Below, piece after piece: positions 1 to 64,000 of a stretch of DNA of 64,000 nucleotides (positions are counted from its first letter, which is position 1; every line of letters starts with the position of its first letter). The stretch spans positions 1 through 64,000 of the forward strand of contig JAFGCX010000020.1 in the NCBI GenBank assembly GCA_016932415.1, read 5' to 3'. Under the pieces are notes generated by a model that saw only the letters and a list, made by a program, of their open reading frames with translations, was not told the DNA's origin and did not search any database. This DNA comes from Candidatus Krumholzibacteriota bacterium (GTDB lineage Bacteria > Krumholzibacteriota > Krumholzibacteriia > Krumholzibacteriales > Krumholzibacteriaceae). Made by a program: the position numbers and the translations under genes.

Positions 1-166
1 TCCTTTGTCCTTACTCAAGGACTGGTTTTTAATTCAAACCGAGGATACGCTCATTTTTCTTCATCCACAACTTTTGATAATATCTCATTACAAAGACCAG
101 ATAATCTATAATATTAAATAATAGTAATATGTGGCAAAAAGCGGTTTCTATCAGAGGTCATAAACA

Positions 167-197
167 TTCCCGCCGATACACCCCTTACCGACGGGAA
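167..197 (-). other. 12-bp RNA hairpin
   Basis: On the minus strand, positions 197-186 pair with 178-167 over 12 bp around a 7-nt loop (AGGGGUG). Two of the pairs are G-U only when read as minus-strand RNA, while the plus-strand reading has mismatches, which suggests the RNA is transcribed leftwards. No clean U-run follows, so it is not a textbook terminator. It lies 30 nt past the stop of the 15-codon ORF. Confidence 0.45.
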
Positions 198-227
198 CAT
201 TTATTAATCGAGTACCGAGAGTGTTTC

Positions 228-275
228 TTATCGCAGCCACCAGAACAAATCAATGATCAATGCGAAAGGTAGCAT
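228..275 (-). CDS. Possible 15-residue hydrophobic peptide
   Basis: ATG at 275 follows an eight-base Shine-Dalgarno match GGAGGTGA (288-281) with ideal spacing. The ORF encodes MLPFALIIDLFWWLR and stops at TAA 230-228. The peptide is almost wholly hydrophobic and ends in W-W-L-R. A palindrome (320-338) lies upstream and a hairpin downstream. It could be a membrane micropeptide, a type I toxin-like peptide or a leader peptide; a chance ORF is also possible. The ribosome-binding site is the main argument for translation. I do not recognise a family. Confidence 0.35.
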   Translation of the reverse strand: MLPFALIIDLFWWLR

Positions 276-633
276 CGTGATCACCTCCATATTCCTGTTT
301 GTGCTAAGTTCCCGGTTTCATTTCCAGCTATCGGAAATCACGTTCAAAACTTTAGCTGCATTATTTGTGCCTGAAGGGTAATAGCTTCCCGGATGAAGGC
401 GGGAGACATTCTAAATATTTGAAAGAGGGGCAGTTAATGCAATACAGCATTTATCGCAAAAGATCGAGAACTATCTCTGTCATATTGAATCGACAGGCAT
501 GTGGTATCTATTTTGCCGACCGGCGGAGGATAATCGTGCAATATATACAGCAATAATGTCGTCATTGGCGTTATGAATATAATAATTGCGGTATATACTA
601 TGTAATAAGTCTATATTTAATAAACAAGGTGGG

Positions 634-3117
634 TCATTTGGTCACACCTGCCGTATTGTTCCTCTTTAAAACAACGGCTGTCATATCATCCTTGAAAATG
701 CCGACGCCGAATATCCTCTCCATCTCATACAATCTGTCGATTATTTGATCTGCTGTTCTGTCAGCGTTTTCACGAAGGAGCGAAGTAAGCCTCTCTTCTC
801 CGAAATAATCGCCTTTTGAGTTTTCCTGGTCTATCACTCCGTCTGAATATATAACAAGAAGGTCTCCGGGAAGAAGTTTCACAACACCTTCGTTAAAATA
901 CGAATCAGGGTCCACACCTACCAGAGGTCCACCTCTTTTAAGTTGTTCGACCCGTCCGTCATCATGAACAAGGATAGGGGGGAAAGATCCCCCGTTTGAA
1001 TAATACAGAATCCCCTCGGTATCATCATATTTGGCGTAGAAAAAAGTGGCGAATTTACTCTCTTCGCTTCTTCTGTACAGAGACCTGTTAAGGGCATTGA
1101 GAAGGTCGGCGGGGGACCTTTCCAGCGTCGCTTCCGACCTGAACGAAGCCTGCAGGGTCGTCATAAGCAGTGAAGCGGGGATACCTTTGCCTGAAACGTC
1201 AGCAACCGCTATACCTATTACACCTGATCCGAATTCGACGAAATCATAAAAATCTCCGCCAACTTCCCGGCTGTTCAACAACCTGCCTGAAACTGTACTG
1301 TTTACCATATCCGGCGCTTTCTCGGGTAACAGTCTTTTCTGTATCTCGCTGGCAAGCTGGACTTCCTTGTCAAGCTTGTCTTTTTCAAGTGAAGCCTTGA
1401 TCAAGAATGTGTGCCTTATTGCCGCTGAACATCTCTCACCGATCAATTCGAGTATCTCGGAATCTGTATGATTATATGGATTACCCGACTCCTTTTTCCC
1501 CAGGATGACAAACCCAAGCATCTCATTCTGCTCGATCAGAGGAAGGATCACCGCAACCTTGAGGATGGAGAGAAGTTCGATCGATATCCTGTCAAGATTG
1601 TTCTTGATCCAGAGCCGGTCATAATATTCCACCATTACGGGACGTCGTTTATTTTCCGATATTCTGATGATCTCGATACCACTTGGAAATGTAGTCAGGA
1701 GTATATGTTTTTCTCCAGGCGAGCTGTGCCTGTGGATGAAATTATCACTGTTGTCCTTCAGAAAAATATGGATATGTTCGGGAGCGAACAGGTCCTTCAG
1801 TTCCGATACCACGAATTCCGATATCTCCTGCATTGAAGCAATGAACTGTATCTTTCGCGAAAAATCTATCACTTTCTCCCTGAAGATCTTCCGGTCTTTC
1901 ATGAATAATCTGTCAGAAAGTCTTTGAATACCTGTCCTCGCGAGAAAAAAAACAACGCCGGCGAGCAAAAGAGAAACCGATATCGTGGTATATCGCCCAT
2001 TTGGTGAAAAAACGGAGAATTTGGTGCCGATCGATTTCGCGATAAAATAAAAGAACCCCGTAAGAAAAACAGGAAGAATCACATATGCCAGACCGGCCTT
2101 GAAAACGAGGCTTATGTCAAAGGCATCATGTTTGAGGATCGCGTAAGCGAAAGATATCGATATGAAGGAGAGGAATACCATTGAAATATAATCGAACGGC
2201 AGGTTCAGCGAAGGAGCGAATTGCCTCAGGACTATCACTATCGTTACAGGTACAGTCCCGATTATCAAGCCAAGAGTCGCTATCCTGAACTTGATTCGCT
2301 GGATGCTGTCAGATGTCACATATGTGCGGATAAACATCGCTACTCCGGTGATCATGTAAAGGACCCAGTATAGCGAGGCTATGCTGTTTGAAGCGAGCAA
2401 GAGGGCCGGGCTGATTTCTGATGTGTAATTGATCAGGGCCAGAATAAAAAATGAAACGAAAATGAGGAAAGGGAGGATATAGAGGACCCTGGTCAACTGG
2501 GATCGCCTCGATCCATAGTGAATATCCTTCCCTGGAAAGATAAGAAAAAAATGCAGGAAAAAAGCAGGCAGAAAGGCGAAAATGCCGTCGTAAAAAAGCT
2601 CTCCGATGACATGAAGCACCGGGGCCTGCACGGCTGGCCTTTCAGTCAACAAAAAGGAGAATATAAGACAGTTTACGCTGAATAGTCTCCCAAGGATATC
2701 GTTGCGCCGTAAAACAAGATACAACGCGACCAGAATGAATGTAAAGGCGACGAATGACAGCACTATCTTTCGAATAACCCAGTAACTCGGCTGATCTATG
2801 TATTCTATCCTGGCATTAAAGAGTGAGTCACCTCTCGAAATCGTGTATATCTGAGGTGCATGAGTATTATTGGAGAAGGTCAGGTATTTAAAATGAATGA
2901 TATTTCTGACACGGATCCCGTCTACCGCCATTATGCGGTCCCCCCTGAGAAGACCCGATTTCTTCGCGGGGCTGTCCTTGTCGTACTTCAGGAATGTAAG
3001 ATTGTTATGCCTGATGCCGTGATAAGGGGATTTCGAAAAATGTTCCAGACCTGAGAAATTCAAGAGAGTGATCACGACAGCAATCGCAATTATCGCGGGC
3101 CTGAGAAACCTGGCCAC
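634..3117 (-). CDS. Membrane PDZ / GAF / SpoIIE-type (PP2C) phosphatase
   Basis: Likely a signalling phosphatase that dephosphorylates an anti-anti-sigma or similar partner. After one N-terminal membrane segment (about residues 7-20) comes a PDZ-like domain (about 38-110; DSPAKKSGLLRGDRI), then a run of hydrophobic segments to about residue 390, a GAF-like region (about 410-590) and a C-terminal SpoIIE/PP2C domain with GGDFYDF, DVSGKGIPA and YSDGV metal-binding motifs and a final D-D-M-T. The GTG at 3117 is chosen because AGGGAGGG (3130-3123) sits 5 nt upstream and a good promoter lies just before it; a longer in-frame reading to 3243 would begin upstream of that promoter. No STAS or kinase partner is adjacent. 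Domain order is clear; the target is unknown. Confidence 0.8.
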   Translation of the reverse strand: MARFLRPAIIAIAVVITLLNFSGLEHFSKSPYHGIRHNNLTFLKYDKDSPAKKSGLLRGDRIMAVDGIRVRNIIHFKYLTFSNNTHAPQIYTISRGDSLFNARIEYIDQPSYWVIRKIVLSFVAFTFILVALYLVLRRNDILGRLFSVNCLIFSFLLTERPAVQAPVLHVIGELFYDGIFAFLPAFFLHFFLIFPGKDIHYGSRRSQLTRVLYILPFLIFVSFFILALINYTSEISPALLLASNSIASLYWVLYMITGVAMFIRTYVTSDSIQRIKFRIATLGLIIGTVPVTIVIVLRQFAPSLNLPFDYISMVFLSFISISFAYAILKHDAFDISLVFKAGLAYVILPVFLTGFFYFIAKSIGTKFSVFSPNGRYTTISVSLLLAGVVFFLARTGIQRLSDRLFMKDRKIFREKVIDFSRKIQFIASMQEISEFVVSELKDLFAPEHIHIFLKDNSDNFIHRHSSPGEKHILLTTFPSGIEIIRISENKRRPVMVEYYDRLWIKNNLDRISIELLSILKVAVILPLIEQNEMLGFVILGKKESGNPYNHTDSEILELIGERCSAAIRHTFLIKASLEKDKLDKEVQLASEIQKRLLPEKAPDMVNSTVSGRLLNSREVGGDFYDFVEFGSGVIGIAVADVSGKGIPASLLMTTLQASFRSEATLERSPADLLNALNRSLYRRSEESKFATFFYAKYDDTEGILYYSNGGSFPPILVHDDGRVEQLKRGGPLVGVDPDSYFNEGVVKLLPGDLLVIYSDGVIDQENSKGDYFGEERLTSLLRENADRTADQIIDRLYEMERIFGVGIFKDDMTAVVLKRNNTAGVTK

Positions 3118-3151
3118 CTGAGCCCTCCCTTGAAGTCTGAAACTCCAGTTG

Positions 3152-3180
3152 ATTTTCACAGATGGCTGTCGTAATGTCAA
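3152..3180 (-). promoter_or_regulatory. Sigma-70-type promoter of the PDZ-phosphatase gene
   Basis: TTGACA (3180-3175), a 17-nt spacer and GAAAAT (3157-3152) preceded by TGT as an extended -10. Transcription would begin near 3145, just upstream of the Shine-Dalgarno sequence at 3130-3123. Confidence 0.6.
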
Positions 3181-3216
3181 TTCAAAACATCGATTCGGGG
3201 GTGGTAACCAATTCGG

Positions 3217-3255
3217 TATAATTACCTTGAATTTAAACCCCACAAGATGTTAATT
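3217..3255 (+). promoter_or_regulatory. Candidate promoter(s) for the TPR operon
   Basis: Two overlapping possibilities: TATAAT at 3217-3222 without a good -35, or TTGAAT (3227-3232), 17 nt, TTAATT (3250-3255). The second would give a leader of only a few bases before the Shine-Dalgarno sequence at 3262-3270. Confidence 0.35.
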
Positions 3256-3278
3256 ATGGCTAAAGGAGGTAAGCAGAA

Positions 3279-3947
3279 TTGGTACATAACAAGTTAACGA
3301 AACATGATTTGAAAGAAGACGGGTTTGTGACATTCGTCCTCGGCGCCTGGGAGTACGTAAGGGAAAATCAGAATAAATTCTTTATCGGACTTATCGCGCT
3401 TATCGTGGTTGTCGCGTCGAGCATCTGGGTGAGTAATTCCAGGAAGCAGGCAAATGAGCAGGCACAGATCCAGTTTTCAGAAGCGGTCACATCCTTCCGA
3501 AACGGTCAGATCAAAAGCGCGGAAGAGCTTTTCAGGATCGTGGATGAAAGGTTCAGCAACACGAGGGAGGGCGTCTTTTCAGCCTATTTCGCTGGCAAAT
3601 GCGCTCTTATCGATGGCAGAAACACCGAAGCTGTGGAACTGTTCGGGAAATACCTTAAGAAGGCTGATAAATACCCGTTTTTCAGAGAAGCCGCCATGGA
3701 TGGGATGGCAACTGCCTATTCAAATGAAAGAAATTACGATATGGCTGCCGGCGTATATACCGATCTTATCAAAAGGATAGGAGAGGGCTCTTTTGAAGAA
3801 AAGGTATACCTTAGAAAAGCGGCAGACTCGATGAAAATGGCGGGCAGGAATACGGAAGCGATCGGAATGCTTGAACGTCTGCTCAAGATCTCGACAGGGA
3901 TCGAGCGCCGGGATATCCAGATAGAACTCGATTTCCTTCGAGGATAG
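3279..3947 (+). CDS. YfgM-like membrane-anchored TPR protein
   Basis: 222 residues. A short cytosolic N-terminus precedes one membrane segment (about 36-53, FFIGLIALIVVVASSIWV), followed by a periplasmic helical-repeat region typical of tetratricopeptide/YfgM-type proteins, which in E. coli assist envelope chaperones at the Sec translocon. The start codon is TTG at 3279, fixed by a near-perfect AAAGGAGGT at 3262-3270. The next gene starts 6 nt after the stop, so the two are probably co-transcribed. The family call rests on the topology (N-terminal anchor plus TPRs), so the chaperone role is inference. Confidence 0.65.
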   Translation: MVHNKLTKHDLKEDGFVTFVLGAWEYVRENQNKFFIGLIALIVVVASSIWVSNSRKQANEQAQIQFSEAVTSFRNGQIKSAEELFRIVDERFSNTREGVFSAYFAGKCALIDGRNTEAVELFGKYLKKADKYPFFREAAMDGMATAYSNERNYDMAAGVYTDLIKRIGEGSFEEKVYLRKAADSMKMAGRNTEAIGMLERLLKISTGIERRDIQIELDFLRG

Positions 3948-3953
3948 GATATT

Positions 3954-4358
3954 ATGAACGATCTTGAATCAAACAGTTTTAAAGATGGAACAGGCTCCGT
4001 TCCCACAGACAGGGCAAGGTGGATTTCCGCGATAAGCTATGTGACTTTTTTCTGCTTTCTTTCGTTGTGGAAATCAAAGAATGATCCTTTCGTGAAATAT
4101 CATGCTCGACAGGGTTTCTTGCTTCTGCTGGCAGAATGTATTATTTTGATCCTGGCAGTCATACTTGACCTGACGATAGGGAGACTGAGATTTGTCGGAG
4201 TGCTTATCGTCGGACTCGTTCAGCTCGTTGCGGGGCTTGGAGCGCTGACTTTATCAGTTCTCGGGTTTGTAAAAGCCCTTTTCGGTGAGTACTGGGATCT
4301 TCCGCTTCTGGGAGAATACAGGGAAAAGATCCCGGGATTACACAAGGACGACAACTAG
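3954..4358 (+). CDS. DUF4870-like small membrane protein
   Basis: 134 residues with a soluble N-terminus of about 25 residues, then hydrophobic segments at about 25-35, 52-73 and 80-105. The F-V-K-Y-H-A-R-Q-G-F sequence before the second segment is the hallmark of DUF4870/Tic20-like small membrane proteins. The molecular role of the family is unknown. It is coupled to the TPR gene (6-nt gap), which hints at a common envelope function. Confidence 0.65.
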   Translation: MNDLESNSFKDGTGSVPTDRARWISAISYVTFFCFLSLWKSKNDPFVKYHARQGFLLLLAECIILILAVILDLTIGRLRFVGVLIVGLVQLVAGLGALTLSVLGFVKALFGEYWDLPLLGEYREKIPGLHKDDN

Positions 4359-4365
4359 ATTTTTC

Positions 4366-4394
4366 TTGACACGATGTGATCCCCGTTTTAACCT
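4366..4394 (+). promoter_or_regulatory. Candidate promoter of the secreted-protein gene
   Basis: TTGACA (4366-4371), 17-nt spacer, TAACCT (4389-4394), beginning just after the stop of the previous gene. The -10 is weak. Confidence 0.4.
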
Positions 4395-4469
4395 TCGGCA
4401 GTTTTAAAGGAAAAAAAAGACAGGAAAACAGGCTGGGAGAGTTTAACTGGTTCACAAGGAGGGTCCGGA

Positions 4470-5039
4470 ATGAAAAAACTGGCAATGTTTCTTTTAGTGA
4501 TGCTTATCGCGGCAACCGGTATCAACGCGCACGAAGGTTCGTTGGGATTGTTCACTTCTTCATCAGCAGATGACTGCGATATGGCCGTTCCACCTTTTTC
4601 GCCGACAAATATCTGGCTTATGTATATCAGAAGTGATAGCGGCCCGGACGGAATCACCGGCGCCGAGTTCAAAGCGGAACTGAGTACGGCTCAGGTCCAG
4701 TGGCTGACACCTACCTGGGCGGCCGGCACGATGATCATTGGGGACCCTGCCACAGGCATCGGAATCGTATTCAACGACGGTTGCACCGGACAGGGAAGTC
4801 CGACTGTATATATCGGAACTCTCCAGATCATGAGTGTTGGAGCTCCGGCTGGATGGACGATGCACATAGTTCCGAGTCCGGAAGCCCAGGACCCAAGCAG
4901 TATCTGGGTTAGCCGCTGTGACGCCAATAAAACGATTCATCCAGTACTTGGCGGATGGTTCCACGATGGTGAAGGCAACTGTAACGTCGAAGCGGAATCA
5001 AAGACTTGGGGCGCGATAAAGAATATGTATAACAACTGA
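4470..5039 (+). CDS. Secreted protein of unknown function
   Basis: 189 residues with a clear signal peptide (K-K then hydrophobic to about residue 20, A-T-G-I-N-A-H). The mature part has four cysteines, in the contexts DDCDMAV, NDGCTGQG, SRCDANK and GNCNVEA, enough for two disulfides. It is rich in G, P, T and W, suggesting a compact beta fold. GGAGGG lies before the ATG. With a candidate promoter before it and a strong terminator after it, it looks like a single-gene unit. I do not recognise a family. Confidence 0.7.
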   Translation: MKKLAMFLLVMLIAATGINAHEGSLGLFTSSSADDCDMAVPPFSPTNIWLMYIRSDSGPDGITGAEFKAELSTAQVQWLTPTWAAGTMIIGDPATGIGIVFNDGCTGQGSPTVYIGTLQIMSVGAPAGWTMHIVPSPEAQDPSSIWVSRCDANKTIHPVLGGWFHDGEGNCNVEAESKTWGAIKNMYNN

Positions 5040-5053
5040 TAGAGGGAAGAGAG

Positions 5054-5086
5054 AAAACCCGCATATTTTTTTATATGCGGGTTTTT
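5054..5086. terminator. Bidirectional rho-independent terminator
   Basis: A 13-bp stem (5054-5066 with 73-85 of the same hundred) closes a 6-nt loop. The A-run and T-run on either side serve both directions. It separates the secreted-protein gene (plus) from leuS (minus), which converge here. Confidence 0.9.
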
Positions 5087-5188
5087 AATGTCCTGAATTA
5101 ATGTCGCATAATATATATTATGTTAACCAATGGATATTGATTTTTTCTCGCGTCGTTTATCTTTTTGAATATCATCGTGTTACAATTA

Positions 5189-7699
5189 TCAGACCGCTAC
5201 TATATTGACCAGCTTGCCTGGTACATTTATGATCTTGTTTATCTTCATCCCTTCCAGAAGATTCCTGATCTTTTCATCTTCCAGGGCAAGCTTTTCAATA
5301 TCTTCCTGGGATATATCCTTTTTGACTTCGATCTTTGATCTGATCTTGCCGTTGATCTGCACGACAAGAGTAAAACTCTCAGATACCAGGTACTTTTCGT
5401 CCGCTTCAGGGAGTTTTTCCGCGAATACAGTCTTTTTATTTCCTATTCTTTCCCAGATCTCCTCGCACATGTGCGGCGCCATCGGAGCAAGCAGGATCAG
5501 TATCTTCTTCATTGAATACTGGAGCAGGTTTCTAGAACTTTCCTTTCCAGAGATGAAATCATCGTTATTTTCAATGTATAGATAGAGGATGTTGGTCAGT
5601 TCCATAAGGGCGCTTATAGCCGTGTTAAAATGGAAATTACCATCAAGGATGTCATGTCTAACACGATCTATGGTCCATTGTGTCTTTCTATAGACTTCCA
5701 GATCGTCCCCAGCCAGATTTTCAGGGTGATCGATTTTGATGCCGGGACCAGGTTCAAAACAATCCTGGAAACGATCATACAGTCTCCAGACCCTGTTTAT
5801 GAACCTGTAGGCACCCTCGACTGATCGGTCGTTCCATTCAGCGTCCTTTTCAGGAGGCCCTATAAAGAGCGTATAGAGCCTTACGGTGTCGGCGCCGTAC
5901 TTCTCTATCAAAGGCTTCGGATCGACAGTATTCATGGCACTTTTGGACATTTTGGCGCCATGCCTCGTTATCATACCCTGTGTAAAAAGATTCTTGAATG
6001 GTTCGTCGAAATCAAGAAGCCCTTTTTCCTTCAGGAATTTCACTATAAATCTCGAATACAGCAGATGAAGGATCGCGTGCTCGATCCCCCCGATATACTG
6101 ATCGACCGGAAGCCATTTGTTGACCTTTTCTCTGTCGAAAGGCTTCGTATCGTCGTCTGGAGAGAGATATCTCAGGAAATACCAGCTCGAATCGACAAAA
6201 GTATCCATTGTGTCGGTATCGCGCCTGGCCTGTTCGCCGCACCTTGGACATTTAGTATTGACGAACTCCTCAGAAGCAGCCAGCGGTGATTTCCCATCTG
6301 ATCTCGGCATAAAATCGACATCTTCAGGAAGCAGGACAGGCAGATCTTCTTCAGGAACGGGGACAACTCCGCATTTCGGGCAATGGATCATCGGAATCGG
6401 CGCTCCCCAGTACCTCTGCCTGGATATCAGCCAGTCTTTCAACCGGTAATGGACCGTATCCCAGGCGAGACCTTTCTCCGACAGATATCCCGTTATTTTA
6501 TCAATAGCATCGCGATTATCCATCCCGTCGAACGAACCTGAGTTGATTATTACCCCGTCTTCCGTGTAAGCCCTGTCGAGCACGTCAGGTATATCATCTT
6601 CCAGAGGTTTTATCACCTGCAGAACGGGTATTTTTATCGATGATTCACGTACGAATTCAAAATCCCTCTGGTCGTGCGCAGGAACTCCCATTATCACGCC
6701 TGTCCCGTAATCCATGAGAACGTAACTTGCCAGAAATACGGGGACCCTCTCCCCCGTGGCGGGATTGATGGCGTAGCATCCCGTAAAGAACCCCTCTTTC
6801 GTGTTCTCGGTCTTCTCCCTTTCCATCAACCTCAGCTGTTTTACATGTTCTATGAATTTCAACCCATCCTGTTCCCTGAATCCTTTTTTTATCAGATCTC
6901 CGGCCAGCGGATGATCGACAGCCATTACTATAAAAGTCGCGCCATAAATCGTGTCTATTCTCGTTGTAAAACAGTTGAGGACTTCATCTGAATCGGCAAG
7001 CTTGAAAGATACCTCCACACCTTCGCTGCGCCCTATCCAGTTCTTCTGCATCGTGCGGACGCGTTCGGGCCAGTTGTCAAGTTTTTCAAGGTCGTTCAAA
7101 AGCTTGTCCGCGTAGACTGTTATGCGGAAAAACCACTGCTTGAGTTTCCTGCCCTCTATATCCGATTTGCATCTTTCACACTGCCCGCCGACCACCTGCT
7201 CATTGGCAAGGACAGTCATGCAGGATGGGCACCAGTTGACCGTCGCCTCTTCCTGGTAAGCAAGGTTAGATTCGAAGAGTTGAAGAAACAGCCACTGTGT
7301 CCATCTGTAGTAATCGGGCCGGCATGAAGCTACTTCCCTCGACCAGTCGTAGACAACACCCCATTTCTGGAACTGGGCCTTCATATTTGCTATGTTACCT
7401 TCAGTCCATTTTGAAGGTTGAATCCTGTTTTTGATAGCGGCATTTTCCGCTGGAAGCCCGAAAGAGTCCCATCCCATCGGTGCAAGGACATTGACTCCTT
7501 CCATCATCTTTATCCTAGCGAGAGCATCGCCTATGATATAGTTCCTGCCGTGCCCCACGTGAAGATTGCCCGATGGATAAGGAAACATCATCAGGCAGTA
7601 GTACTTTTTGTCTGTGGAATCCAGGTCGCACAGGAACAGTTCTTTCCAGCGCTGCTGCCATTTTCTCTCGACTTCATCAAATGGAAATATCTCCTGCAT
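5189..7699 (-). CDS. leuS: Leucyl-tRNA synthetase
   Basis: Charges tRNA-Leu in the cytosol. The class I signature [12 protein letters not shown] is near residue 40 and KMSKS near residue 600. The zinc-finger cysteine pairs CPSC/CERC (about 160-180) and CPKC/CPRC (about 440-490) and the inserted editing domain are present. At 836 residues it has the usual bacterial length. ATG at 7699 overlaps the upstream stop as TGATG; a TTG one codon earlier is the alternative. It is translationally coupled to the TusA-like gene. Confidence 0.97.
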
Positions 7700-7944
7700 C
7701 AATCAACATCCTTGAAGTTTTTCATATCTACAAGCAGGTGATAATCATCACCCGCGATATCGATTTCGGTATTCACACCCCTGTCACTGAAGTAATCCTT
7801 CAACGCTTCGACCGCATCGCTGAAGGAAACGATGATCCTCAACATCCCACTCTGCCTTCCTGATATATTTTTTTTTACAAGAAGCAGGGCAGCGGGTGCC
7901 TTGAGACCTCGAGCTACTATTTTATTCTCTTTCCCATCAGTCAT
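7699..7944 (-). CDS. TusA-like small protein lacking the catalytic Cys
   Basis: About 81 residues from ATG 7944 (a GTG at 7962 is possible). The pattern [17 protein letters not shown] matches the start of the TusA/SirA fold, where a Cys-Pro-x-Pro motif normally relays sulfur, but the cysteine position is Ala (K-A-P-A-A-L). The rest (S-D-A-V-E-A-L, D-D-Y-H-L-L-V) fits the alpha/beta fold. It probably cannot do sulfur transfer and may act in binding or regulation. It overlaps leuS by one base. Confidence 0.55.
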
Positions 7945-8040
7945 TTTGAAGCAATCCCCCACTTTTCGTCAGCCATGACCGGCAATCCCCCCGGCACCCA
8001 TAACCTGTTCATCAGAAGATATACACTGTTCATTTCACTC

Positions 8041-8382
8041 TCAAGCGGTTTCAGCAAGAGATCTCAATTTTCCTTCAAGAGTCTCTCTCGTTATTGAACC
8101 CACCGCATGATCCACTATCTCTCCATTCCTGAAAAAAAGAAGCATCGGAATACTTCTTACCGAATATTTCGACGCCGTCCTGTTGCTTTCATTAACATCG
8201 ACCTTGTAAAACGATACCTTACTTCCATATTCCGATGCCATTTCATTCAAGACCACATCCAGTTCCCTGCAGGGCGCGCACCATGTCGCCCAAAAATCCA
8301 CAACAGCCGGCGTTCCGGGGTCTATTACCTTGTCTTCGAAATCATTATCGGAGACTTTGACCATCTTTACATCTGTCGCCAT
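8041..8382 (-). CDS. trxA: Thioredoxin
   Basis: Cytosolic dithiol-disulfide reductant of about 113 residues with the active site W-C-A-P-C near residue 34 and the cis-proline S-I-P-M. ATG 8382 is chosen because GGAGGA lies in the A-rich stretch just upstream; the longer ORF would run into holA. Downstream, 79-97 nt separate it from the TusA-like gene. Confidence 0.9.
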   Translation of the reverse strand: MATDVKMVKVSDNDFEDKVIDPGTPAVVDFWATWCAPCRELDVVLNEMASEYGSKVSFYKVDVNESNRTASKYSVRSIPMLLFFRNGEIVDHAVGSITRETLEGKLRSLAETA

Positions 8383-8426
8383 TTTGTTTTTTTCCTCCTT
8401 CGGGTATCGAAAAGAGACGAAATATC

Positions 8427-9464
8427 TCACATCCGGTAAGGTGGGTCTTCGATACCGTCTATACGGATCCCTCTTATCGAATGAATAAAGACGCTTTCGA
8501 GTAAAATTTCTTCAGGATAAGATATGCTTTTCATCATCACCTCGGCCAACCTTAGATTCTCAAGCCACACGAGTATTTTTCTTGTCCCGAGTTTATCAGC
8601 TTTGTCACCCAGTCTTTTATAGTAATATCCTCCTTTGCCCGAGTGGCCTGCTTTTATTTTCAAAAGAGTCAAAAAATGCCTGATCAGGAGATAGATTACA
8701 ACAGATGGCCTTTCAACGCCAGAGTTCAATATCGAAGACAGTATTTCGATCGGCCTGTTCCCTTGCGACAATCCCGCGCAATCAAGTAATTCATCAATCG
8801 CGTTGAGCCTGTAACGGCCGACTACGCTGGCAAGCTCATGCTCGGATATTTTCCCCTTTTCATATACAAGGGAGAGTTTGTCAAGTTCGTTCTGGATATT
8901 ATAAAGGTCTTCCCCGACACTTCCTATAAGCGCTCCGGCGGTCTTACTGTCCATCTCCAAACCGGATCTTTCAGCTCTGCGTTTTACATATTCCCGCAGA
9001 TCGTTTACATAAAGAAAGTCGAACTGGATTATCTCTCCGTTTTTTTTTATTGCCGCCTCGAGGTATGAATAATCTTTCGGATGCCGTAAGCGCCTTCCTG
9101 ATTCGTCATGAGAATCACAGAGAAAGACCATAACACTGGATGGGACGGGATTATTTGCGTATGAGATTATCTCTTTCCACTTTCCCTTGAGCTTGTGGAG
9201 TTCCTTGAGGATAAGGACTCTCCTTTCGCCAAGGAAGGGAAATGAATTGGCTGTCGATATAAATCGCTCAATATCGACTTCGCCGCCATACTCGATATCC
9301 AGATTAAAACTGTCGCTCTCTCCACCTGTTATCTTTTCTACAAGGCGCGAAGTGAACTCTTCCATAATATAGCGTTCCTGGCCTCTGAACAGATAGACAG
9401 GCGAGATCTTTTTCTTTTCCATCCTGGAAAATAAATTTTTGTAATAAGCAATATTTGTGCGCAT
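8427..9464 (-). CDS. holA: DNA polymerase III delta subunit
   Basis: Clamp-loader subunit that opens the beta clamp. 345 residues with the family pattern: P-V-Y-L-F-R-G-Q-E-R-Y near the N-terminus in place of a P-loop, the alpha-helical collar at the C-terminus, and the middle S-V-G-E-D-L-Y-N-I-Q-N-E-L-D-K-L typical of HolA. It lies 5 nt after lptE, the same neighbour as in E. coli, which supports both calls. Confidence 0.9.
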   Translation of the reverse strand: MRTNIAYYKNLFSRMEKKKISPVYLFRGQERYIMEEFTSRLVEKITGGESDSFNLDIEYGGEVDIERFISTANSFPFLGERRVLILKELHKLKGKWKEIISYANNPVPSSVMVFLCDSHDESGRRLRHPKDYSYLEAAIKKNGEIIQFDFLYVNDLREYVKRRAERSGLEMDSKTAGALIGSVGEDLYNIQNELDKLSLVYEKGKISEHELASVVGRYRLNAIDELLDCAGLSQGNRPIEILSSILNSGVERPSVVIYLLIRHFLTLLKIKAGHSGKGGYYYKRLGDKADKLGTRKILVWLENLRLAEVMMKSISYPEEILLESVFIHSIRGIRIDGIEDPPYRM

Positions 9465-9469
9465 TATTT

Positions 9470-9982
9470 CTACCAGTCTTCGACAGTCGACGACAATATC
9501 GACTCGACTATATCCCTGTACACATCCTCAAGAGCTTTTTCATAAGTCTGCTCCGAAGCGGTCTCAAGATAATAGTCGCCGTGCGCGGAGATATTTTTGT
9601 CCTGCCAGATATAGGAATTGTTTTTTTTGTCAAAAAGAGACGCCTTCAACCTTACAGTCAACCTGTATTGTTCGGCCTGTATGTCTGTTCCGCTTTCAGA
9701 AAAAGTATATGGCACGTTCCTGTATTCCTGAATCCGCGCCTCCAGTATCCCATCGGCATCCTGGTCCGATACGACCTTCAGCGTGTTGTCGTTTACGATC
9801 CCGTCTATTATCTTCTGAGTTATCTCAATTTCTATATCAGGTTCGGAAGTCTCGTTCACGAGATATGGGATCGCGATCTTCTTGATATCACCCGGTGTCC
9901 TGCTGGTTGTCCGATAGATCCCGCATGCGGAACAAACAAGTCCGCAAGCGATCACCGCTGAAACAAGAACATTCCTTTTCAA
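9470..9982 (-). CDS. lptE: LptE-type LPS-assembly lipoprotein
   Basis: Expected plug of the outer-membrane LptD translocon. A signal peptide ends in a lipobox (L-V-C-S-A-C) and is followed by the LptE-like opening in which a short G-I-Y-R leads to K-K-I-A-I-P-Y-L-V-N-E-T. The start is TTG at 9982, with GGAGGGAG at 9994-9987; an upstream ATG at 10018 would overlap the regulator gene and add a non-signal N-terminus. Adjacent to holA as in E. coli. About 170 residues. Confidence 0.85.
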   Translation of the reverse strand: MKRNVLVSAVIACGLVCSACGIYRTTSRTPGDIKKIAIPYLVNETSEPDIEIEITQKIIDGIVNDNTLKVVSDQDADGILEARIQEYRNVPYTFSESGTDIQAEQYRLTVRLKASLFDKKNNSYIWQDKNISAHGDYYLETASEQTYEKALEDVYRDIVESILSSTVEDW

Positions 9983-9998
9983 GATTCTCCCTCCGGTA

Positions 9999-11408
9999 TC
10001 AATTGTTTTCCAGATCAAAATTCTTCAGTCGGTATCTCAACTTGTCTCTGTTCAACTGTAGCAGCCGTGACGCCTTGCTCTGATTATTGTCAGATTCGTT
10101 CATCGCTTTAGATATCAGTTCCTTCTCGATATTCTTCATCAATTCCTCGAAAGGAATACCGTTTTCGGGATAAGGCCGCCCGAGAGCTATCCCGATGTTG
10201 TTCGCTATGGTGAATTCCCTGTCCGACAGGCTTTCCGTGATCATGCTGCCGGGAAGATGTTCTCTCTTCAGAACAATGTCATCTTCAAGAAGAACGATTC
10301 TTTCTATTACATTCTTCAGTTCCCTGATATTGCCTGGCCATTTGTAAGACATGAGTATTTCGAAAGCCTCATCGTCTATATCCTGGAAATTTTTCTTGAA
10401 CTGCTTGTTGTACCTGTTCAGGAAATGTTTAACCAGCAGGAAAATATCTTCTTTTCTGTCCCTGAGCGCAGGTATATCTATCGGAATGACCTTCAACCTG
10501 TAAAAAAGATCCTCCCTGAAAGTCCTGTTTTCCACTTCCAGGGCAAGGTCCCTGTTTGTCGCTGAGATTATGCGTACGCTAACATTTATATCCTTCGTCC
10601 CTCCAACCCTGCGAAACGACATCTTCTCAAGGACCCTGAGAAGTTTTACCTGTATTGTGAGGCTCATTTCTCCGATTTCGTCGAGAAAGAGCGTGCCTTT
10701 GTTAGCAAGTTCAAGCAGTCCCGTCTTCTGTATCTTGGCATCGGTAAAAGCCCCTTTCTCATGCCCGAAAAGCTCACTCTCCAGAAGCTCTTCAGGCAGG
10801 GAAGCGCAGTTTATCTCCAGGAACGGCTTGTCATGTCTCGGACTGTTCTTGTGGATCATGTTTGCGATTATTTCCTTGCCCGTGCCACTCTCTCCCTGTA
10901 TGAGGACAGTGGTCGTATCGCTTTTCGCGACAGCCTTGACAATCTCGTAGATCTCCTTCATCTTCGGCGATTCTCCAGGTACATATTGATCGTCAAAATC
11001 TGTTTTCAGTCTTCTTCTAAGCTGAAAAAGCTCTCTTGTCAATTTCTGCGAATTCAATCCTTTCTCGATAGTCAGGAGTAACTGTTCGAGATTTACCGGT
11101 TTGCTGACAAAATCAAAAGCGCCTTTCTTGATGGCTTTAACGGCTATTTCGATATCCCCGAAAGCGGTAAGCATGATAACGCAGATGTCCGGGAGTTCTT
11201 CTTTTATCCGTGCAAGCACCTCTATCCCGTTTATATCTGGCAGCTTAAGATCGAGAAGTATAAGATCGGGTAGTTCTCTTCTGGCCAGTTCAAGAGCTTC
11301 ATTTCCCGTCGCGGCTGTTAGAGATTCATATCCCTCGTCAGTTATAGTCTTCTCCAGAAACATTCGGATTGTATCTTCATCATCAACCAGAAGCACTACC
11401 GGTTTCAA
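9999..11408 (-). CDS. NtrC-family sigma-54 response regulator
   Basis: 469 residues in three parts. The receiver domain (1-120) has the phosphoacceptor in L-I-L-L-D-L. The AAA+ domain (about 140-380) has Walker A G-E-S-G-T-G-K-E and the sigma-54 contact loop G-A-F-T-D-A. A Fis-type helix-turn-helix ends the protein (S-K-A-S-R-L-L-Q-L-N). It overlaps the 3' end of the kinase gene by 26 bp, so the two form one operon. It should activate sigma-54 promoters, possibly including genes for the nearby polysaccharide, but I found no clear -24/-12 site. Confidence 0.95.
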   Translation of the reverse strand: MKPVVLLVDDEDTIRMFLEKTITDEGYESLTAATGNEALELARRELPDLILLDLKLPDINGIEVLARIKEELPDICVIMLTAFGDIEIAVKAIKKGAFDFVSKPVNLEQLLLTIEKGLNSQKLTRELFQLRRRLKTDFDDQYVPGESPKMKEIYEIVKAVAKSDTTTVLIQGESGTGKEIIANMIHKNSPRHDKPFLEINCASLPEELLESELFGHEKGAFTDAKIQKTGLLELANKGTLFLDEIGEMSLTIQVKLLRVLEKMSFRRVGGTKDINVSVRIISATNRDLALEVENRTFREDLFYRLKVIPIDIPALRDRKEDIFLLVKHFLNRYNKQFKKNFQDIDDEAFEILMSYKWPGNIRELKNVIERIVLLEDDIVLKREHLPGSMITESLSDREFTIANNIGIALGRPYPENGIPFEELMKNIEKELISKAMNESDNNQSKASRLLQLNRDKLRYRLKNFDLENN

Positions 11409-13455
11409 CTTTTCCTCCCTTAGATGGCCGGTTAACGGGAAGATAGACTCTGAATACTGTTCCCTTCCCCGGTTCAGATAAAACGCTGATCCTGCCCTGA
11501 TGGTGGTGGATTATGCTGTGTGTCACGAAGAGTCCAAGGCCGGTTCCCGCTGATTTGTTTGAAAAAAACGGTTCAAAAATCTTGTTCTTGTCCTTTTTGG
11601 ATATCCCCTGTCCGTCATCCTCTACCTCTATACATATCATCTCCTTGAATTTTTCTTTAAGCACGTCAGGGTCGCCACCCGTGTATACCCTCGACCTCAC
11701 TACTATGTTGCCTTCGTCGGAGACTGCCTCGGCGGCGTTCTTGATGAGATTTATAAGTACCTGAGTGATCTGATCGGCATCGACCTCTATCCCATCAGGG
11801 CCATCTTCCATCTCGATATTGAAATTAATATTTTTCGAGGCCATCTCCTCATTGAGGCTCCTGTAGCTTCTTTCTATAAGATCTTTCACCTTGATCTCCT
11901 GGTAAAGGAGATCTCTCGGTCTGGCCACTTTGAAAAGATCGGTTATTATTCTGTTAAGTCTCTCCACCTCATTCAAGATAAAAGAGATGTTTTCCATCTG
12001 GTCCTCAGATAGCCCGCCTTTTCTCTGAAGATACTGGATCCCCGCGCCTATCCCGGTCAGTGGATTTCTGATCTCATGAGCTATCGCCGAGGTGAACCTT
12101 CCGAGCAGGGCAAGCTTGTCAAGGTGCCTGATAGCTTCTTCCATCCTTCTTACTTCGCTCAGATCTGTAAAAAGAATTATTGCTCCCTGCACTTCTCCTT
12201 CATTTCCGTACATCTGCGATACGTTTATCCTTAAAGGTATATGCGTTCCGTCAGATCTCTTAAGAAACGTCTCATAAAATATCGACGGCATTTCCTCCTT
12301 TATGAGATCTATGATACCGGTATCGCTCTCCTTTCCCTTCCCGCTTAAAATCAGCGTGTCAATCGTCATTTTTCTTACTTTGTCTTCGTCATATCCGCAC
12401 ATTTCCAACGCGCTCCGGTTGGCCAGAGTGATATTGCCTTCCATGTCCGTAACGAAGAGTCCATGCTGCATCGATTCGAGTATCTTTTCCCTGAATATCT
12501 CCTCCTGCCTTAATTCATGGTAAAGAAGCCAGTTTTCGATATTGGAAGCCACAAGCGAACCTACCGTCTCTATTGTGACCTGATCGATATTGGTAAGCGG
12601 AGATCCCCTGAATCCGTCGGTGACTATGACCGCTCCCATCACCTTGTTCTCATCACATGAAATACAATCGCTGGATCCCATATAATGGCGCTCGTCAGCT
12701 TCGCTGTCTTCCGTTTCCTTGCCGCTTAAACAGCACCCGGTGTCCGAACAACAATTTTTCCTTTCGGCAGTCATAACAAGAGGTACGCATATATATGAAG
12801 TCATGGTAGTCTCGGGAAAAAGAGTCTCGTGCCCCGACTTCAGCATTTTATGCATCGAAACATCTTTTATCAGCATCGATTTTCCAGAGACGAGGGTCTT
12901 CAGGAGAACGCCGTCGATATCATCTATTCCAAGATTTATGATCCTCCTGAAAACCCTGCTGGCGTTCTCCACGCAGACTATCGCTTGAAAGCATTCCTTG
13001 TTTTTCCTGAGCAATAGAAAAGCCGTCTCCCTGTACCCTACTCCATGGATAAGATAATCGAAAACCGAATCTATCAGCTTTCGTTCATCCATCGAACTGA
13101 TGATATTCCTTCCTATCTCCTTGAGGCTCAAGAGCTGGATATTCTTTTCGACCAGCTTAAAAAGCGATCTTTCGAGATCCCTGAAAAGAGTAAGTATCAG
13201 TTTGTAGAATACGTCACCATCATCATCCTTGATCTTTTCTTCAATGATCAATCCTTCGCTGCGAAGATTTGTCAGCCTTTTCTGTATTTCTTCGATCTTG
13301 CTCTTGTGTACGATCCTCTCGTGAATGACCATCACGGCCGCGATCAGCAATCCGGAAGGAATCACGATAAGGGCATGAATATTCAGCTGGAATGCTGAAA
13401 TAATCAGCAGGCTATAAATAAGTGCAAGCAGTATAAGACTTTGTATTCTCAGCAT
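11383..13455 (-). CDS. Sensor histidine kinase with Cys-rich GAF insert
   Basis: Cognate kinase of the sigma-54 regulator. Two membrane segments (about 4-42) are followed by a coiled stretch, a GAF domain (about 120-300), a PAS domain (about 320-440), HisKA with A-H-E-I-R-N-P near residue 460, and an ATPase domain with D-D-G-Q-G-I and G-T-G-L-G-L. The GAF domain carries an insertion with six cysteines (CC-x4-CC, then C-x2-C) at about 235-267, likely binding a metal or sensing redox. ATG 13455 is preceded by GGTGGTG; the longer ORF would start upstream of the promoter. Confidence 0.93.
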   Translation of the reverse strand: MLRIQSLILLALIYSLLIISAFQLNIHALIVIPSGLLIAAVMVIHERIVHKSKIEEIQKRLTNLRSEGLIIEEKIKDDDGDVFYKLILTLFRDLERSLFKLVEKNIQLLSLKEIGRNIISSMDERKLIDSVFDYLIHGVGYRETAFLLLRKNKECFQAIVCVENASRVFRRIINLGIDDIDGVLLKTLVSGKSMLIKDVSMHKMLKSGHETLFPETTMTSYICVPLVMTAERKNCCSDTGCCLSGKETEDSEADERHYMGSSDCISCDENKVMGAVIVTDGFRGSPLTNIDQVTIETVGSLVASNIENWLLYHELRQEEIFREKILESMQHGLFVTDMEGNITLANRSALEMCGYDEDKVRKMTIDTLILSGKGKESDTGIIDLIKEEMPSIFYETFLKRSDGTHIPLRINVSQMYGNEGEVQGAIILFTDLSEVRRMEEAIRHLDKLALLGRFTSAIAHEIRNPLTGIGAGIQYLQRKGGLSEDQMENISFILNEVERLNRIITDLFKVARPRDLLYQEIKVKDLIERSYRSLNEEMASKNINFNIEMEDGPDGIEVDADQITQVLINLIKNAAEAVSDEGNIVVRSRVYTGGDPDVLKEKFKEMICIEVEDDGQGISKKDKNKIFEPFFSNKSAGTGLGLFVTHSIIHHHQGRISVLSEPGKGTVFRVYLPVNRPSKGGKVETGSASG

Positions 13456-13472
13456 ATAATCACCACCGGACC

Positions 13473-13501
13473 AGTGTAATGCTGAAATTCCCACAGGTCA
13501 A
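13473..13501 (-). promoter_or_regulatory. Candidate promoter of the kinase-regulator operon
   Basis: TTGACC (13501-13496), 17-nt spacer, TACACT (13478-13473). The start site would fall at or just before the ribosome-binding site, giving a very short leader. A second TTGACA upstream (within 13515-13530) has no good partner. Confidence 0.45.
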
Positions 13502-13556
13502 GCTATTCCATTGTTTTTGGTAGGATTGTCAAGAGCGGTCACGGGGCTAACGAAAG

Positions 13557-14369
13557 CTAGCAGGCGCCTTTACCGGTCACGACTACACTCACAGTCTTTA
13601 GAAGGATCCGAAGCTCATGAAGAAGCGAGAACTGGGAAATATATTTCAGGTCATAAAACAATTTCCTCTTCATCATGTCGAGTGTCTGAGTGTAACCATC
13701 TTCAACCTGGGCGAGGCCGGTTATTCCAGGTTTCACCCTGTGCCGTAGAGTGAACTCCGGTACTTCCTGGCGGATTCTGTTTATGAAAAAAGACCTTTCC
13801 GGTCTGGGACCTATTATGCTCATCTCGCCTTTAAGGACGTTGACGAATTGCGGGATCTCATCGATTCTCGTCTTCCTCAAAAAGAGTCCGACCCTGGTTA
13901 TCCGGGGATCATTCTCCTGTGCCAGTACGGGACCGGAATCTTCCGCCTGCCTGCACATCGTCCTGAGCTTGTAAATAAAGAACGGTTTGCCCGCGTGTGT
14001 ATTCTTCCTTCTGTCCGTGCTCTGGCGGCGTTCTGTCCCATATCCGCTGTTGTAGGAATTTCTTCTATCAATACGGCGCTTGTTAAGGCCTATTCTTTCC
14101 TGCCGGTAAAATACAGGGCCCCTCGATTCAAGTTTTATCAGGATCCCCGCGATTATCAGTAAGGGGGAAAGCAGCATTATCGCGAAAGCCGAAAATATGA
14201 TGTCAAAAATTCTTTTGATCTTTACAGATATACCTTTTAATTCTTTTTCAGAATGAGAGACGATTTCGCTGAGAATCGATATCTCGTCTTTCAAAGGATC
14301 GAGACTGGGCTGGTATCCAAAATCTCCTGTTGTATTCTTTTTCAGCGCTGTCTTGTTGAAAATAACCAA
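13557..14369 (-). CDS. Polyprenyl-phosphate sugar-1-phosphate transferase (cluster 1)
   Basis: Initiates polysaccharide synthesis by moving a sugar phosphate onto undecaprenyl phosphate at the inner membrane. It has one membrane hairpin (about 57-77) and the conserved K-R-I-F-D-I-I opening, G-P-V-F-Y-R-Q-E-R-I-G, Y-K-L-R-T-M, R-K-T-R-I-D-E-I-P-Q, G-P-R-P-E and the C-terminal L-R-H-R-V-K-P-G-I-T-G-L-A-Q motifs. Between R-I-G and F-x-I-Y-K lies a charged insertion of about 30 residues with two D-R-R elements. The start is TTG at 14369. A paralogue lies at 56.7 kb. Confidence 0.93.
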   Translation of the reverse strand: MVIFNKTALKKNTTGDFGYQPSLDPLKDEISILSEIVSHSEKELKGISVKIKRIFDIIFSAFAIMLLSPLLIIAGILIKLESRGPVFYRQERIGLNKRRIDRRNSYNSGYGTERRQSTDRRKNTHAGKPFFIYKLRTMCRQAEDSGPVLAQENDPRITRVGLFLRKTRIDEIPQFVNVLKGEMSIIGPRPERSFFINRIRQEVPEFTLRHRVKPGITGLAQVEDGYTQTLDMMKRKLFYDLKYISQFSLLHELRILLKTVSVVVTGKGAC

Positions 14370-14670
14370 TTCTTTTTCTTCCCTTGTTTAGTCAATCTGA
14401 TGCGGTCCGGCCGCAGCTGCACATATTTTTTGGTAATTAACGCAAGTACTATTCCACTTATAAAGTTAATTTATTTGTCAACCGAAAATGCTTTATATGA
14501 TTGTCGTAACACACTATTATATATCACGTTATAAAATACCATATTGACGGATAAAAAGTATTCGTTAAAAATCGTTCTTTTTTAAACAGCTATTATTGTG
14601 GATTATTCCCCAGGTAATAGACTTTACTGGGTGATATTACTCATTCAGACCGGTTTTGTCAAGAAGATAA
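14370..14670. other. AT-rich gap upstream of the initiating transferase
   Basis: About 300 bp without a gene. It holds a strong promoter next to the upstream gene, a hairpin (CCCAG...CTGGG, about 14609-14632 region) within what would be a 5' leader of roughly 260 nt, and a lone TTGACA at 14481-14476 with no matching -10. The long leader is unexplained. Confidence 0.5.
14634..14662 (-). promoter_or_regulatory. Strong sigma-70-type promoter
   Basis: TTGACA (14662-14657), exactly 17 nt, TAATAT (14639-14634). It reads toward the initiating transferase gene at 14369 through a leader of about 258 nt. Confidence 0.65.
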
Positions 14671-16212
14671 TTAGAAGGTAGATTCCTCGTTGCTCCTTGA
14701 ATATCTGCCGCCCTTATCGTACACAAAGACTCTGTAGTAATATATATCTGTCACAGTGTTAATTCCAATATCGTCATACCATCCTAATTCCTGAACATCG
14801 AGTGTGGTTACAAGATCTGAATTTTCCGTCACTCCCGGAGAGGTAGACCTGTAAATCCTGTATTCCAAAAAATCGGTATTCTGATTGATGCTCCATGTCA
14901 GGGTCAGGCGGTCGTCGCCGATCGCCGAAAGAGTGTCGAGATATACTGATGAGGGGTAATCGTCCAGTGTCGACATCATCCTCTCGTTGCTTCCAGCTAT
15001 ATCCTCCAGATCATTCACCACGAAGATCCGATAGTAGTATGAAGTCGCTTCCTTCAGGTCTCCGTCCGGATAACTTGTCTGGGCCCGGTTGTCGAGCCCG
15101 CGGACGAAATATTCGGGTAGAGCTTCGACATCCGGATCAGTACTCCTGTATATCCTGTAGGCTAGAAAATCAGGTTCAGTCGATTCCACCCATTTGATTG
15201 TTATGCTGCTTGTGGTTGAATCGATCGGAGCAAGCAGTACGACCGCCGGTGGAGGATCGGTAAAAGAGATTCTCTGCGAAGATTCTTTGACCATCGCGCT
15301 ATTTCCAGCTTTATCGATGAATCTGCCGGCGACACCGAGATCCTTGCCCCTTATGCTTGATGGAAAAGTGAAATCGAGTTCGTAAGATCCGTCCGAAGCA
15401 ATGGGATCCCCTCCCTTTCCATCATCCTTAAGGACAATAGCCTCTGAATAATTCTCTAGCTCGATCCATGCTTCACCCCCCGTTTCCTGGCCTTCTGTAC
15501 GAAGGGAAAGCCTTACTCCTGACCCCAGTGGGTATTTTTCAAGATCAGGATCTATTTCTACCGAAGAAATAGAGGCATACGTATCGAGTGTTATATTTTT
15601 CGAGACGATCGGTGAATTTGTACCGTTGTCATTCTGGAATCTCGCGTATACTGTCTTTTCAGAATCACCAGGTTCGATCTCCCATCCAGTAGTCGTCGCG
15701 AATGTCTCCCAGACGGCCTCTGAAAGGTCGGGATCGTTTGATATCTTCATCAGGACGCAGGATACCGGCGCTGTAAGTGACAATATGACATCGGTGCTGT
15801 TTGTGAATCTATCTCCGTTGTTGATCCTTATCGAATAGATCGACGGTATCGCGTGGATTGTTTCCGCGCGGCCGCCTTCCAATCCCGAGTTGTTCACGGC
15901 GGCAACAGTATAGTAATACTCCTGTCCGTTCCTCACGCTATTATCAAGATAAGTAAGCGCCGCGGTGTTGGCCACAAGTCCAAGAGTCCCATAATAACCG
16001 GTCATCCTGTAGATGTTATATGAGGACGCGTCTGCTACAGATTCCCAGGTCAGGATGATCTCGCCATCACCGACATCGGCGTTTAACCCGCCGGGAATTC
16101 CAAGTTCCGATCCGGGAGGATCGATATCAACTTCTTTTACGTCATCGAAACAGCCGGATACGGAAATAAGAAGGATCAGCACGAACATTATTCCATAATC
16201 GAGTTTTCGCAT
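14671..16212 (-). CDS. Fibronectin type III lipoprotein
   Basis: 513 residues. A signal peptide ends in a lipobox (I-S-V-S-G-C, Cys about 21), so it is likely anchored in a membrane facing outward. FN3-like domains are visible at about 40-125, 325-415 and 420-510, each with the W-x-x-x...Y-x-I-Y-R pattern and Y-Y-Y-R-V strands; a beta-rich segment of another type fills 130-320. ATG 16212 is preceded by GGAGG. It sits 18 nt after the DUF5683 gene, in the polysaccharide operon, so a surface or polysaccharide-associated role is inferred. Confidence 0.8.
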   Translation of the reverse strand: MRKLDYGIMFVLILLISVSGCFDDVKEVDIDPPGSELGIPGGLNADVGDGEIILTWESVADASSYNIYRMTGYYGTLGLVANTAALTYLDNSVRNGQEYYYTVAAVNNSGLEGGRAETIHAIPSIYSIRINNGDRFTNSTDVILSLTAPVSCVLMKISNDPDLSEAVWETFATTTGWEIEPGDSEKTVYARFQNDNGTNSPIVSKNITLDTYASISSVEIDPDLEKYPLGSGVRLSLRTEGQETGGEAWIELENYSEAIVLKDDGKGGDPIASDGSYELDFTFPSSIRGKDLGVAGRFIDKAGNSAMVKESSQRISFTDPPPAVVLLAPIDSTTSSITIKWVESTEPDFLAYRIYRSTDPDVEALPEYFVRGLDNRAQTSYPDGDLKEATSYYYRIFVVNDLEDIAGSNERMMSTLDDYPSSVYLDTLSAIGDDRLTLTWSINQNTDFLEYRIYRSTSPGVTENSDLVTTLDVQELGWYDDIGINTVTDIYYYRVFVYDKGGRYSRSNEESTF

Positions 16213-16230
16213 CAAGGCAACCTCCATCGA

Positions 16231-17385
16231 TCAGAATCTCAGCACCAGAGCCGCGCCCGAGGGACCGAGTTCAAGACCAAGGTCAGAAGAATAATCCTTG
16301 TTATCAGTCGTAAAAAATGTGTCTATTATATTTAGACCCCAAAGACCTGCAAGCACCATATACGAGATATTTCTGTCTTTCCTCGCGTCCTCAAGCCTGT
16401 CCCACGATCTTGCAGCCCTGCTTCGGCAGAACTCCCTCTCTTCGAGAGAAACGGCGTCATTATAATCCCTGATATCGAGATCATATCGAACTGTTTTTTC
16501 CTCGTAATTGTTCAACCTGTCAAGGGAATAGAACCCTGCGGCGGCTGTCAATCCGGAGAACAATATACATCTCGTCTTTTTTCCCTGATAGAACTGCCCT
16601 CTTCCAGGACAGACCAGGGAGTGAATAAAAGCTTTTTTTCTGTTTGCTGGCGTTCCTCTGATCTCGACTATACTTCCACCAGCTTCCGATCTGCATCCAG
16701 GCGATCTGTTAAAAAGAACCGGATCCAAAAGCTGATACCCGTACATAGCCGCCGCGACGATGAGGATCCTTTTTCTGTGATCGTTCTGAACATTGAGATA
16801 CAAGGTCGATGAGTATAGTTCCTCTCCGGCTTTAATACGTTCTTCGTACGTCAAGGCTGATTCGTAAGAATTCTTTATCGATTCATAGCCGTCGTGAAGA
16901 TCGTCATATTCGGATTCCTGCTTCAAAAAATATCCGGCGGTAAATGCGAGAATGGAAATATCGGTCCAGCCAGAAGCAGATCTTCCTGAAGATATCGCCC
17001 CCCAACCAGGAATAAGGGCATTTTTAAGGATCGTCGAAGCAATCTTCCCATCGATATCAGGGTTCCCATTACGATCGAGGGAAAATACGCCTCTGCGTCT
17101 TTCTATACCTGGACCTTCGATCTCCATCTCCCATTTCTCCCTCACCGGAATATCACAAATAGTGAGCGGAAGTACTCCGTTAATGGAATAACCCCTTTTC
17201 AGTCTCAGATGAATCTGATCGTCTTTACTGGAGAAGTGGACACAGAGAGAATCGCTTTCCTGGCATCTGGCCATGCCTGTTCCCGTTACGAGGGATGCGA
17301 TAGTCACAGAGACAGAGATAAAAAGCGTCAGATTTAGTGAAATCCCGCTGAAAGGCCGGTTCTCTTTTCCTTGCGTTAGTGTCAT
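16231..17385 (-). CDS. DUF5683-like membrane protein with two copies of the motif
   Basis: About 384 residues. An N-terminal hydrophobic segment or signal (about 18-40) is followed by two related units, one with L-I-P-G-W-G-A-I-S-S-G and one with V-C-P-G-R-G-Q-F-Y-Q-G-K, each followed by a hydrophobic helix and a Y/D/E-rich helical stretch. This P-G-x-G-Q-x-Y-x-G pattern marks DUF5683 and related small membrane modules. Function unknown. ATG 17385 overlaps the kinase stop as TGATG, so translation is coupled to the tyrosine kinase. Confidence 0.6.
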   Translation of the reverse strand: MTLTQGKENRPFSGISLNLTLFISVSVTIASLVTGTGMARCQESDSLCVHFSSKDDQIHLRLKRGYSINGVLPLTICDIPVREKWEMEIEGPGIERRRGVFSLDRNGNPDIDGKIASTILKNALIPGWGAISSGRSASGWTDISILAFTAGYFLKQESEYDDLHDGYESIKNSYESALTYEERIKAGEELYSSTLYLNVQNDHRKRILIVAAAMYGYQLLDPVLFNRSPGCRSEAGGSIVEIRGTPANRKKAFIHSLVCPGRGQFYQGKKTRCILFSGLTAAAGFYSLDRLNNYEEKTVRYDLDIRDYNDAVSLEEREFCRSRAARSWDRLEDARKDRNISYMVLAGLWGLNIIDTFFTTDNKDYSSDLGLELGPSGAALVLRF

Positions 17386-18086
17386 CACTCTTTCTCATCC
17401 TCCGTGTACCCGTAATAGTGGTAATCGTAATAATAAGGAAGGACTTCTGAAGCGTTGTTGACTACGACACCGAGCAGATTGGCATTTGCGTCCAACAGTA
17501 TGTCTCTTGCCCTTATGGCTACGTTCCTTGGCGTCATCCCGGCCAGAAGAACCATTATTACACCATCCACGACGCTGGAGATCAACATGGGATCGCTGAC
17601 AGGTATTATAGGAGCACTGTCGACTATGACAATGTCGTAATAGAATTTCATCTTCTCGAAGATCTCTGACATGATCTCACCCTCAAAAAGATGCGCGGGT
17701 GATTTTACCATTCGCCCCGCCGGAATTACCTTTAGATTTTCCCGTTTTGTATCTTTTACGGCATCGACGGGGTCGATTTTCCCTTCAAGGCATTCGAGCA
17801 GCCCGGGTTCCTTCGGAACATTGAAAATCTGATGAAGGCGTGGCCTTCTCAGATCGGCATCGACTATGAGAGACTTTTTGTTTCTGAATCTTGCCACTGT
17901 CAGGGCAAGATGGGAAGCAACAGTGCTTTTTCCTTCCCCCCTGTTCGCGCTTGTGACAAGATAACTTCGCTTTTTCGTTTTCCCATCAATGTGCCTGACG
18001 TTGGAATATAGCCTTCTCATCTCCGTCGCTATGGGGCTTTCCTGATCGAAAACATCGTAGATTGTCGGCGTCTCTTTTTTCCCCAA
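17385..18086 (-). CDS. CpsD/CapB-type tyrosine autokinase
   Basis: BY-kinase that phosphorylates its own tyrosine tail and sets polysaccharide chain length with the Wzz partner. Walker A is N-R-G-E-G-K-S-T, Walker A' is L-I-V-D-A-D-L-R-R-P, and Walker B is I-V-I-V-D-S-A-P. The C-terminus is a tyrosine cluster with seven Tyr in ten residues (YYYDYHYYGY). The start is TTG at 18086 with GGAGGG upstream. It is separate from Wzz as in Firmicutes, although a Wza protein is present. 233 residues. Confidence 0.93.
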   Translation of the reverse strand: MGKKETPTIYDVFDQESPIATEMRRLYSNVRHIDGKTKKRSYLVTSANRGEGKSTVASHLALTVARFRNKKSLIVDADLRRPRLHQIFNVPKEPGLLECLEGKIDPVDAVKDTKRENLKVIPAGRMVKSPAHLFEGEIMSEIFEKMKFYYDIVIVDSAPIIPVSDPMLISSVVDGVIMVLLAGMTPRNVAIRARDILLDANANLLGVVVNNASEVLPYYYDYHYYGYTEDEKE

Positions 18087-18089
18087 GAT

Positions 18090-19757
18090 CTACCCTCCGT
18101 CCCTGTTCACGTTCAGTTCGACTTTGATGTTGTTGCTGTCGAGGGCTTTCGCGTACATGAACATCGCGCCGCTGATTAGCCCAATAAACACAACGAGGAC
18201 GATCGACCAGATCACGATCATTCTACCTCTTTTTTTCTTTTCCCACGAGAACCTGGCGATCGTTTTCGGGACTGTTCCCAGCACAGAGAGTTTCAATACT
18301 TTTTCGACCTCATCGACAGACCTGAAAGAGTCGTCGATGTACTCTGTAACTAGGATCGCGCCTATTCCGCACGCTATTCCGAAGATTACCGACATAAGGA
18401 TGATCCTGATCTTGTCAGGTTCGACTGGGGAAAAAGGTTTTTCAGCTTTTTCAATAATGCTTATATTATCGCCAAGATTAGTACTCTGGACTGCCTCCGT
18501 GATCTGCGTAGATGTCTTCGATTCAAGGAACGCCTGATAGACCGCCCTGTTTGTCTCTATCTCGTTGTTGAGCCTGACTACATCTCTTTCCAGCTGCGGC
18601 CTTTTCGTAAGATTCTGCCTGTGCCTTTCTATATATCCCTGAAGTTTCCTTATCCGGGACTGAAAATGTTCGAGAACATATCTCTGGTAATAATATTCCG
18701 TGATCAGGGGGCGGTATTCGGCAGAGAAATTGGAATATTCAGCCTGTATGATCTCCGAGATCCGGTTTCTCAGCTCTATCCACAAGGCGTCAGAACCATC
18801 ATCGAACCCCGGTTGTTCATCGACGCCCCTGATTATTGCGAGAAATCGTTCATCGCTCTTGGCGGATATCTGGTTTTCGATGATCCCGAGGGTCTCATCG
18901 GCGCCGACCTTGTCGGTAGACGGTACAAGGCCAAATATATTGCTTAACCTGCTTCTTATCCTTTTCAGCGTAAGGTTGCTTCTTTCTTCCTCCGATAAAA
19001 GAGTGGTCTTCCTCGCTTCCGCCAGATGGAGGTTTGCGCTGTTGATTGGATTGGATTCGATATCAGTCGAGGCCAACTCCTTTCTGACCCTGGCGAGTTC
19101 TTTTTCAGATGCTTCCATTTTTTCCTTGTATATCGCTATCTGTTCGTTACTGAAAGCACCGGCCTGCCTTAATCCTTGAAGTTTCGATTCCTGGGTGATC
19201 TGAATATATTTCTCAGTCACCTTGTTTGACAGGATATAAGCACTGTTCGGATCAGCATCCGAAACGCTTATCATGTAGAATCCCGGGACGGAGCTTTTCA
19301 CGACGATCTTGTCTCTCAGCATCCCTATCAGTCTCTTCATGACCAGCTCATCAACAGAATACTCCGATTCAGGACTTATCGAATTCTCAACCGCCATCCT
19401 GATACCGGGAGACCATTGAAGGTTAAGGTCCCTTATGACTGCTTCGAGAAAATTCGTACTCAGCAACCGGGTCTCCATGACAGACCTGAACTGTCTGTCC
19501 CTCGCTCTCTGGTTTTCCTCGAACGTCTGCAGGTACTGGCCCATCGTCTGGGAGAGCACATTTCTCTGTTCCAGTGAGACTACCGTACTCGCCTCATAGA
19601 CCGGCGTAAGATATCTTACTCCAACGAATGACACTATCATGGAAAGGACTACCGGAATGATCAGGAAAAACTTTTTTCTCTGAAAGATCTTCCAGTAAAC
19701 CGACAGGTCGATCTTGTTCTCTTCCTCTTTAGGGAGTGTCTGCCTGATATTTTCCAA
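18090..19757 (-). CDS. Wzz/GumC-family polysaccharide chain-length protein
   Basis: Inner-membrane co-polymerase of 555 residues. The N-terminal membrane segment (about 32-52) precedes the Wzz domain, a long periplasmic coiled coil (about 190-410), and the P-x-x-P-x-K segment (K-P-F-S-P-V-E-P) before the second membrane span (about 447-470). An extra C-terminal hydrophobic segment (about 515-537) follows the cytosolic tail. The start is TTG at 19757 with AGGAAGG upstream. It lies 3 nt before the kinase gene, its expected partner. Confidence 0.92.
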   Translation of the reverse strand: MENIRQTLPKEEENKIDLSVYWKIFQRKKFFLIIPVVLSMIVSFVGVRYLTPVYEASTVVSLEQRNVLSQTMGQYLQTFEENQRARDRQFRSVMETRLLSTNFLEAVIRDLNLQWSPGIRMAVENSISPESEYSVDELVMKRLIGMLRDKIVVKSSVPGFYMISVSDADPNSAYILSNKVTEKYIQITQESKLQGLRQAGAFSNEQIAIYKEKMEASEKELARVRKELASTDIESNPINSANLHLAEARKTTLLSEEERSNLTLKRIRSRLSNIFGLVPSTDKVGADETLGIIENQISAKSDERFLAIIRGVDEQPGFDDGSDALWIELRNRISEIIQAEYSNFSAEYRPLITEYYYQRYVLEHFQSRIRKLQGYIERHRQNLTKRPQLERDVVRLNNEIETNRAVYQAFLESKTSTQITEAVQSTNLGDNISIIEKAEKPFSPVEPDKIRIILMSVIFGIACGIGAILVTEYIDDSFRSVDEVEKVLKLSVLGTVPKTIARFSWEKKKRGRMIVIWSIVLVVFIGLISGAMFMYAKALDSNNIKVELNVNRDGG

Positions 19758-19769
19758 CCTGAATCCTTC

Positions 19770-20708
19770 CTACCTGTTCAAAATAGCGATCAACGTAGCT
19801 GTACCGGTTATCAGTCCTATCAGATACCTGGGATCTGTTACCAGTACTTTAACAAAGTTTTGATCTCGCGGAATATTCACCGTATCGTCAGGAAGTATCC
19901 TCGGATTATGACGTGAATCCCCGTTCTCCAGGTATTCGCCGAAATCGACCTGGATAGTGATCACTCTGCCATCAGGTTTATTTCTTATTATTGTGACCTT
20001 CCCGAGATCGGCATTTGACCCGGGTCCCCCAGCGGCAAGGATCGCGTCAGTAAGCGTTTTTTCACCAGTGATCTTGTAAGGCCCGGGCCGGACAACGCTC
20101 CCGATGACCCTTACAGATCCGTCACCGGTGTACTGAATGCTGATGGCCGGGATAATTATGGTATCTCCCGGTTTCAATCTCGGCAGGGAATCGAAGTTCC
20201 CATTCTCAATGACTTGCTGAAGGTTTACTATCAGGGTCCGTCTTCCTTCTTTTTCCGCACGGATGATCCTGACCGTCTCAAGGGAAGCTGCCGCCGTTGC
20301 CCCTCCCGCTTCGCGTACCGCCTCCCAAACGTCAGGATTCGATTTAAACTCGTATTTTCCCGGATTAAGTACTTCTCCGTGCACATAGATGAGTCGCCTC
20401 GATTCTTCTCCGACGAGAGTCACAGATATCCTAAGGACACTCGGGTATATTTCCTGAAGGCGCGCAAGTATCATCGATTCGACTTCCGGAACTGTCAATC
20501 CTGAAACTTCCATTTCTCCGATGACCGGAATAGAGATCCTTCCATTTGAGTCGATTTCAAGGCGCCGGCCAAGGCCGGGCCTGCCTGGTACATCAAGATC
20601 AAGCCTGTCGCCTTCCTGCAGCCTTATTTCCTGCGACGACACTGAAAGCGGAAAAAGCAGCAGTATTATCGCAGCCAGTACTCCGAAATATTGAATCCTG
20701 TTTTTGAT
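19770..20708 (-). CDS. Wza-type polysaccharide export protein, apparent ATC start
   Basis: Periplasm/outer-membrane export channel with a poly-export domain at the N-terminus of the mature protein (L-Q-E-G-D-R-L-D-L-D-V), two SLBB domains (VHGEVLNPGKYEF and VIGSVVRPGPYKI) and a C-terminal hydrophobic helix. The annotated-type start would be GTG 20642, but the in-frame codons upstream encode a complete signal peptide (K-N-R-I-Q-Y-F-G-V-L-A-A then a Leu-rich core). The only codon at the right distance (8 nt) from AAAGGAGG (20724-20717) is ATC at 20708. No ATG, GTG or TTG is available there. There is no lipobox Cys. Confidence 0.85.
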   Translation of the reverse strand: MKNRIQYFGVLAAIILLLFPLSVSSQEIRLQEGDRLDLDVPGRPGLGRRLEIDSNGRISIPVIGEMEVSGLTVPEVESMILARLQEIYPSVLRISVTLVGEESRRLIYVHGEVLNPGKYEFKSNPDVWEAVREAGGATAAASLETVRIIRAEKEGRRTLIVNLQQVIENGNFDSLPRLKPGDTIIIPAISIQYTGDGSVRVIGSVVRPGPYKITGEKTLTDAILAAGGPGSNADLGKVTIIRNKPDGRVITIQVDFGEYLENGDSRHNPRILPDDTVNIPRDQNFVKVLVTDPRYLIGLITGTATLIAILNR

Positions 20709-20739
20709 TTTGACCGCCTCCTTTATTGTTGAGGCATTA

Positions 20740-20768
20740 ATCGTATATTTCTTTAGCTTTTCAGTAAA
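20740..20768 (-). promoter_or_regulatory. Weak promoter candidate before the export gene
   Basis: TTTACT (20768-20763), 17 nt, TACGAT (20745-20740), each matching consensus at four positions. It would give the export/Wzz/kinase genes their own start of transcription inside the cluster. Confidence 0.3.
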
Positions 20769-20780
20769 GAAAAAAGGGAA

Positions 20781-21716
20781 TTACATCTGATCCCGATACC
20801 ATTCGACTGTCTTTGTCAATCCATCTCTGAACGATATTTCGACTGAATAGTCAAAAAGTTTTTCAGCCAATGTGATATCGGCATGGGAATGTTTCACGTC
20901 TCCCTGCCGGGTCTCAGCATAGACAGGTTGGATATCAGTATCAATTAATTTACATAAGATCGCGAAGAGTTCATTCAGCGAATACTTCCCGCCGCATGCC
21001 ACGTTGACCATCTGCCCTCCGGCTGAAACGCACTTCGAGGCTGCGATGTTCGCGTTAACGACATTCTTGACATAAGTGAAATCCCGGCTTTGCTCTCCGT
21101 CTCCGTAAATCGTCGGAGCCTTGCCATCCAGAAGATGAGTAATAAAGATCGGAATGACCGCCGCGTACTGGGAAGCCGGATCCTGCCGTGGTCCGAATAC
21201 ATTGAAATACCTTAAGCTTATGGTAGGCAATCCGTAGACCTGTGAGTATACAGAGCAGTAATATTCGCCGACAAGTTTCGTGATTGCGTAAGGTGATAGA
21301 GGTTCTGGCAGAATATCCTCGGTCTTGGGAAGTTTCTCTGTCTCTCCATAAGCCGACGATGAAGCGGCATAGACAAGGCTTTTGACACCTGCTGTTCTGG
21401 CTTCCTCGAGAACGACAAGCGTGCCGTTTATGTTTACGTCGTTTACAAGCACGGGATCGTCTATACTTCTCGGCACCGAAGCAAGCGCTGCCTGATGGAG
21501 AACATGATCGACTCCCTTCATCGCGACACGGACTTCGTCGGGTTTCCTGATATCGCCTTTTATGAATTCGATATCAGTGGCGATCCCTGCAAGATTATCT
21601 TCATGTCCGGTGGAAAGATCGTCGAAAACAACTACATCCTCGCCTCTTGACACCAGTTCGCTGGCTATATTTGAGCCTATAAATCCAGCCCCTCCGGTAA
21701 CAAGATATTTTGACAT
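20781..21716 (-). CDS. NAD-dependent nucleotide-sugar 4-epimerase (WbpP/GalE type)
   Basis: Extended short-chain dehydrogenase fold of 311 residues with the Rossmann motif T-G-G-A-G-F-I-G-S-N, the F-D-D-L-S-T-G-H loop and the catalytic S-S-S / Y-A-I-T-K set. R-Y-F-N-V-F-G-P-R-Q marks the UDP-glucose/UDP-GlcNAc 4-epimerase branch. ATG 21716 is preceded by GGAGG. It lies 28 nt after the dehydrogenase, as in polysaccharide clusters that make UDP-GalNAc or UDP-GalNAcA. Substrate not determinable by eye. Confidence 0.88.
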   Translation of the reverse strand: MSKYLVTGGAGFIGSNIASELVSRGEDVVVFDDLSTGHEDNLAGIATDIEFIKGDIRKPDEVRVAMKGVDHVLHQAALASVPRSIDDPVLVNDVNINGTLVVLEEARTAGVKSLVYAASSSAYGETEKLPKTEDILPEPLSPYAITKLVGEYYCSVYSQVYGLPTISLRYFNVFGPRQDPASQYAAVIPIFITHLLDGKAPTIYGDGEQSRDFTYVKNVVNANIAASKCVSAGGQMVNVACGGKYSLNELFAILCKLIDTDIQPVYAETRQGDVKHSHADITLAEKLFDYSVEISFRDGLTKTVEWYRDQM

Positions 21717-21743
21717 CCTGCCTCCATTCAAATTCATCGTTAA

Positions 21744-23039
21744 TTATAGCCTTACAATATTTTTATCATCGAATTCTTTCAGGACATTCCTTGAATCAAA
21801 GATCAGCGGGCAGTTCGTTACTATCTTTTTATAATCGATGGAGGAATGCCCCGTGACTATGATCGCGCAATCCATCTCCCTGAGTTTTTCAGGTTCGAAA
21901 TCAAGTTTTCTGGCGCTGCTTCCAAGTTCTCCGAGTTCGTTAACATAAGGATCGTACCAGAAGACCTCAGTGCCTCTGTTCAGGAGAAGTTTGATTATAT
22001 CGTAAGCCGGCGATTCACGTGTGTCATCGATATCCTGTTTATAAGATATTCCCACGACAAGAACTTTTGCGCCATTCATGCATTTTTTTACAGAGTTCAT
22101 CGCATCAGAGACGCGAACGACGACCTGCATTGGCATATCACCGTTGATCATACCTGCCAGCTCGATGAAACGTGCGTCGAATCCGCTTTGTTTGGCTTTC
22201 CAGGACAGGTAAAACGGGTCGATCGGGATGCAGTGGCCTCCAAGCCCTGGACCTGGATAAAATGGCATGAAACCAAAAGGTTTTGTTGCCGCGGCATCAA
22301 TGACTTCCCAGACATTGATACCCATTCTGTTGCACATCAAAGCGATCTCGTTTACCAATCCTATATTGACGCTACGGAAGGTATTCTCAAGTAATTTGAC
22401 AGTTTCAGCGACTCTCGAAGATTTGACAGGAACGGGATTCATACCGGCAGCCCTGTAGAGCATCTCGGCAAGTTCAGTGCATTGAGGTGTGACTCCTCCC
22501 ACGACCTTTGGAATATTCTTTGTATTGTATTTTTCGTTACCCGGATCCACTCGTTCAGGAGAAAAAGCGAGAAAGAAGTCTTTACCCACATTCAGGCCGC
22601 TCTCCTCCAGGATCGGCATCATCACCTCTTCCGTCGTCCCGGGGTAAGTAGTGCTTTCAAGGATGATCAACTGGCCCTTGTGGACATATTTCCGAATCTC
22701 TTTCAACGCGGCGACTATATACGAGATGTCAGGATCTTTGGTCTTTCTGAGCGGAGTCGGTACAGCTATGTTTATCGTGTCAACATCCTGTAATACGGAA
22801 AAATCATCTGTAGCTTTCAATTTGCCGCTTTTTACAGCGTTTTTTAATTCTTCGTCTGTGACATCACCGATATAGCTATTGCCGGCGTTGATTTTTTTTA
22901 CCTTTTCAGAATCAATATCTATTCCGACCGTCTGCAGACCGGCTTTACTGAATTCCACGGCCAGGGGAAGACCGACATAACCAAGGCCTATAACGGACTG
23001 GACTGCCGTTCTTTGGGATAATTTCTCTTTAAGATCCAA
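21744..23039 (-). CDS. UDP-N-acetyl-hexosamine 6-dehydrogenase (WbpA-like)
   Basis: Oxidises a UDP-HexNAc at C6 to the uronic acid. The NAD fold is G-L-G-Y-V-G-L-P-L, the catalytic cysteine lies in P-G-L-G-G-H-C-I-P-I-D-P, and the C-terminal domain has the D-D-T-R-E-S-P-A motif. At 431 residues it fits the WbpA/WecC branch. The start is TTG at 23039 with GGAGT upstream. It is the first gene after a promoter with an internal palindrome. With the oxidoreductase, acetyltransferase and aminotransferase at 55-58.6 kb it would complete a diacetamido-uronic acid pathway. Confidence 0.92.
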   Translation of the reverse strand: MDLKEKLSQRTAVQSVIGLGYVGLPLAVEFSKAGLQTVGIDIDSEKVKKINAGNSYIGDVTDEELKNAVKSGKLKATDDFSVLQDVDTINIAVPTPLRKTKDPDISYIVAALKEIRKYVHKGQLIILESTTYPGTTEEVMMPILEESGLNVGKDFFLAFSPERVDPGNEKYNTKNIPKVVGGVTPQCTELAEMLYRAAGMNPVPVKSSRVAETVKLLENTFRSVNIGLVNEIALMCNRMGINVWEVIDAAATKPFGFMPFYPGPGLGGHCIPIDPFYLSWKAKQSGFDARFIELAGMINGDMPMQVVVRVSDAMNSVKKCMNGAKVLVVGISYKQDIDDTRESPAYDIIKLLLNRGTEVFWYDPYVNELGELGSSARKLDFEPEKLREMDCAIIVTGHSSIDYKKIVTNCPLIFDSRNVLKEFDDKNIVRL

Positions 23040-23072
23040 TTCTGACTCCTTTCAAAAGCCAATTCGATGTGG

Positions 23073-23102
23073 AGAGTACACCAAAACCGGTTTTCAGGTC
23101 AA
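23073..23102 (-). promoter_or_regulatory. Promoter with a 12-bp palindrome in its spacer
   Basis: TTGACC (23102-23097), 18 nt, TACTCT (23078-23073), in the 68-bp gap between the GGDEF gene and the dehydrogenase. The perfect palindrome AAAACCGGTTTT (23083-23094) sits between -35 and -10, where a bound repressor would block RNA polymerase. Likely the main promoter of polysaccharide cluster 1. Confidence 0.5.
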
Positions 23103-23107
23103 AGGTT

Positions 23108-24157
23108 TCAAGCTTTTTCCAGATATTTTAATCCCCTGTAGCATTTGATATTGTTCTTTCCCTCGGCCTTTGCCTTATAGAGAGCCGCATCCGCATTGTC
23201 TATAAGTTCTTCGACCCCCAAGGCATCTTCCGGATATACGGCTATTCCCAGGCTGCATGACAGCAGTCCTGCATTGACCCTGTCGAATTTAAAAAGGTTT
23301 ATCGCCTTCAATATCCTTTCTCCCAGTTTTATCGCACCCTCAAGATTGGTCTGCGGAAGAAGGATAGCAAATTCGTCTCCACCGTATTTGGCGACAACAT
23401 CGATATCACGGCAGTTGGATTTTAATATCGCCGCGATATCAGTCAGTGCCCTGCTGCCCGAAAGATGACCATTTTTATCGTTGTAATCCTTGAGGTTATC
23501 GACATCCAGCATGATGAATGAAAATACCTGGTCAAAACGTATCGATCTTTTAATCTCCAGATTGATAGATCTAATCAGATACCGGTAATTATATATGCCG
23601 GTAAGTCCATCCGTGATCGATTCGAGTTTGAGCTTTTTATAGAGAAGGTAATTTTCAAACGCGATAGCCCCCTGATTTGCCATCACGTTCAGAAGATGAA
23701 TATCTTCTTCCGAAAAATCCCCCTGCTCAGGATCGTTGATGGCCAGAATGACTCCGAACAGCGCGTTCCTGGACATCAGGGGAGCGGAGATCACAGTGCT
23801 GAAATGATTCTCGTCTTTTACAAGCTCCCGGGCGACAAGGGAAAGATCGAGGTTAAATATGCTACTCCCGCTCTTCGATTCCTCAAGTTCCCTGTGAAGC
23901 CACATTGTTATTCCGCTTGACCCAGGTATATCCTCGATTCCGACTGTATATTTCTTGCCTTTCATTTCGCCTGTATACTTTATTATCCTCTGACCTTCGA
24001 TAAAGATCATATGGATCTTGTTCGTAGGGAGGATATCAATGGCGCTGCTTATTATCTTATTAAAGATCACACGATTATCCTTACCAAGACTGATAAGGCT
24101 GGTAATCTCGGCGAATGTGCGGAACAGGATGTCTTTTTCATCAAATTTATGATGCAT
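23108..24157 (-). CDS. Diguanylate cyclase (GAF-GGDEF)
   Basis: 349 residues with an N-terminal GAF-like sensor (about 10-165) and a C-terminal cyclase domain. The active site is G-G-D-E-F, and R-D-I-D five residues before it is an RxxD inhibitory site, so it should make cyclic di-GMP and feel product inhibition. No membrane segment, so cytosolic. It lies directly upstream of polysaccharide cluster 1, whose export is commonly controlled by c-di-GMP; a functional link is inference. Confidence 0.93.
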   Translation of the reverse strand: MHHKFDEKDILFRTFAEITSLISLGKDNRVIFNKIISSAIDILPTNKIHMIFIEGQRIIKYTGEMKGKKYTVGIEDIPGSSGITMWLHRELEESKSGSSIFNLDLSLVARELVKDENHFSTVISAPLMSRNALFGVILAINDPEQGDFSEEDIHLLNVMANQGAIAFENYLLYKKLKLESITDGLTGIYNYRYLIRSINLEIKRSIRFDQVFSFIMLDVDNLKDYNDKNGHLSGSRALTDIAAILKSNCRDIDVVAKYGGDEFAILLPQTNLEGAIKLGERILKAINLFKFDRVNAGLLSCSLGIAVYPEDALGVEELIDNADAALYKAKAEGKNNIKCYRGLKYLEKA

Positions 24158-24285
24158 ATTATTACCAATGCGTAAATTACAAACTCAAATAACGCAAAAG
24201 ACATGCCACCGATTAGTAAAAAGGCCTGCCAGGTTCATAGATGTCAAAATAATAATAAAAATCTTGAGAGATCAGAGGCTTACGT

Positions 24286-24594
24286 TTAATGTAAATTCTT
24301 ATATTCTTCTTTTAAATTGTTGATATTTTTAATGATATAATATATCAATACTGCGATCATAATTACAATCAACCCCGGAAGTGAATATCTCAATGCCGCT
24401 GGACTGTCACTGAACCTGTAGATGAATACACCTATTGTCGTCTTCAGAAGGATGATGAGAAACACCAAAAGGATAATTTTGACAAGCAAAACGGTAATCG
24501 ATGAATAGAAATATTCCCTCTTTCTCCGTGCCGTCTGTCTTATGGTTGACTGAAATTTCCGTCTTTTAGGCTGCCTTGTCTTTAGAACCATCAC
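24286..24594 (-). CDS. Small membrane protein, two segments
   Basis: 102 residues: a basic N-terminus (KTRQPKRRKFQ), two hydrophobic segments (about 32-55 and 70-92) and a charged tail. It follows the DUF4834-like gene by 40 nt on the same strand. I do not recognise a family; it resembles small accessory membrane proteins. The 128 bp downstream, before the GGDEF gene, hold nothing clear. Confidence 0.5.
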   Translation of the reverse strand: MMVLKTRQPKRRKFQSTIRQTARRKREYFYSSITVLLVKIILLVFLIILLKTTIGVFIYRFSDSPAALRYSLPGLIVIMIAVLIYYIIKNINNLKEEYKNLH

Positions 24595-24634
24595 TCTTTA
24601 TCCTTTGGGATCTCCGCCTGGCATGGGACTTCCT

Positions 24635-24913
24635 TTATTCGATCTCCTCGTAATCAGCATCTTCTATCTTCTGGTTGGTCAATTCGCTGTAATCCTCATC
24701 CCTGCGATCTCCTCCCGTACCGGTCCTGGGTTTCCCGGATCTTCTCCCCGGATTAAAAGATCTTCCAAAAATCTTTATAAGATAATAGGCCAGCCCGAAT
24801 ATCAGAAGAATCCTGAAAAATAACATCCCTTTCCCCTGTTGAGATCTTTCCCCCGGTTTTACAAAAGAAAACTCATATTGTTCCCTGTTTTTATCAGGCT
24901 CCGTGTCCCGCAT
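24635..24913 (-). CDS. Small single-span membrane protein (DUF4834-like)
   Basis: 92 residues with one membrane segment (about 30-46, MLFFRILLIFGLAYYLIKI) followed by a basic then strongly acidic tail ending D-A-D-Y-E-E-I-E. That tail is a feature of DUF4834-type proteins. Function unknown. Lies just downstream of tRNA-Arg. Confidence 0.5.
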   Translation of the reverse strand: MRDTEPDKNREQYEFSFVKPGERSQQGKGMLFFRILLIFGLAYYLIKIFGRSFNPGRRSGKPRTGTGGDRRDEDYSELTNQKIEDADYEEIE

Positions 24914-24943
24914 CCGGGATTGACCGGGTCACGGAGCCAAAAG

Positions 24944-25017
24944 CACGCCCGAGAGGATTCGAACCTCCGACACCCAGCTCCGGAGGCTGGTGCTCTATCC
25001 AACTGAGCTACGGGCGC
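24944..25017 (-). tRNA. tRNA-Arg (CCG)
   Basis: Full cloverleaf: acceptor GCGCCCG, D arm GCTC...GAGC, anticodon stem CCAGC/GCTGG with loop CTCCGGA (anticodon CCG), and T arm around GGTTCGAATCC. Discriminator G; CCA is not encoded. The first ten bases also carry the last two codons and stop of recN. Confidence 0.95.
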
Positions 25018-26702
25018 TTTTCTTTATTTCCGAGAAGTTCCGAGGCAAGTTTCTCTCTCAGGTCTCCCCTGCCTCCCAGCATTCTCGCCAGTTCGATTTT
25101 TCTCTCTTCCTTGCCAAGGACAGAAGCTTTTGTGATCGTCCTGCCGCCAAGGACCTTCTTTTCTATTAAAATATGCTGATTTCCAGCTGCCGCGACCTGT
25201 GGCAGATGGGTTATCGTTATGATCTGATAATTATCAGCAAGTTCTTCCATTTTTTCAGCTACAACGGCCCCGAGATCTGCTCCGAGTCCTGAATCGATCT
25301 CGTCGAAAATAAGGGTTGGTATTCCCTTTTTCCTTACAAGCAGTCTCTTGAGTACCAGGGTGATCCTGGAAAGTTCCCCTCCTGACGCCACTTCCGAAAG
25401 TGGGTGCATCTGCTCTCCCACATTCGTTCTGATCATGAATTCAACCCTGTCCCAACCGCCAGGATGTAAATCTAGCTCATCAGCACCGTCTATGAAAGCT
25501 TTTATTTCGACGGTTTTTATGCTGGTTTTAAAAACAGCGCCATTCATTCCGAGTCCCTGCAATTCCATTGTGATCTCTTCATCGATCGATTTAGCGTGTT
25601 TTTTCCTTTCATCGGAAAGCCTTTTCAATAAAGGTAAAAGTCCTTCCTTTGCTTTTTGAAGCATACTGGATGACTCTATCATCTCGTCAGACCCATCTTC
25701 GAGAGATCTCAACGAGGATCTAAGTTCATCGCGTTTTTCTATAAGCCCCCTGAAATCAGTAGCAAATTTTCGTTTGGCCGACTGGATCGCCGCAAGCCGG
25801 TTCTGCAGATATTCGAGATCTGCGGGATCGTCCTCATCGTCCGATTCCGAATGTTCAAGCGTTCTGTCGATCTCTTCGAGCGAAATGATCATTTCCTCGA
25901 TCTCAAGCTTCGAATCACTCCAGCTCTGATCGATCATGGACAATTTCCCCAAAAGCCTTTCCAGCGCGCTCATTTTTTCAAGAATAGATCCCTCTCCTTC
26001 GGATAGCAGAGACCTTGATTCTTCGATCGATCTGGCGTGGCTATGAAGATTCTCCAGTTTTTTGATCCTCGTCGCAAGCTGATCGTCCATCCCCGGGTCA
26101 AGCCCCAGGGCATCGAGCTGTTTCAGCTGAAACCTGAAATAATCTTCTCTCTCCCTGTTTTCCCTTTCTTTTTTTCTCAACGCGTCGAGATCTTTCCACC
26201 TGTTTCGGAAAAGCTCTATGGCCTCATCGCATCTCTCGAGAAGCTGCACATATGGTCCCGAGCCATCGAGCTGCGCGATATGGCTCGAGGGATCAAGAAG
26301 CTCCTGGTGCCTGTGCTGTGAGTTAAGTTCAAGAAGTATTTCCGAGAGTCTTTTAGCATCCTGGTTTGAAGCAGTTCGATCATTGATCCATAATCTGCTT
26401 CTTCCGTCGAAACCTATCTCTCTTTTTACCGATACCTGACTGCCAGGTTTGATATCAATCCCTGGAATACCTGAAATATCCATTTTCCCGGGCATAAGGA
26501 ATCTTCCCTCGACACAAAGCTTATCCGCTCCTTTTCTCAAAAGAGATTTTCTGGCTCTTCCACCTGATAAAAGATCCACCGCGGTAAGTATGATAGATTT
26601 GCCAGCCCCCGTAGATCCGGTTATAACGTTCAATCCATTATCGAATATTATCGCCGCGTCCTCAACGACGGCAAGATTGCGGATGAGCAACTCCTGAAGC
26701 AT
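25008..26702 (-). CDS. recN: DNA repair protein RecN
   Basis: SMC-like ATPase acting in double-strand break repair. Walker A G-S-T-G-A-G-K-S is at about 31-38, long coiled coils fill the middle, and the C-terminal half has the A-S-G-G-E-L-S-R signature and I-F-D-E-I-D-S-G Walker B. 564 residues, normal length. Its final codons CGC CCG TAG lie inside the tRNA-Arg gene. Next to nadK, a common pairing. Confidence 0.95.
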   Translation of the reverse strand: MLQELLIRNLAVVEDAAIIFDNGLNVITGSTGAGKSIILTAVDLLSGGRARKSLLRKGADKLCVEGRFLMPGKMDISGIPGIDIKPGSQVSVKREIGFDGRSRLWINDRTASNQDAKRLSEILLELNSQHRHQELLDPSSHIAQLDGSGPYVQLLERCDEAIELFRNRWKDLDALRKKERENREREDYFRFQLKQLDALGLDPGMDDQLATRIKKLENLHSHARSIEESRSLLSEGEGSILEKMSALERLLGKLSMIDQSWSDSKLEIEEMIISLEEIDRTLEHSESDDEDDPADLEYLQNRLAAIQSAKRKFATDFRGLIEKRDELRSSLRSLEDGSDEMIESSSMLQKAKEGLLPLLKRLSDERKKHAKSIDEEITMELQGLGMNGAVFKTSIKTVEIKAFIDGADELDLHPGGWDRVEFMIRTNVGEQMHPLSEVASGGELSRITLVLKRLLVRKKGIPTLIFDEIDSGLGADLGAVVAEKMEELADNYQIITITHLPQVAAAGNQHILIEKKVLGGRTITKASVLGKEERKIELARMLGGRGDLREKLASELLGNKEKRP

Positions 26703-26717
26703 ACCCGTTTCCCTTCA

Positions 26718-27578
26718 TCAATGTTCCCGCAGAACACCACCCCATTTAAGCTTCTTCCTGACAAGATCGTAAAAATTGTAATTTCTCCGTGTCACAAGCC
26801 TTGTGACTTTCTCACTTTTTTGAACCGTGATAATTTCTCCGGCTTCCAACCCGCACACCTTCTGTCCATCAATGGTCAGCATTATATCCTGATCCTTTTC
26901 GACCACCTCCACCTGCAGAGTCTCGAGGCTGCTTACCACGACCGGTCTTACGGAAAGAGAATGGGGACAGAGAGGGGTAATGATCATGCCCTGCATCGTT
27001 ACGGGATTGATGATAGGACCGCCGGCTGCTAGCGAATACGCGGTCGATCCGGTAGGAGTAGATATGATCACGCCGTCGGAGAGATACTCACCGAGCATCG
27101 TATTATCCATTGTTGTCTTCAGATGGATCACTCTTGAAAGTCCTGTTCCATGAATAACGATATCGTTTAGTGCCGAGTAGTATTCTCCCCTCTTTTCTTT
27201 TCCCGAAAATGATACTTTAAGTCTCATCCGTTCCTGCACCATACATTTGCCTTTAAAGAGGTCCTTCATCGCTTTCTGGAGATTATCCTCAGTCAGAAAC
27301 CCGAGGCTTCGTATTTTGACACCCATCAGAGGGATCTCCTCTCTTTCCACAAGCCTCGCAGCTCTGAGAAAAGTTCCATCTCCTCCAAGAGATATCACTA
27401 TATCGCAATTTTTATATGAGTTGGCGAACCTTACACTGGCTTCCGGTACAAGTCCCGAGACTTCTTTCATCGCTATTATCTCTACACCTTCAGGGATAAG
27501 TTCTATCACATCCTTCAGTATATCAGCGATATCAGCTTTATAGATATTCACTGCGAGTCCCAGCCTGCTGATCTTCAT
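26718..27578 (-). CDS. nadK: NAD kinase
   Basis: Makes NADP from NAD. 286 residues with the G-G-D-G-T motif (about 65), the N-D-I-V-I-H-G segment and T-P-T-G-S-T-A-Y-S-L-A-A-G-G, all diagnostic. Starts 2 nt after dxs, whose last codons GGA GGA form its ribosome-binding site. Confidence 0.95.
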   Translation of the reverse strand: MKISRLGLAVNIYKADIADILKDVIELIPEGVEIIAMKEVSGLVPEASVRFANSYKNCDIVISLGGDGTFLRAARLVEREEIPLMGVKIRSLGFLTEDNLQKAMKDLFKGKCMVQERMRLKVSFSGKEKRGEYYSALNDIVIHGTGLSRVIHLKTTMDNTMLGEYLSDGVIISTPTGSTAYSLAAGGPIINPVTMQGMIITPLCPHSLSVRPVVVSSLETLQVEVVEKDQDIMLTIDGQKVCGLEAGEIITVQKSEKVTRLVTRRNYNFYDLVRKKLKWGGVLREH

Positions 27579-27580
27579 TA

Positions 27581-29488
27581 TTATCCTCCGTTATCGTTCA
27601 GGCTTCTTGCACGCAGTTCCTTGCCGATTATCCTCGCGATCGAGATCTCGTCGAGAGCTGTCTCTTCAAGGAGCTGATCTCTCTTTCCGTGCGGAACGAA
27701 CCTGTCGTTAATACCAAGTTTTATCAGTCGGGCTGATGATCTCAGTTCCGAAAGCAGGTCTCTCACTGAATCTCCGAACCCTCCCTTTTTGACATTCTCT
27801 TCGAGAGTAAAAACAATATTCTTCTCCATCGAAGTCTCTCGAATGAGGAGCTCGTCGAGTGGTTTTGCGAATCTTGCGTTTATTACCTGCAGTTCTATTC
27901 CTTCTTTGGAAAGAATATTCGCAGCGGCTATCGCAGTATTGACCATAGAACCGATCGCGTAAACGACCGAATCTTTGCCTTCCCTTACGATCACTCCCCT
28001 GCCTTTCTCCGGAAAAGTTCCGGTCATCTCCGATCTTACTTCCGGAACGTTGCCCCTCGGAAATCTGATCATTACGGGACCGCTCTCGTGCGACACCATA
28101 TCGCCAAGCATTCTTTCCATATCGACCTCGTCAGAAGGAGCCATAATCGTCATACCGGGGATCATGTTCATGTAACTGAGATCGAAGTTGCCGTGATGCG
28201 TGGGACCATCCTCACCGACGATACCGGCTCTGTCCAGAACGAATCTTACCGGTAGCCTCTGAAGCGCCACGTCGTGGATGATCTGGTCGAAACTTCTCTG
28301 CAGAAAGGTCGAATAAATGGCGACAAAAGGCTTGTATCCCTCTTTGGCAAGTCCTGCCGCGAATGTGACAGCGTGCGGTTCGCTTATCCCGACATCAAAG
28401 AATCTACCTGGAAATTCTTCAGCGAAACAGGCAAGGCCCGTACCTTCCTTCATCGCCGCTGTTATGGCTACGATTTTGTCGTCTTTTCTCGCGAGCCCGG
28501 ATAATACCCTGCCAAAGACCTTGCTGTACTTTTCTTTTTCCGAGACACTTTTTGAATCACCGGTAGCTTTATAAAAACTCCCTATACCATGGAATTTTTC
28601 CGCATCCTTCTCCGCGAAAGGATACCCCTTGCCTTTTTTCGTTATAACATGCACAAGAACCGGGCCTGGCAATTGGTGAAGGTTCGAGAAAGTATCTACT
28701 AATTCCTCGATATCATGCCCGTCAAGGGGACCGAGGTATCGAAATCCAAGTTCCTCGAAGAGGATGGTCGGAACGACAAGATTTTTGATACTTTCCTTGA
28801 TACGGCTGGCGAGCGTCCGTGCTTTTCCTCCAAGAGAAGGGATCTTCCCCAATAACTCCCACACATCTGATTCGATCTGCAGATACGGTTTTTTTGTAGT
28901 GATCCTTGTCAGATATTTAGCGAGCGCGCCCACATTCTTCGATATGGACATCTCGTTGTCGTTGAGTATTATCACGAACCTGTTCTTTTTCAGATGTCCG
29001 GCCTGGTTGATCCCTTCCTGGGATAACCCTCCCGATATCGAGCCGTCACCAACAACGCTGATGACAAAATTGTCCTTTCCCCTTAGATCCCTCGCGACGG
29101 CGAATCCGAGGGCTGCGGATATCGCTGTGCAGGCATGACCTACTCCAAAGGAATCATGTTCGTTCTCGTAGATATTAGGAAATCCGGAGATACCTCCCCT
29201 TATTCTCAGATCTCTGAATGCTTCTCTTCGTCCCGTCAATATCTTGTGAGCGTAGCTCTGGTGCCCGACATCCCAGACGATCTTGTCCTCCGGTGAATTG
29301 AAGATATAATGCAGGGCGAGAGTTATCTCCACCGTACCCAGGCTTGATGCGAGGTGTCCTCCCCTTATTGAGACAGTCTCTATGATATATCTGCGGATCT
29401 CGCCGGCAAGTACTTCAAGATCGGAGATCGAAAGATTCTTTATATCCGACGGGGAATCGATATTTTTCAGATAGATGCTATCTTCCAA
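27581..29488 (-). CDS. dxs: 1-deoxy-D-xylulose-5-phosphate synthase
   Basis: First enzyme of the MEP isoprenoid pathway, condensing pyruvate and glyceraldehyde 3-phosphate with thiamine diphosphate. The ThDP motif G-D-G-S-I-S-G-G...N-D-N-E-M-S-I is near residues 160-190, and D-R-A-G-I-V-G-E-D-G-P-T-H-H-G near 430. 635 residues. Start is TTG at 29488. It sits two genes from ispA, so precursor supply and chain elongation are in one operon. Confidence 0.96.
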   Translation of the reverse strand: MEDSIYLKNIDSPSDIKNLSISDLEVLAGEIRRYIIETVSIRGGHLASSLGTVEITLALHYIFNSPEDKIVWDVGHQSYAHKILTGRREAFRDLRIRGGISGFPNIYENEHDSFGVGHACTAISAALGFAVARDLRGKDNFVISVVGDGSISGGLSQEGINQAGHLKKNRFVIILNDNEMSISKNVGALAKYLTRITTKKPYLQIESDVWELLGKIPSLGGKARTLASRIKESIKNLVVPTILFEELGFRYLGPLDGHDIEELVDTFSNLHQLPGPVLVHVITKKGKGYPFAEKDAEKFHGIGSFYKATGDSKSVSEKEKYSKVFGRVLSGLARKDDKIVAITAAMKEGTGLACFAEEFPGRFFDVGISEPHAVTFAAGLAKEGYKPFVAIYSTFLQRSFDQIIHDVALQRLPVRFVLDRAGIVGEDGPTHHGNFDLSYMNMIPGMTIMAPSDEVDMERMLGDMVSHESGPVMIRFPRGNVPEVRSEMTGTFPEKGRGVIVREGKDSVVYAIGSMVNTAIAAANILSKEGIELQVINARFAKPLDELLIRETSMEKNIVFTLEENVKKGGFGDSVRDLLSELRSSARLIKLGINDRFVPHGKRDQLLEETALDEISIARIIGKELRARSLNDNGG

Positions 29489-29503
29489 AATAAACGCTCT
29501 TTT

Positions 29504-29941
29504 CTACAGTACGATGTATGTCAGCAGAACTCCAAGCGCGGCGCCGCTGATCACATCGAGCGGACGGAACTGGAGTATTCTGCTTGTCTTGAACGAATCT
29601 ATCTCACTGTATCCGTGTACGCTGAAAATAATAGAACGCAGGATTCCGACCTGTTTCTCTTTTTCCCTTTTCACCCTCATAGTATCATGAAGGATAATCA
29701 CCGTGTATGTGGCGCTGACCGCGAAAAGAATCGACGAATAGCCATATTTAAGGCCTACTATCGCAGATAATGACCCAAAGACGGTAGCGTGAAGGTTCGG
29801 CATGCCGTCGGTCTGAAAAAGTTTTCCAATATCGAGTTCCCTGCCCACTATGGAATAGATACCCATTTTGATCAACTGTACGATAATGCCGCAGATTATC
29901 GGAACGATGAAAATATTCTTATAGAGAATCAGCTTGATCAT
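29504..29941 (-). CDS. Divergent PAP2-family (DUF212) membrane protein
   Basis: 145 residues, four hydrophobic segments, with the P-N-L-H-A-T-V-F-G-S-L motif (S-G-G-x-P-S-S-H-S/A-A-x-V in the family) and H-D-T-M-R-V-K-R-E. This is the bacterial/plant DUF212 divergent phosphatase family. Its place between ispA and dxs suggests action on a prenyl diphosphate or lipid carrier, which is inference. The usual Ser residues before the His are changed to Pro-Asn-Leu. Confidence 0.75.
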   Translation of the reverse strand: MIKLILYKNIFIVPIICGIIVQLIKMGIYSIVGRELDIGKLFQTDGMPNLHATVFGSLSAIVGLKYGYSSILFAVSATYTVIILHDTMRVKREKEKQVGILRSIIFSVHGYSEIDSFKTSRILQFRPLDVISGAALGVLLTYIVL

Positions 29942-29943
29942 AG

Positions 29944-30846
29944 TCAGGAAATACGCTCCAGAATGTATTCAAACAGCCCCTCTATCGACCCGTCATCACC
30001 AAGCCCACGTATCCTTTCGATGGATTCATTTATCAGCGATCTTGCCATATCCCGGGATTTTTCGATACCGAACGTCGCGGGCCATGTGATTTTCCCTCTT
30101 TTGTTGTCCTTTCGCAAGCCTTTTCCCACATCACTGACATCACCCACAAGATCAAGAAGATCATCGGTGATCTGAAATGCAAGCCCGGCCTTTCTTCCTA
30201 TATCGGCAATCTCCGAATTAATATCCGCAGATACTGTTTCGAGGGCTGTTCCTATTGACATTGAAGCAGAGATAAGTTCCGCCGTCTTTCTTTCGTGGAT
30301 AAAAGCGACCATTTCGGCCATGGGATCTTTACCTTCACCTTCAAGATCGGCGACCTGTCCTCCCACGAGCATTCTTGAACCGGCCGCTGCGGCGAGGATC
30401 CTTATCGCGAGCAACCTGTTCTTATCCGGCACATTTCCATTTCGCGACAATATTTCGAACGCAAGGGCCTGAAGCGCGTCCCCGGCGAGCAAGGCGATAG
30501 CTTCCCCAAAACGTACATGACACGAAGGTTTACCGCGCCTGAGCGCATCATCATCGAGGGATGGAAGATCATCGTGAATCAGGGTGTACGAATGAAGGCA
30601 TTCGATTGCGCAGGCCGCATCAAGGGCCTCCAGAGGATAGGAATTGCCGGCAAGATTGTGAGTCCACAAGCAAAGTGCCGCTCTTATTCTCTTTCCCCCC
30701 GCGAGAGTAGAATATCTCATCGCCCTGTGAAGCGATTCAGGGGTTTCCGACTCCGGAGGAAGAAGGATATCAAGCCTGGAATCAACCTCTTCAGCCGTCC
30801 TGGCAATCCTTGAAAGAAACGGAGAGTCTCCGGTACTGTCACTCAC
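29944..30846 (-). CDS. ispA: Farnesyl/geranyl diphosphate synthase
   Basis: Chain-elongating prenyltransferase of about 300 residues. The first Asp-rich motif is H-D-D-L-P-S-L-D-D-D followed by L-R-R-G-K-P, and the second is F-Q-I-T-D-D-L-L-D. GTG at 30846 follows AGAGGA and overlaps the xseB stop; a TTG at 30864 is the alternative. Part of the xseA-xseB-ispA-dxs order seen in many bacteria. Confidence 0.93.
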   Translation of the reverse strand: MSDSTGDSPFLSRIARTAEEVDSRLDILLPPESETPESLHRAMRYSTLAGGKRIRAALCLWTHNLAGNSYPLEALDAACAIECLHSYTLIHDDLPSLDDDALRRGKPSCHVRFGEAIALLAGDALQALAFEILSRNGNVPDKNRLLAIRILAAAAGSRMLVGGQVADLEGEGKDPMAEMVAFIHERKTAELISASMSIGTALETVSADINSEIADIGRKAGLAFQITDDLLDLVGDVSDVGKGLRKDNKRGKITWPATFGIEKSRDMARSLINESIERIRGLGDDGSIEGLFEYILERIS

Positions 30847-31051
30847 TTGATTCCTCTCGGTCAAGTCCAGCGGATAGTTGCGTTATTCTCCTGTCAGCCG
30901 CTTCAAGTATCTGTTTGCATTTTTTCCCCAGTTTCATCCCCTCTTCGTATAGCCGGATACTATCTTCAAGCGGTACCTGTCCCTCTTCAAGCTCTCTTAC
31001 TATCTCTTCAAGCCTGTTTATTGAATCTTCGAAGCTTTGTTTTGGCGCCAC
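30839..31051 (-). CDS. xseB: Exodeoxyribonuclease VII small subunit
   Basis: About 70 residues, helical, with the family pattern F-E-D-S-I-N-R-L-E-E-I-V-R-E-L-E-E-G and L-E-D-S-I-R-L-Y-E-E-G. The GTG at 31051 follows AGGGGA and lies inside the 3' end of xseA (overlap 34 bp); an earlier start at 31084 is possible but lacks such a site. Confidence 0.93.
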   Translation of the reverse strand: MAPKQSFEDSINRLEEIVRELEEGQVPLEDSIRLYEEGMKLGKKCKQILEAADRRITQLSAGLDREESSE

Positions 31052-32358
31052 ATCTTCCCCTTTCTTTTGTCCTTTACGGTGCAAAAAGCGGAACCGTCAT
31101 GAAAATTTACAGCTATATTGTCACCTTTTCCAATATTATCGGTTCCGGAGATTATCCTCAATCCATCATCCGAGGTACAAAACGAATATCCCCTCTTCAG
31201 TATTGAAAGTGGATAGAGCCCTTCAAGCATCCTTATCCTCGCGGCTGTTTTTTCCTTCACAAATCCCAGCCTGTCGATGAGTGTCCTGTCGAGCCGCACA
31301 CAGAGATTTCCGCTTGATGCCAATAGATCGTGCCTGTTTCCTTTCCACCAGTTCTCAAGCCGAACCTGTTTCTCGTCCGCCTGCAGCATCCCGTAATCGA
31401 GTCTATGCCTGATAGCCGGGAATACGCTGCTTCGCATCACAAGATCGAGCATGTTGTACCTTCGTAATGAACCGCGGTCAGCTATTTTCCCGAGAATCCG
31501 GATAATATTCGCGATGTCATTTTTTACCTGTCCGATCTCCGGAGCGGCAAGTTCCGCTGCGGCAGTAGGAGTAGGAGCTCTCAGATCTGATACATAGTCG
31601 CAAATTGTAGTATCGATCTCATGGCCTATACCTGTTATCACCGGGTACTTGCTTCCCAACACCGCTCTTGCCGTTTCTTCAAGGTTGAAGGCCCAGAGAT
31701 CCTCGATACTTCCTCCTCCGCGAGCGAGGATCACGCAATCGATCCCTTCCATCGAATCAGTTTCTTCAAACGCCCGTATTATTGATCCCGCGGCTGTCGC
31801 CCCCTGTACTTCCGCTGGAACCCTTACGATCCTTGCCAGCGGCCAGCGTCTGGCAAGCGTATTGGATATATCTTTTATAACGGCACCGGAGAGAGAGGTT
31901 ATGACTGCTATTTTTTCCGGGAAACGAGGAATAGCCCTTTTCCTGTCGATCCCCGTTGCGCCTTCGTCGATCAATTTCTGCAGGGTCCTTCGAAACTGAA
32001 GTTCAGAGGCTCCCTTCCCGGCTCTTACAAGATTCTCGGCTATCAGCTGCGTCTGGCCAGTCCCACCGTAGAATGATATTCGTCCGGATGCGATCACCTG
32101 CATCCCGTCAGAAGGAAGAAACGGGAGCCGATACGCGTTTCTTTTAAAGATGACTATTCGGATAAGGTTCTTTTCATCCCGGAGCGTAAGATAATAATGT
32201 CCGGAAGCGTGCGCCTTGAAATTTGCGATCTCGCCGATTATTCTGACGGAGGGGAATTCAGTCTCAAGATTATGCCTCAAAGCCTCGGCTATCTCGGAAA
32301 CAGAATATATATCTTCGTTTTCTGTAACTGGCGAATCGTTCCAGTCACTTGATCTCAT
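31018..32358 (-). CDS. xseA: Exodeoxyribonuclease VII large subunit
   Basis: About 446 residues: an N-terminal OB-fold (about 15-110, V-R-I-I-G-E-I-A-N-F-K), the catalytic domain with A-V-I-T-S-L-S-G-A-V, I-L-A-R-G-G-G-S-I-E-D-L-W-A-F-N and G-I-G-H-E-I-D, then coiled coils and a C-terminal beta tail. It overlaps folD by 14 bp and xseB by 34 bp, so the three are translationally linked. Confidence 0.96.
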   Translation of the reverse strand: MRSSDWNDSPVTENEDIYSVSEIAEALRHNLETEFPSVRIIGEIANFKAHASGHYYLTLRDEKNLIRIVIFKRNAYRLPFLPSDGMQVIASGRISFYGGTGQTQLIAENLVRAGKGASELQFRRTLQKLIDEGATGIDRKRAIPRFPEKIAVITSLSGAVIKDISNTLARRWPLARIVRVPAEVQGATAAGSIIRAFEETDSMEGIDCVILARGGGSIEDLWAFNLEETARAVLGSKYPVITGIGHEIDTTICDYVSDLRAPTPTAAAELAAPEIGQVKNDIANIIRILGKIADRGSLRRYNMLDLVMRSSVFPAIRHRLDYGMLQADEKQVRLENWWKGNRHDLLASSGNLCVRLDRTLIDRLGFVKEKTAARIRMLEGLYPLSILKRGYSFCTSDDGLRIISGTDNIGKGDNIAVNFHDGSAFCTVKDKRKGKMWRQNKASKIQ

Positions 32359-33256
32359 CACCCGCTCCCCTTGCCCATTTCGCCGCCTGAAGAGTGTTTT
32401 TCATAAGCGTAGCGACAGTCATCGGCCCTACACCTCCGGGAACCGGTGTTATCAGTGAAGCTTTCGGCTGGACTGAATCAAAATCGACATCCCCATCGAG
32501 GCGATATCCTCTTTTTGCCGCCGGATCGTCAACCCTGTTCATTCCGACATCAATGACGACGACGCCGTCACTTACCATCTCACCTGTTATCATCCTCGGA
32601 CTGCCGGCCGCAGCGATTATTATTTCCGCTTTCGAAAGGATTTCCTCAAGATTCCTTGTCCTGGTGTGACAAAGTGTCACCGTCGCGTTTCCCCCTGAAG
32701 ACCTTGCCGAAAGAAGAAGAGCCATGGGTTTTCCCACTATAAGGCTTCTTCCAACGACAACAATATTACTTCCTTCAGTCTTGATAGAATACCTTTCGAG
32801 AAGCGTCATAATGCCAAGAGGTGTGCACGGTACGAATCTTCTCTTTCCGGATACGAGCCTTCCGAGATTGTATGGATGAAAACCATCAACATCCTTGTCG
32901 GGTGATATCGACTCGATGATCTTCTGCTCGTCGATATGCGCGGGAAGAGGAAGCTGAACGAGTATTCCGTCGACAGACCTGTCACTGTTCAGTGTACGCA
33001 GTCTCTCGATCAGGTATTCCTCCGTGATGTCCGCGGGCAGTTCTATCAGATCGGAATCGATATTACATTTCGCCGAAGCTTTGACTTTCATACCGACATA
33101 AACCTGGGAAGCAGGTTCGTCACCGGCGATCAGAACGGTAAGTTTTGGAGGAGCATTGTCCCTGGAGAACCTCGCTGATTCCTCATTGACTTCCGAGAGT
33201 ATTTCCTTTGATATTCTTTTTCCGTCAATAAGGTTTTTGTATTCCTGGGTCTTCAA
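32345..33256 (-). CDS. folD: Methylenetetrahydrofolate dehydrogenase/cyclohydrolase
   Basis: Bifunctional one-carbon enzyme. Motifs: V-Q-L-P-L-P-A-H-I, G-F-H-P-Y-N-L-G-R-L, V-V-V-G-R-S-L-I-V-G-K-P-M-A-L-L-L and the C-terminal P-V-P-G-G-V-G-P-M-T-V-A-T-L. The catalytic Lys is in the segment around A-S-A-K-C. 303 residues. Start TTG at 33256 with GGAGGG upstream. Confidence 0.96.
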   Translation of the reverse strand: MKTQEYKNLIDGKRISKEILSEVNEESARFSRDNAPPKLTVLIAGDEPASQVYVGMKVKASAKCNIDSDLIELPADITEEYLIERLRTLNSDRSVDGILVQLPLPAHIDEQKIIESISPDKDVDGFHPYNLGRLVSGKRRFVPCTPLGIMTLLERYSIKTEGSNIVVVGRSLIVGKPMALLLSARSSGGNATVTLCHTRTRNLEEILSKAEIIIAAAGSPRMITGEMVSDGVVVIDVGMNRVDDPAAKRGYRLDGDVDFDSVQPKASLITPVPGGVGPMTVATLMKNTLQAAKWARGAGDEIK

Positions 33257-33268
33257 TACTGCCCTCCT

Positions 33269-34045
33269 TCACAACGGCTGATGGATTCTTTCCAGCTTCA
33301 AAGCTTTTCCGGTATTATCATCCACTTCAACGAACAAACCCTGGATACAGGGATCTTCTCCGCCCGGTTGAAACCTGACATTGATCCCGGTCAGGAATCT
33401 TTCTATGACAGCTTCTTTCTTTACCCCTATCACCGACGAATACGGACCGGTCATCCCGATATCGGTCTGGTAGGCTGTCCCTCCAGGAAGGATCCTTTCA
33501 TCGGCGGTATGCACATGCGTGTGAGTGCCGGCAAGGATCGAGATCCGTCCGTCAAGATAATACGCCATGGCAAGTTTTTCACTTGTAGCTTCGGCGTGAA
33601 AATCGACGATGATTATCCTGATATCTGAGGAAAGTGACGAAAGCACTTCATCAGCTTTTCTGAACGGGCAGTCGATATCGGGCATATACGTCCTGCCCTG
33701 AAGATTGAGCAGGCAGACACGCCTTGAAGATACCTCTCTGGTGACGAATCCATACCCTTTCGCGCCGGGTGGATAATTCGCCGGCCTGAGCAGATCGTCC
33801 CGATCATCAAGGAGTCTTACGCCTTCCTGTTTGTCCCAGATATGGTTACCACTGGTCATAAGATCGACCCCGTACTGCCTGATCTCGTTGACGACAGATT
33901 CAGTGACGCCGAACATCCCCGCCGCGTTCTCTACGTTTGCCGTACACAGATCTACTTTCAGTCTCTTTTTCAGTTCAGGCAGCCCGTCTCTTAAAGCTAT
34001 CCGGCCGATTTTTGAAAGGACGTCTCCAAGGATCAGGATATTCAT
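33269..34045 (-). CDS. YmdB-family metallophosphoesterase
   Basis: 258 residues. Binuclear-metal motifs: I-L-G-D-V near the N-terminus, N-V-E-N-A, S-G-N-H-I-W-D, V-D-F-H-A-E-A and A-G-T-H-T-H-V-H-T-A-D. In B. subtilis YmdB is a cyclic-nucleotide phosphodiesterase that affects RNase Y-dependent mRNA levels, and here it again follows rny. 12 nt upstream of folD. Confidence 0.93.
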   Translation of the reverse strand: MNILILGDVLSKIGRIALRDGLPELKKRLKVDLCTANVENAAGMFGVTESVVNEIRQYGVDLMTSGNHIWDKQEGVRLLDDRDDLLRPANYPPGAKGYGFVTREVSSRRVCLLNLQGRTYMPDIDCPFRKADEVLSSLSSDIRIIIVDFHAEATSEKLAMAYYLDGRISILAGTHTHVHTADERILPGGTAYQTDIGMTGPYSSVIGVKKEAVIERFLTGINVRFQPGGEDPCIQGLFVEVDDNTGKALKLERIHQPL

Positions 34046-34122
34046 GCTGTTCTTTTCTCCCGATTTTTACTTGAACGGCATCGAGCAGACTCAGTCGTCG
34101 CTTGCGCCGCGCCATGTAAAGC

Positions 34123-35688
34123 CTACTTTGCGAAATCGACAGCCCTTGTCTCCCGTATCACAATCACCTTTATCTGTCCGGGGTATTCCATCTCGTCCTC
34201 TATCTTTCTCGAAATATCGCTCGCAAGCTGAGTAGCCTGGGCGTCATCTATCTTCTTGTGACTGACGAGGATCCTTATTTCCCTTCCAGCCTGTATCGCG
34301 TATGATTTTTCCACTCCATCGAAAGCGTCGGCGATCTTTTCGAGTTTTTCCAGCCTTCTGATATAATTCTCCAGAGTCTCTCGCCTCGCGCCAGGTCTGG
34401 CCCCGGAGATCGAATCCGCGGCTGAGACAATATGCGCCATCAGTGAAGTCTTTTCGACATCCTCATGATGTGAAGCGATCGAGTTGATCACTACCTCTGA
34501 TTCACCGTACCTTCGGGCGAGGTCTGCTCCTATTTCGGCGTGCGGTCCGTCTACTTCATGATCGGCAGCTTTTCCGATATCATGAAGAAGTCCGGCTCTT
34601 TTCGCGATGACGGGATCGAGACCAAGTTCGCTTGCGAGAAGCGAAGCGACGAAGGCTACTTCCTTCGAATGCTGGAGTACATTCTGACCGTAAGATGTCC
34701 TGTAGTTCAACCTTCCAAGCAACTTTACCAGCTCGGGATGCAATCCATGCATATTGAGTTCGAGATATGTGCGCTCTCCGATCTCCCTTATTTCTTCCAT
34801 AAGGTCTTTTTTCGTCTTTTCGACCAGTTCCTCTATCCTTCCCGGGTGGATCCTTCCATCCTTAACAAGCTTATCCAAAGCGATTCTCGCAATCTCCCGT
34901 CTTATTGGATCAAATCCCGAAAGGATGACAGCTTCGGGCGTATCATCGATGATCACATCGATTCCAGTGGCGTTTTCGAAAGCCCTGATGTTACGGCCCT
35001 CTCTTCCGATTATCCTCCCCTTCATCTCGTCATTGGGAAGATCGACGACTGACACTGTCGATTCGACAACGTGATCGGCGGCGCAACGTTCAATAGCAAG
35101 CGTTATTATTTCCCTTGCCGCTTTCGTCGCGTTCCTTTCCGCCTCATCCTTGATCTCCTTGATCTTTCTGGCAGCCTGCATCTTGGCTTCGCTTTCCAGA
35201 TTCGAGATAAGGAGTTTCTTGGCCTCATCGCTGCTCATTCCAGCTATTTTTTCAAGCTTCTCGTTCTGTTGATGCAGGACCTTTGTTATCTCTTCCTTTT
35301 TCGAGTTCAGGTTTATAAGCTTGTTTTCAAGGACCTTCCGGTTATCTATCAGCTCCTGTTCCCTTTTTTCAAGATAGTCCACCTTCCGGTTTATATTCTC
35401 TTCTTTTTCCTCGATCCTCCGCTCGACATTCCTCAGTTCATTTCTCGTTTCAGCCGTATCTTTCTCGAACTTGAGCTTGGCCTGGTACCACTCGTCTTTC
35501 GCTTCAAGAATAGAGGCTTTTTTTCTCGTCTCCGCTTCCCTCTGGGCTTCGGCGATGATATTCTCGGCGAGTTTCTGCGTATGTTTCATCTGAGCCTGGG
35601 CTATCTTCTTGTTCACGAACCAGCCCACGATAAATCCCAGGAAAAGTACAAGGATTCCAATCAACAGATAATAGATCATGCCTTCCAT
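34123..35688 (-). CDS. rny: Ribonuclease Y
   Basis: Membrane-anchored endoribonuclease initiating mRNA decay. One N-terminal membrane span (about 4-22), a long coiled coil to about 190, a KH domain with [12 protein letters not shown], and an HD domain with [15 protein letters not shown] 35688 follows AAGGGGGG; upstream in-frame codons are not needed. About 521 residues. Confidence 0.96.
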
Positions 35689-35814
35689 TTTAATACCCCC
35701 CTTAAAGAATTCAGGGGTTTTCACCTCCCGATTTTTTCAATTAAACTGCAATCTACATAAAATATGAATATAGTATCTGGATTATTCTGGAAATTTCAGG
35801 GAGATGCTGGTAAC

Positions 35815-36010
35815 AATGAAAATTCCCCACTCAATGCCGTGAGGTAGAATCCTTTTAAGCCCTGACTTACAACAGTGGATATCCTCACGGCAATCTCGAC
35901 CTTCCGGGATCGCCCCGGCCTGGTCTGAATCACCATTCATTGGATTTCCGGGCTTAAAGCGTTGGCAAAAAATGATTTTTACCTACACCAACAAAGCAGG
36001 GAATTTCTCG
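35815..36010 (-). ncRNA. ssrS: Probable 6S RNA
   Basis: About 195 nt between zapA and rny, the position of ssrS in many bacteria. The termini pair (GAAATTCCC at 36007-35999 with 35827-35818), a GTGTAGGTA segment pairs with TACCTCAC inside it, and CTTTAAGCCC (35959-35950) pairs with 35862-35853, leaving an unpaired central region. The apical arm forms GACC-agg-CCGGG...CCCGG-aa-GGTC. Together this is the long imperfect rod with a central bubble by which 6S RNA traps sigma-70 RNA polymerase. Ends are approximate. Confidence 0.65.
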
Positions 36011-36072
36011 GTAGCTCTATTTATCGATCTCATCTCATATCCCCGCGTTTTATATAAACTTGGGGATGAGGA

Positions 36073-36369
36073 TTACCTTCCTGTACTAATCTTGTCTTCT
36101 ATCAACTCTCCCAGCCTCGCAGCTCTCCGTCCGAATTCCTTCTCGTTGTTCTTTTCCTTCTCCTTGATCTGGTGCAATTCGTCGGCGATATTAAGAGCAG
36201 TTAAAATAGCTATACGTGACTGTGACATTATCCCACTGGAATGCGCGATCTCCCTCATCTTCTTGTCAACATATCCAGCGATCCTGTGAATATAATGAGG
36301 GTCACCGACACCTTTGATTTTATACTCCTGACCAAAAATTTCCACCTTCTCTGTGTTCTTTTCGGTCAT
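36073..36369 (-). CDS. zapA: Cell division protein ZapA
   Basis: 98 residues. FtsZ-ring stabiliser with the ZapA pattern: a short beta-hairpin N-terminus (I-F-G-Q-E-Y-K-I-K), H-R-I-A-G-Y-V-D-K-K-M-R-E-I-A, I-A-I-L-T-A-L-N-I-A-D-E-L and a C-terminal coiled coil. Lies between the ZapB-like gene and 6S RNA. Confidence 0.93.
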   Translation of the reverse strand: MTEKNTEKVEIFGQEYKIKGVGDPHYIHRIAGYVDKKMREIAHSSGIMSQSRIAILTALNIADELHQIKEKEKNNEKEFGRRAARLGELIEDKISTGR

Positions 36370-36445
36370 CTATCTTCCTTTCAAGATCAACACAGTTGAG
36401 TCCTCATCATCCCCGCCCGGAAACAACCTCGTAAAACCTCGCGGA

Positions 36446-36730
36446 CTAGAGTTCAAGTCCGTCGAGCTTTAACAGCATCTCCTCGATTTTGTTTCCTATC
36501 TCCTCTCTGGTTTTGTCGAAATCTTTTCTTTTGTCTTTATCACTATTAAAGATTTCAATCTCTTTCTTCAGTTCTTCATTTTTAATATATAACGAATCGA
36601 CTTGATCTTTCAACTCTTTATTCTTTTCCTCGAGCCTCTTTTTTTCCCCGGAAAGTCTTTCAATAAGTTCCGCCGCCTTAATTATCTTTTCCTCAAGGAC
36701 TTCGAGGCTTGCAAGCCCGACTGATCCCAT
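36446..36730 (-). CDS. zapB: ZapB-like coiled-coil protein
   Basis: 94 residues, nearly all charged coiled coil (about 8-90; R-L-S-G-E-K-K-R-L-E-E-K-N-K) with no membrane segment. Its place next to zapA and its length fit a ZapB-type partner of ZapA in the division ring, but coiled coils give weak homology evidence. 8 nt after pheT. Confidence 0.6.
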   Translation of the reverse strand: MGSVGLASLEVLEEKIIKAAELIERLSGEKKRLEEKNKELKDQVDSLYIKNEELKKEIEIFNSDKDKRKDFDKTREEIGNKIEEMLLKLDGLEL

Positions 36731-36738
36731 TTTTTCTC

Positions 36739-39138
36739 CTATTCCATCCTTAAAGATACCTGTAACTCTGTACGTAATCCGTCCAGGACCTTGCCGATCA
36801 CCTTGTCTACTACCTTGTCATCGAGCGTCCCTTCAGGTGATCTGAAGGAGAGCCTGAAAGCGTAACTTCTCTGCCCTTCCCCCAGATTGCCACCACGATA
36901 ATAATCGAACAGCCTTATATATTCAAGATATTTGGCCCTTTTTTTAACGACCTTCATGATATCGGAGAATTTAACCCTCTCCGAAGCAACGACACACAGA
37001 TCCCTCTTTACAGCGGGATATGGTATAAGTTCCGAATACGTGAGTTCATTAACTCCCAGCGAATGAATCACTTCGGGAAGTATTGAAAAATAGAATACAG
37101 GGCTCGGTATTTCGTACCTCTTCGAAATACGGCCCGGTATCATTCCACAATAACCTGCTAACTCGTTTTTATAGTAGCAGTTAAAAACAAAGTCCGGTTC
37201 CTCTCTCTTTTCCCTTTCAATATTAACCTCGGATTCTATACCGATCCACTCAAAGACCGTTTCGATCTCCCCTTTCATATCGAGAAAATCGAATTCTCTC
37301 TGCTTCTCATTCCATTGCACCGGAATATTCTTTCGGGTAAAGCAGGCTGTCAGGTGCAATTTTTCTTCAGGAAGCCCATCACCTGGACCGACAGGCAGAA
37401 AGATCCTGCCCATTTCAAATACTTTTATCCCTTCCTGTTCGACCGGAGCGTTCCTCGCGATCGTCCTGAGGATTCCAGGAAGAAGAGAAGTCCGCAGGAC
37501 CGATTGGCCCAGCGAAAGAGGGTTAAGCAGCTTTACCGGGTTACACCTCGGATCGCTGGAATGCCACTCGAAGACCCTCGTGTCTTCGGGATCCATGAAG
37601 GATGAATTGATCACTTCGGCATACCCTCTCGATACAAGGAAAAACGAAAGATCCTCCCGCAACATGTCAAGAGACGAGACACGCGAGAATATCCTGCTGC
37701 TGTATTCCTCTTCACGTCCGATATTCTCATATCCGTAGACTCTTGCCACTTCTTCTATCAGATCTACCTCGGCCTTGATATCCCTGCGGAATGACGGTAT
37801 CGCCACAACGATCTCATTCCCTTTTATCTCCGATTCCAGATCGAGACGTAAAAGAAGGTCTTTCAGATCTGTTGGGCCCAGATGCGTCCCCATGAGCCTG
37901 TTTGCCTGGCTGACCCTGATCGATATCTTTTTCTCCTCAAGGACCACCCGGTCAGCGACATTATCGGTAATCTTCAGTTCAGGTTCGCCAGCTCCGATCT
38001 CTTTTATCAGGTAACATGCTCTTTCGAGCGCCTTTACCGTTATACCGACATCTCCCTCGCGCTCAAACCTGTAAGAGGCTTCCGTGTCGAGCTTCAGATA
38101 ATGACTCGATTTTCTCACTGCGGCCGGATCAAAAACCGCGCTTTCCAGGACGATCCGTTTCGTTTTGTCCTTGATCTCGCTGTCGGCTCCACCCATCACG
38201 CCAGCGATGCCGACGGGAATCTCTGAATCGGCGATGACCAGGACGCTGCTGCCCAGTTTTCTCTTGACTCCGTCGAGAGTCTCGAGCGTCTCCCTGTCAT
38301 TTGCTCTTCTAACAGTTATAGTGTCCCCTATCAACCTGTCCCTGTCAAAAGCATGGAGAGGCTGACCGATCTCCATCAGAACGAAATTCGTTATATCGAC
38401 GATATTATTAAGAGGTTTGACGCCGGCCGATACCAGCAGTTTCTGAATCCACTGTGGAGATTTTTCAATCTTTACATCAGAGACGCATGCCGCAGAGTAC
38501 CTCCAGCAATCGTTCGTATCCTCTATTTTGACTTTGAACCGGTCATCGGTCTCGAGAGGCAGATATTCCGGTTCTTTCAGATCCCTTTTGTAGAGGGCGG
38601 CGATCTCCCTGGCGATCCCCAGGTGGGAAAGCTGATCAGGTCTGTTCGGCGTCACCTCGATATCGAGGATGACATCATCAGATCCTAGATGGCCACCAAG
38701 ATCGGTTCCAGGCGCGAGTTCAAATCCAAGTTCAATGATACCGCTTTTGTCGCTTCCGATCCCAAGTTCTATCTCAGAACAGATCATTCCCTCCGAGACC
38801 TGTCCCCTGATCCTGGTCTTTTTTATCTTGAAATTACCAGGAAGGACGGCACCGTTGACGGCTACCGCAACATTCAATCCGGCCCTTACGTTCGGGGCGC
38901 CGCACACGATGTTCAGATGCTCTTCCTGACCAGTGTCAACTTTGCAGACGCTCAGCTTGTCCGCGTCAGGGTGTTTCCCGCATTCGGTCACTATTCCGAA
39001 TATTACTCCGCTGAAATCAGGCCGCCTGTCCTCGATCCCTTCGACATTCAATCCGAACATCGTCAGATCGTCCGCCAGTGTCTTCGGATCTTCTACTATA
39101 TCCACGTATCTCTTAAGCCAGTTTAAGCTAACTTTCAT
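36739..39138 (-). CDS. pheT: Phenylalanyl-tRNA synthetase beta subunit
   Basis: About 799 residues with the B1 N-terminal region, the tRNA-binding OB domain (about 40-150), B3/B4 editing domains, the B5 domain and a C-terminal anticodon-binding FDX domain (V-K-R-D-L-C-V-V, Y-R-G-G-N-L-G-E-G-Q-R-S). The ATG at 39138 overlaps the pheS stop as ATGA, with GGAGCGAAGG before it. Confidence 0.96.
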   Translation of the reverse strand: MKVSLNWLKRYVDIVEDPKTLADDLTMFGLNVEGIEDRRPDFSGVIFGIVTECGKHPDADKLSVCKVDTGQEEHLNIVCGAPNVRAGLNVAVAVNGAVLPGNFKIKKTRIRGQVSEGMICSEIELGIGSDKSGIIELGFELAPGTDLGGHLGSDDVILDIEVTPNRPDQLSHLGIAREIAALYKRDLKEPEYLPLETDDRFKVKIEDTNDCWRYSAACVSDVKIEKSPQWIQKLLVSAGVKPLNNIVDITNFVLMEIGQPLHAFDRDRLIGDTITVRRANDRETLETLDGVKRKLGSSVLVIADSEIPVGIAGVMGGADSEIKDKTKRIVLESAVFDPAAVRKSSHYLKLDTEASYRFEREGDVGITVKALERACYLIKEIGAGEPELKITDNVADRVVLEEKKISIRVSQANRLMGTHLGPTDLKDLLLRLDLESEIKGNEIVVAIPSFRRDIKAEVDLIEEVARVYGYENIGREEEYSSRIFSRVSSLDMLREDLSFFLVSRGYAEVINSSFMDPEDTRVFEWHSSDPRCNPVKLLNPLSLGQSVLRTSLLPGILRTIARNAPVEQEGIKVFEMGRIFLPVGPGDGLPEEKLHLTACFTRKNIPVQWNEKQREFDFLDMKGEIETVFEWIGIESEVNIEREKREEPDFVFNCYYKNELAGYCGMIPGRISKRYEIPSPVFYFSILPEVIHSLGVNELTYSELIPYPAVKRDLCVVASERVKFSDIMKVVKKRAKYLEYIRLFDYYRGGNLGEGQRSYAFRLSFRSPEGTLDDKVVDKVIGKVLDGLRTELQVSLRME

Positions 39139-40196
39139 TCCTTCGCTCCTACCCATGATCCACTCCAGAACTGGCTGAGAAAACGGATATCATTCGCAAG
39201 GAATCTGCGTATGTCGTCGACTCCATATTTCAGCATCGCCACACGGTCTATTCCGAGGCCGAAAGCAAACCCGGTGACCGAATCGGGATCGTAACCGGCG
39301 AATTTAAAGACGTTTGGATGAACCATACCGGCTCCCATGATCTCGATCCATCCTGTTTTCTGGCAGATCGGACATCCGTTTCCGTGACAGGCGAAGCATG
39401 TCATGTCCACCTCTGCGCTCGGTTCCGTGAAAGGAAAGAAATGAGGCCTGAACCTGACCTTTGTCTCTTTTCCGAAGTATGAATGTATAAAATAGGTCAC
39501 ATCGTTTCTCAGATCGGCAAGCGATACGTCCCGGTCAACGTAAAGACCCTCCATCTGATTGAATTCAGCTGAGTGAGAAGGGTCTGGTGTTTCGTTCCTG
39601 TAGACTCTTCCCGGTGAAATGATCCGTAACGGAGGATCGTTTTTTTCCATGTACCTGACCTGGACGGGCGAAGTCTGCGTTCGAAGAAGGATATCCCGGT
39701 TGATGTAAAAAGTATCCTGCGTGTCGCGAGAGGGGTGTTCTTCGGGAAAATTAAGAGCCTCGAAATTGTAATAATCCAGCTCCACCTCGGGCCCCTCGGC
39801 AAGCGAGTATCCCATCCTGTAGAATATCTCCTTGACGTCTCTTGTCACCTTGTGAAGAAGATGGAGTCCGCCTCTCCACCCTTTCCTGCCAGGAAGGGTA
39901 GGATCTCCGGGGTAAGGTTCACTGTCGGTTATCCCCGAGGAAAGCTCGTTTTTCTTCTCTTCGATAAGACGATTGATCACCGTCTTGATCTCGTTGAAAA
40001 GGCTTCCGATAAGCGGCCTTTCTTCCTTTGGAAGTTGGCCTATCGATCTGAGGGCGTTCGTCAGGACGCCCTTCCTTCCAAGATACTCGATCCGTATATC
40101 CTCAATCGCCTCAAGACCTTTCGCGCTGCCGAGCCGTTCGGAAGCCTCGTTCTTGATCTTTTCGAGAGATTGTCGGTCGATTCCCTCGCGACTCAT
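39135..40196 (-). CDS. pheS: Phenylalanyl-tRNA synthetase alpha subunit
   Basis: 353 residues. N-terminal coiled coil, then the class II core with T-S-P-V-Q, F-R-P-H-F-F-P-F-T-E-P-S and G-L-G-I-D-R-V-A-M-L. A four-Cys segment (C-F-A-C-H-G-N-G-C-P-I-C) is the known variant insertion. ATG 40196 abuts the rplT stop. Confidence 0.96.
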   Translation of the reverse strand: MSREGIDRQSLEKIKNEASERLGSAKGLEAIEDIRIEYLGRKGVLTNALRSIGQLPKEERPLIGSLFNEIKTVINRLIEEKKNELSSGITDSEPYPGDPTLPGRKGWRGGLHLLHKVTRDVKEIFYRMGYSLAEGPEVELDYYNFEALNFPEEHPSRDTQDTFYINRDILLRTQTSPVQVRYMEKNDPPLRIISPGRVYRNETPDPSHSAEFNQMEGLYVDRDVSLADLRNDVTYFIHSYFGKETKVRFRPHFFPFTEPSAEVDMTCFACHGNGCPICQKTGWIEIMGAGMVHPNVFKFAGYDPDSVTGFAFGLGIDRVAMLKYGVDDIRRFLANDIRFLSQFWSGSWVGAKE

Positions 40197-40550
40197 TTAA
40201 AGGGCATCCTTTGCGATCTCGGCGAGTTTCGAGAATCCTTCCGCGTCATGGATAGCTATTTCGGAAAGCATTTTTCTGTTTATCTCGATCTCGGATTTCT
40301 TCAGGCCGTTCATGAAACGACTGTAACTGAGACCATTCAGCCTCGCCGCGGCATTGATCCTGGCGATCCAGAGTTTGCGAAAATCTCTTTTTCTGGCACG
40401 CCTGTCCCTGTACGCGTATGAAAGCGCCCTGTTCACGGCTTCCTGGGCTGAGCGAAAGAGTTTTCCCCTTCCGCCGGTAAACCCTTTTGCCTGTTTCAAC
40501 ACCTTCTTTTTTCTTTTATGCGAAGCTACACTGTGTTTTGTTCTCGGCAT
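40197..40550 (-). CDS. rplT: Ribosomal protein L20
   Basis: 117 residues, highly basic, with the L20 pattern [22 protein letters not shown] and [16 protein letters not shown] precedes the ATG. In Firmicutes L20 represses its own operon at the leader; an attenuator-like structure is present before infC here. Confidence 0.97.
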
Positions 40551-40615
40551 ACCTGTATGCCTCCTGTACTTATTTCCTATTCAAGACAATATGATTTATT
40601 CGATCCCAAAAAGAC

Positions 40616-40810
40616 CTACATGCCCAACATCCTTTTGATTCTTTTTACATCAGATGTGGCTGCCAGAGTCTGTTTGCGGAGGTTGCGTTTCCTCTTGGTC
40701 GATTTTTTAGTAAGAATATGGCTCGCATAAGCCTTACCTCTTTTTATTTTTCCATTCCCGGTCAATCGGAATCGTTTCGCAGCTCCACGGTTTGTTTTAA
40801 TTTTTGGCAT
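40616..40810 (-). CDS. rpmI: Ribosomal protein L35
   Basis: 64 residues from ATG 40810: [15 protein letters not shown] and a basic C-terminus, typical L35. It overlaps the infC end by 14 bp; the GGTGGAG ribosome-binding site is inside infC. Confidence 0.96.
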
Positions 40811-41378
40811 CCTCGTCTCCACCCCCTTTTCTCGCATTTTTCTCTGAGACCGGTCCCATTATCATCGAAATTATTCTGCCGGTTCTGACGGCAGGTTTTT
40901 CGATAATAGCCAAATCGGAGAATTCCTGGATTATCTTTTCGAGAAGTTCATACCCCTTCTCAACATGTTCCATTTCCCGGCCTCTGAAAACGACAGTGAA
41001 CTTCACCTTGTCTTTCTGTTCGAGAAATCTCTGAGCGTTTCTAAGCTTGAACTCAAAATCATGTTTCTCGATCTTGGGACGGAGTTTTATCTCCTTCAGA
41101 TGAGTCACATGCTGTTTCTTCTTCGATTCGCGGACCTTTTTGCTCTCTTCATATTTATGTTTTCCGAAATCCATGATCTTGCAGACCGGTGGCCTGACGT
41201 TAGGGGCTATCTCCACAAGATCAAGCCCTCTCTCTTCAGCGATCCTTTTCGCTTCGTCCGTAGACATCACACCGAGCTGTTCACCATCATCAGCGATGAC
41301 CCTTACTTCGGGGATTCTGATCATTTCATTGATCCTGGTCCTTTTATCGTTCTTATCTTTTCTGAATCTGTCTTTGAT
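40797..41378 (-). CDS. infC: Translation initiation factor IF-3, ATC start
   Basis: About 193 residues with the N-domain ([31 protein letters not shown]) and C-domain ([18 protein letters not shown]). The start is ATC at 41378, 7 nt after AGGAGG (41391-41386); the ORF further upstream lies in the leader. Non-AUG starts at infC are the classical IF3 autoregulation device. Confidence 0.96.
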
Positions 41379-41392
41379 CTGTTCACCTCCTG

Positions 41393-41432
41393 AACAAAAA
41401 ATAAAAAGGGCGCGTAGATATTCCACCCGCCC
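41393..41432 (-). terminator. Attenuator-like terminator in the infC leader
   Basis: A hairpin (41432-41408: GGGCG, mismatch, GTGG, 5-nt loop, CTAC, mismatch, CGCCC) followed by TTTTTATTTTTT, ending two bases before the infC Shine-Dalgarno sequence. Termination here would silence infC-rpmI-rplT and downstream genes, as in L20-controlled leaders. A 6-bp hairpin with a GAGA loop (41502-41487) lies earlier in the same leader. Confidence 0.6.
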
Positions 41433-41536
41433 GGTTTGCTTCGGTATTAGATGAAACCCTACCAGTACATTTAAGACCGCAAGGTGAGGAGCTCTCGCTC
41501 CTTCTTTTATTTAAAAAACCAGATAACAGCATAATA

Positions 41537-43462
41537 TTATGCTTTTCTATCTATCTCGTCAACCAATTCCGTAATAAATTCCTCTATTTTGCTGCTTCCC
41601 AGCCTTCCCTTCGATTTAGACCTGATATCGAGAGTCCCATCCTTTATCTCGTTATCACCGCAAACCGCCGCGTAAGGTATTTTCTGGACTTCGCATTCGC
41701 GTATCCTGAAACCGAGTTTCTCCTCCCGGAGATCGCAACTTGCCCTTATGCCGGCCGCCTTCATCCTCTTAGCGCATTCGACCGCGTACTCATGATGGTC
41801 TTTTCCGACAGGTATGATCCAGACCTGTTCCGGTGCCAGCCAGAGCGGGAAAAGTCCGGCGTAATGTTCTGTAAGCGTGCCAATGAACCTCTCTATCGAC
41901 CCGAGAAGGGCCCTGTGGATCATATAGACATATTCTTTCTTTCCAGTGCTGTCGATATACTGGACATCGAACCTTCTCGGAAGGTTGAAATCGAACTGTA
42001 TCGTCGTCGCCTGCCACCCTCTTCCGATGGCGTCTATCAGCTTCAGGTCTATCTTGGGTCCGTAGAATACCGCCTCACCTGCGATCTTTCTGAACGGTAT
42101 GTCACGCTTCTCGATCGCCTTCATCAGAGAGCTCTCCGCCATCCGCCATTCTTCAGGTGATCCAGCGTACTTGTCCATGTTATCGGGATCGTGAGCGCTG
42201 AGTTCAACAGTGTACTCGTTGAATCCGAAGGTGGTCAGGATGTGGTGCGCGAGATCAAAACATTTGTCGACTTCGACGTCCAGCTGTTCTGGAGTACAGA
42301 AGATATGAGCGTCATCCTGCGTAAATCCCCGCACCCTGAGAAGGCCATGAAGAGTCCCGGAACGTTCGTTCCTGTATACCGTTCCCAGTTCCGCGTATCT
42401 GATTGGAAGGTCCCGGTAGCTGTGAATGGCACTTTTATACACAAGTATATGACCAGGACAGTTCATAGGTTTCAAAACGAATTCCTGGCCCTCGTCGTTC
42501 TTGATGATGAACATGTTTTCTTTATAGAAATCGTAATGCCCCGAGGTCTTCCAGAGTTCGCTCCTGGCGATATGAGGAGTCATTATCATCTCGTAACCGT
42601 TAGCCCTATGCTCTTTCTTCCAGAAATCCTCCACCGCTTCACGCAGTATATATCCTTTTGGATACCAGAATGCGAGTCCACCGCCTGCTTCTTCCTTGAT
42701 ATCGAAAAGCCCGAGCTGTGGGCCAAGTTTTCTGTGATCTCTTTTCCTTGCTTCTTCACGCCTTTCCAGTTCCTGGCTCAGCATGTCGGCAGAAAAGAAG
42801 ACAGTCCCGTAAATCCTCTGAAGCATATCCCTCTTCTCGTCGCCGCGCCAATAGGCCCCGGCCAGGGAAAGAAGTTTGAAATGCTTCATCATCTTCACAT
42901 CCGGAATGTGAGGGCCCCTGCATAGATCGACGAAAGCTCCAAGCCTGTAGATCGAGACAGTGTCGTCTTCTATTTCGTTTAAAAGTTCGACTTTGAATTG
43001 CTGGCCACCGGAAGAAAAGAGCTCGATCGCCTTTTCCTTTTCGATGACCTCCCTGACAAACTCAAGACCGCCGTTTTTCAGAAGATCTTTCATCTTCTCC
43101 TCGATAGCTTCGAGATCTTCCGGCGTGAACCGCCTGTCTAAAAGAAAATCGTAATAGAACCCTTCTTGTATCGAGGGGCCTATGGCGAACCTGACATCAT
43201 TGAAAAGTTCATGGACGGCAAGAGCCATGAGGTGTGAGGTGCTGTGCCTGAGTATATCGAGACCTTCGGGATCATCGATCGTTATGACAGTAAAATCGCC
43301 TCCCACTGTTATATCTTCCCGCAAATCGAAGAGCCGGCCGTCTATCCGCGCGGCCACAGCCTTTTTACTTACTGACCTTGGAAGTTTGCCGAGAAGCTCT
43401 TTTACGGGCAAGCCTTTTTCGATTTCGTCTTTTGATCCATCCGGATATATTATCTCGACCAT
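41537..43462 (-). CDS. thrS: Threonyl-tRNA synthetase
   Basis: About 641 residues: TGS domain at the N-terminus, an editing domain with H-S-T-S-H-L-M-A, the class II core with M-N-C-P-G-H, and an HGTP anticodon-binding C-terminus. ATG 43462 follows AAGGTGG; a GTG at 43477 is part of that site. Upstream of the infC operon on the same strand, a common arrangement. Confidence 0.97.
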   Translation of the reverse strand: MVEIIYPDGSKDEIEKGLPVKELLGKLPRSVSKKAVAARIDGRLFDLREDITVGGDFTVITIDDPEGLDILRHSTSHLMALAVHELFNDVRFAIGPSIQEGFYYDFLLDRRFTPEDLEAIEEKMKDLLKNGGLEFVREVIEKEKAIELFSSGGQQFKVELLNEIEDDTVSIYRLGAFVDLCRGPHIPDVKMMKHFKLLSLAGAYWRGDEKRDMLQRIYGTVFFSADMLSQELERREEARKRDHRKLGPQLGLFDIKEEAGGGLAFWYPKGYILREAVEDFWKKEHRANGYEMIMTPHIARSELWKTSGHYDFYKENMFIIKNDEGQEFVLKPMNCPGHILVYKSAIHSYRDLPIRYAELGTVYRNERSGTLHGLLRVRGFTQDDAHIFCTPEQLDVEVDKCFDLAHHILTTFGFNEYTVELSAHDPDNMDKYAGSPEEWRMAESSLMKAIEKRDIPFRKIAGEAVFYGPKIDLKLIDAIGRGWQATTIQFDFNLPRRFDVQYIDSTGKKEYVYMIHRALLGSIERFIGTLTEHYAGLFPLWLAPEQVWIIPVGKDHHEYAVECAKRMKAAGIRASCDLREEKLGFRIRECEVQKIPYAAVCGDNEIKDGTLDIRSKSKGRLGSSKIEEFITELVDEIDRKA

Positions 43463-43499
43463 TTTATGATTATCCACCTTACAGGGAATTTCAGGGGAA

Positions 43500-43576
43500 T
43501 GGTGGGCGATACTGGAATTGAACCAGTGACCCCCTGCATGTCAAGCAGGTACTCTAACCATCTGAGCTAATCGCCC
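43500..43576 (-). tRNA. tRNA-Val (GAC)
   Basis: Cloverleaf with acceptor GGGCGAT/ATCGCCC, anticodon stem CCTGC/GCAGG, loop TTGACAT (anticodon GAC) and T arm around GGTTCAATTCC. Discriminator A and CCA are encoded (43502-43500). Confidence 0.96.
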
Positions 43577-43644
43577 ACACACCATCTTTGCTGAATCTTA
43601 TGAAATAAATCACCTACGAGCAACTAAATAATCATTTTCGGCAA

Positions 43645-45594
<1,950 letters not shown>

Positions 45595-45683
45595 TTAAAT
45601 ATTCCAGAATACTAACTTCAATAAGCATGCCAATTAGGGCAAAATAGAGGCCTACATATCATATTGCAATATAACAAATTAGG

Positions 45684-45768
45684 ATTATATCAATTGTCCA
45701 TGGCAGAAATGGCAAAACTCACGCCATGACAGAAGCTGCCATAGATGCCATTATGGCGTATTATGGCA
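45684..45768 (-). promoter_or_regulatory. dnaK promoter with ATGGC/GCCAT repeat array
   Basis: TATAAT at 45689-45684 with extended TGA before it and no good -35. Upstream, seven copies of ATGGC/GCCAT lie within 45698-45768: at 45700 and 45709 (plus), 45723, 45737 and 45746 (inverted), and 45753 and 45763 (plus). Period is 9-10 bp, and 45737-45768 forms a two-tier inverted repeat centred at 45752. The spacing suits a protein bound on one face of the helix. Confidence 0.55.
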
Positions 45769-45780
45769 GGCTCAGAGAGG

Positions 45781-46098
45781 TCAGTCCTTAGCATCGCTTT
45801 CAGAGTCGTCCTCCCCCATCGCGCACTTTATCTCCCCGTTTTCAAGACGCAACTGTATCTCGAGACATATATCATAGTTTCTTTTTGCAATATCGCTGTA
45901 CTCGTAAAATACGCACCTGTTGTCTCTCGAACACCTGTTCTTTTTCCGGCATATCCTCAGCTGTTCATAGAACCAGGATTCGATATATTCTCCTTTCCCG
46001 ACATCCCATCTCTCTCCTCCCCTTTCCACATCATGCTCATGATGGTACGGGAAAAGCTTTTTCCTCATATCGCGTATCAGTTTTTCAAGCCGCCTCAT
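45781..46098 (-). CDS. Small Cys-containing protein, unknown
   Basis: 105 residues, charged and mostly helical. Contains five cysteines, with a cluster R-I-C-R-K-K-N-R-C-S-R-D-N-R-C-V-F-Y-E and two later (I-C-L-E, I-K-C-A), suggesting metal binding. The end is acidic. It stands alone between cca and the dnaK promoter region. I do not recognise a family. Confidence 0.55.
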   Translation of the reverse strand: MRRLEKLIRDMRKKLFPYHHEHDVERGGERWDVGKGEYIESWFYEQLRICRKKNRCSRDNRCVFYEYSDIAKRNYDICLEIQLRLENGEIKCAMGEDDSESDAKD

Positions 46099-46178
46099 TT
46101 TACCACCCGCATGATCATGCCTGTGCGTCGTTCCCCTTTAAAGATAATACACTTTTGATGACCGGCAATAGCTCATTA

Positions 46179-47543
46179 CTAATTCAAATCTTCCCTGACA
46201 ATAGTGGTAAGATTCTCCCTTGTATTGATCGAGGGGTCATCTATCACCATTTCAAGGAGCGCGTCGAGTATTTCTCCGATCCTTTTACCTGAAGCTTTGC
46301 CGGTGATCTTCATGATATCATTACCGTTTATCGCGAGATCCTTTATCTTGAATACCGAATCGGCAGCAAGTACGTCATCGACCCTTTTTCGAGAGATTCC
46401 GACTTCCCTGCCGATATCAAGATCCCCTCTCGAAAGACCATCGGCCATCCTCAGGCTGAAAAGATCCTCAATCGCTTCAACACCGACTCTCGCAATGAAC
46501 CTTCTCACCGCGGCGTCAGACCATTCATCGGTTATATAGAACATGTGATGAAGCACCAGATGGGACACGTACTTTACGAAAGAATTCGGAAAGATGAGCC
46601 GTCTGAGTATTTCTGTGGCGATCTTTGAACTCTCCAGTTCATGCCGGTAAAATATCACCCTGCCATCTTTCTCCTGTTTCATCTTCTTTTTTCCAAGATC
46701 ATGGAGCAAGGCAGCCCACCTGACTTCTTGACGCTTTCCGGCAAGGTCACAACTCTTCACGCTGTGCATGAAAATATCATCTATATGGTATTCGTTCTGT
46801 TCTATTCCCCACGTCTCATCAAGTTCAGGAATAATAAAATCGAGTATCCCTCTTTCATGCATAAAAATGAAGCCATCTCCCGGTTTTTCCGCGTACCTCA
46901 TCATTTTTTCAAGTTCCAGCCTTATCCTCTCGTTCGAGACGGTCTCAAGAGCGGGAGCGTACCTGGCCATCAGTTTTCCCGTTTCTTCTTCGACAGAAAA
47001 TCCAAACCTCGCCATAAACTGGACTCCCCGCATGATCCTCAGCGGGTCCTCGATGAAAGCTTCTTTTCGGTTTACTCTGAGAATATGTTTTTCCAGGTCT
47101 TCGATCCCTCCCAGAGGATCGATCAATCTCATCGTCGCGAGATCGAGTGCCATCGAATTGATCGTAAAATCCCTTCTGACAAGATCGTCCTCAAGGGAAA
47201 CACTGCTGTCGAACCGGACGTCGAATTCTCTGTGCCCCGGGCCGGTGCTTGTCTCTTTTCTGGGGAATGAGATATCGACTGTGTCCGAACCTTCAGGAGT
47301 GAACTTGATGACTCCGAACGATCTGCCGACAAGGTCGGTCTTTCCAAATCTGCCAAGGATATCGAGAAGTCTATCTGCTTCTATTCCGTGAACCAGGTAA
47401 TCCGTATCAACCGAAACGATATCTTTTCCAAGGATCAGGTCCCTTACCGCTCCACCGACCAGGGAGAGGCCGCATATCTCAAGGATCGACCTCTCCCACG
47501 GATGGTGTTCTCTTCCCAGCGAAATCTTCAGATCACGTTTCAT
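46179..47543 (-). CDS. cca: CCA-adding tRNA nucleotidyltransferase with HD domain
   Basis: 454 residues. The nucleotidyltransferase head has L-V-G-G-A-V-R-D and the catalytic D-T-D; R-D-F-T-I-N-S-M-A and the neck R-M-R-G-V-Q-F-M-A-R follow. A C-terminal HD domain carries L-L-H-D-L-G-K. Needed here at least for tRNA-Arg, whose CCA is not encoded. It could also act as a poly(A) polymerase, but the R-D-F-T-I-N motif suits CCA addition. Confidence 0.85.
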   Translation of the reverse strand: MKRDLKISLGREHHPWERSILEICGLSLVGGAVRDLILGKDIVSVDTDYLVHGIEADRLLDILGRFGKTDLVGRSFGVIKFTPEGSDTVDISFPRKETSTGPGHREFDVRFDSSVSLEDDLVRRDFTINSMALDLATMRLIDPLGGIEDLEKHILRVNRKEAFIEDPLRIMRGVQFMARFGFSVEEETGKLMARYAPALETVSNERIRLELEKMMRYAEKPGDGFIFMHERGILDFIIPELDETWGIEQNEYHIDDIFMHSVKSCDLAGKRQEVRWAALLHDLGKKKMKQEKDGRVIFYRHELESSKIATEILRRLIFPNSFVKYVSHLVLHHMFYITDEWSDAAVRRFIARVGVEAIEDLFSLRMADGLSRGDLDIGREVGISRKRVDDVLAADSVFKIKDLAINGNDIMKITGKASGKRIGEILDALLEMVIDDPSINTRENLTTIVREDLN

Positions 47544-47584
47544 ACACTGGAATGTACCTAAACGCGACTCTTCCGGTCAACATC

Positions 47585-47878
47585 TTAACCGCGCTGATCA
47601 ATGATAGCCCCCGGTTCTTCTTCAGGTTCAGGATGCTGTGCCTGTTCATCGTACATCCCCTCCCGGCTTGCTACCGTATCTTCCGGCGATCTGCGCCGGG
47701 ATTCCTTTTTGGCACTATTCCTGAGTTCCGGCGGTGTAGATCCTTCCGCCTCCCTGATCCTTACGACCCGGTTCCCCGGATTAGGATTATTCAACCTGGC
47801 AGCCTGCTCAGGTTGCAGATCGGCCCGGATCTCCTGCCCACCGGCACCCCGGTTCGCGGCCGGATTCAGCAGCACCAT
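47585..47878 (-). CDS. Small disordered protein, unknown
   Basis: 96 to 97 residues, rich in P, E, R, Q and G with no hydrophobic core (for example R-R-R-S-P-E-D-T-V-A-S-R-E), so probably intrinsically disordered. ATG 47878 follows AAAGGAGG with ideal spacing; the longer ORF to 47956 lacks a site. The opposite strand also has an open frame here, which lowers confidence. Lies between cca and the tRNA cluster. Confidence 0.45.
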   Translation of the reverse strand: MVLLNPAANRGAGGQEIRADLQPEQAARLNNPNPGNRVVRIREAEGSTPPELRNSAKKESRRRSPEDTVASREGMYDEQAQHPEPEEEPGAIIDQRG

Positions 47879-48054
47879 ACAGAACCTCCTTTTCAGGGTT
47901 TCCGTCTGTGTTGCTTCTGTATCGATTTTCGGCAGATTACCGGCGGCCTTTAACATTTTCGGGAAAATATTTCCGCATCAGAGACCGATTGGGAGCGAAA
48001 AGAGGGGGAAAATTCGTCTTATCCAGCCCCCCGAGGCCATCCCCTAGAAAGATA

Positions 48055-48142
48055 TGGTGCCGAGGGTGGGACTTGAACCCACACGATGCCAAGCATCAGC
48101 GGATTTTAAGTCCGCTGCGTCTACCAGTTCCGCCACCCCGGC
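48055..48142 (-). tRNA. tRNA-Leu (UAA)
   Basis: Class II tRNA with acceptor GCCGGGG/CCTCGGC, anticodon stem GCGGA/TCCGC, loop CTTAAAA (anticodon TAA), a long variable arm (TGATGCTTGGCATC) and T arm GGTTCAAGTCC. Discriminator A and CCA are encoded. Confidence 0.96.
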
Positions 48143-48224
48143 ACGAAGGTAAAGTTATAATGGAATCCTGCTTTCTTCAAGCGAAAATGACCAGTGACTA
48201 TCGCAACGAGGAGGAGATATAAGT

Positions 48225-48299
48225 TGGAGGCGGCAACCGGATTCGAACCGGTGATAACGATTTTGCAGACCGTCGCCTTAGCCACTTGGCTATGCCGCC
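48225..48299 (-). tRNA. tRNA-Cys (GCA)
   Basis: Acceptor GGCGGCA/TGCCGCC, anticodon loop CTGCAAA (GCA), T arm GGTTCGAATCC, discriminator T, CCA encoded. Confidence 0.96.
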
Positions 48300-48308
48300 T
48301 CAATAAAC

Positions 48309-48384
48309 TGGAGCGGGAAACGGGGTTCGAACCCGCGACCTCAACCTTGGCAAGGTTGCGCTCTACCAGCTGAGCTATTCCCGC
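48309..48384 (-). tRNA. tRNA-Gly (GCC)
   Basis: Acceptor GCGGGAA/TTCCCGC, anticodon stem CAACC/GGTTG with loop TTGCCAA (GCC), T arm GGTTCGAACCC, discriminator T, CCA encoded. First of three tRNAs in the order Gly-Cys-Leu. Confidence 0.96.
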
Positions 48385-48430
48385 TCTCCATTCCTGACTT
48401 AATTTTTCTATAGACTATATAAATAAAGCT

Positions 48431-49936
48431 TTATCCGCTTGTCAACCTCATTCCTGTTTTCCCGACAGTCTTTTGATACATTTTTATGTATTCCCTCGCT
48501 GAATTCTCCCACGAGTGATCTTCCTTCATTATTCTTTTTCTCGTCCTGGTCACGGCGGCCTTGTCACTGAAGAACTTAAGCGCCCTTTCGACAGTTTCTA
48601 TCAGCGCCTTGGGAGTATACTCCTCAAAGGTAAAACCGTTCCCCCTGTTACCTTTTGGCGAGAGTTCGCTGATCGTATCCTTTAGACCCCCGGTGGCTCT
48701 TACGATAGGGATCGTCCCGTATCGCAGGGAGTACATCTGGTTCAGACCGCACGGTTCATACTTCGACGGCATCATGAAAAAATCGCTTCCAGCTTCGATA
48801 AGATGAGCAAGCCTGTTACTGAACGCGAGCTTGATCCCGAGTTTTGATGGATATTTTGCCGCCAGTTCGGTATAGAGTTCGTGATATTTTTTCTGGCCGG
48901 TTCCAAGGATTACGAATTTAAGATCATCTTTCATCAGGTCTTCGAAAGCTTCCGAAAGGATATCAAAACCTTTCTGGTCGACAAGTCTCGATACAATACC
49001 GATCACGGGATCATCACCGGTGGGCAGTCCGAACTCGGTGAGAAGTTCGTCTCGGTTTTCCCTCTTCCCTTCAAGATCTTCAACAGAAAAATGATGCGAC
49101 AGATTTTCATCTGTCTCCGGGTCCCAGGCACTCGGATCGATCCCGTTGAGAATACCGTTAAGGTCTTCCTTCCTGTATGTAAGGACACCTTCAAGGCCAT
49201 ACCCGTATTCCTCGTCCTCTGATATCTCGTCGGCGTAAGCCTTGCTGACCGTACTAATCGTTCCGGAAAACAGCAGGGCCATCTTCATTAAATTCACCCG
49301 TCCCCAGAATTCGAATGGACTCATCGGCTGAAAAAGCTCTTTACCTATCCCTGCTTTCTCAAGAAAATCCGGTTCGAAAGTTCCCTGATATGCGAGATTA
49401 TGGACGCTGAAAACTGTTCCTGTATATTCGAACAGTCCATTATTCTCTTCTTCCAGCGAAAGATAGACCGGTATCAATCCAGAATGAAAATCGTTACAGT
49501 GAATAATATCCGGTTTCAACCCCAGTATCTTGATCGCTTCTATGACCGCCCTGTTAAAGAAGATCACCCTCTCATCCTCGTCCTTGTAGGCTTCCCCCGT
49601 CTCCGGGACAGTATAGATACCCTTGCGTCCATAGAAATGCTCGTTGTCTATAAAATAGACCCTGATCTGCGTACCCGGTTTCAGCGTGGAACAGAGTCCG
49701 AATTCAATGTCGGTACCGTTCACTGGAACCCTCATCTTCTCAATGCCCTTTTCCTCTTTTATGCCGAATTTTTTCCTGTCGACCTCGGAATAAAGGGGAG
49801 TGAATATGACAAGGTCGCAACCGAGTTTTTCAAGCTCATCCGGGAGGGCTCCGATAACATCTGCAAGCCCGCCTACTTTTGAAAACGGCACCATTTCGGT
49901 TGAGACAAGAACTACCTTCATCTGTTTTTCAGCCAT
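48431..49936 (-). CDS. glgA: Glycogen synthase (GlgA, GT5)
   Basis: Builds alpha-1,4-glucan from ADP- or UDP-glucose in the cytosol. 501 residues with the N-terminal K-V-G-G-L-A-D motif (binds the donor), H-N-L-A-Y-Q-G and the C-terminal E-P-C-G-L-N-Q-M. It begins 2 nt after galT, so sugar-nucleotide handling and glycogen synthesis are coupled. Confidence 0.93.
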   Translation of the reverse strand: MAEKQMKVVLVSTEMVPFSKVGGLADVIGALPDELEKLGCDLVIFTPLYSEVDRKKFGIKEEKGIEKMRVPVNGTDIEFGLCSTLKPGTQIRVYFIDNEHFYGRKGIYTVPETGEAYKDEDERVIFFNRAVIEAIKILGLKPDIIHCNDFHSGLIPVYLSLEEENNGLFEYTGTVFSVHNLAYQGTFEPDFLEKAGIGKELFQPMSPFEFWGRVNLMKMALLFSGTISTVSKAYADEISEDEEYGYGLEGVLTYRKEDLNGILNGIDPSAWDPETDENLSHHFSVEDLEGKRENRDELLTEFGLPTGDDPVIGIVSRLVDQKGFDILSEAFEDLMKDDLKFVILGTGQKKYHELYTELAAKYPSKLGIKLAFSNRLAHLIEAGSDFFMMPSKYEPCGLNQMYSLRYGTIPIVRATGGLKDTISELSPKGNRGNGFTFEEYTPKALIETVERALKFFSDKAAVTRTRKRIMKEDHSWENSAREYIKMYQKTVGKTGMRLTSG

Positions 49937-49938
49937 CT

Positions 49939-50982
49939 TTATTCCTCGACCTTCTGCGGCTCTTTGTTACCCTCTAGAGAGGAAGATATATCAATATTGC
50001 GCAATACTTCTGCGGCGTCTTCAGGTGGTGTCGGATTAATATAGAAACCGCTGCCCCATTCGAATCCCGCAACTCTCGTAAGCTTCGGCATGATCTCTAT
50101 ATGCCAGTGATAATAATCCAGGTCGGGCTGATCGCACGGCGCTGTATGTATTATCAAGTTAAACGGAGGAGCATCAAGGGCCAGATCTATCCTGAGAAGA
50201 ACGTTCTTCATTATATCGGCCAGACCGGCGAAAAGATCGGCCGGCGTATTCTCATAAGAGGATATATGCTTCAGAGGAAGTACCCATGTCTCGTAGGGAA
50301 ACCTTGCGGCATATGGAGCAAGGGCGATAAAATTCTCGTTCTGGTATACGATCCTTTTCTTTTCCCTTATCTCCTGCTTGAGCATATCGCAATATACGCA
50401 TCTTTCCTTAAGGTTGTAATGGAATTTCGCCCCGTTCAGTTCCTCGACAGCCCGCTTCGGTATGATCGGTGTCGCGATAAGCTGCATGTGAGAATGTTCG
50501 AGGGACGCGCCCGCCTCTTCTCCCCAGTTCTTGAACACGAGAATATACTTGAACCTTGAATCTCTTTTCAGGTCCAGGCACCGTTCTCTCAACGCCCAGA
50601 ATACCGATTCCACGTGATCGACATCGAGATGGTGGAGATTCTTCGCATGGTCCGGCGATTCGATCAGGACCTCGTGTGCTCCGACACCTCTCATCCGGTC
50701 GTAGATCCCGTCGCCACTTTTATCAAGTTCCCCTTCTATCTGCAACGCGGGAAACTTGTTCGGCACTACCCTGATCGTCCACCCTTCCTTGTCCGGAAGT
50801 GATTGAGGAGTCCTGTATGCCAGGACTTCTTTAGGAGTCTTGTCTTCATTTCCATTGCAAAAAGGGCAAAAACCACCTTTCAGCGGGCGTTTTTCCCTCT
50901 TGAAATCGTCGGGCCTCTTACCCCTTTCCGTCGAGATGATCACCCATCTTTCCAGTATGGGGCTTTTTCGCAACTCAGGCAT
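49939..50982 (-). CDS. galT: Hexose-1-phosphate uridylyltransferase
   Basis: 347 residues, HIT superfamily. The catalytic S-L-E-H-S-H-M-Q (H-x-H-x-Q) is near residue 165; zinc Cys pair C-P-F-C near 39-42 and H-L-D-V-D-H-V are present. GalT would exchange UDP between glucose and galactose 1-phosphates. Some relatives act on other sugars. Followed directly by glgA. Confidence 0.88.
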   Translation of the reverse strand: MPELRKSPILERWVIISTERGKRPDDFKREKRPLKGGFCPFCNGNEDKTPKEVLAYRTPQSLPDKEGWTIRVVPNKFPALQIEGELDKSGDGIYDRMRGVGAHEVLIESPDHAKNLHHLDVDHVESVFWALRERCLDLKRDSRFKYILVFKNWGEEAGASLEHSHMQLIATPIIPKRAVEELNGAKFHYNLKERCVYCDMLKQEIREKKRIVYQNENFIALAPYAARFPYETWVLPLKHISSYENTPADLFAGLADIMKNVLLRIDLALDAPPFNLIIHTAPCDQPDLDYYHWHIEIMPKLTRVAGFEWGSGFYINPTPPEDAAEVLRNIDISSSLEGNKEPQKVEE

Positions 50983-51012
50983 GGATGCTATACTCCTTAT
51001 GTTGACAACAAG

Positions 51013-51573
51013 CTATTTCCTTACAGTGGTATTAACTATCCAGCAATCGGGATATCCATCGACAAGTTTTTTCCTGGCTTGTGAGGCATCTTCCCTCGTC
51101 AGGAAGTCACCGACTCGCACTTTGTACATTCCATCCTCAAACTCTATATATACTGCAAGACCTGTTCCCGCCATGATATTATTTTTCAGTTCGCCTGCTT
51201 TCCCCAGATCGGAAGAGGCGAAAACCTGTATCCTGTAACCTGTATCGTAATTTGAGGCTTCCACCGCCGCTTCGGAGAGATCCTTGACCGTGAAAGAATC
51301 GACCGATATCTTTTCCTCAAAATCAAGATTCTCGATCTTCTTATCGATCACCTCGTCTTCGAGGATCTCATCCTCCAGATCGTACACGAGTTCTTCCGCC
51401 TGTTCCTCCACCTTCGTCTCCGAAACCACCCGCTTCGAAGGGGTCTTTTCCCGTTCTACCACGACAGGGACTCTACCGGATACTTCGGACCGGGTACACC
51501 CAAGCTGAAGCAAAAGAATTATTGCCGCGTTAATGAATAAAACAGCTGAAATAATCCTGCAGGATTTCCGCAT
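51013..51573 (-). CDS. SPOR-domain lipoprotein
   Basis: 186 residues. Signal peptide ends in a lipobox (L-Q-L-G-C). An acidic, Glu-rich linker (about 40-105) leads to a C-terminal SPOR domain (Y-R-I-Q-V-F-A-S...Y-K-V-R-V-G-D-F), which binds denuded peptidoglycan at division or remodelling sites. ATG 51573 follows GGAGGA. Separate from the glycosyltransferase operon by a candidate promoter. Confidence 0.85.
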   Translation of the reverse strand: MRKSCRIISAVLFINAAIILLLQLGCTRSEVSGRVPVVVEREKTPSKRVVSETKVEEQAEELVYDLEDEILEDEVIDKKIENLDFEEKISVDSFTVKDLSEAAVEASNYDTGYRIQVFASSDLGKAGELKNNIMAGTGLAVYIEFEDGMYKVRVGDFLTREDASQARKKLVDGYPDCWIVNTTVRK

Positions 51574-51616
51574 TGTACGTCCTCCCATCCGAAAAAGCTC
51601 AAATGCGCTTCGCCAC

Positions 51617-51645
51617 TAACTAACAAATAAACGTGGCGATGTCAA
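51617..51645 (-). promoter_or_regulatory. Candidate promoter of the SPOR gene
   Basis: TTGACA (51645-51640), 17 nt, TAGTTA (51622-51617). The -35 is perfect and the -10 modest. Confidence 0.4.
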
Positions 51646-51656
51646 TGAAATATGGA

Positions 51657-52805
51657 CTACGAACCCTGGCGCCCGTAGAGAATATCGAGGTAGAACCTTT
51701 CTGTCCTTTCTGTTATCAGATCCCAGTTATATTCGATCTCAACCTTTTTCCTTCCTTCCTTTCCCAGCTTTTCCCGTTCTTCTTCGGTGAGGGATAACAT
51801 CTCCTTCAGAGCGCGCGTAAGATCGCCGGGATCGTCGTGGATAAAGGTCAACGATGAGCCGCCGGCGACCTCAAGATTTTCGGGGATATCGCTTATCAGG
51901 ACCGGCCTGGAAAAACTCATCGCCTCCATGAGCGAGATCGGCAATCCTTCTACGGTCGACGGCAGAACATAAAACGCGCAATGAGCGTATAGTTCGTCGA
52001 GTTCAGCACCTGAGATATATCCTGGAAAGATCACTCTTTCATCAGCTTTTTCATGAAGAGTCCTGGCGTACCGCGTCTCAAAACGCTCATCCCCGACTAT
52101 GACAAGCTTCAAGGGTGTATCGACAGCCTGGTACGCTTCTATCAGCGAATGGAATCCCCTCTCGATAATGAACCTGCCTACGGTAAGGATATATCCTCCC
52201 TTTTTAAGGCCCAATCCGGAAGAATCCGCAAATTCAGGCATTTCGCGCAGGGAAGCGCCATTCGGTATATATTCGACCCTTCTTCCGTATTTTCCCGATA
52301 GCTGGGCGGTCATAAGCTTTGATACGGCGATCGTCGCGGACGAGTTCTTTACCGCGCATCTCTCGCCAAACCGTAACATCGATTTGGCCAGCTTTCCCCA
52401 CTTTATCTGCCTGTAATCCAGAGCGTGTATTGTCGACACTGTTTTCTTTCCTGAAACACGAGGGATCACGTTGAAGATCGAGGGGCCTATTCCATGAAAA
52501 TGGACGATATCATAATCCCTGAAAATGGAAACGAACGAAGAAAGAAAAGAGTTGGTCGCCGTATCCAGATTTTTTGTCCGAACAGACGGAAGGATCTCGA
52601 TCTTCATTCCAAGATATTCGGCCTGCTGACTGAACGGCTTTCTTCCGAAAACAGTCACATTGTGCCCTCTGCTGACGAGTCGCCTTCCGATCTCCTCTAC
52701 ATGCCGCTCTATTCCGCCGAATAACGCCGGCAGACCTTTTGATCCAATGATAGCTATATTCAATTTCCCGTTACTTTCCTGTTTCCGCCGGAATCCACGC
52801 CACAA
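51657..52805 (-). CDS. GT4 glycosyltransferase (cluster 2)
   Basis: Retaining GT-B glycosyltransferase of about 382 residues. N-terminal G-S-K-G-L-P-A-L-F-G-G-I-E-R-H-V is typical of the DUF1972/rhamnosyl branch, and the C-terminal donor site is L-P-S-T-V-E-G-L-P-I-S-L-M-E-A-M. The start is TTG at 52805, or another TTG at 52763 directly before N-I-A-I-I-G. Last gene of the minus operon. Confidence 0.88.
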   Translation of the reverse strand: MWRGFRRKQESNGKLNIAIIGSKGLPALFGGIERHVEEIGRRLVSRGHNVTVFGRKPFSQQAEYLGMKIEILPSVRTKNLDTATNSFLSSFVSIFRDYDIVHFHGIGPSIFNVIPRVSGKKTVSTIHALDYRQIKWGKLAKSMLRFGERCAVKNSSATIAVSKLMTAQLSGKYGRRVEYIPNGASLREMPEFADSSGLGLKKGGYILTVGRFIIERGFHSLIEAYQAVDTPLKLVIVGDERFETRYARTLHEKADERVIFPGYISGAELDELYAHCAFYVLPSTVEGLPISLMEAMSFSRPVLISDIPENLEVAGGSSLTFIHDDPGDLTRALKEMLSLTEEEREKLGKEGRKKVEIEYNWDLITERTERFYLDILYGRQGS

Positions 52806-52808
52806 AGA

Positions 52809-53810
52809 TCAGGTCACCGAGATTCCCGCTCCGAGCAACAGCCTCGCCCAGTTTTTAAGTATCCACCAGATGGGGCGAATGGGATTTCTCTTCATCGAGA
52901 CTCTCGCGGTGCATATCATCCAGCATGGAAGCCTGCAGCTGTCAACAGCCTTTCTTGCCTTCTCCGCCTTTTCACTGTTCCATATCTCCTTGAACGAAGA
53001 TTCGTTGAGGTTGCCCATCTCTTTCTCGAGAGTAAGGCATGGATACACTTTTCCCTCTGGATCGATGAAGACCGAATCGCGTCCCGCCCTGCATCCAAGC
53101 GCTCTTTCTCCGGCCATGTTGTATCTCAGTACTCCGGAGTAGAAATACGCCCTCAACCATCTTTTAGGGCTTAGACTGAAAAGTTCCTTTTTCATCACGT
53201 ATTTCAATTCCCGTTCGAGATCCCCGGGATCAACTTGTTGGTTGTCTGAAGTCGAAAAATAAAACTCCGAATTCTGCACAACCGAAGTAGTGAACTGGTA
53301 TCCGTATTGCCTTGAGAGATCGTACACGGCGCCGAGATGCTTCACGTTCTCCTTTTGAGCTGTGAATGCCACTCGGACGTTCCTGTACCCTATTCTTTTA
53401 AGTTGATTGAGGGTTTCGAGGACTTTCTCAAACCCCCCGTCGACTCCTCTTATCCTGTCGTGTACTTCGCCGATACCATCAAGGGAAACTGCGATCCCGA
53501 CCTTTTTTGATATTGCCAACAATTTCGGCGCGACGTGCGCGATCTTCTTGCTCTGAAAACCGTTAGTTGAGATCACAATCCTCGGATTTTCGGCTTTTTC
53601 ATGTATCTCCCTGACAAGTTCGACGATATCATCCCTCAGGAACGGTTCTCCGCCGGTAATATTGACATCATTCAGCGTTTCGGGCAGGCTGGTATAGGCC
53701 GCGGCCGGCATCTCCGCTCCGGGAGGCAGCTTCCAGATATTGCACATATTACACCTGGAATCACATCTGTATGTTATCGCCGTGACTGCATCGATAGGAA
53801 GATGCATCAT
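52809..53810 (-). CDS. Radical SAM enzyme with C-terminal Cys motif
   Basis: 333 residues. The [4Fe-4S] site is C-D-S-R-C-N-M-C near residue 16, with N-I-T-G-G-E-P-F-L and S-T-N-G-F-Q-S. The C-terminus has a SPASM-like set of cysteines (G-C-R-A-G, Y-P-C-L, S-C-R-L-P-C-W-M-I-C) for further clusters. It sits between two GT4 genes, so it may modify a sugar, lipid carrier or a small peptide. Substrate unknown. Confidence 0.85.
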   Translation of the reverse strand: MMHLPIDAVTAITYRCDSRCNMCNIWKLPPGAEMPAAAYTSLPETLNDVNITGGEPFLRDDIVELVREIHEKAENPRIVISTNGFQSKKIAHVAPKLLAISKKVGIAVSLDGIGEVHDRIRGVDGGFEKVLETLNQLKRIGYRNVRVAFTAQKENVKHLGAVYDLSRQYGYQFTTSVVQNSEFYFSTSDNQQVDPGDLERELKYVMKKELFSLSPKRWLRAYFYSGVLRYNMAGERALGCRAGRDSVFIDPEGKVYPCLTLEKEMGNLNESSFKEIWNSEKAEKARKAVDSCRLPCWMICTARVSMKRNPIRPIWWILKNWARLLLGAGISVT

Positions 53811-53837
53811 ATCACCTGCTTTCGGGAATCATCTTTT

Positions 53838-54968
53838 TCAATCAAAAAGTCCTGCATAGCCTTCTATCATCCTGTCTACGGAAAAATCCCTTATTACCCT
53901 ATCTCTGGCCTTTCGACCTATTTCTTCCCTGAATGTTCTCTCCTTGCTCAACCGTATCATATTTTCCGCAAGCGCTCCGACATCTCCGCTTTCAATGAGG
54001 ATCCCTTCCCTACCGTCTTCGAGCATCTCCGGAATCGATCCAACCGCGGTAGATATCACGGGCAGTCCCGTTGCCATCGCCTCCAGGATGGTGAGAGGAA
54101 ATGTTTCGACAACGGGAAACGATGAGAGTATTGCTACATCAGTCGCCGCTAAAATCGATTCCGTGTCTTCTCTCCTTCCAAGGAATTTCAATGTCCCTTG
54201 CGAAAGAAGCCTGTCCGCGGCTTTTTTAAGCCCAGTTTCCATGGGACCCTCTCCCACTATAAGAAACCTGAAACGACCCCCTTCACTTTCCGCTATCTTC
54301 AAAGCAGCCTCGATGAACATCATATGGTTCTTTTCCGGTCTCAACGCGGCGATTATTGTGACAACGAAATCCTCATCAGACAGGCCGAGCAATTTTTTAG
54401 CCCCTTTCTTCTCCCGCGTCTCAACCGGATGGAAACGTGCAATATCCACACCATTATTTATTATTACGAGCCTGTCATCGGATACGCCCTCATTTTCGGA
54501 AAGGAAATCCCTGTGATTATCCGCAAGAGCAATCACCTTGTCGTAACTGCCCAGAACGAGCCTGTCTGTCCAATTGAAGATCTTGCCCGTCTTCCACAAC
54601 CCTGTCGAATGGACAGAGAGGACTTTTCGCCTGCCATCGATGAATTTCGTCGCGATCGCCGTAAGGAAAATAGCATCGTGATGATCGAGGACGATAATGC
54701 CCGCGCCTGGATATCTTTTAAGTACTCCGGCAAGACGGAAAACGGCGAGTGGGTCATACCTCGCGCCCGCGAGGCGCGAAAAAGTCCGGATTCCCGACGA
54801 GGCGATTGCTTCGCCCACTTCGCCTGGCTCTCTCAGGCAGACCAGGACCGGTTCCAGACGATGGCGCGGAAGGAGCTCGCAAAGGGCTTTTACGATCACC
54901 TCGGCTCCGCCCGTCACGAGGGTGGAACAGACAATAATCAGATTTTTATCCTTACCGGTCGAATTCAT
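53838..54968 (-). CDS. GT4 glycosyltransferase (cluster 2)
   Basis: About 376 residues with the acceptor-side T-L-V-T-G-G-A-E near the N-terminus and the donor site P-V-V-E-T-F-P-L-T-I-L-E-A-M-A-T-G-L-P-V. ATG 54968 lies 11 nt after the acetyltransferase stop. The open frame extends 84 codons further but that stretch is a shadow of the acetyltransferase gene. Confidence 0.88.
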   Translation of the reverse strand: MNSTGKDKNLIIVCSTLVTGGAEVIVKALCELLPRHRLEPVLVCLREPGEVGEAIASSGIRTFSRLAGARYDPLAVFRLAGVLKRYPGAGIIVLDHHDAIFLTAIATKFIDGRRKVLSVHSTGLWKTGKIFNWTDRLVLGSYDKVIALADNHRDFLSENEGVSDDRLVIINNGVDIARFHPVETREKKGAKKLLGLSDEDFVVTIIAALRPEKNHMMFIEAALKIAESEGGRFRFLIVGEGPMETGLKKAADRLLSQGTLKFLGRREDTESILAATDVAILSSFPVVETFPLTILEAMATGLPVISTAVGSIPEMLEDGREGILIESGDVGALAENMIRLSKERTFREEIGRKARDRVIRDFSVDRMIEGYAGLFD

Positions 54969-54979
54969 AAAGGGAGCCT

Positions 54980-55627
54980 TTAAAGATAAGGCGCCTCTCT
55001 CCGGCCCTGTTTGCACTTCAGGTCGACAAGCTTCCCCTGTACTCTGGCGGGGTTGCCATACGCGAGGACTCCGGGAGGTAGATCCCTGGTCACCACGGAA
55101 CCGCTCCCGACTAGCGTTCCTTCGCCTATCGTCACATAAGGTACGACAGTAACGTTGACGCCCAGCCTGCATCCCTTTTTCAAAACGGGTCCTCGCATAC
55201 ATTCGCCGGAATCGGGGCATCCAGGGTGGATATCATTGGCTATCGTGACTCCTGGCGCCATGAAAACATCATCCTCGATCACTGTGAACTGGGCTACATA
55301 GATATTGCAGTGTATCTTTACATTATTTCCTATTGTGCATCCGTAATCTATTACCGAGTTGTTCCAGATCGAAAAATGATCACCTATGGTATTCTGTTCG
55401 CGGATCACGACATTATGACCTGTCTCGAATTGAGTCCCAATGATCGATCCGGCATAGATAACCGATCCGCTCCTGATCCTCGCCTTCTCGCCGATATCGA
55501 GCCTGTCGCTGATATTCTTTCTTGGCGAGAGATAACCTATGATCGCTTCCGGGTCGATCGAAGATCCATCTCCCAGATGTACCTGTCCCAGTCTTTCCGG
55601 GTTCTTTTCGGGTTTCATACTGTCCAT
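54980..55627 (-). CDS. Hexapeptide-repeat N-acetyltransferase (WbpD/WlbB-like)
   Basis: 215 residues of left-handed beta-helix repeats (I-G-N-N-V-K-I-H, I-G-E-G-T-L-V-G) and a C-terminal A-Y-G-N-P-A-R. In the Wbp/Wlb route this acetylates the 3-amino group of a UDP-2-acetamido-3-amino-uronic acid. Upstream oxidoreductase and aminotransferase homologues in the same operon support that reading. A second ATG at 55618 is an alternative start. Confidence 0.85.
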   Translation of the reverse strand: MDSMKPEKNPERLGQVHLGDGSSIDPEAIIGYLSPRKNISDRLDIGEKARIRSGSVIYAGSIIGTQFETGHNVVIREQNTIGDHFSIWNNSVIDYGCTIGNNVKIHCNIYVAQFTVIEDDVFMAPGVTIANDIHPGCPDSGECMRGPVLKKGCRLGVNVTVVPYVTIGEGTLVGSGSVVTRDLPPGVLAYGNPARVQGKLVDLKCKQGRREAPYL

Positions 55628-55633
55628 CCTGAT

Positions 55634-56659
55634 CTAAGTTAAAGATTTCGGATACTCGATCTCGATCTGTCTGCCGTTTTCCATGATCGACCGGTCGATC
55701 GCGTCAAGAACCAGCAGTACTTCAAGACCGTGCCTGCCGCTGCTTCTCATCTCTTTTCCCGCGATACAATCGAGAAAATGCTGACACTCTATCTTCAACG
55801 GCTCGGCATCATCGAGCTTGGGGATGGAAATATCACCGTATCTGTAGGAAAGTTGAAACTCTCCGAAAGTGTCGTAGTGAGGAATCACGTCGACGCCCTT
55901 GTCATAAATACGGATCTTCTCCAGGCTTGCGACATCATCATATAAAAGCATTTTTTTGCTTCCGACGACAGTCGTTTTCCTTATCTTGTTAGGATTAAGC
56001 CATGATACCTGAAGATTCGCAAGTACTGAACCGGGGTATGTCAAAGTGACGAAAGCGACATCCTGTATACCCGGCTGGATATACGAATGCCCCACCGCAG
56101 ACACCGATACCGGCCTCGACTCGAGGATGTAGTTCATTATCGACAGGTCATGCGGAGCAAGGTCCCACACGACGTTGATATCTTCCTGGAAAAGTCCAAG
56201 ATTCACCCGGGAAGTCGACATGTAATATATGTCTCCCAGCTCGCCTTCCCTTATCAGGGCCCTTATCTTGTTCACGGCAGCTGTATATACGAATGTATGG
56301 CCGACCATAAGAGTCCTTTTGCATCTGTCAGCCGTGTCGATCAGTTTCACACCTTCCTCAACGTTCTGAGTAAGAGGTTTTTCGCAAAACACGTGTTTTC
56401 CCGCCTCCAGGGCGTCGACCGCGAGTTTGAAGTGCGTGGATACAGGAGTCGCGATAACGACAGCGTCAATATCGGGGTCTTTGATGATATCAAGGTAGTC
56501 GCGCGTCACGGAGATCGATGGATATAACTTTTTCATATGCTCCAGACGCTTCTGATCCAGATCGGAACAGATCTTTACCTCAGCGTCGTCAAGCGCCGAA
56601 AAGTTCCTTATCAGATTTGGGCCCCAATACCCACAACCGATTACTCCTACTGTAATCAA
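55634..56659 (-). CDS. Gfo/Idh/MocA oxidoreductase (WbpB/WlbA-like)
   Basis: 341 residues. NAD motif G-V-I-G-C-G-Y-W-G-P-N, the C-E-K-P-L-T segment with the catalytic Lys, and W-D-L-A-P-H-D. Expected to oxidise C3 of a UDP-N-acetyl uronic acid before transamination. Start TTG at 56659 with GGAGGAAAA. Confidence 0.87.
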   Translation of the reverse strand: MITVGVIGCGYWGPNLIRNFSALDDAEVKICSDLDQKRLEHMKKLYPSISVTRDYLDIIKDPDIDAVVIATPVSTHFKLAVDALEAGKHVFCEKPLTQNVEEGVKLIDTADRCKRTLMVGHTFVYTAAVNKIRALIREGELGDIYYMSTSRVNLGLFQEDINVVWDLAPHDLSIMNYILESRPVSVSAVGHSYIQPGIQDVAFVTLTYPGSVLANLQVSWLNPNKIRKTTVVGSKKMLLYDDVASLEKIRIYDKGVDVIPHYDTFGEFQLSYRYGDISIPKLDDAEPLKIECQHFLDCIAGKEMRSSGRHGLEVLLVLDAIDRSIMENGRQIEIEYPKSLT

Positions 56660-56674
56660 TTTTCCTCCATCCTG

Positions 56675-57412
56675 TTAATAGCCTCCCGTACCGGAAAGCA
56701 TCACCGGTACGGTCTTGACCATGATATTAATATCCATCTTCAGAGACCAGTGTTCGATGTAGTAAAGATCAAGCATCACCATCTCTTGAAATGGAACGGT
56801 GCTTCTACCGCTCACCTGCCAGAGTCCGGTCAGGCCCGGCCTGACTTTCAATCTCAACTTGTGCCAGTTGTCGTAATGCTCGTATTCGTATTCCATCGGC
56901 GGTCTTGGACCTACGATACTCATCTCGCCTTTGAGAATATTTATAAACTGAGGCAACTCGTCAAGACTTGATCTGCGAAGAAAGCTGCCTATCGCGGTTA
57001 CGCGAGGGTCATCCGCTATCTTATAGAGCTTTTCAGGTTTTTCGTCAAGTGAAGATTGAGTGGTCGCGCCCTGAATGAAGTTCTGGGCGAATTCCCGATG
57101 GATGGAATCGTCATTCCCCGCCTTCATCGAGCGGAACTTGTAAAGAAAAAACAGTTCGCCGTTCTCCCCGACTCTCTGTTGTTTAAAAAAGACAGGACCT
57201 CTGGAAGTCAGTTTGATCAGCAACCCTATGGCGAGGAAAAACGGAAAACCAAGAACCAGGACTGCCAGTGAGGCTACGACATCGAAGGAACGTTTGACAA
57301 ACCGTTCAAAGTTGCTTCTTTCCCGTACCTCAAGCAGTGGCCGATTCTTAAGCGGTTCCGCTTGGTGCTGAGACTTAATGGTGCTGTCCAGGGCCAGTGA
57401 ATACTTTCTCAT
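56675..57412 (-). CDS. Polyprenyl-phosphate sugar-1-phosphate transferase (cluster 2)
   Basis: 245 residues with one membrane segment (about 43-67) and the motifs K-R-S-F-D-V-V, G-P-V-F-F-K-Q-Q-R-V-G, Y-K-F-R-S-M, R-R-S-S-L-D-E-L-P-Q, G-P-R-P and V-R-P-G-L-T-G-L-W-Q-V. It is the catalytic core without a CoA-binding domain. Paralogue of the gene at 13.6 kb, so the organism has two initiation enzymes. Confidence 0.93.
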   Translation of the reverse strand: MRKYSLALDSTIKSQHQAEPLKNRPLLEVRERSNFERFVKRSFDVVASLAVLVLGFPFFLAIGLLIKLTSRGPVFFKQQRVGENGELFFLYKFRSMKAGNDDSIHREFAQNFIQGATTQSSLDEKPEKLYKIADDPRVTAIGSFLRRSSLDELPQFINILKGEMSIVGPRPPMEYEYEHYDNWHKLRLKVRPGLTGLWQVSGRSTVPFQEMVMLDLYYIEHWSLKMDINIMVKTVPVMLSGTGGY

Positions 57413-57497
57413 TGCTGTATTGTCCCGTCCCGGTTTCTGCTCAACTTATTTCGTTAACCGTCTTACCTAAGGCCCCCTCCTTGAAAAAGTTAACCTG

Positions 57498-58604
57498 TCA
57501 TTTTCCGACCGCAGCCTTCAGCACGTCGCATACCTGGTCTACTTTTCCGGGCTCAAGTTCCGGATACATAGGCAGAGTAATGCTCGTGCGCATCAGCTTT
57601 TCGGATACGGGGAAATCACCTTCAGACAGTCCGAGATGCCTGAATGCCGGCTGAAGATGGATAGGAACAGGATAATGCTGTCCCCAACCTATCCCGGCAT
57701 CAGTAAGTGCTTTCCCTACTGCTTCCTTCTCCGCGCACCCCAGCGCGAAAAGATGGTAGACCGGCTTACACTCTTTATGTTCAGATGCCATCCAGAATCC
57801 TGTTCCCTCAAGATTCCTGTGATATCTTTCCGCCAGAGAACGCCGTTTTTCGTTCCATCCGTCGAGATATTTAAGTTTTACCCCCAGGACAGCCGCCTGA
57901 AGGGAATGCAATCTGTAATTATGGCCCAGTTCACTGTGCTCGTTCTTTACTATCTGTCCATGATGCCTGAGGCCCTTGATCCTCTTTAACACTTCTTCAT
58001 CATCGGTCGTTACTGCTCCACCTTCTCCGAACGATCCGAGATTCTTGCTCGGGTAAAAAGAAAAAGCACCAGCGTCGCCGAGCGAACCAGCCCTTTTTCC
58101 CTTATACATTGCTCCATGCGCCTGGCAGGAGTCCTCTATTACTTTCAATCCATGCTTGCGGGCGATCTCCATGATGGGATCCATGTCGCAGCACTGTCCG
58201 AATAAATGTACCGGTATAATCGCTTTTGTATTCTCAGTTATCGCGTCTTCAAGTTTTGTATGATCCATAAGAGCGTTATCTTTAAAAACATCGACCAGTA
58301 CCGGCGTCGCGCCGACGATCGCTATCGCTTCGACCGTCGCTATGAAAGTATTCGCCACGGTGATCACTTCATCGCCTGATCCTATCTTGTAGGCAAGCAG
58401 GGCCAGGACAAGTGCCGATGTGCCGCTGCTCGTCCCAGCGCAGAACTTTGTACCGCAATAGCCGGAAAAATCTTTTTCAAATTGTTCAAGCGCGGGTCCA
58501 AGGACAAAAGATGTGTTATCAATGACCCCTGAAATAGCCGCGTCTACTTCCGCTCTGATACCTTTTGTCTGTTCGCTGAGATTAAAAAACGGTACATTAC
58601 CCAT
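57498..58604 (-). CDS. DegT/DnrJ/EryC1 aminotransferase (WbpE/WlbC-like)
   Basis: PLP aminotransferase of 368 residues, with the Schiff-base Lys in F-Y-P-S-K-N-L-G and the sugar-binding N-Y-R-L-H-S-L-Q-A-A. It would aminate the 3-keto sugar made by the Gfo/Idh enzyme. First gene of the minus operon, after an extended -10 promoter. Confidence 0.92.
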   Translation of the reverse strand: MGNVPFFNLSEQTKGIRAEVDAAISGVIDNTSFVLGPALEQFEKDFSGYCGTKFCAGTSSGTSALVLALLAYKIGSGDEVITVANTFIATVEAIAIVGATPVLVDVFKDNALMDHTKLEDAITENTKAIIPVHLFGQCCDMDPIMEIARKHGLKVIEDSCQAHGAMYKGKRAGSLGDAGAFSFYPSKNLGSFGEGGAVTTDDEEVLKRIKGLRHHGQIVKNEHSELGHNYRLHSLQAAVLGVKLKYLDGWNEKRRSLAERYHRNLEGTGFWMASEHKECKPVYHLFALGCAEKEAVGKALTDAGIGWGQHYPVPIHLQPAFRHLGLSEGDFPVSEKLMRTSITLPMYPELEPGKVDQVCDVLKAAVGK

Positions 58605-58656
58605 ATATACGCCTCTTCCGATCCGTTAAAATCATTCCCATGCCCAAGTTCTGTAA

Positions 58657-58665
58657 ATTATATCA
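58657..58665 (-). promoter_or_regulatory. Extended -10 promoter of the minus operon
   Basis: TGATATAAT (58665-58657), a perfect -10 with TG one base before it. No good -35 at 17 nt. Transcription would begin near 58650, about 45 nt before the aminotransferase ATG. Confidence 0.5.
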
Positions 58666-58767
58666 TTTTTTGTCAATTATTACTACCCCCTATTTTAAAT
58701 ACCATATATATTTGGACTTATATCTATTTATCAGATGTATATGATAATAAACCCTGAAATTGTGTAA

Positions 58768-58796
58768 TTGATATTCTTTCAATATTCTGATTTAAT
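58768..58796 (+). promoter_or_regulatory. Promoter abutting the plus-strand glycosyltransferase start
   Basis: TTGATA (58768-58773), 17 nt, TTTAAT (58791-58796). The start codon ATG is at 58806, only 9 bases later, so the transcript would be leaderless or nearly so. There is no Shine-Dalgarno sequence. Confidence 0.5.
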
Positions 58797-58805
58797 AAGA
58801 TTGAT

Positions 58806-59864
58806 ATGCGTATCCTGCTTGTATCGGAAGAGATCACCTTTAGCCCTTCAGAAGGACTTCTTGTCTTTATAATGCACCTGTGCCGATATCTCGATGAAAG
58901 AAGCGAAGTTACTCTACTCCATAAGTCGGGTTCTCCCCCTCCGCTCTTCGATTCCTACAGATTGTTGAAGGGAAGATTGCATCTTGGTTTCGGGATCTCG
59001 AAGTTCTATAAAGAGAATGATTTTGACCTGGTCATCTATCTCCCTTCATCCGGGCTTACGGGAATGGGAATGCTCAGAGCAGGAATAATCAGAGGTTTAT
59101 CTGCCGCTCCCCTTATTCTCATTGGCCTTCAGGAAAGAAAGACAGGAGTGCTGCACAGAGCGATGTCACTGATAAACCCTCCCGACATGATACTTTCCCC
59201 CGTGGACAGGATGCGGACCGATCTGGAAAAAGCAGGTTTCAGTACCGGGTATATAATGCCCGGTTATGACGAGAATTCCTTCAGGCCTGTCACCAAGGAA
59301 GAAAAAAAACGCCTGAGAAAAAAGTACGGGTTCCCGGAAGAAAAATTCCTCGTCCTCCATGTCGGTCATATCAAGGAGAGCAGGAACCTGGCGACTTTTC
59401 TCAGGTATCGCGACTGGGGAAAAGATATCCTTCCGGTAATCAAGGGTGGAGAAATCGAACCCTCATGGAGAGACAGGCTCCGGCTTGCCGGGATCATAGT
59501 GATCGATGAATATACCGACGATATCCACGAGCTTTATCAGGCGTGCGACCTATATCTCTTTCCCGTTTCTTCATCTCTCGGCGCCCTCGAGTTCCCCCTT
59601 TCAGTCATTGAGGCGGCAGCCTGCGATCTTCCCGTCCTTACGACAAGATTCGGAGCTCTACCCGAGATGCTGGAAGAGGGAGGCGATTTCATCTATTACG
59701 CGGAACCTTCCGAGATCGCAGGAAAGATATCAAGACTCCGTGGGATCGATGCCGCGACATCACGTATAGTGGAATCGTTTTCCTGGAACAACGTACTCGA
59801 CAGATATTTAAAACCCCATATCGAACTTCTTTCCCCGTGCAGTAAAAGGAAGATAAAACGATGA
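58806..59864 (+). CDS. GT4-like glycosyltransferase (plus operon)
   Basis: 352 residues. GT-B fold with the C-terminal donor site F-P-V-S-S-S-L-G-A-L-E-F-P-L-S-V-I-E-A-A, ending in a basic tail. The N-terminal half is divergent. First gene of the plus operon, with no ribosome-binding site and a promoter immediately upstream. Its stop overlaps the next start as ATGA. Confidence 0.85.
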   Translation: MRILLVSEEITFSPSEGLLVFIMHLCRYLDERSEVTLLHKSGSPPPLFDSYRLLKGRLHLGFGISKFYKENDFDLVIYLPSSGLTGMGMLRAGIIRGLSAAPLILIGLQERKTGVLHRAMSLINPPDMILSPVDRMRTDLEKAGFSTGYIMPGYDENSFRPVTKEEKKRLRKKYGFPEEKFLVLHVGHIKESRNLATFLRYRDWGKDILPVIKGGEIEPSWRDRLRLAGIIVIDEYTDDIHELYQACDLYLFPVSSSLGALEFPLSVIEAAACDLPVLTTRFGALPEMLEEGGDFIYYAEPSEIAGKISRLRGIDAATSRIVESFSWNNVLDRYLKPHIELLSPCSKRKIKR

Positions 59865-60565
59865 CCCAAAAGGTTTTTTCTCCGAAAGTGACCGGAAAAC
59901 GGGGAATACTTGTCCTGAGCGGACTTGACGGTACCGGCAAGTCATCGCAGGCCAGTATACTCTCCGGCCGACTGGCCTCTTCCGGGGTTAAAAACGTGAT
60001 GATATGGAACAGGTGGAAACCGTTCTTCAGCGCCCCCCTCGTTTTTCTCGCAAGGCGATCGCTGAGCCGCACGAAAAACGCGCAGACAGCCGAATACTCG
60101 AGTTTTACGGCGGCTAAAAAAGATAAGATGAGATCTCCGGTAAAGAGAAAACTCTGGCAGGCAATGGTATGGAGCGAATATGCCGTTCAGGTCAACCTGA
60201 GACTTCTTTTCCATAACTATCCATACCGCGCGATAATTTCGGACAGGTATCTCTTCGACACCCTGGTCGATATGGCTGTCAATTTTTCAATCCCTCCATC
60301 AAGGCTGGGAGAGCTTTTCGACAACATCCTTTTTCGATTCTTTCCCCGACCGGCAATGGCGATATTTTTCGACATAGATCCGGAAAAAGGCGCCACCAGA
60401 AAAAGCGACGGCACGCCGGTCGAATACCTTGACGACAGAAGAGCGTTGTACCTCGAGATGGCGAAGATGACAGGTTCGCCCGTCATAGACAGCGCGCTGC
60501 CGATAGATGAGATAGCCGATCAGGTGTGGGAACTTACTTCCGAATGGAGAAGATCTCTTGAATAA
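59861..60565 (+). CDS. Thymidylate-kinase-like P-loop kinase
   Basis: 234 residues. Walker A G-L-D-G-T-G-K-S-S near residue 21-29 and D-R-Y-L-F-D-T-L-V-D resembling the dTMP kinase D-R-Y motif; a longer and more basic middle than true Tmk. In polysaccharide clusters such proteins may phosphorylate a sugar, nucleotide or lipid intermediate. A housekeeping tmk role is less likely given its partners. ATGA overlap with the upstream gene. Confidence 0.75.
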   Translation: MTQKVFSPKVTGKRGILVLSGLDGTGKSSQASILSGRLASSGVKNVMIWNRWKPFFSAPLVFLARRSLSRTKNAQTAEYSSFTAAKKDKMRSPVKRKLWQAMVWSEYAVQVNLRLLFHNYPYRAIISDRYLFDTLVDMAVNFSIPPSRLGELFDNILFRFFPRPAMAIFFDIDPEKGATRKSDGTPVEYLDDRRALYLEMAKMTGSPVIDSALPIDEIADQVWELTSEWRRSLE

Positions 60566-60583
60566 AAGAACGGAGTGTGAACC

Positions 60584-62077
60584 TTGAGCCGGCTGGTAGT
60601 CATAGGAATAGACGGAATGGACTGGCTTGTCACTAAGCCTCTGCTCTCGAGGATGCCTAATCTGAAAAAGATCGCCGATGAAGGATATTCCGGCGAGATG
60701 CCGGCTATTTTCCCGCCTGACAGCATCCCTTCGTGGATCTCGATCTTTACAGGGATGGACCCGAGTGAGCACGGCATATTGGAGACCATAGATTATTTCA
60801 AGAAGGACGCCCGCGAATTCGCCGTCGACACAAGCGCTTTCAGAGGAAAGACTTTCTGGGACAAAGCCTCCGAGCATGGCAAAAAAGTAATCGTCGTCAA
60901 CCCTCTGATGGCTCATCCCCCATGGCAGGTCAACGGCGTCATGGCATCAGGCCCTGTCTTCGTATCCGGCGATTCCTCGACCTGCCCGCCCGGGATCTCC
61001 GATTCGATCGATCTGCCTCCGCTGGGAGGTATCGTCGATTTTCCGGAAAAGAACGAGTTGGGCGAATTCTATGAAAAGACAAAAGAGGAAACATGGGCCA
61101 TCACCGATTTTACCGCCAGGTTGATGGAGACGAGAGAATGGGACCTTACTTTCATCACCCTTCTTACCATGGACAGGATATGTCATTTCTTCTGGCGCTA
61201 CTATGACAGGGACGACCCCACATATCCTGGAAACAGCATACACAGTGATATCATTCCGGATTTTCATTCTTTCATCGATAAGTGCATCGGAAGGCTGGTC
61301 GAAGCGGCTGGCGATGAGGCTTCGTTCATGATCATCAGCGATCACGGGCACGCGATGCGTCCTCCCCTGCTGTTCAACCTCAACCAGCTCCTGATGGAAA
61401 ACGGGCTTCTCGAGAGCAGGATCAGCGGTCCGAAGCTCCTGAGCGCGAGATATCACCTTGAAAGAGCCAAGAACCTCACTCTCGAGACCTTACACCGTCT
61501 CGACCTGGAAGATCTCTCGTACCGGCTGGCGCATTTATTCCCGTGGACGAGAAAGCTAAAGAAAAAAGATTTCATGACCTCTTCATCGAAAAACATCGCT
61601 ACAGCTTCCGGTTTCGGCGGCACCAACCCTTTCGGCGGAATCGATATCTCCGTTGACAGGTGCAGGGAGGAATCACATGATTACGAGGAAGTCCGCGACC
61701 GGGTGATAAGGCTCATCCTCGACCTCAAAGATGAAAGAGGAAACAGTTACTTTCTATGGGCGAGGCGCAGAGAGGAACTGTTCGGGGGTGAATTTCTTCA
61801 TAAATATCCTGACATCCTCTACGAGATGCGTCCCGAGTTCGGAACGAACTGGTCGGTGCATCTGCCCCTCGTTACTATAAATCCTCGTCACAGAAAAATT
61901 TCGGGAGGTCACAGAAAGAACAGCGTTCTCATCTTCGGCCCGACGCGGGGATGGAAAGTTATCGACAGTAATATCAGGTCGTTGAATATAGCTTCCTCAG
62001 TCCTTGCCTTCCTGACGGTCGACATGGACGGCCCGGACTTGTACAAAGGATCTTTTCTGGCCAGGCGCGATGGTTGA
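60584..62077 (+). CDS. Alkaline-phosphatase-superfamily phosphodiesterase/transferase
   Basis: 497 residues. The metal site starts with I-G-I-D-G-M-D-W; the likely nucleophile is Ser about 47 in P-P-D-S-I-P-S-W, followed by T-G-M-D-P-S-E-H-G, and the second metal site is I-I-S-D-H-G-H. This resembles type I phosphodiesterases/nucleotide pyrophosphatases. No signal peptide, so cytosolic. Start TTG 60584 with CGGAG upstream. Substrate unknown; phosphate-bearing polysaccharide precursor is a guess. Confidence 0.82.
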   Translation: MSRLVVIGIDGMDWLVTKPLLSRMPNLKKIADEGYSGEMPAIFPPDSIPSWISIFTGMDPSEHGILETIDYFKKDAREFAVDTSAFRGKTFWDKASEHGKKVIVVNPLMAHPPWQVNGVMASGPVFVSGDSSTCPPGISDSIDLPPLGGIVDFPEKNELGEFYEKTKEETWAITDFTARLMETREWDLTFITLLTMDRICHFFWRYYDRDDPTYPGNSIHSDIIPDFHSFIDKCIGRLVEAAGDEASFMIISDHGHAMRPPLLFNLNQLLMENGLLESRISGPKLLSARYHLERAKNLTLETLHRLDLEDLSYRLAHLFPWTRKLKKKDFMTSSSKNIATASGFGGTNPFGGIDISVDRCREESHDYEEVRDRVIRLILDLKDERGNSYFLWARRREELFGGEFLHKYPDILYEMRPEFGTNWSVHLPLVTINPRHRKISGGHRKNSVLIFGPTRGWKVIDSNIRSLNIASSVLAFLTVDMDGPDLYKGSFLARRDG

Positions 62078-62112
62078 AAAGACTTTCTTGAGACAGGCCC
62101 TGATCGCCGCGC

Positions 62113-62141
62113 TTGACATCGGCGGCAGGCCGATTTAGAGT
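62113..62141 (+). promoter_or_regulatory. Promoter with a palindrome in its spacer
   Basis: TTGACA (62113-62118), 17 nt, TAGAGT (62136-62141). The inverted repeat ATCGGC-N5-GCCGAT (62118-62134) fills the spacer, the classic place for a repressor operator. It would drive the RmlC-like and RmlD genes. Confidence 0.5.
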
Positions 62142-62182
62142 TGCTGACTTGAAGATAGCTTGAGTCAAAGTGGAGGAGAATC

Positions 62183-62638
62183 ATGATCGATGGAGTATCG
62201 GTAAAGAACCTGAGAGTCATCCCGGATGAAAGAGGCCGGTTGATGGAGATCCTCAGGTCCGACGACAGTGAATTCACTACATTCGGGCAGGTGTACATGA
62301 CTACCTGTTACGAGGGTGTCGTGAAAGGCTGGCATTTCCATAAAAAACAGACGGATTATATGACAGTGATCAGCGGTATGATGAAGATCGTGCTTTACGA
62401 TTCTAGAGAGGATTCCGCTACTTTTGGCGAGGTAAACGAGTTCTTTGCCGGAACGCACAATCCGGTCAGGGTACAGATCCCACCAGGAGTATGCCACGGT
62501 TTCAAATGCGTAAGTCCTGGCGAAGCGGTCGTGATCAACACCGTGACAGAAAACTACAACTACGACGATCCGGATGAATTCAGGATAGACCCACGTGATA
62601 ACGACATACCTTACGACTGGGACAGAAGAGACGGTTGA
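62183..62638 (+). CDS. RmlC-like cupin sugar epimerase
   Basis: 151 residues. The dTDP-4-dehydrorhamnose 3,5-epimerase fold is visible: D-E-R-G-R-L-M-E, the active-site His in G-W-H-F-H-K-K, and P-P-G-V-C-H-G-F. Shorter than RmlC (about 180). GGAGGAGA precedes the ATG. Followed by RmlD, its pathway partner. Could instead be a cupin isomerase of the same family. Confidence 0.82.
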   Translation: MIDGVSVKNLRVIPDERGRLMEILRSDDSEFTTFGQVYMTTCYEGVVKGWHFHKKQTDYMTVISGMMKIVLYDSREDSATFGEVNEFFAGTHNPVRVQIPPGVCHGFKCVSPGEAVVINTVTENYNYDDPDEFRIDPRDNDIPYDWDRRDG

Positions 62639-62652
62639 AACCGGGAGATCGA

Positions 62653-63507
62653 ATGAGACGCGTATACGTGACAGGCGCCCGTGGCATGCTCGGCAAGGCT
62701 TTGGTCCCTCTGCTCGAAAAGAAGTACGAGGTGAAAGCCACCGACCTTCCCGAAGCTGATATTACGGACAGGGACAACATCGTCAGCGATATAAGATCCT
62801 TCTCTCCCGATTACGTATTTCATCTCGCTTCGATGACAGACGTCGATCTCTGCGAACTTCATCCGGAACAGGCGCGGCTCTCAAACACCACCGGTACGCG
62901 AAACGTCGCCGAAGGGGCGAAGGAAACCGGCGCCATGATGATATATATCAGCACGGGGATGATCTATAACGGCAGGAAAAAAGGCCCCTATACCGAATAC
63001 GATCTTCCCGACCCCGTCAATGTCTATGGACGCACAAAATATGAAGGCGAACTGGAGATCGGAAGGCTGCTCAAGCGATATTTTATCTTCAACACATGCT
63101 GGATATTTGGAGGAGGAAAAGAAGATAAGAAATTCGTTTCGAAGATCCTCGAACTTGCCGGTAAAAACAAAAAGCTGAAAATCGTCGACGACAGGATCGG
63201 TTCCCCGACTTATACCGTCGACTTTGCCCGGGCGATAGCCGACCTGATAGAGCAAAACGAATATGGCAGGTTTCATTGCGTCAACAGTGGACTTGCCAGC
63301 CGTTTTCAACTCGCTGAAAAGATCCTTCAGATAGCCGGCATCACCGGTTGCAGCCTGACTCCCGTATCATCCGATGAATTTCCTCTTCCCGCGCCCCGGC
63401 CGGAAATGGAAGGGATGAGCAACTACAGGCTGACATTGATGGGACTCGATAATATGAGGCCATGGGATGAGGCATTAAGCGAATATATAAGGGAAGTCCT
63501 TATTTGA
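62653..63507 (+). CDS. rfbD: dTDP-4-dehydrorhamnose reductase (RmlD)
   Basis: 284 residues from ATG 62653 (GGGAGA upstream; a TTG at 62635 overlaps the previous stop). Rossmann motif T-G-A-R-G-M-L-G, H-L-A-S-M-T-D-V-D, S-T-G-M-I-Y-N-G and the Y-G-R-T-K-Y-E-G-E catalytic set. Makes dTDP-L-rhamnose or a related 6-deoxy sugar with the RmlC-like protein. Tail overlaps the convergent nucleotidyltransferase by 8 bp. Confidence 0.88.
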   Translation: MRRVYVTGARGMLGKALVPLLEKKYEVKATDLPEADITDRDNIVSDIRSFSPDYVFHLASMTDVDLCELHPEQARLSNTTGTRNVAEGAKETGAMMIYISTGMIYNGRKKGPYTEYDLPDPVNVYGRTKYEGELEIGRLLKRYFIFNTCWIFGGGKEDKKFVSKILELAGKNKKLKIVDDRIGSPTYTVDFARAIADLIEQNEYGRFHCVNSGLASRFQLAEKILQIAGITGCSLTPVSSDEFPLPAPRPEMEGMSNYRLTLMGLDNMRPWDEALSEYIREVLI

Positions 63508-64000
63508 TCTTGTTAGCCCCCGTTTCAGCGACAAGATTACTCGCCTTGTGCAGCGAAGCGAACGTGCCGGCGTCAGTCCACCATCCGTCGAGGATATCCC
63601 AGGCAAGCTCGCCTTTTTCAATATATGCGTTATTTACATCGGTGATCTCAAGTTCACCCCGGTCCGAGGGCCTAAGGGTCTTGATGATCTCAAAGACAGA
63701 ATTATCATACATATATATTCCCGTCACCGCGTAACGCGATTTCGGCTCTGCCGGCTTTTCCTCTATCTTCACTACCTTTTCCCCTTCGAGTACGGGGACC
63801 CCGAATCTTTCCGGATCAGGGACTTCCTTTAAAAGGATCCTCGCGCCGCGCCCCGTCTCCCGAAACCTCTCCACAGCCAAAACGATATTGTTCTCTATGA
63901 TATTGTCACCGAGAACAACGCAGATACTGTCCTCACCTGCAAAATACTCGGCGAGTCTGAGCGCTTCCGCGATCCCTCCCTCGCCTTCCTGGTACGTGTA
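63500..64000 (-). CDS. Sugar-1-phosphate nucleotidyltransferase, partial
   Basis: 167 residues of the C-terminal part; the gene runs off the right edge, so the N-terminal nucleotide-binding motif is not seen. Visible are G-G-I-A-E-A-L, V-V-L-G-D-N-I-I (metal-binding Asp), I-E-E-K-P and W-W-T-D-A-G-T, diagnostic of RmlA-type glucose-1-phosphate thymidylyltransferases. It would supply dTDP-glucose to the RmlC/RmlD products across the convergent junction. Confidence 0.88.
   Translation of the reverse strand, partial: YTYQEGEGGIAEALRLAEYFAGEDSICVVLGDNIIENNIVLAVERFRETGRGARILLKEVPDPERFGVPVLEGEKVVKIEEKPAEPKSRYAVTGIYMYDNSVFEIIKTLRPSDRGELEITDVNNAYIEKGELAWDILDGWWTDAGTFASLHKASNLVAETGANKIK

Follow-up and report, generated by a model that had tools for sequence, protein, structure and literature searches.

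A conserved repeat array upstream of dnaK in Candidatus Krumholzibacteriota as the probable enhancer of a sigma-54 promoter

Introduction

The textbook control of bacterial dnaK is exerted by sigma-32 or by repressors, such as HrcA and HspR. Sigma-54 promoters follow a different logic, as they are strictly activator-dependent and combine a very low basal activity with strong inducibility. Activators of the NtrC class act on such enhancer-dependent promoters, for example at glnAp1/p2, where NtrC also represses the housekeeping start glnAp1.

The closest described chaperone system is that of Chlamydia trachomatis, in which tandem sigma-66 and sigma-54 promoters are found at hrcA, in an operon that includes grpE and dnaK, with AtoC/CtcC as the activator (PMC7482065, PMC8762339). 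In addition, a 2025 in-silico survey of sigma-54 regulons reported an enrichment of DnaK, GroEL and GrpE promoters in Planctomycetota and Bacteroidota (PMC12316311). Its main text makes no mention of Krumholzibacteriota, Lentisphaerota or Kiritimatiellota, and the passages considered here describe no enhancer, no activator and no division of chaperones between HrcA and sigma-54. Our literature search found no paper that joins Krumholzibacteriota with sigma-54. We regard the Chlamydia promoters and the survey as partial precedents.

Here, we analyze the region upstream of dnaK (dnaK1) in a Candidatus Krumholzibacteriota genome, within a stretch of 64,000 nucleotides referred to as the window. 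With glnAp1/p2 the locus shares a remote inverted-repeat enhancer, a bendable spacer, a −24/−12 promoter and possibly an overlapping sigma-70 promoter by the enhancer sites, all as predicted elements. It differs in that the target is dnaK, the enhancer (UAS) has the form TGMCAT-N-ATGKCA, the −12 element is TTGA or TTGT rather than TTGC, and the activator is a candidate only. The likeness to Chlamydia lies in a predicted sigma-54 promoter for the dnaK transcript next to a possible housekeeping promoter, and in a putative NtrC-type response regulator. However, the chlamydial promoter region also contains CIRCE and is bound up with HrcA, whereas dnaK1 stands alone, lacks CIRCE and carries a multi-site UAS; a co-transcription of dnaK with hrcA and grpE of the Chlamydia type was not found at dnaK1. 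The present locus agrees with the survey (PMC12316311), as far as considered here, in that sigma-54 promoters are predicted at chaperone genes outside Proteobacteria. With the HrcA/CIRCE system it has in common an inverted repeat upstream of chaperone genes, CIRCE itself being present at groES in the same genome, but CIRCE is a repressor operator placed at the promoter, while the array at dnaK1 is unlike it in sequence and sits upstream of the promoter.

Results and Discussion

The repeat array

The dnaK1 gene (minus strand, 43645–45567) encodes a protein of 640 aa with a Pfam HSP70 match (E = 4e-267). It is preceded by a small ORF for a cysteine-containing protein of 105 aa without a Pfam match (45781–46098, minus strand), whose C-terminal end can also be recognised ahead of the array in numerous relatives. 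Starting 13 bp past the stop codon of this gene, seven ATGGC/GCCAT words lie within 45700–45768, with starts at 45700, 45709, 45723, 45738, 45747, 45753 and 45763. The seven-copy array noted in the preliminary description is real: dinucleotide shuffles of the 85-bp array contain 1.06 such words on average, at least seven are reached in 0 of 5,000, and the runner-up 85-bp stretch in the window has four. A spacing of 9–10 bp, also described, holds for some of the start-to-start intervals and fails for others (9, 14, 15, 9, 6 and 10 bp).

The large two-tier inverted repeat reported there is likewise present, and consists of an inner CGCCAT-A-ATGGCA (45758–45746) and the outer half-sites TGCCAT (45768–45763) and ATGGCA (45742–45737). 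Read on the minus strand, the whole element TGCCAT-N4-CGCCAT-A-ATGGCA-N3-ATGGCA (45737–45768), with its central palindrome at 45758–45746, is the predicted main UAS. Closer to dnaK on the same strand are a half-site pair, TGTCATGGC (45723–45731), of the family seen in relatives, and a direct half-site pair, TGCCATTTCTGCCAT (45700–45714), which may be a secondary UAS or a switch site.

As a palindromic intergenic repeat, the array might be taken for a selfish or dispersed element of the REP or MITE kind. However, its sequence is single-copy in the genome, the combination TGCCAT-N3-TGCCAT occurs twice in the array and at one other place only, and the different families retain the array at one and the same gene. 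Moreover, the 23-bp pattern TGMCAT-N4-TGMCAT-N-ATGKCA, with at most one mismatch, has matches in seven of the 58 genomes, almost all of them in the dnaK upstream region, and its reversed control has no match in the 58. A dispersed repeat was rejected on the grounds of the single copy and this near exclusivity, and its probability is negligible.

The promoter of dnaK

Two putative promoters can be recognized between the array and dnaK. The first is an extended −10 element, TGATATAAT (45692–45684, minus strand), a possible housekeeping promoter. The second is a sigma-54 promoter, TGGCATGCTTATTGAA (45632–45617, minus strand), with −24 and −12 elements (TGGCATG-N4-TTGA), located 65 bp before the ATG of dnaK. 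It is the sole match to the strict sigma-54 pattern on both strands of the window.

The comparison with the upstream regions of orthologous dnaK genes from relatives across the class Ca. Krumholzibacteriia distinguishes the two. The −24/−12 pattern is found 50–215 bp before the dnaK start in all 33 relatives, with 0.68 expected from shuffled sequences (maximum of 5 in 50 rounds). A score of at least 10 out of 12 against the sigma-54 consensus is attained by 32 of 34 dnaK loci and by 12 of 680 shuffles. An alignment anchored at the −24 element (45632–45626 in the window) shows column conservation of TGGCA[CT]G-N4-TTG across the class, with the GG present in all 34 rows, an exact 10-bp spacing from GG to the −12 element and a nearly invariant TTG. 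The canonical C that would follow is mostly T or A in the class (A in the window genome), while TTGC is common at the dnaK loci of Poribacteria and the PVC group. The other sigma-54-like promoters of the window genome carry TTGC, unlike the dnaK promoters of Krumholzibacteriia.

The rpoN gene is present in 58/58 genomes, and the RpoN box ARRTVAKYRE is intact in the three genomes in which the protein was read. In a search of the window genome for other genes with both elements, eight matches to the strict pattern were obtained, none of them with an intergenic UAS. The array itself contains another sigma-54-like match (TGGCGTGAGTTTTGCC, from 45726), which was dropped because it lies away from the conserved position.

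The extended −10 element was described earlier as a promoter beside the array with no −35, and this is accurate as to the sequence: the match to an extended −10 is perfect and no −35 stands at the proper distance. A scan of the region did not report such a promoter. The role assigned to it, that of the sigma-70-type promoter served by the array, is not borne out. The element is exact in 1/33 relatives and within one mismatch in 7/33 (about 3 expected), as compared with 33/33 for the sigma-54 promoter. One may nevertheless suppose that an ordinary regulator of the sigma-70 type, be it an activator or a repressor, uses the array as its operator and acts on this element, given the perfect sequence of the latter and the fact that the pair TGCCATTTCTGCCAT covers the position of a −35. 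Against this, it is with respect to the sigma-54 promoter that the position of the array is maintained, and it would be unusual for a sigma-70 operator to have seven sites and extend 90 bp upstream. We therefore consider such an operator improbable.

Conservation of the half-sites and the spacer

The possibility that the repeats are lost from related genomes, raised beforehand as the decisive point, was checked, and the array was found to be conserved upstream of dnaK in the relatives. Inverted TGMCA/TGKCA half-site arrays are kept at this position throughout the class, with 131 half-sites observed 40–170 bp above the −24 box versus 26 in shuffles, a fivefold excess. The palindrome GMCA-N3-TGKC is found in 19 of the 33 relatives (0.8 expected); in the other 14 the exact core is absent and half-sites alone are kept. 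The central palindrome lies about 115–126 bp above the −24 box (126 bp from the palindrome start), a distance that is similar in the nearest families and that falls within the range of about 80–200 bp upstream expected for the repeated or inverted sites of a sigma-54 enhancer.

Between the array and the promoter, 37 bp before the −24 box, is an AT-rich block, TTGCAATATGATA (45657–45669, minus strand; CAA-N4-TTA), whose position is conserved in relatives and which resembles an IHF bend site, in a degenerate form in the window genome. In the nearer families this block is column-conserved, more weakly than the promoter, as TT.TA.T.CAA....TTA, 22–42 bp upstream of the sigma-54 promoter. No other element shows column conservation in the anchored alignment, the extended −10 included. 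The IHF consensus is matched in the block within one mismatch in 15/33 relatives, versus about 5 expected.

An RNA element has also been considered, either a terminator for the small gene that precedes dnaK (end at 45781) or a thermometer or leader structure of dnaK. The array does begin 13 bp after the stop codon of that gene and its folding is better than that of shuffled sequences, with z scores of −2.25 (dnaK strand) and −3.3 (opposite strand). However, the gain in folding is modest, no convincing T run follows the helix and one weak match was returned by the scan. The array is upstream of both promoters and hence outside the dnaK leader, and the relatives preserve the sequence and spacing of the half-sites. 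Both the thermometer and the terminator were rejected on the basis of the modest folding and the location above the promoters, and we consider an RNA element very unlikely.

The array is thus, with high probability, the enhancer of a sigma-54-dependent dnaK promoter and the predicted target of an enhancer-binding protein (bEBP), because a sigma-54 promoter is found at dnaK in 33/33 relatives, an IHF-like block lies between the two elements and rpoN is universal in the set. Weighing against it are the −12 element, which is TTGA or TTGT instead of the canonical TTGC, the lack of the exact palindrome core in 14 of the 33 relatives and the degenerate IHF-like match in the window genome. This reading of the sequence builds on what is directly observed, namely how the DNA elements are conserved and placed, their statistics, and the presence of rpoN and of many bEBPs.

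Proposed mechanism

From these elements we infer binding, looping, a start site and a response to a stress signal. Dimers of a bEBP (AAA+ with a Fis-type HTH) would bind the inverted TGMCAT/ATGKCA half-sites ~125 bp above the −24/−12 promoter and assemble into an AAA+ ring, which would touch the sigma-54 holoenzyme across the looped AT-rich, IHF-like spacer. ATP hydrolysis by the bEBP would then open the dnaK promoter, with transcription starting near 45606 and yielding a leader of about 40 nt. As the half-sites at 45714–45700 overlap the −35 position of the extended −10 element, the bound protein might also shut off the weak housekeeping promoter.

HrcA/CIRCE and the second dnaK

No match to CIRCE (TTAGCACTC-N9-GAGTGCTAA) was found upstream of dnaK1, in accordance with the preliminary description, but CIRCE does occur elsewhere in the genome, before groES (C34:116786). 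Among the groES upstream regions, 19/30 have CIRCE and 0/30 have a sigma-54 match. The genome has a second cluster, hrcA-grpE-dnaK2, separate from dnaK1, and no sigma-54 match of comparable score was found upstream of dnaK2. HrcA/CIRCE is thus best read as governing groESL and not dnaK1 in the window genome, so the chaperones would be split between repressor and activator control. Most likely, an activator-driven sigma-54 switch replaces the usual HrcA repressor control at dnaK. The earlier suggestion of a multi-site operator or activator region for a regulator other than HrcA agrees with this as regards the predicted multi-site activator region, and departs from it in assigning the promoter role to the sigma-70-type extended −10.

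Other phyla

The sigma-54 pattern at dnaK is also seen in 11/11 Poribacteria, 9/13 PVC-group and 2/2 UBP3 loci and in some other named outgroups. It is absent from all 33 control loci, i.e., 0/16 Acidobacteriota, 0/3 Zixibacteria, 0/7 Delta/Proteo/Nitrospinota and 0/7 loci labelled Actinomycetota/Chloroflexi. Poribacteria and Lentisphaerota/Kiritimatiellota have the enhancer/sigma-54 layout at dnaK as well, and the core GMCA-N3-TGKC is shared, as TGCCAAWTTGGCA in Poribacteria and as GACACAATGKC in the PVC group.

In five loci of Lentisphaerota/Kiritimatiellota (L111, L144, L158, L164 and L165), dnaK is followed by groES, and by groEL where the contig reaches, on the same strand and operon-like; a sigma-54-like promoter stands in front of dnaK. 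In four Neomarinimicrobiota loci (L094, L102, L108 and L113), a TTGGCA-like element with TTGTCATTGTA is conserved ~76 bp upstream of dnaK. It does not fit the strict pattern but may be a related promoter. In UBP3 (L300, G065:C129, 4062–6571), the genes for a PAS histidine kinase and an NtrC-type receiver-AAA-HTH bEBP immediately precede dnaK and share its orientation, and L105 has the same bEBP-dnaK arrangement.

The candidate activator

The window genome encodes 21 bEBPs. We tentatively propose G000:C1:68943-70421 as the cognate activator, an assignment that could well turn out otherwise. This bEBP is class-wide, and all genomes with a completeness of 90% or more have a clear orthologue of it (at least 299 bits). 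It has no Pfam receiver match, and the domain at its N-terminus was not recognisable as a receiver. In the bEBP tree, the dnaK-adjacent bEBP of UBP3 groups with those of Lentisphaerota/Kiritimatiellota/Pontiella (SH-aLRT 83). Its grouping with the candidate is the best topology, weakly supported (0.83 in FastTree; SH-aLRT of 12 in IQ-TREE). The main alternative is L064, a nearby class-wide bEBP, which scores highest against the UBP3 protein in full-length BLAST but does not have the best placement in the tree. A comparison of the HTH alone singled out no one bEBP.

The genes of L064 and of another bEBP, L062, are in tandem or close in G000, G001, G020 and G036 (L297, G000:C1:68943-75800), and the pair is preceded by a large receiver-containing gene. 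In G036, a strict TGACAATTTGTCA palindrome (G036:C1:3548938, L299:7938) immediately precedes the candidate's orthologue, where autoregulation is possible; none was found before this gene in G000, G001 and G020. Another class-wide bEBP, L060 (receiver-AAA-HTH), is encoded in the window at about 10479–10976 (minus strand).

Conclusions

It is conceivable, though we put it somewhat below even chances, that Krumholzibacteriota, Poribacteria, Lentisphaerota/Kiritimatiellota and UBP3 have in common a sigma-54 switch dedicated to chaperones, in which one orthologous bEBP would recognize GMCA-N3-TGKC and drive the ATP-dependent activation of dnaK, together with groES and groEL in the dnaK-groES-groEL arrangement of Lentisphaerota/Kiritimatiellota. 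If true, this activation would follow neither the sigma-32 route nor that of repression by HrcA, HspR or CtsR.

The present analysis provides DNA probes (the UAS and the promoter) and a leading candidate protein; the enhancer-binding protein that it predicts should have very few targets. In the proposed scheme, the main Hsp70 of an entire phylum, and apparently of others as well, would be driven from a sigma-54 promoter, while the window genome keeps HrcA/CIRCE for GroESL. The response to heat shock or envelope stress would then have a second logic that lends itself to testing.
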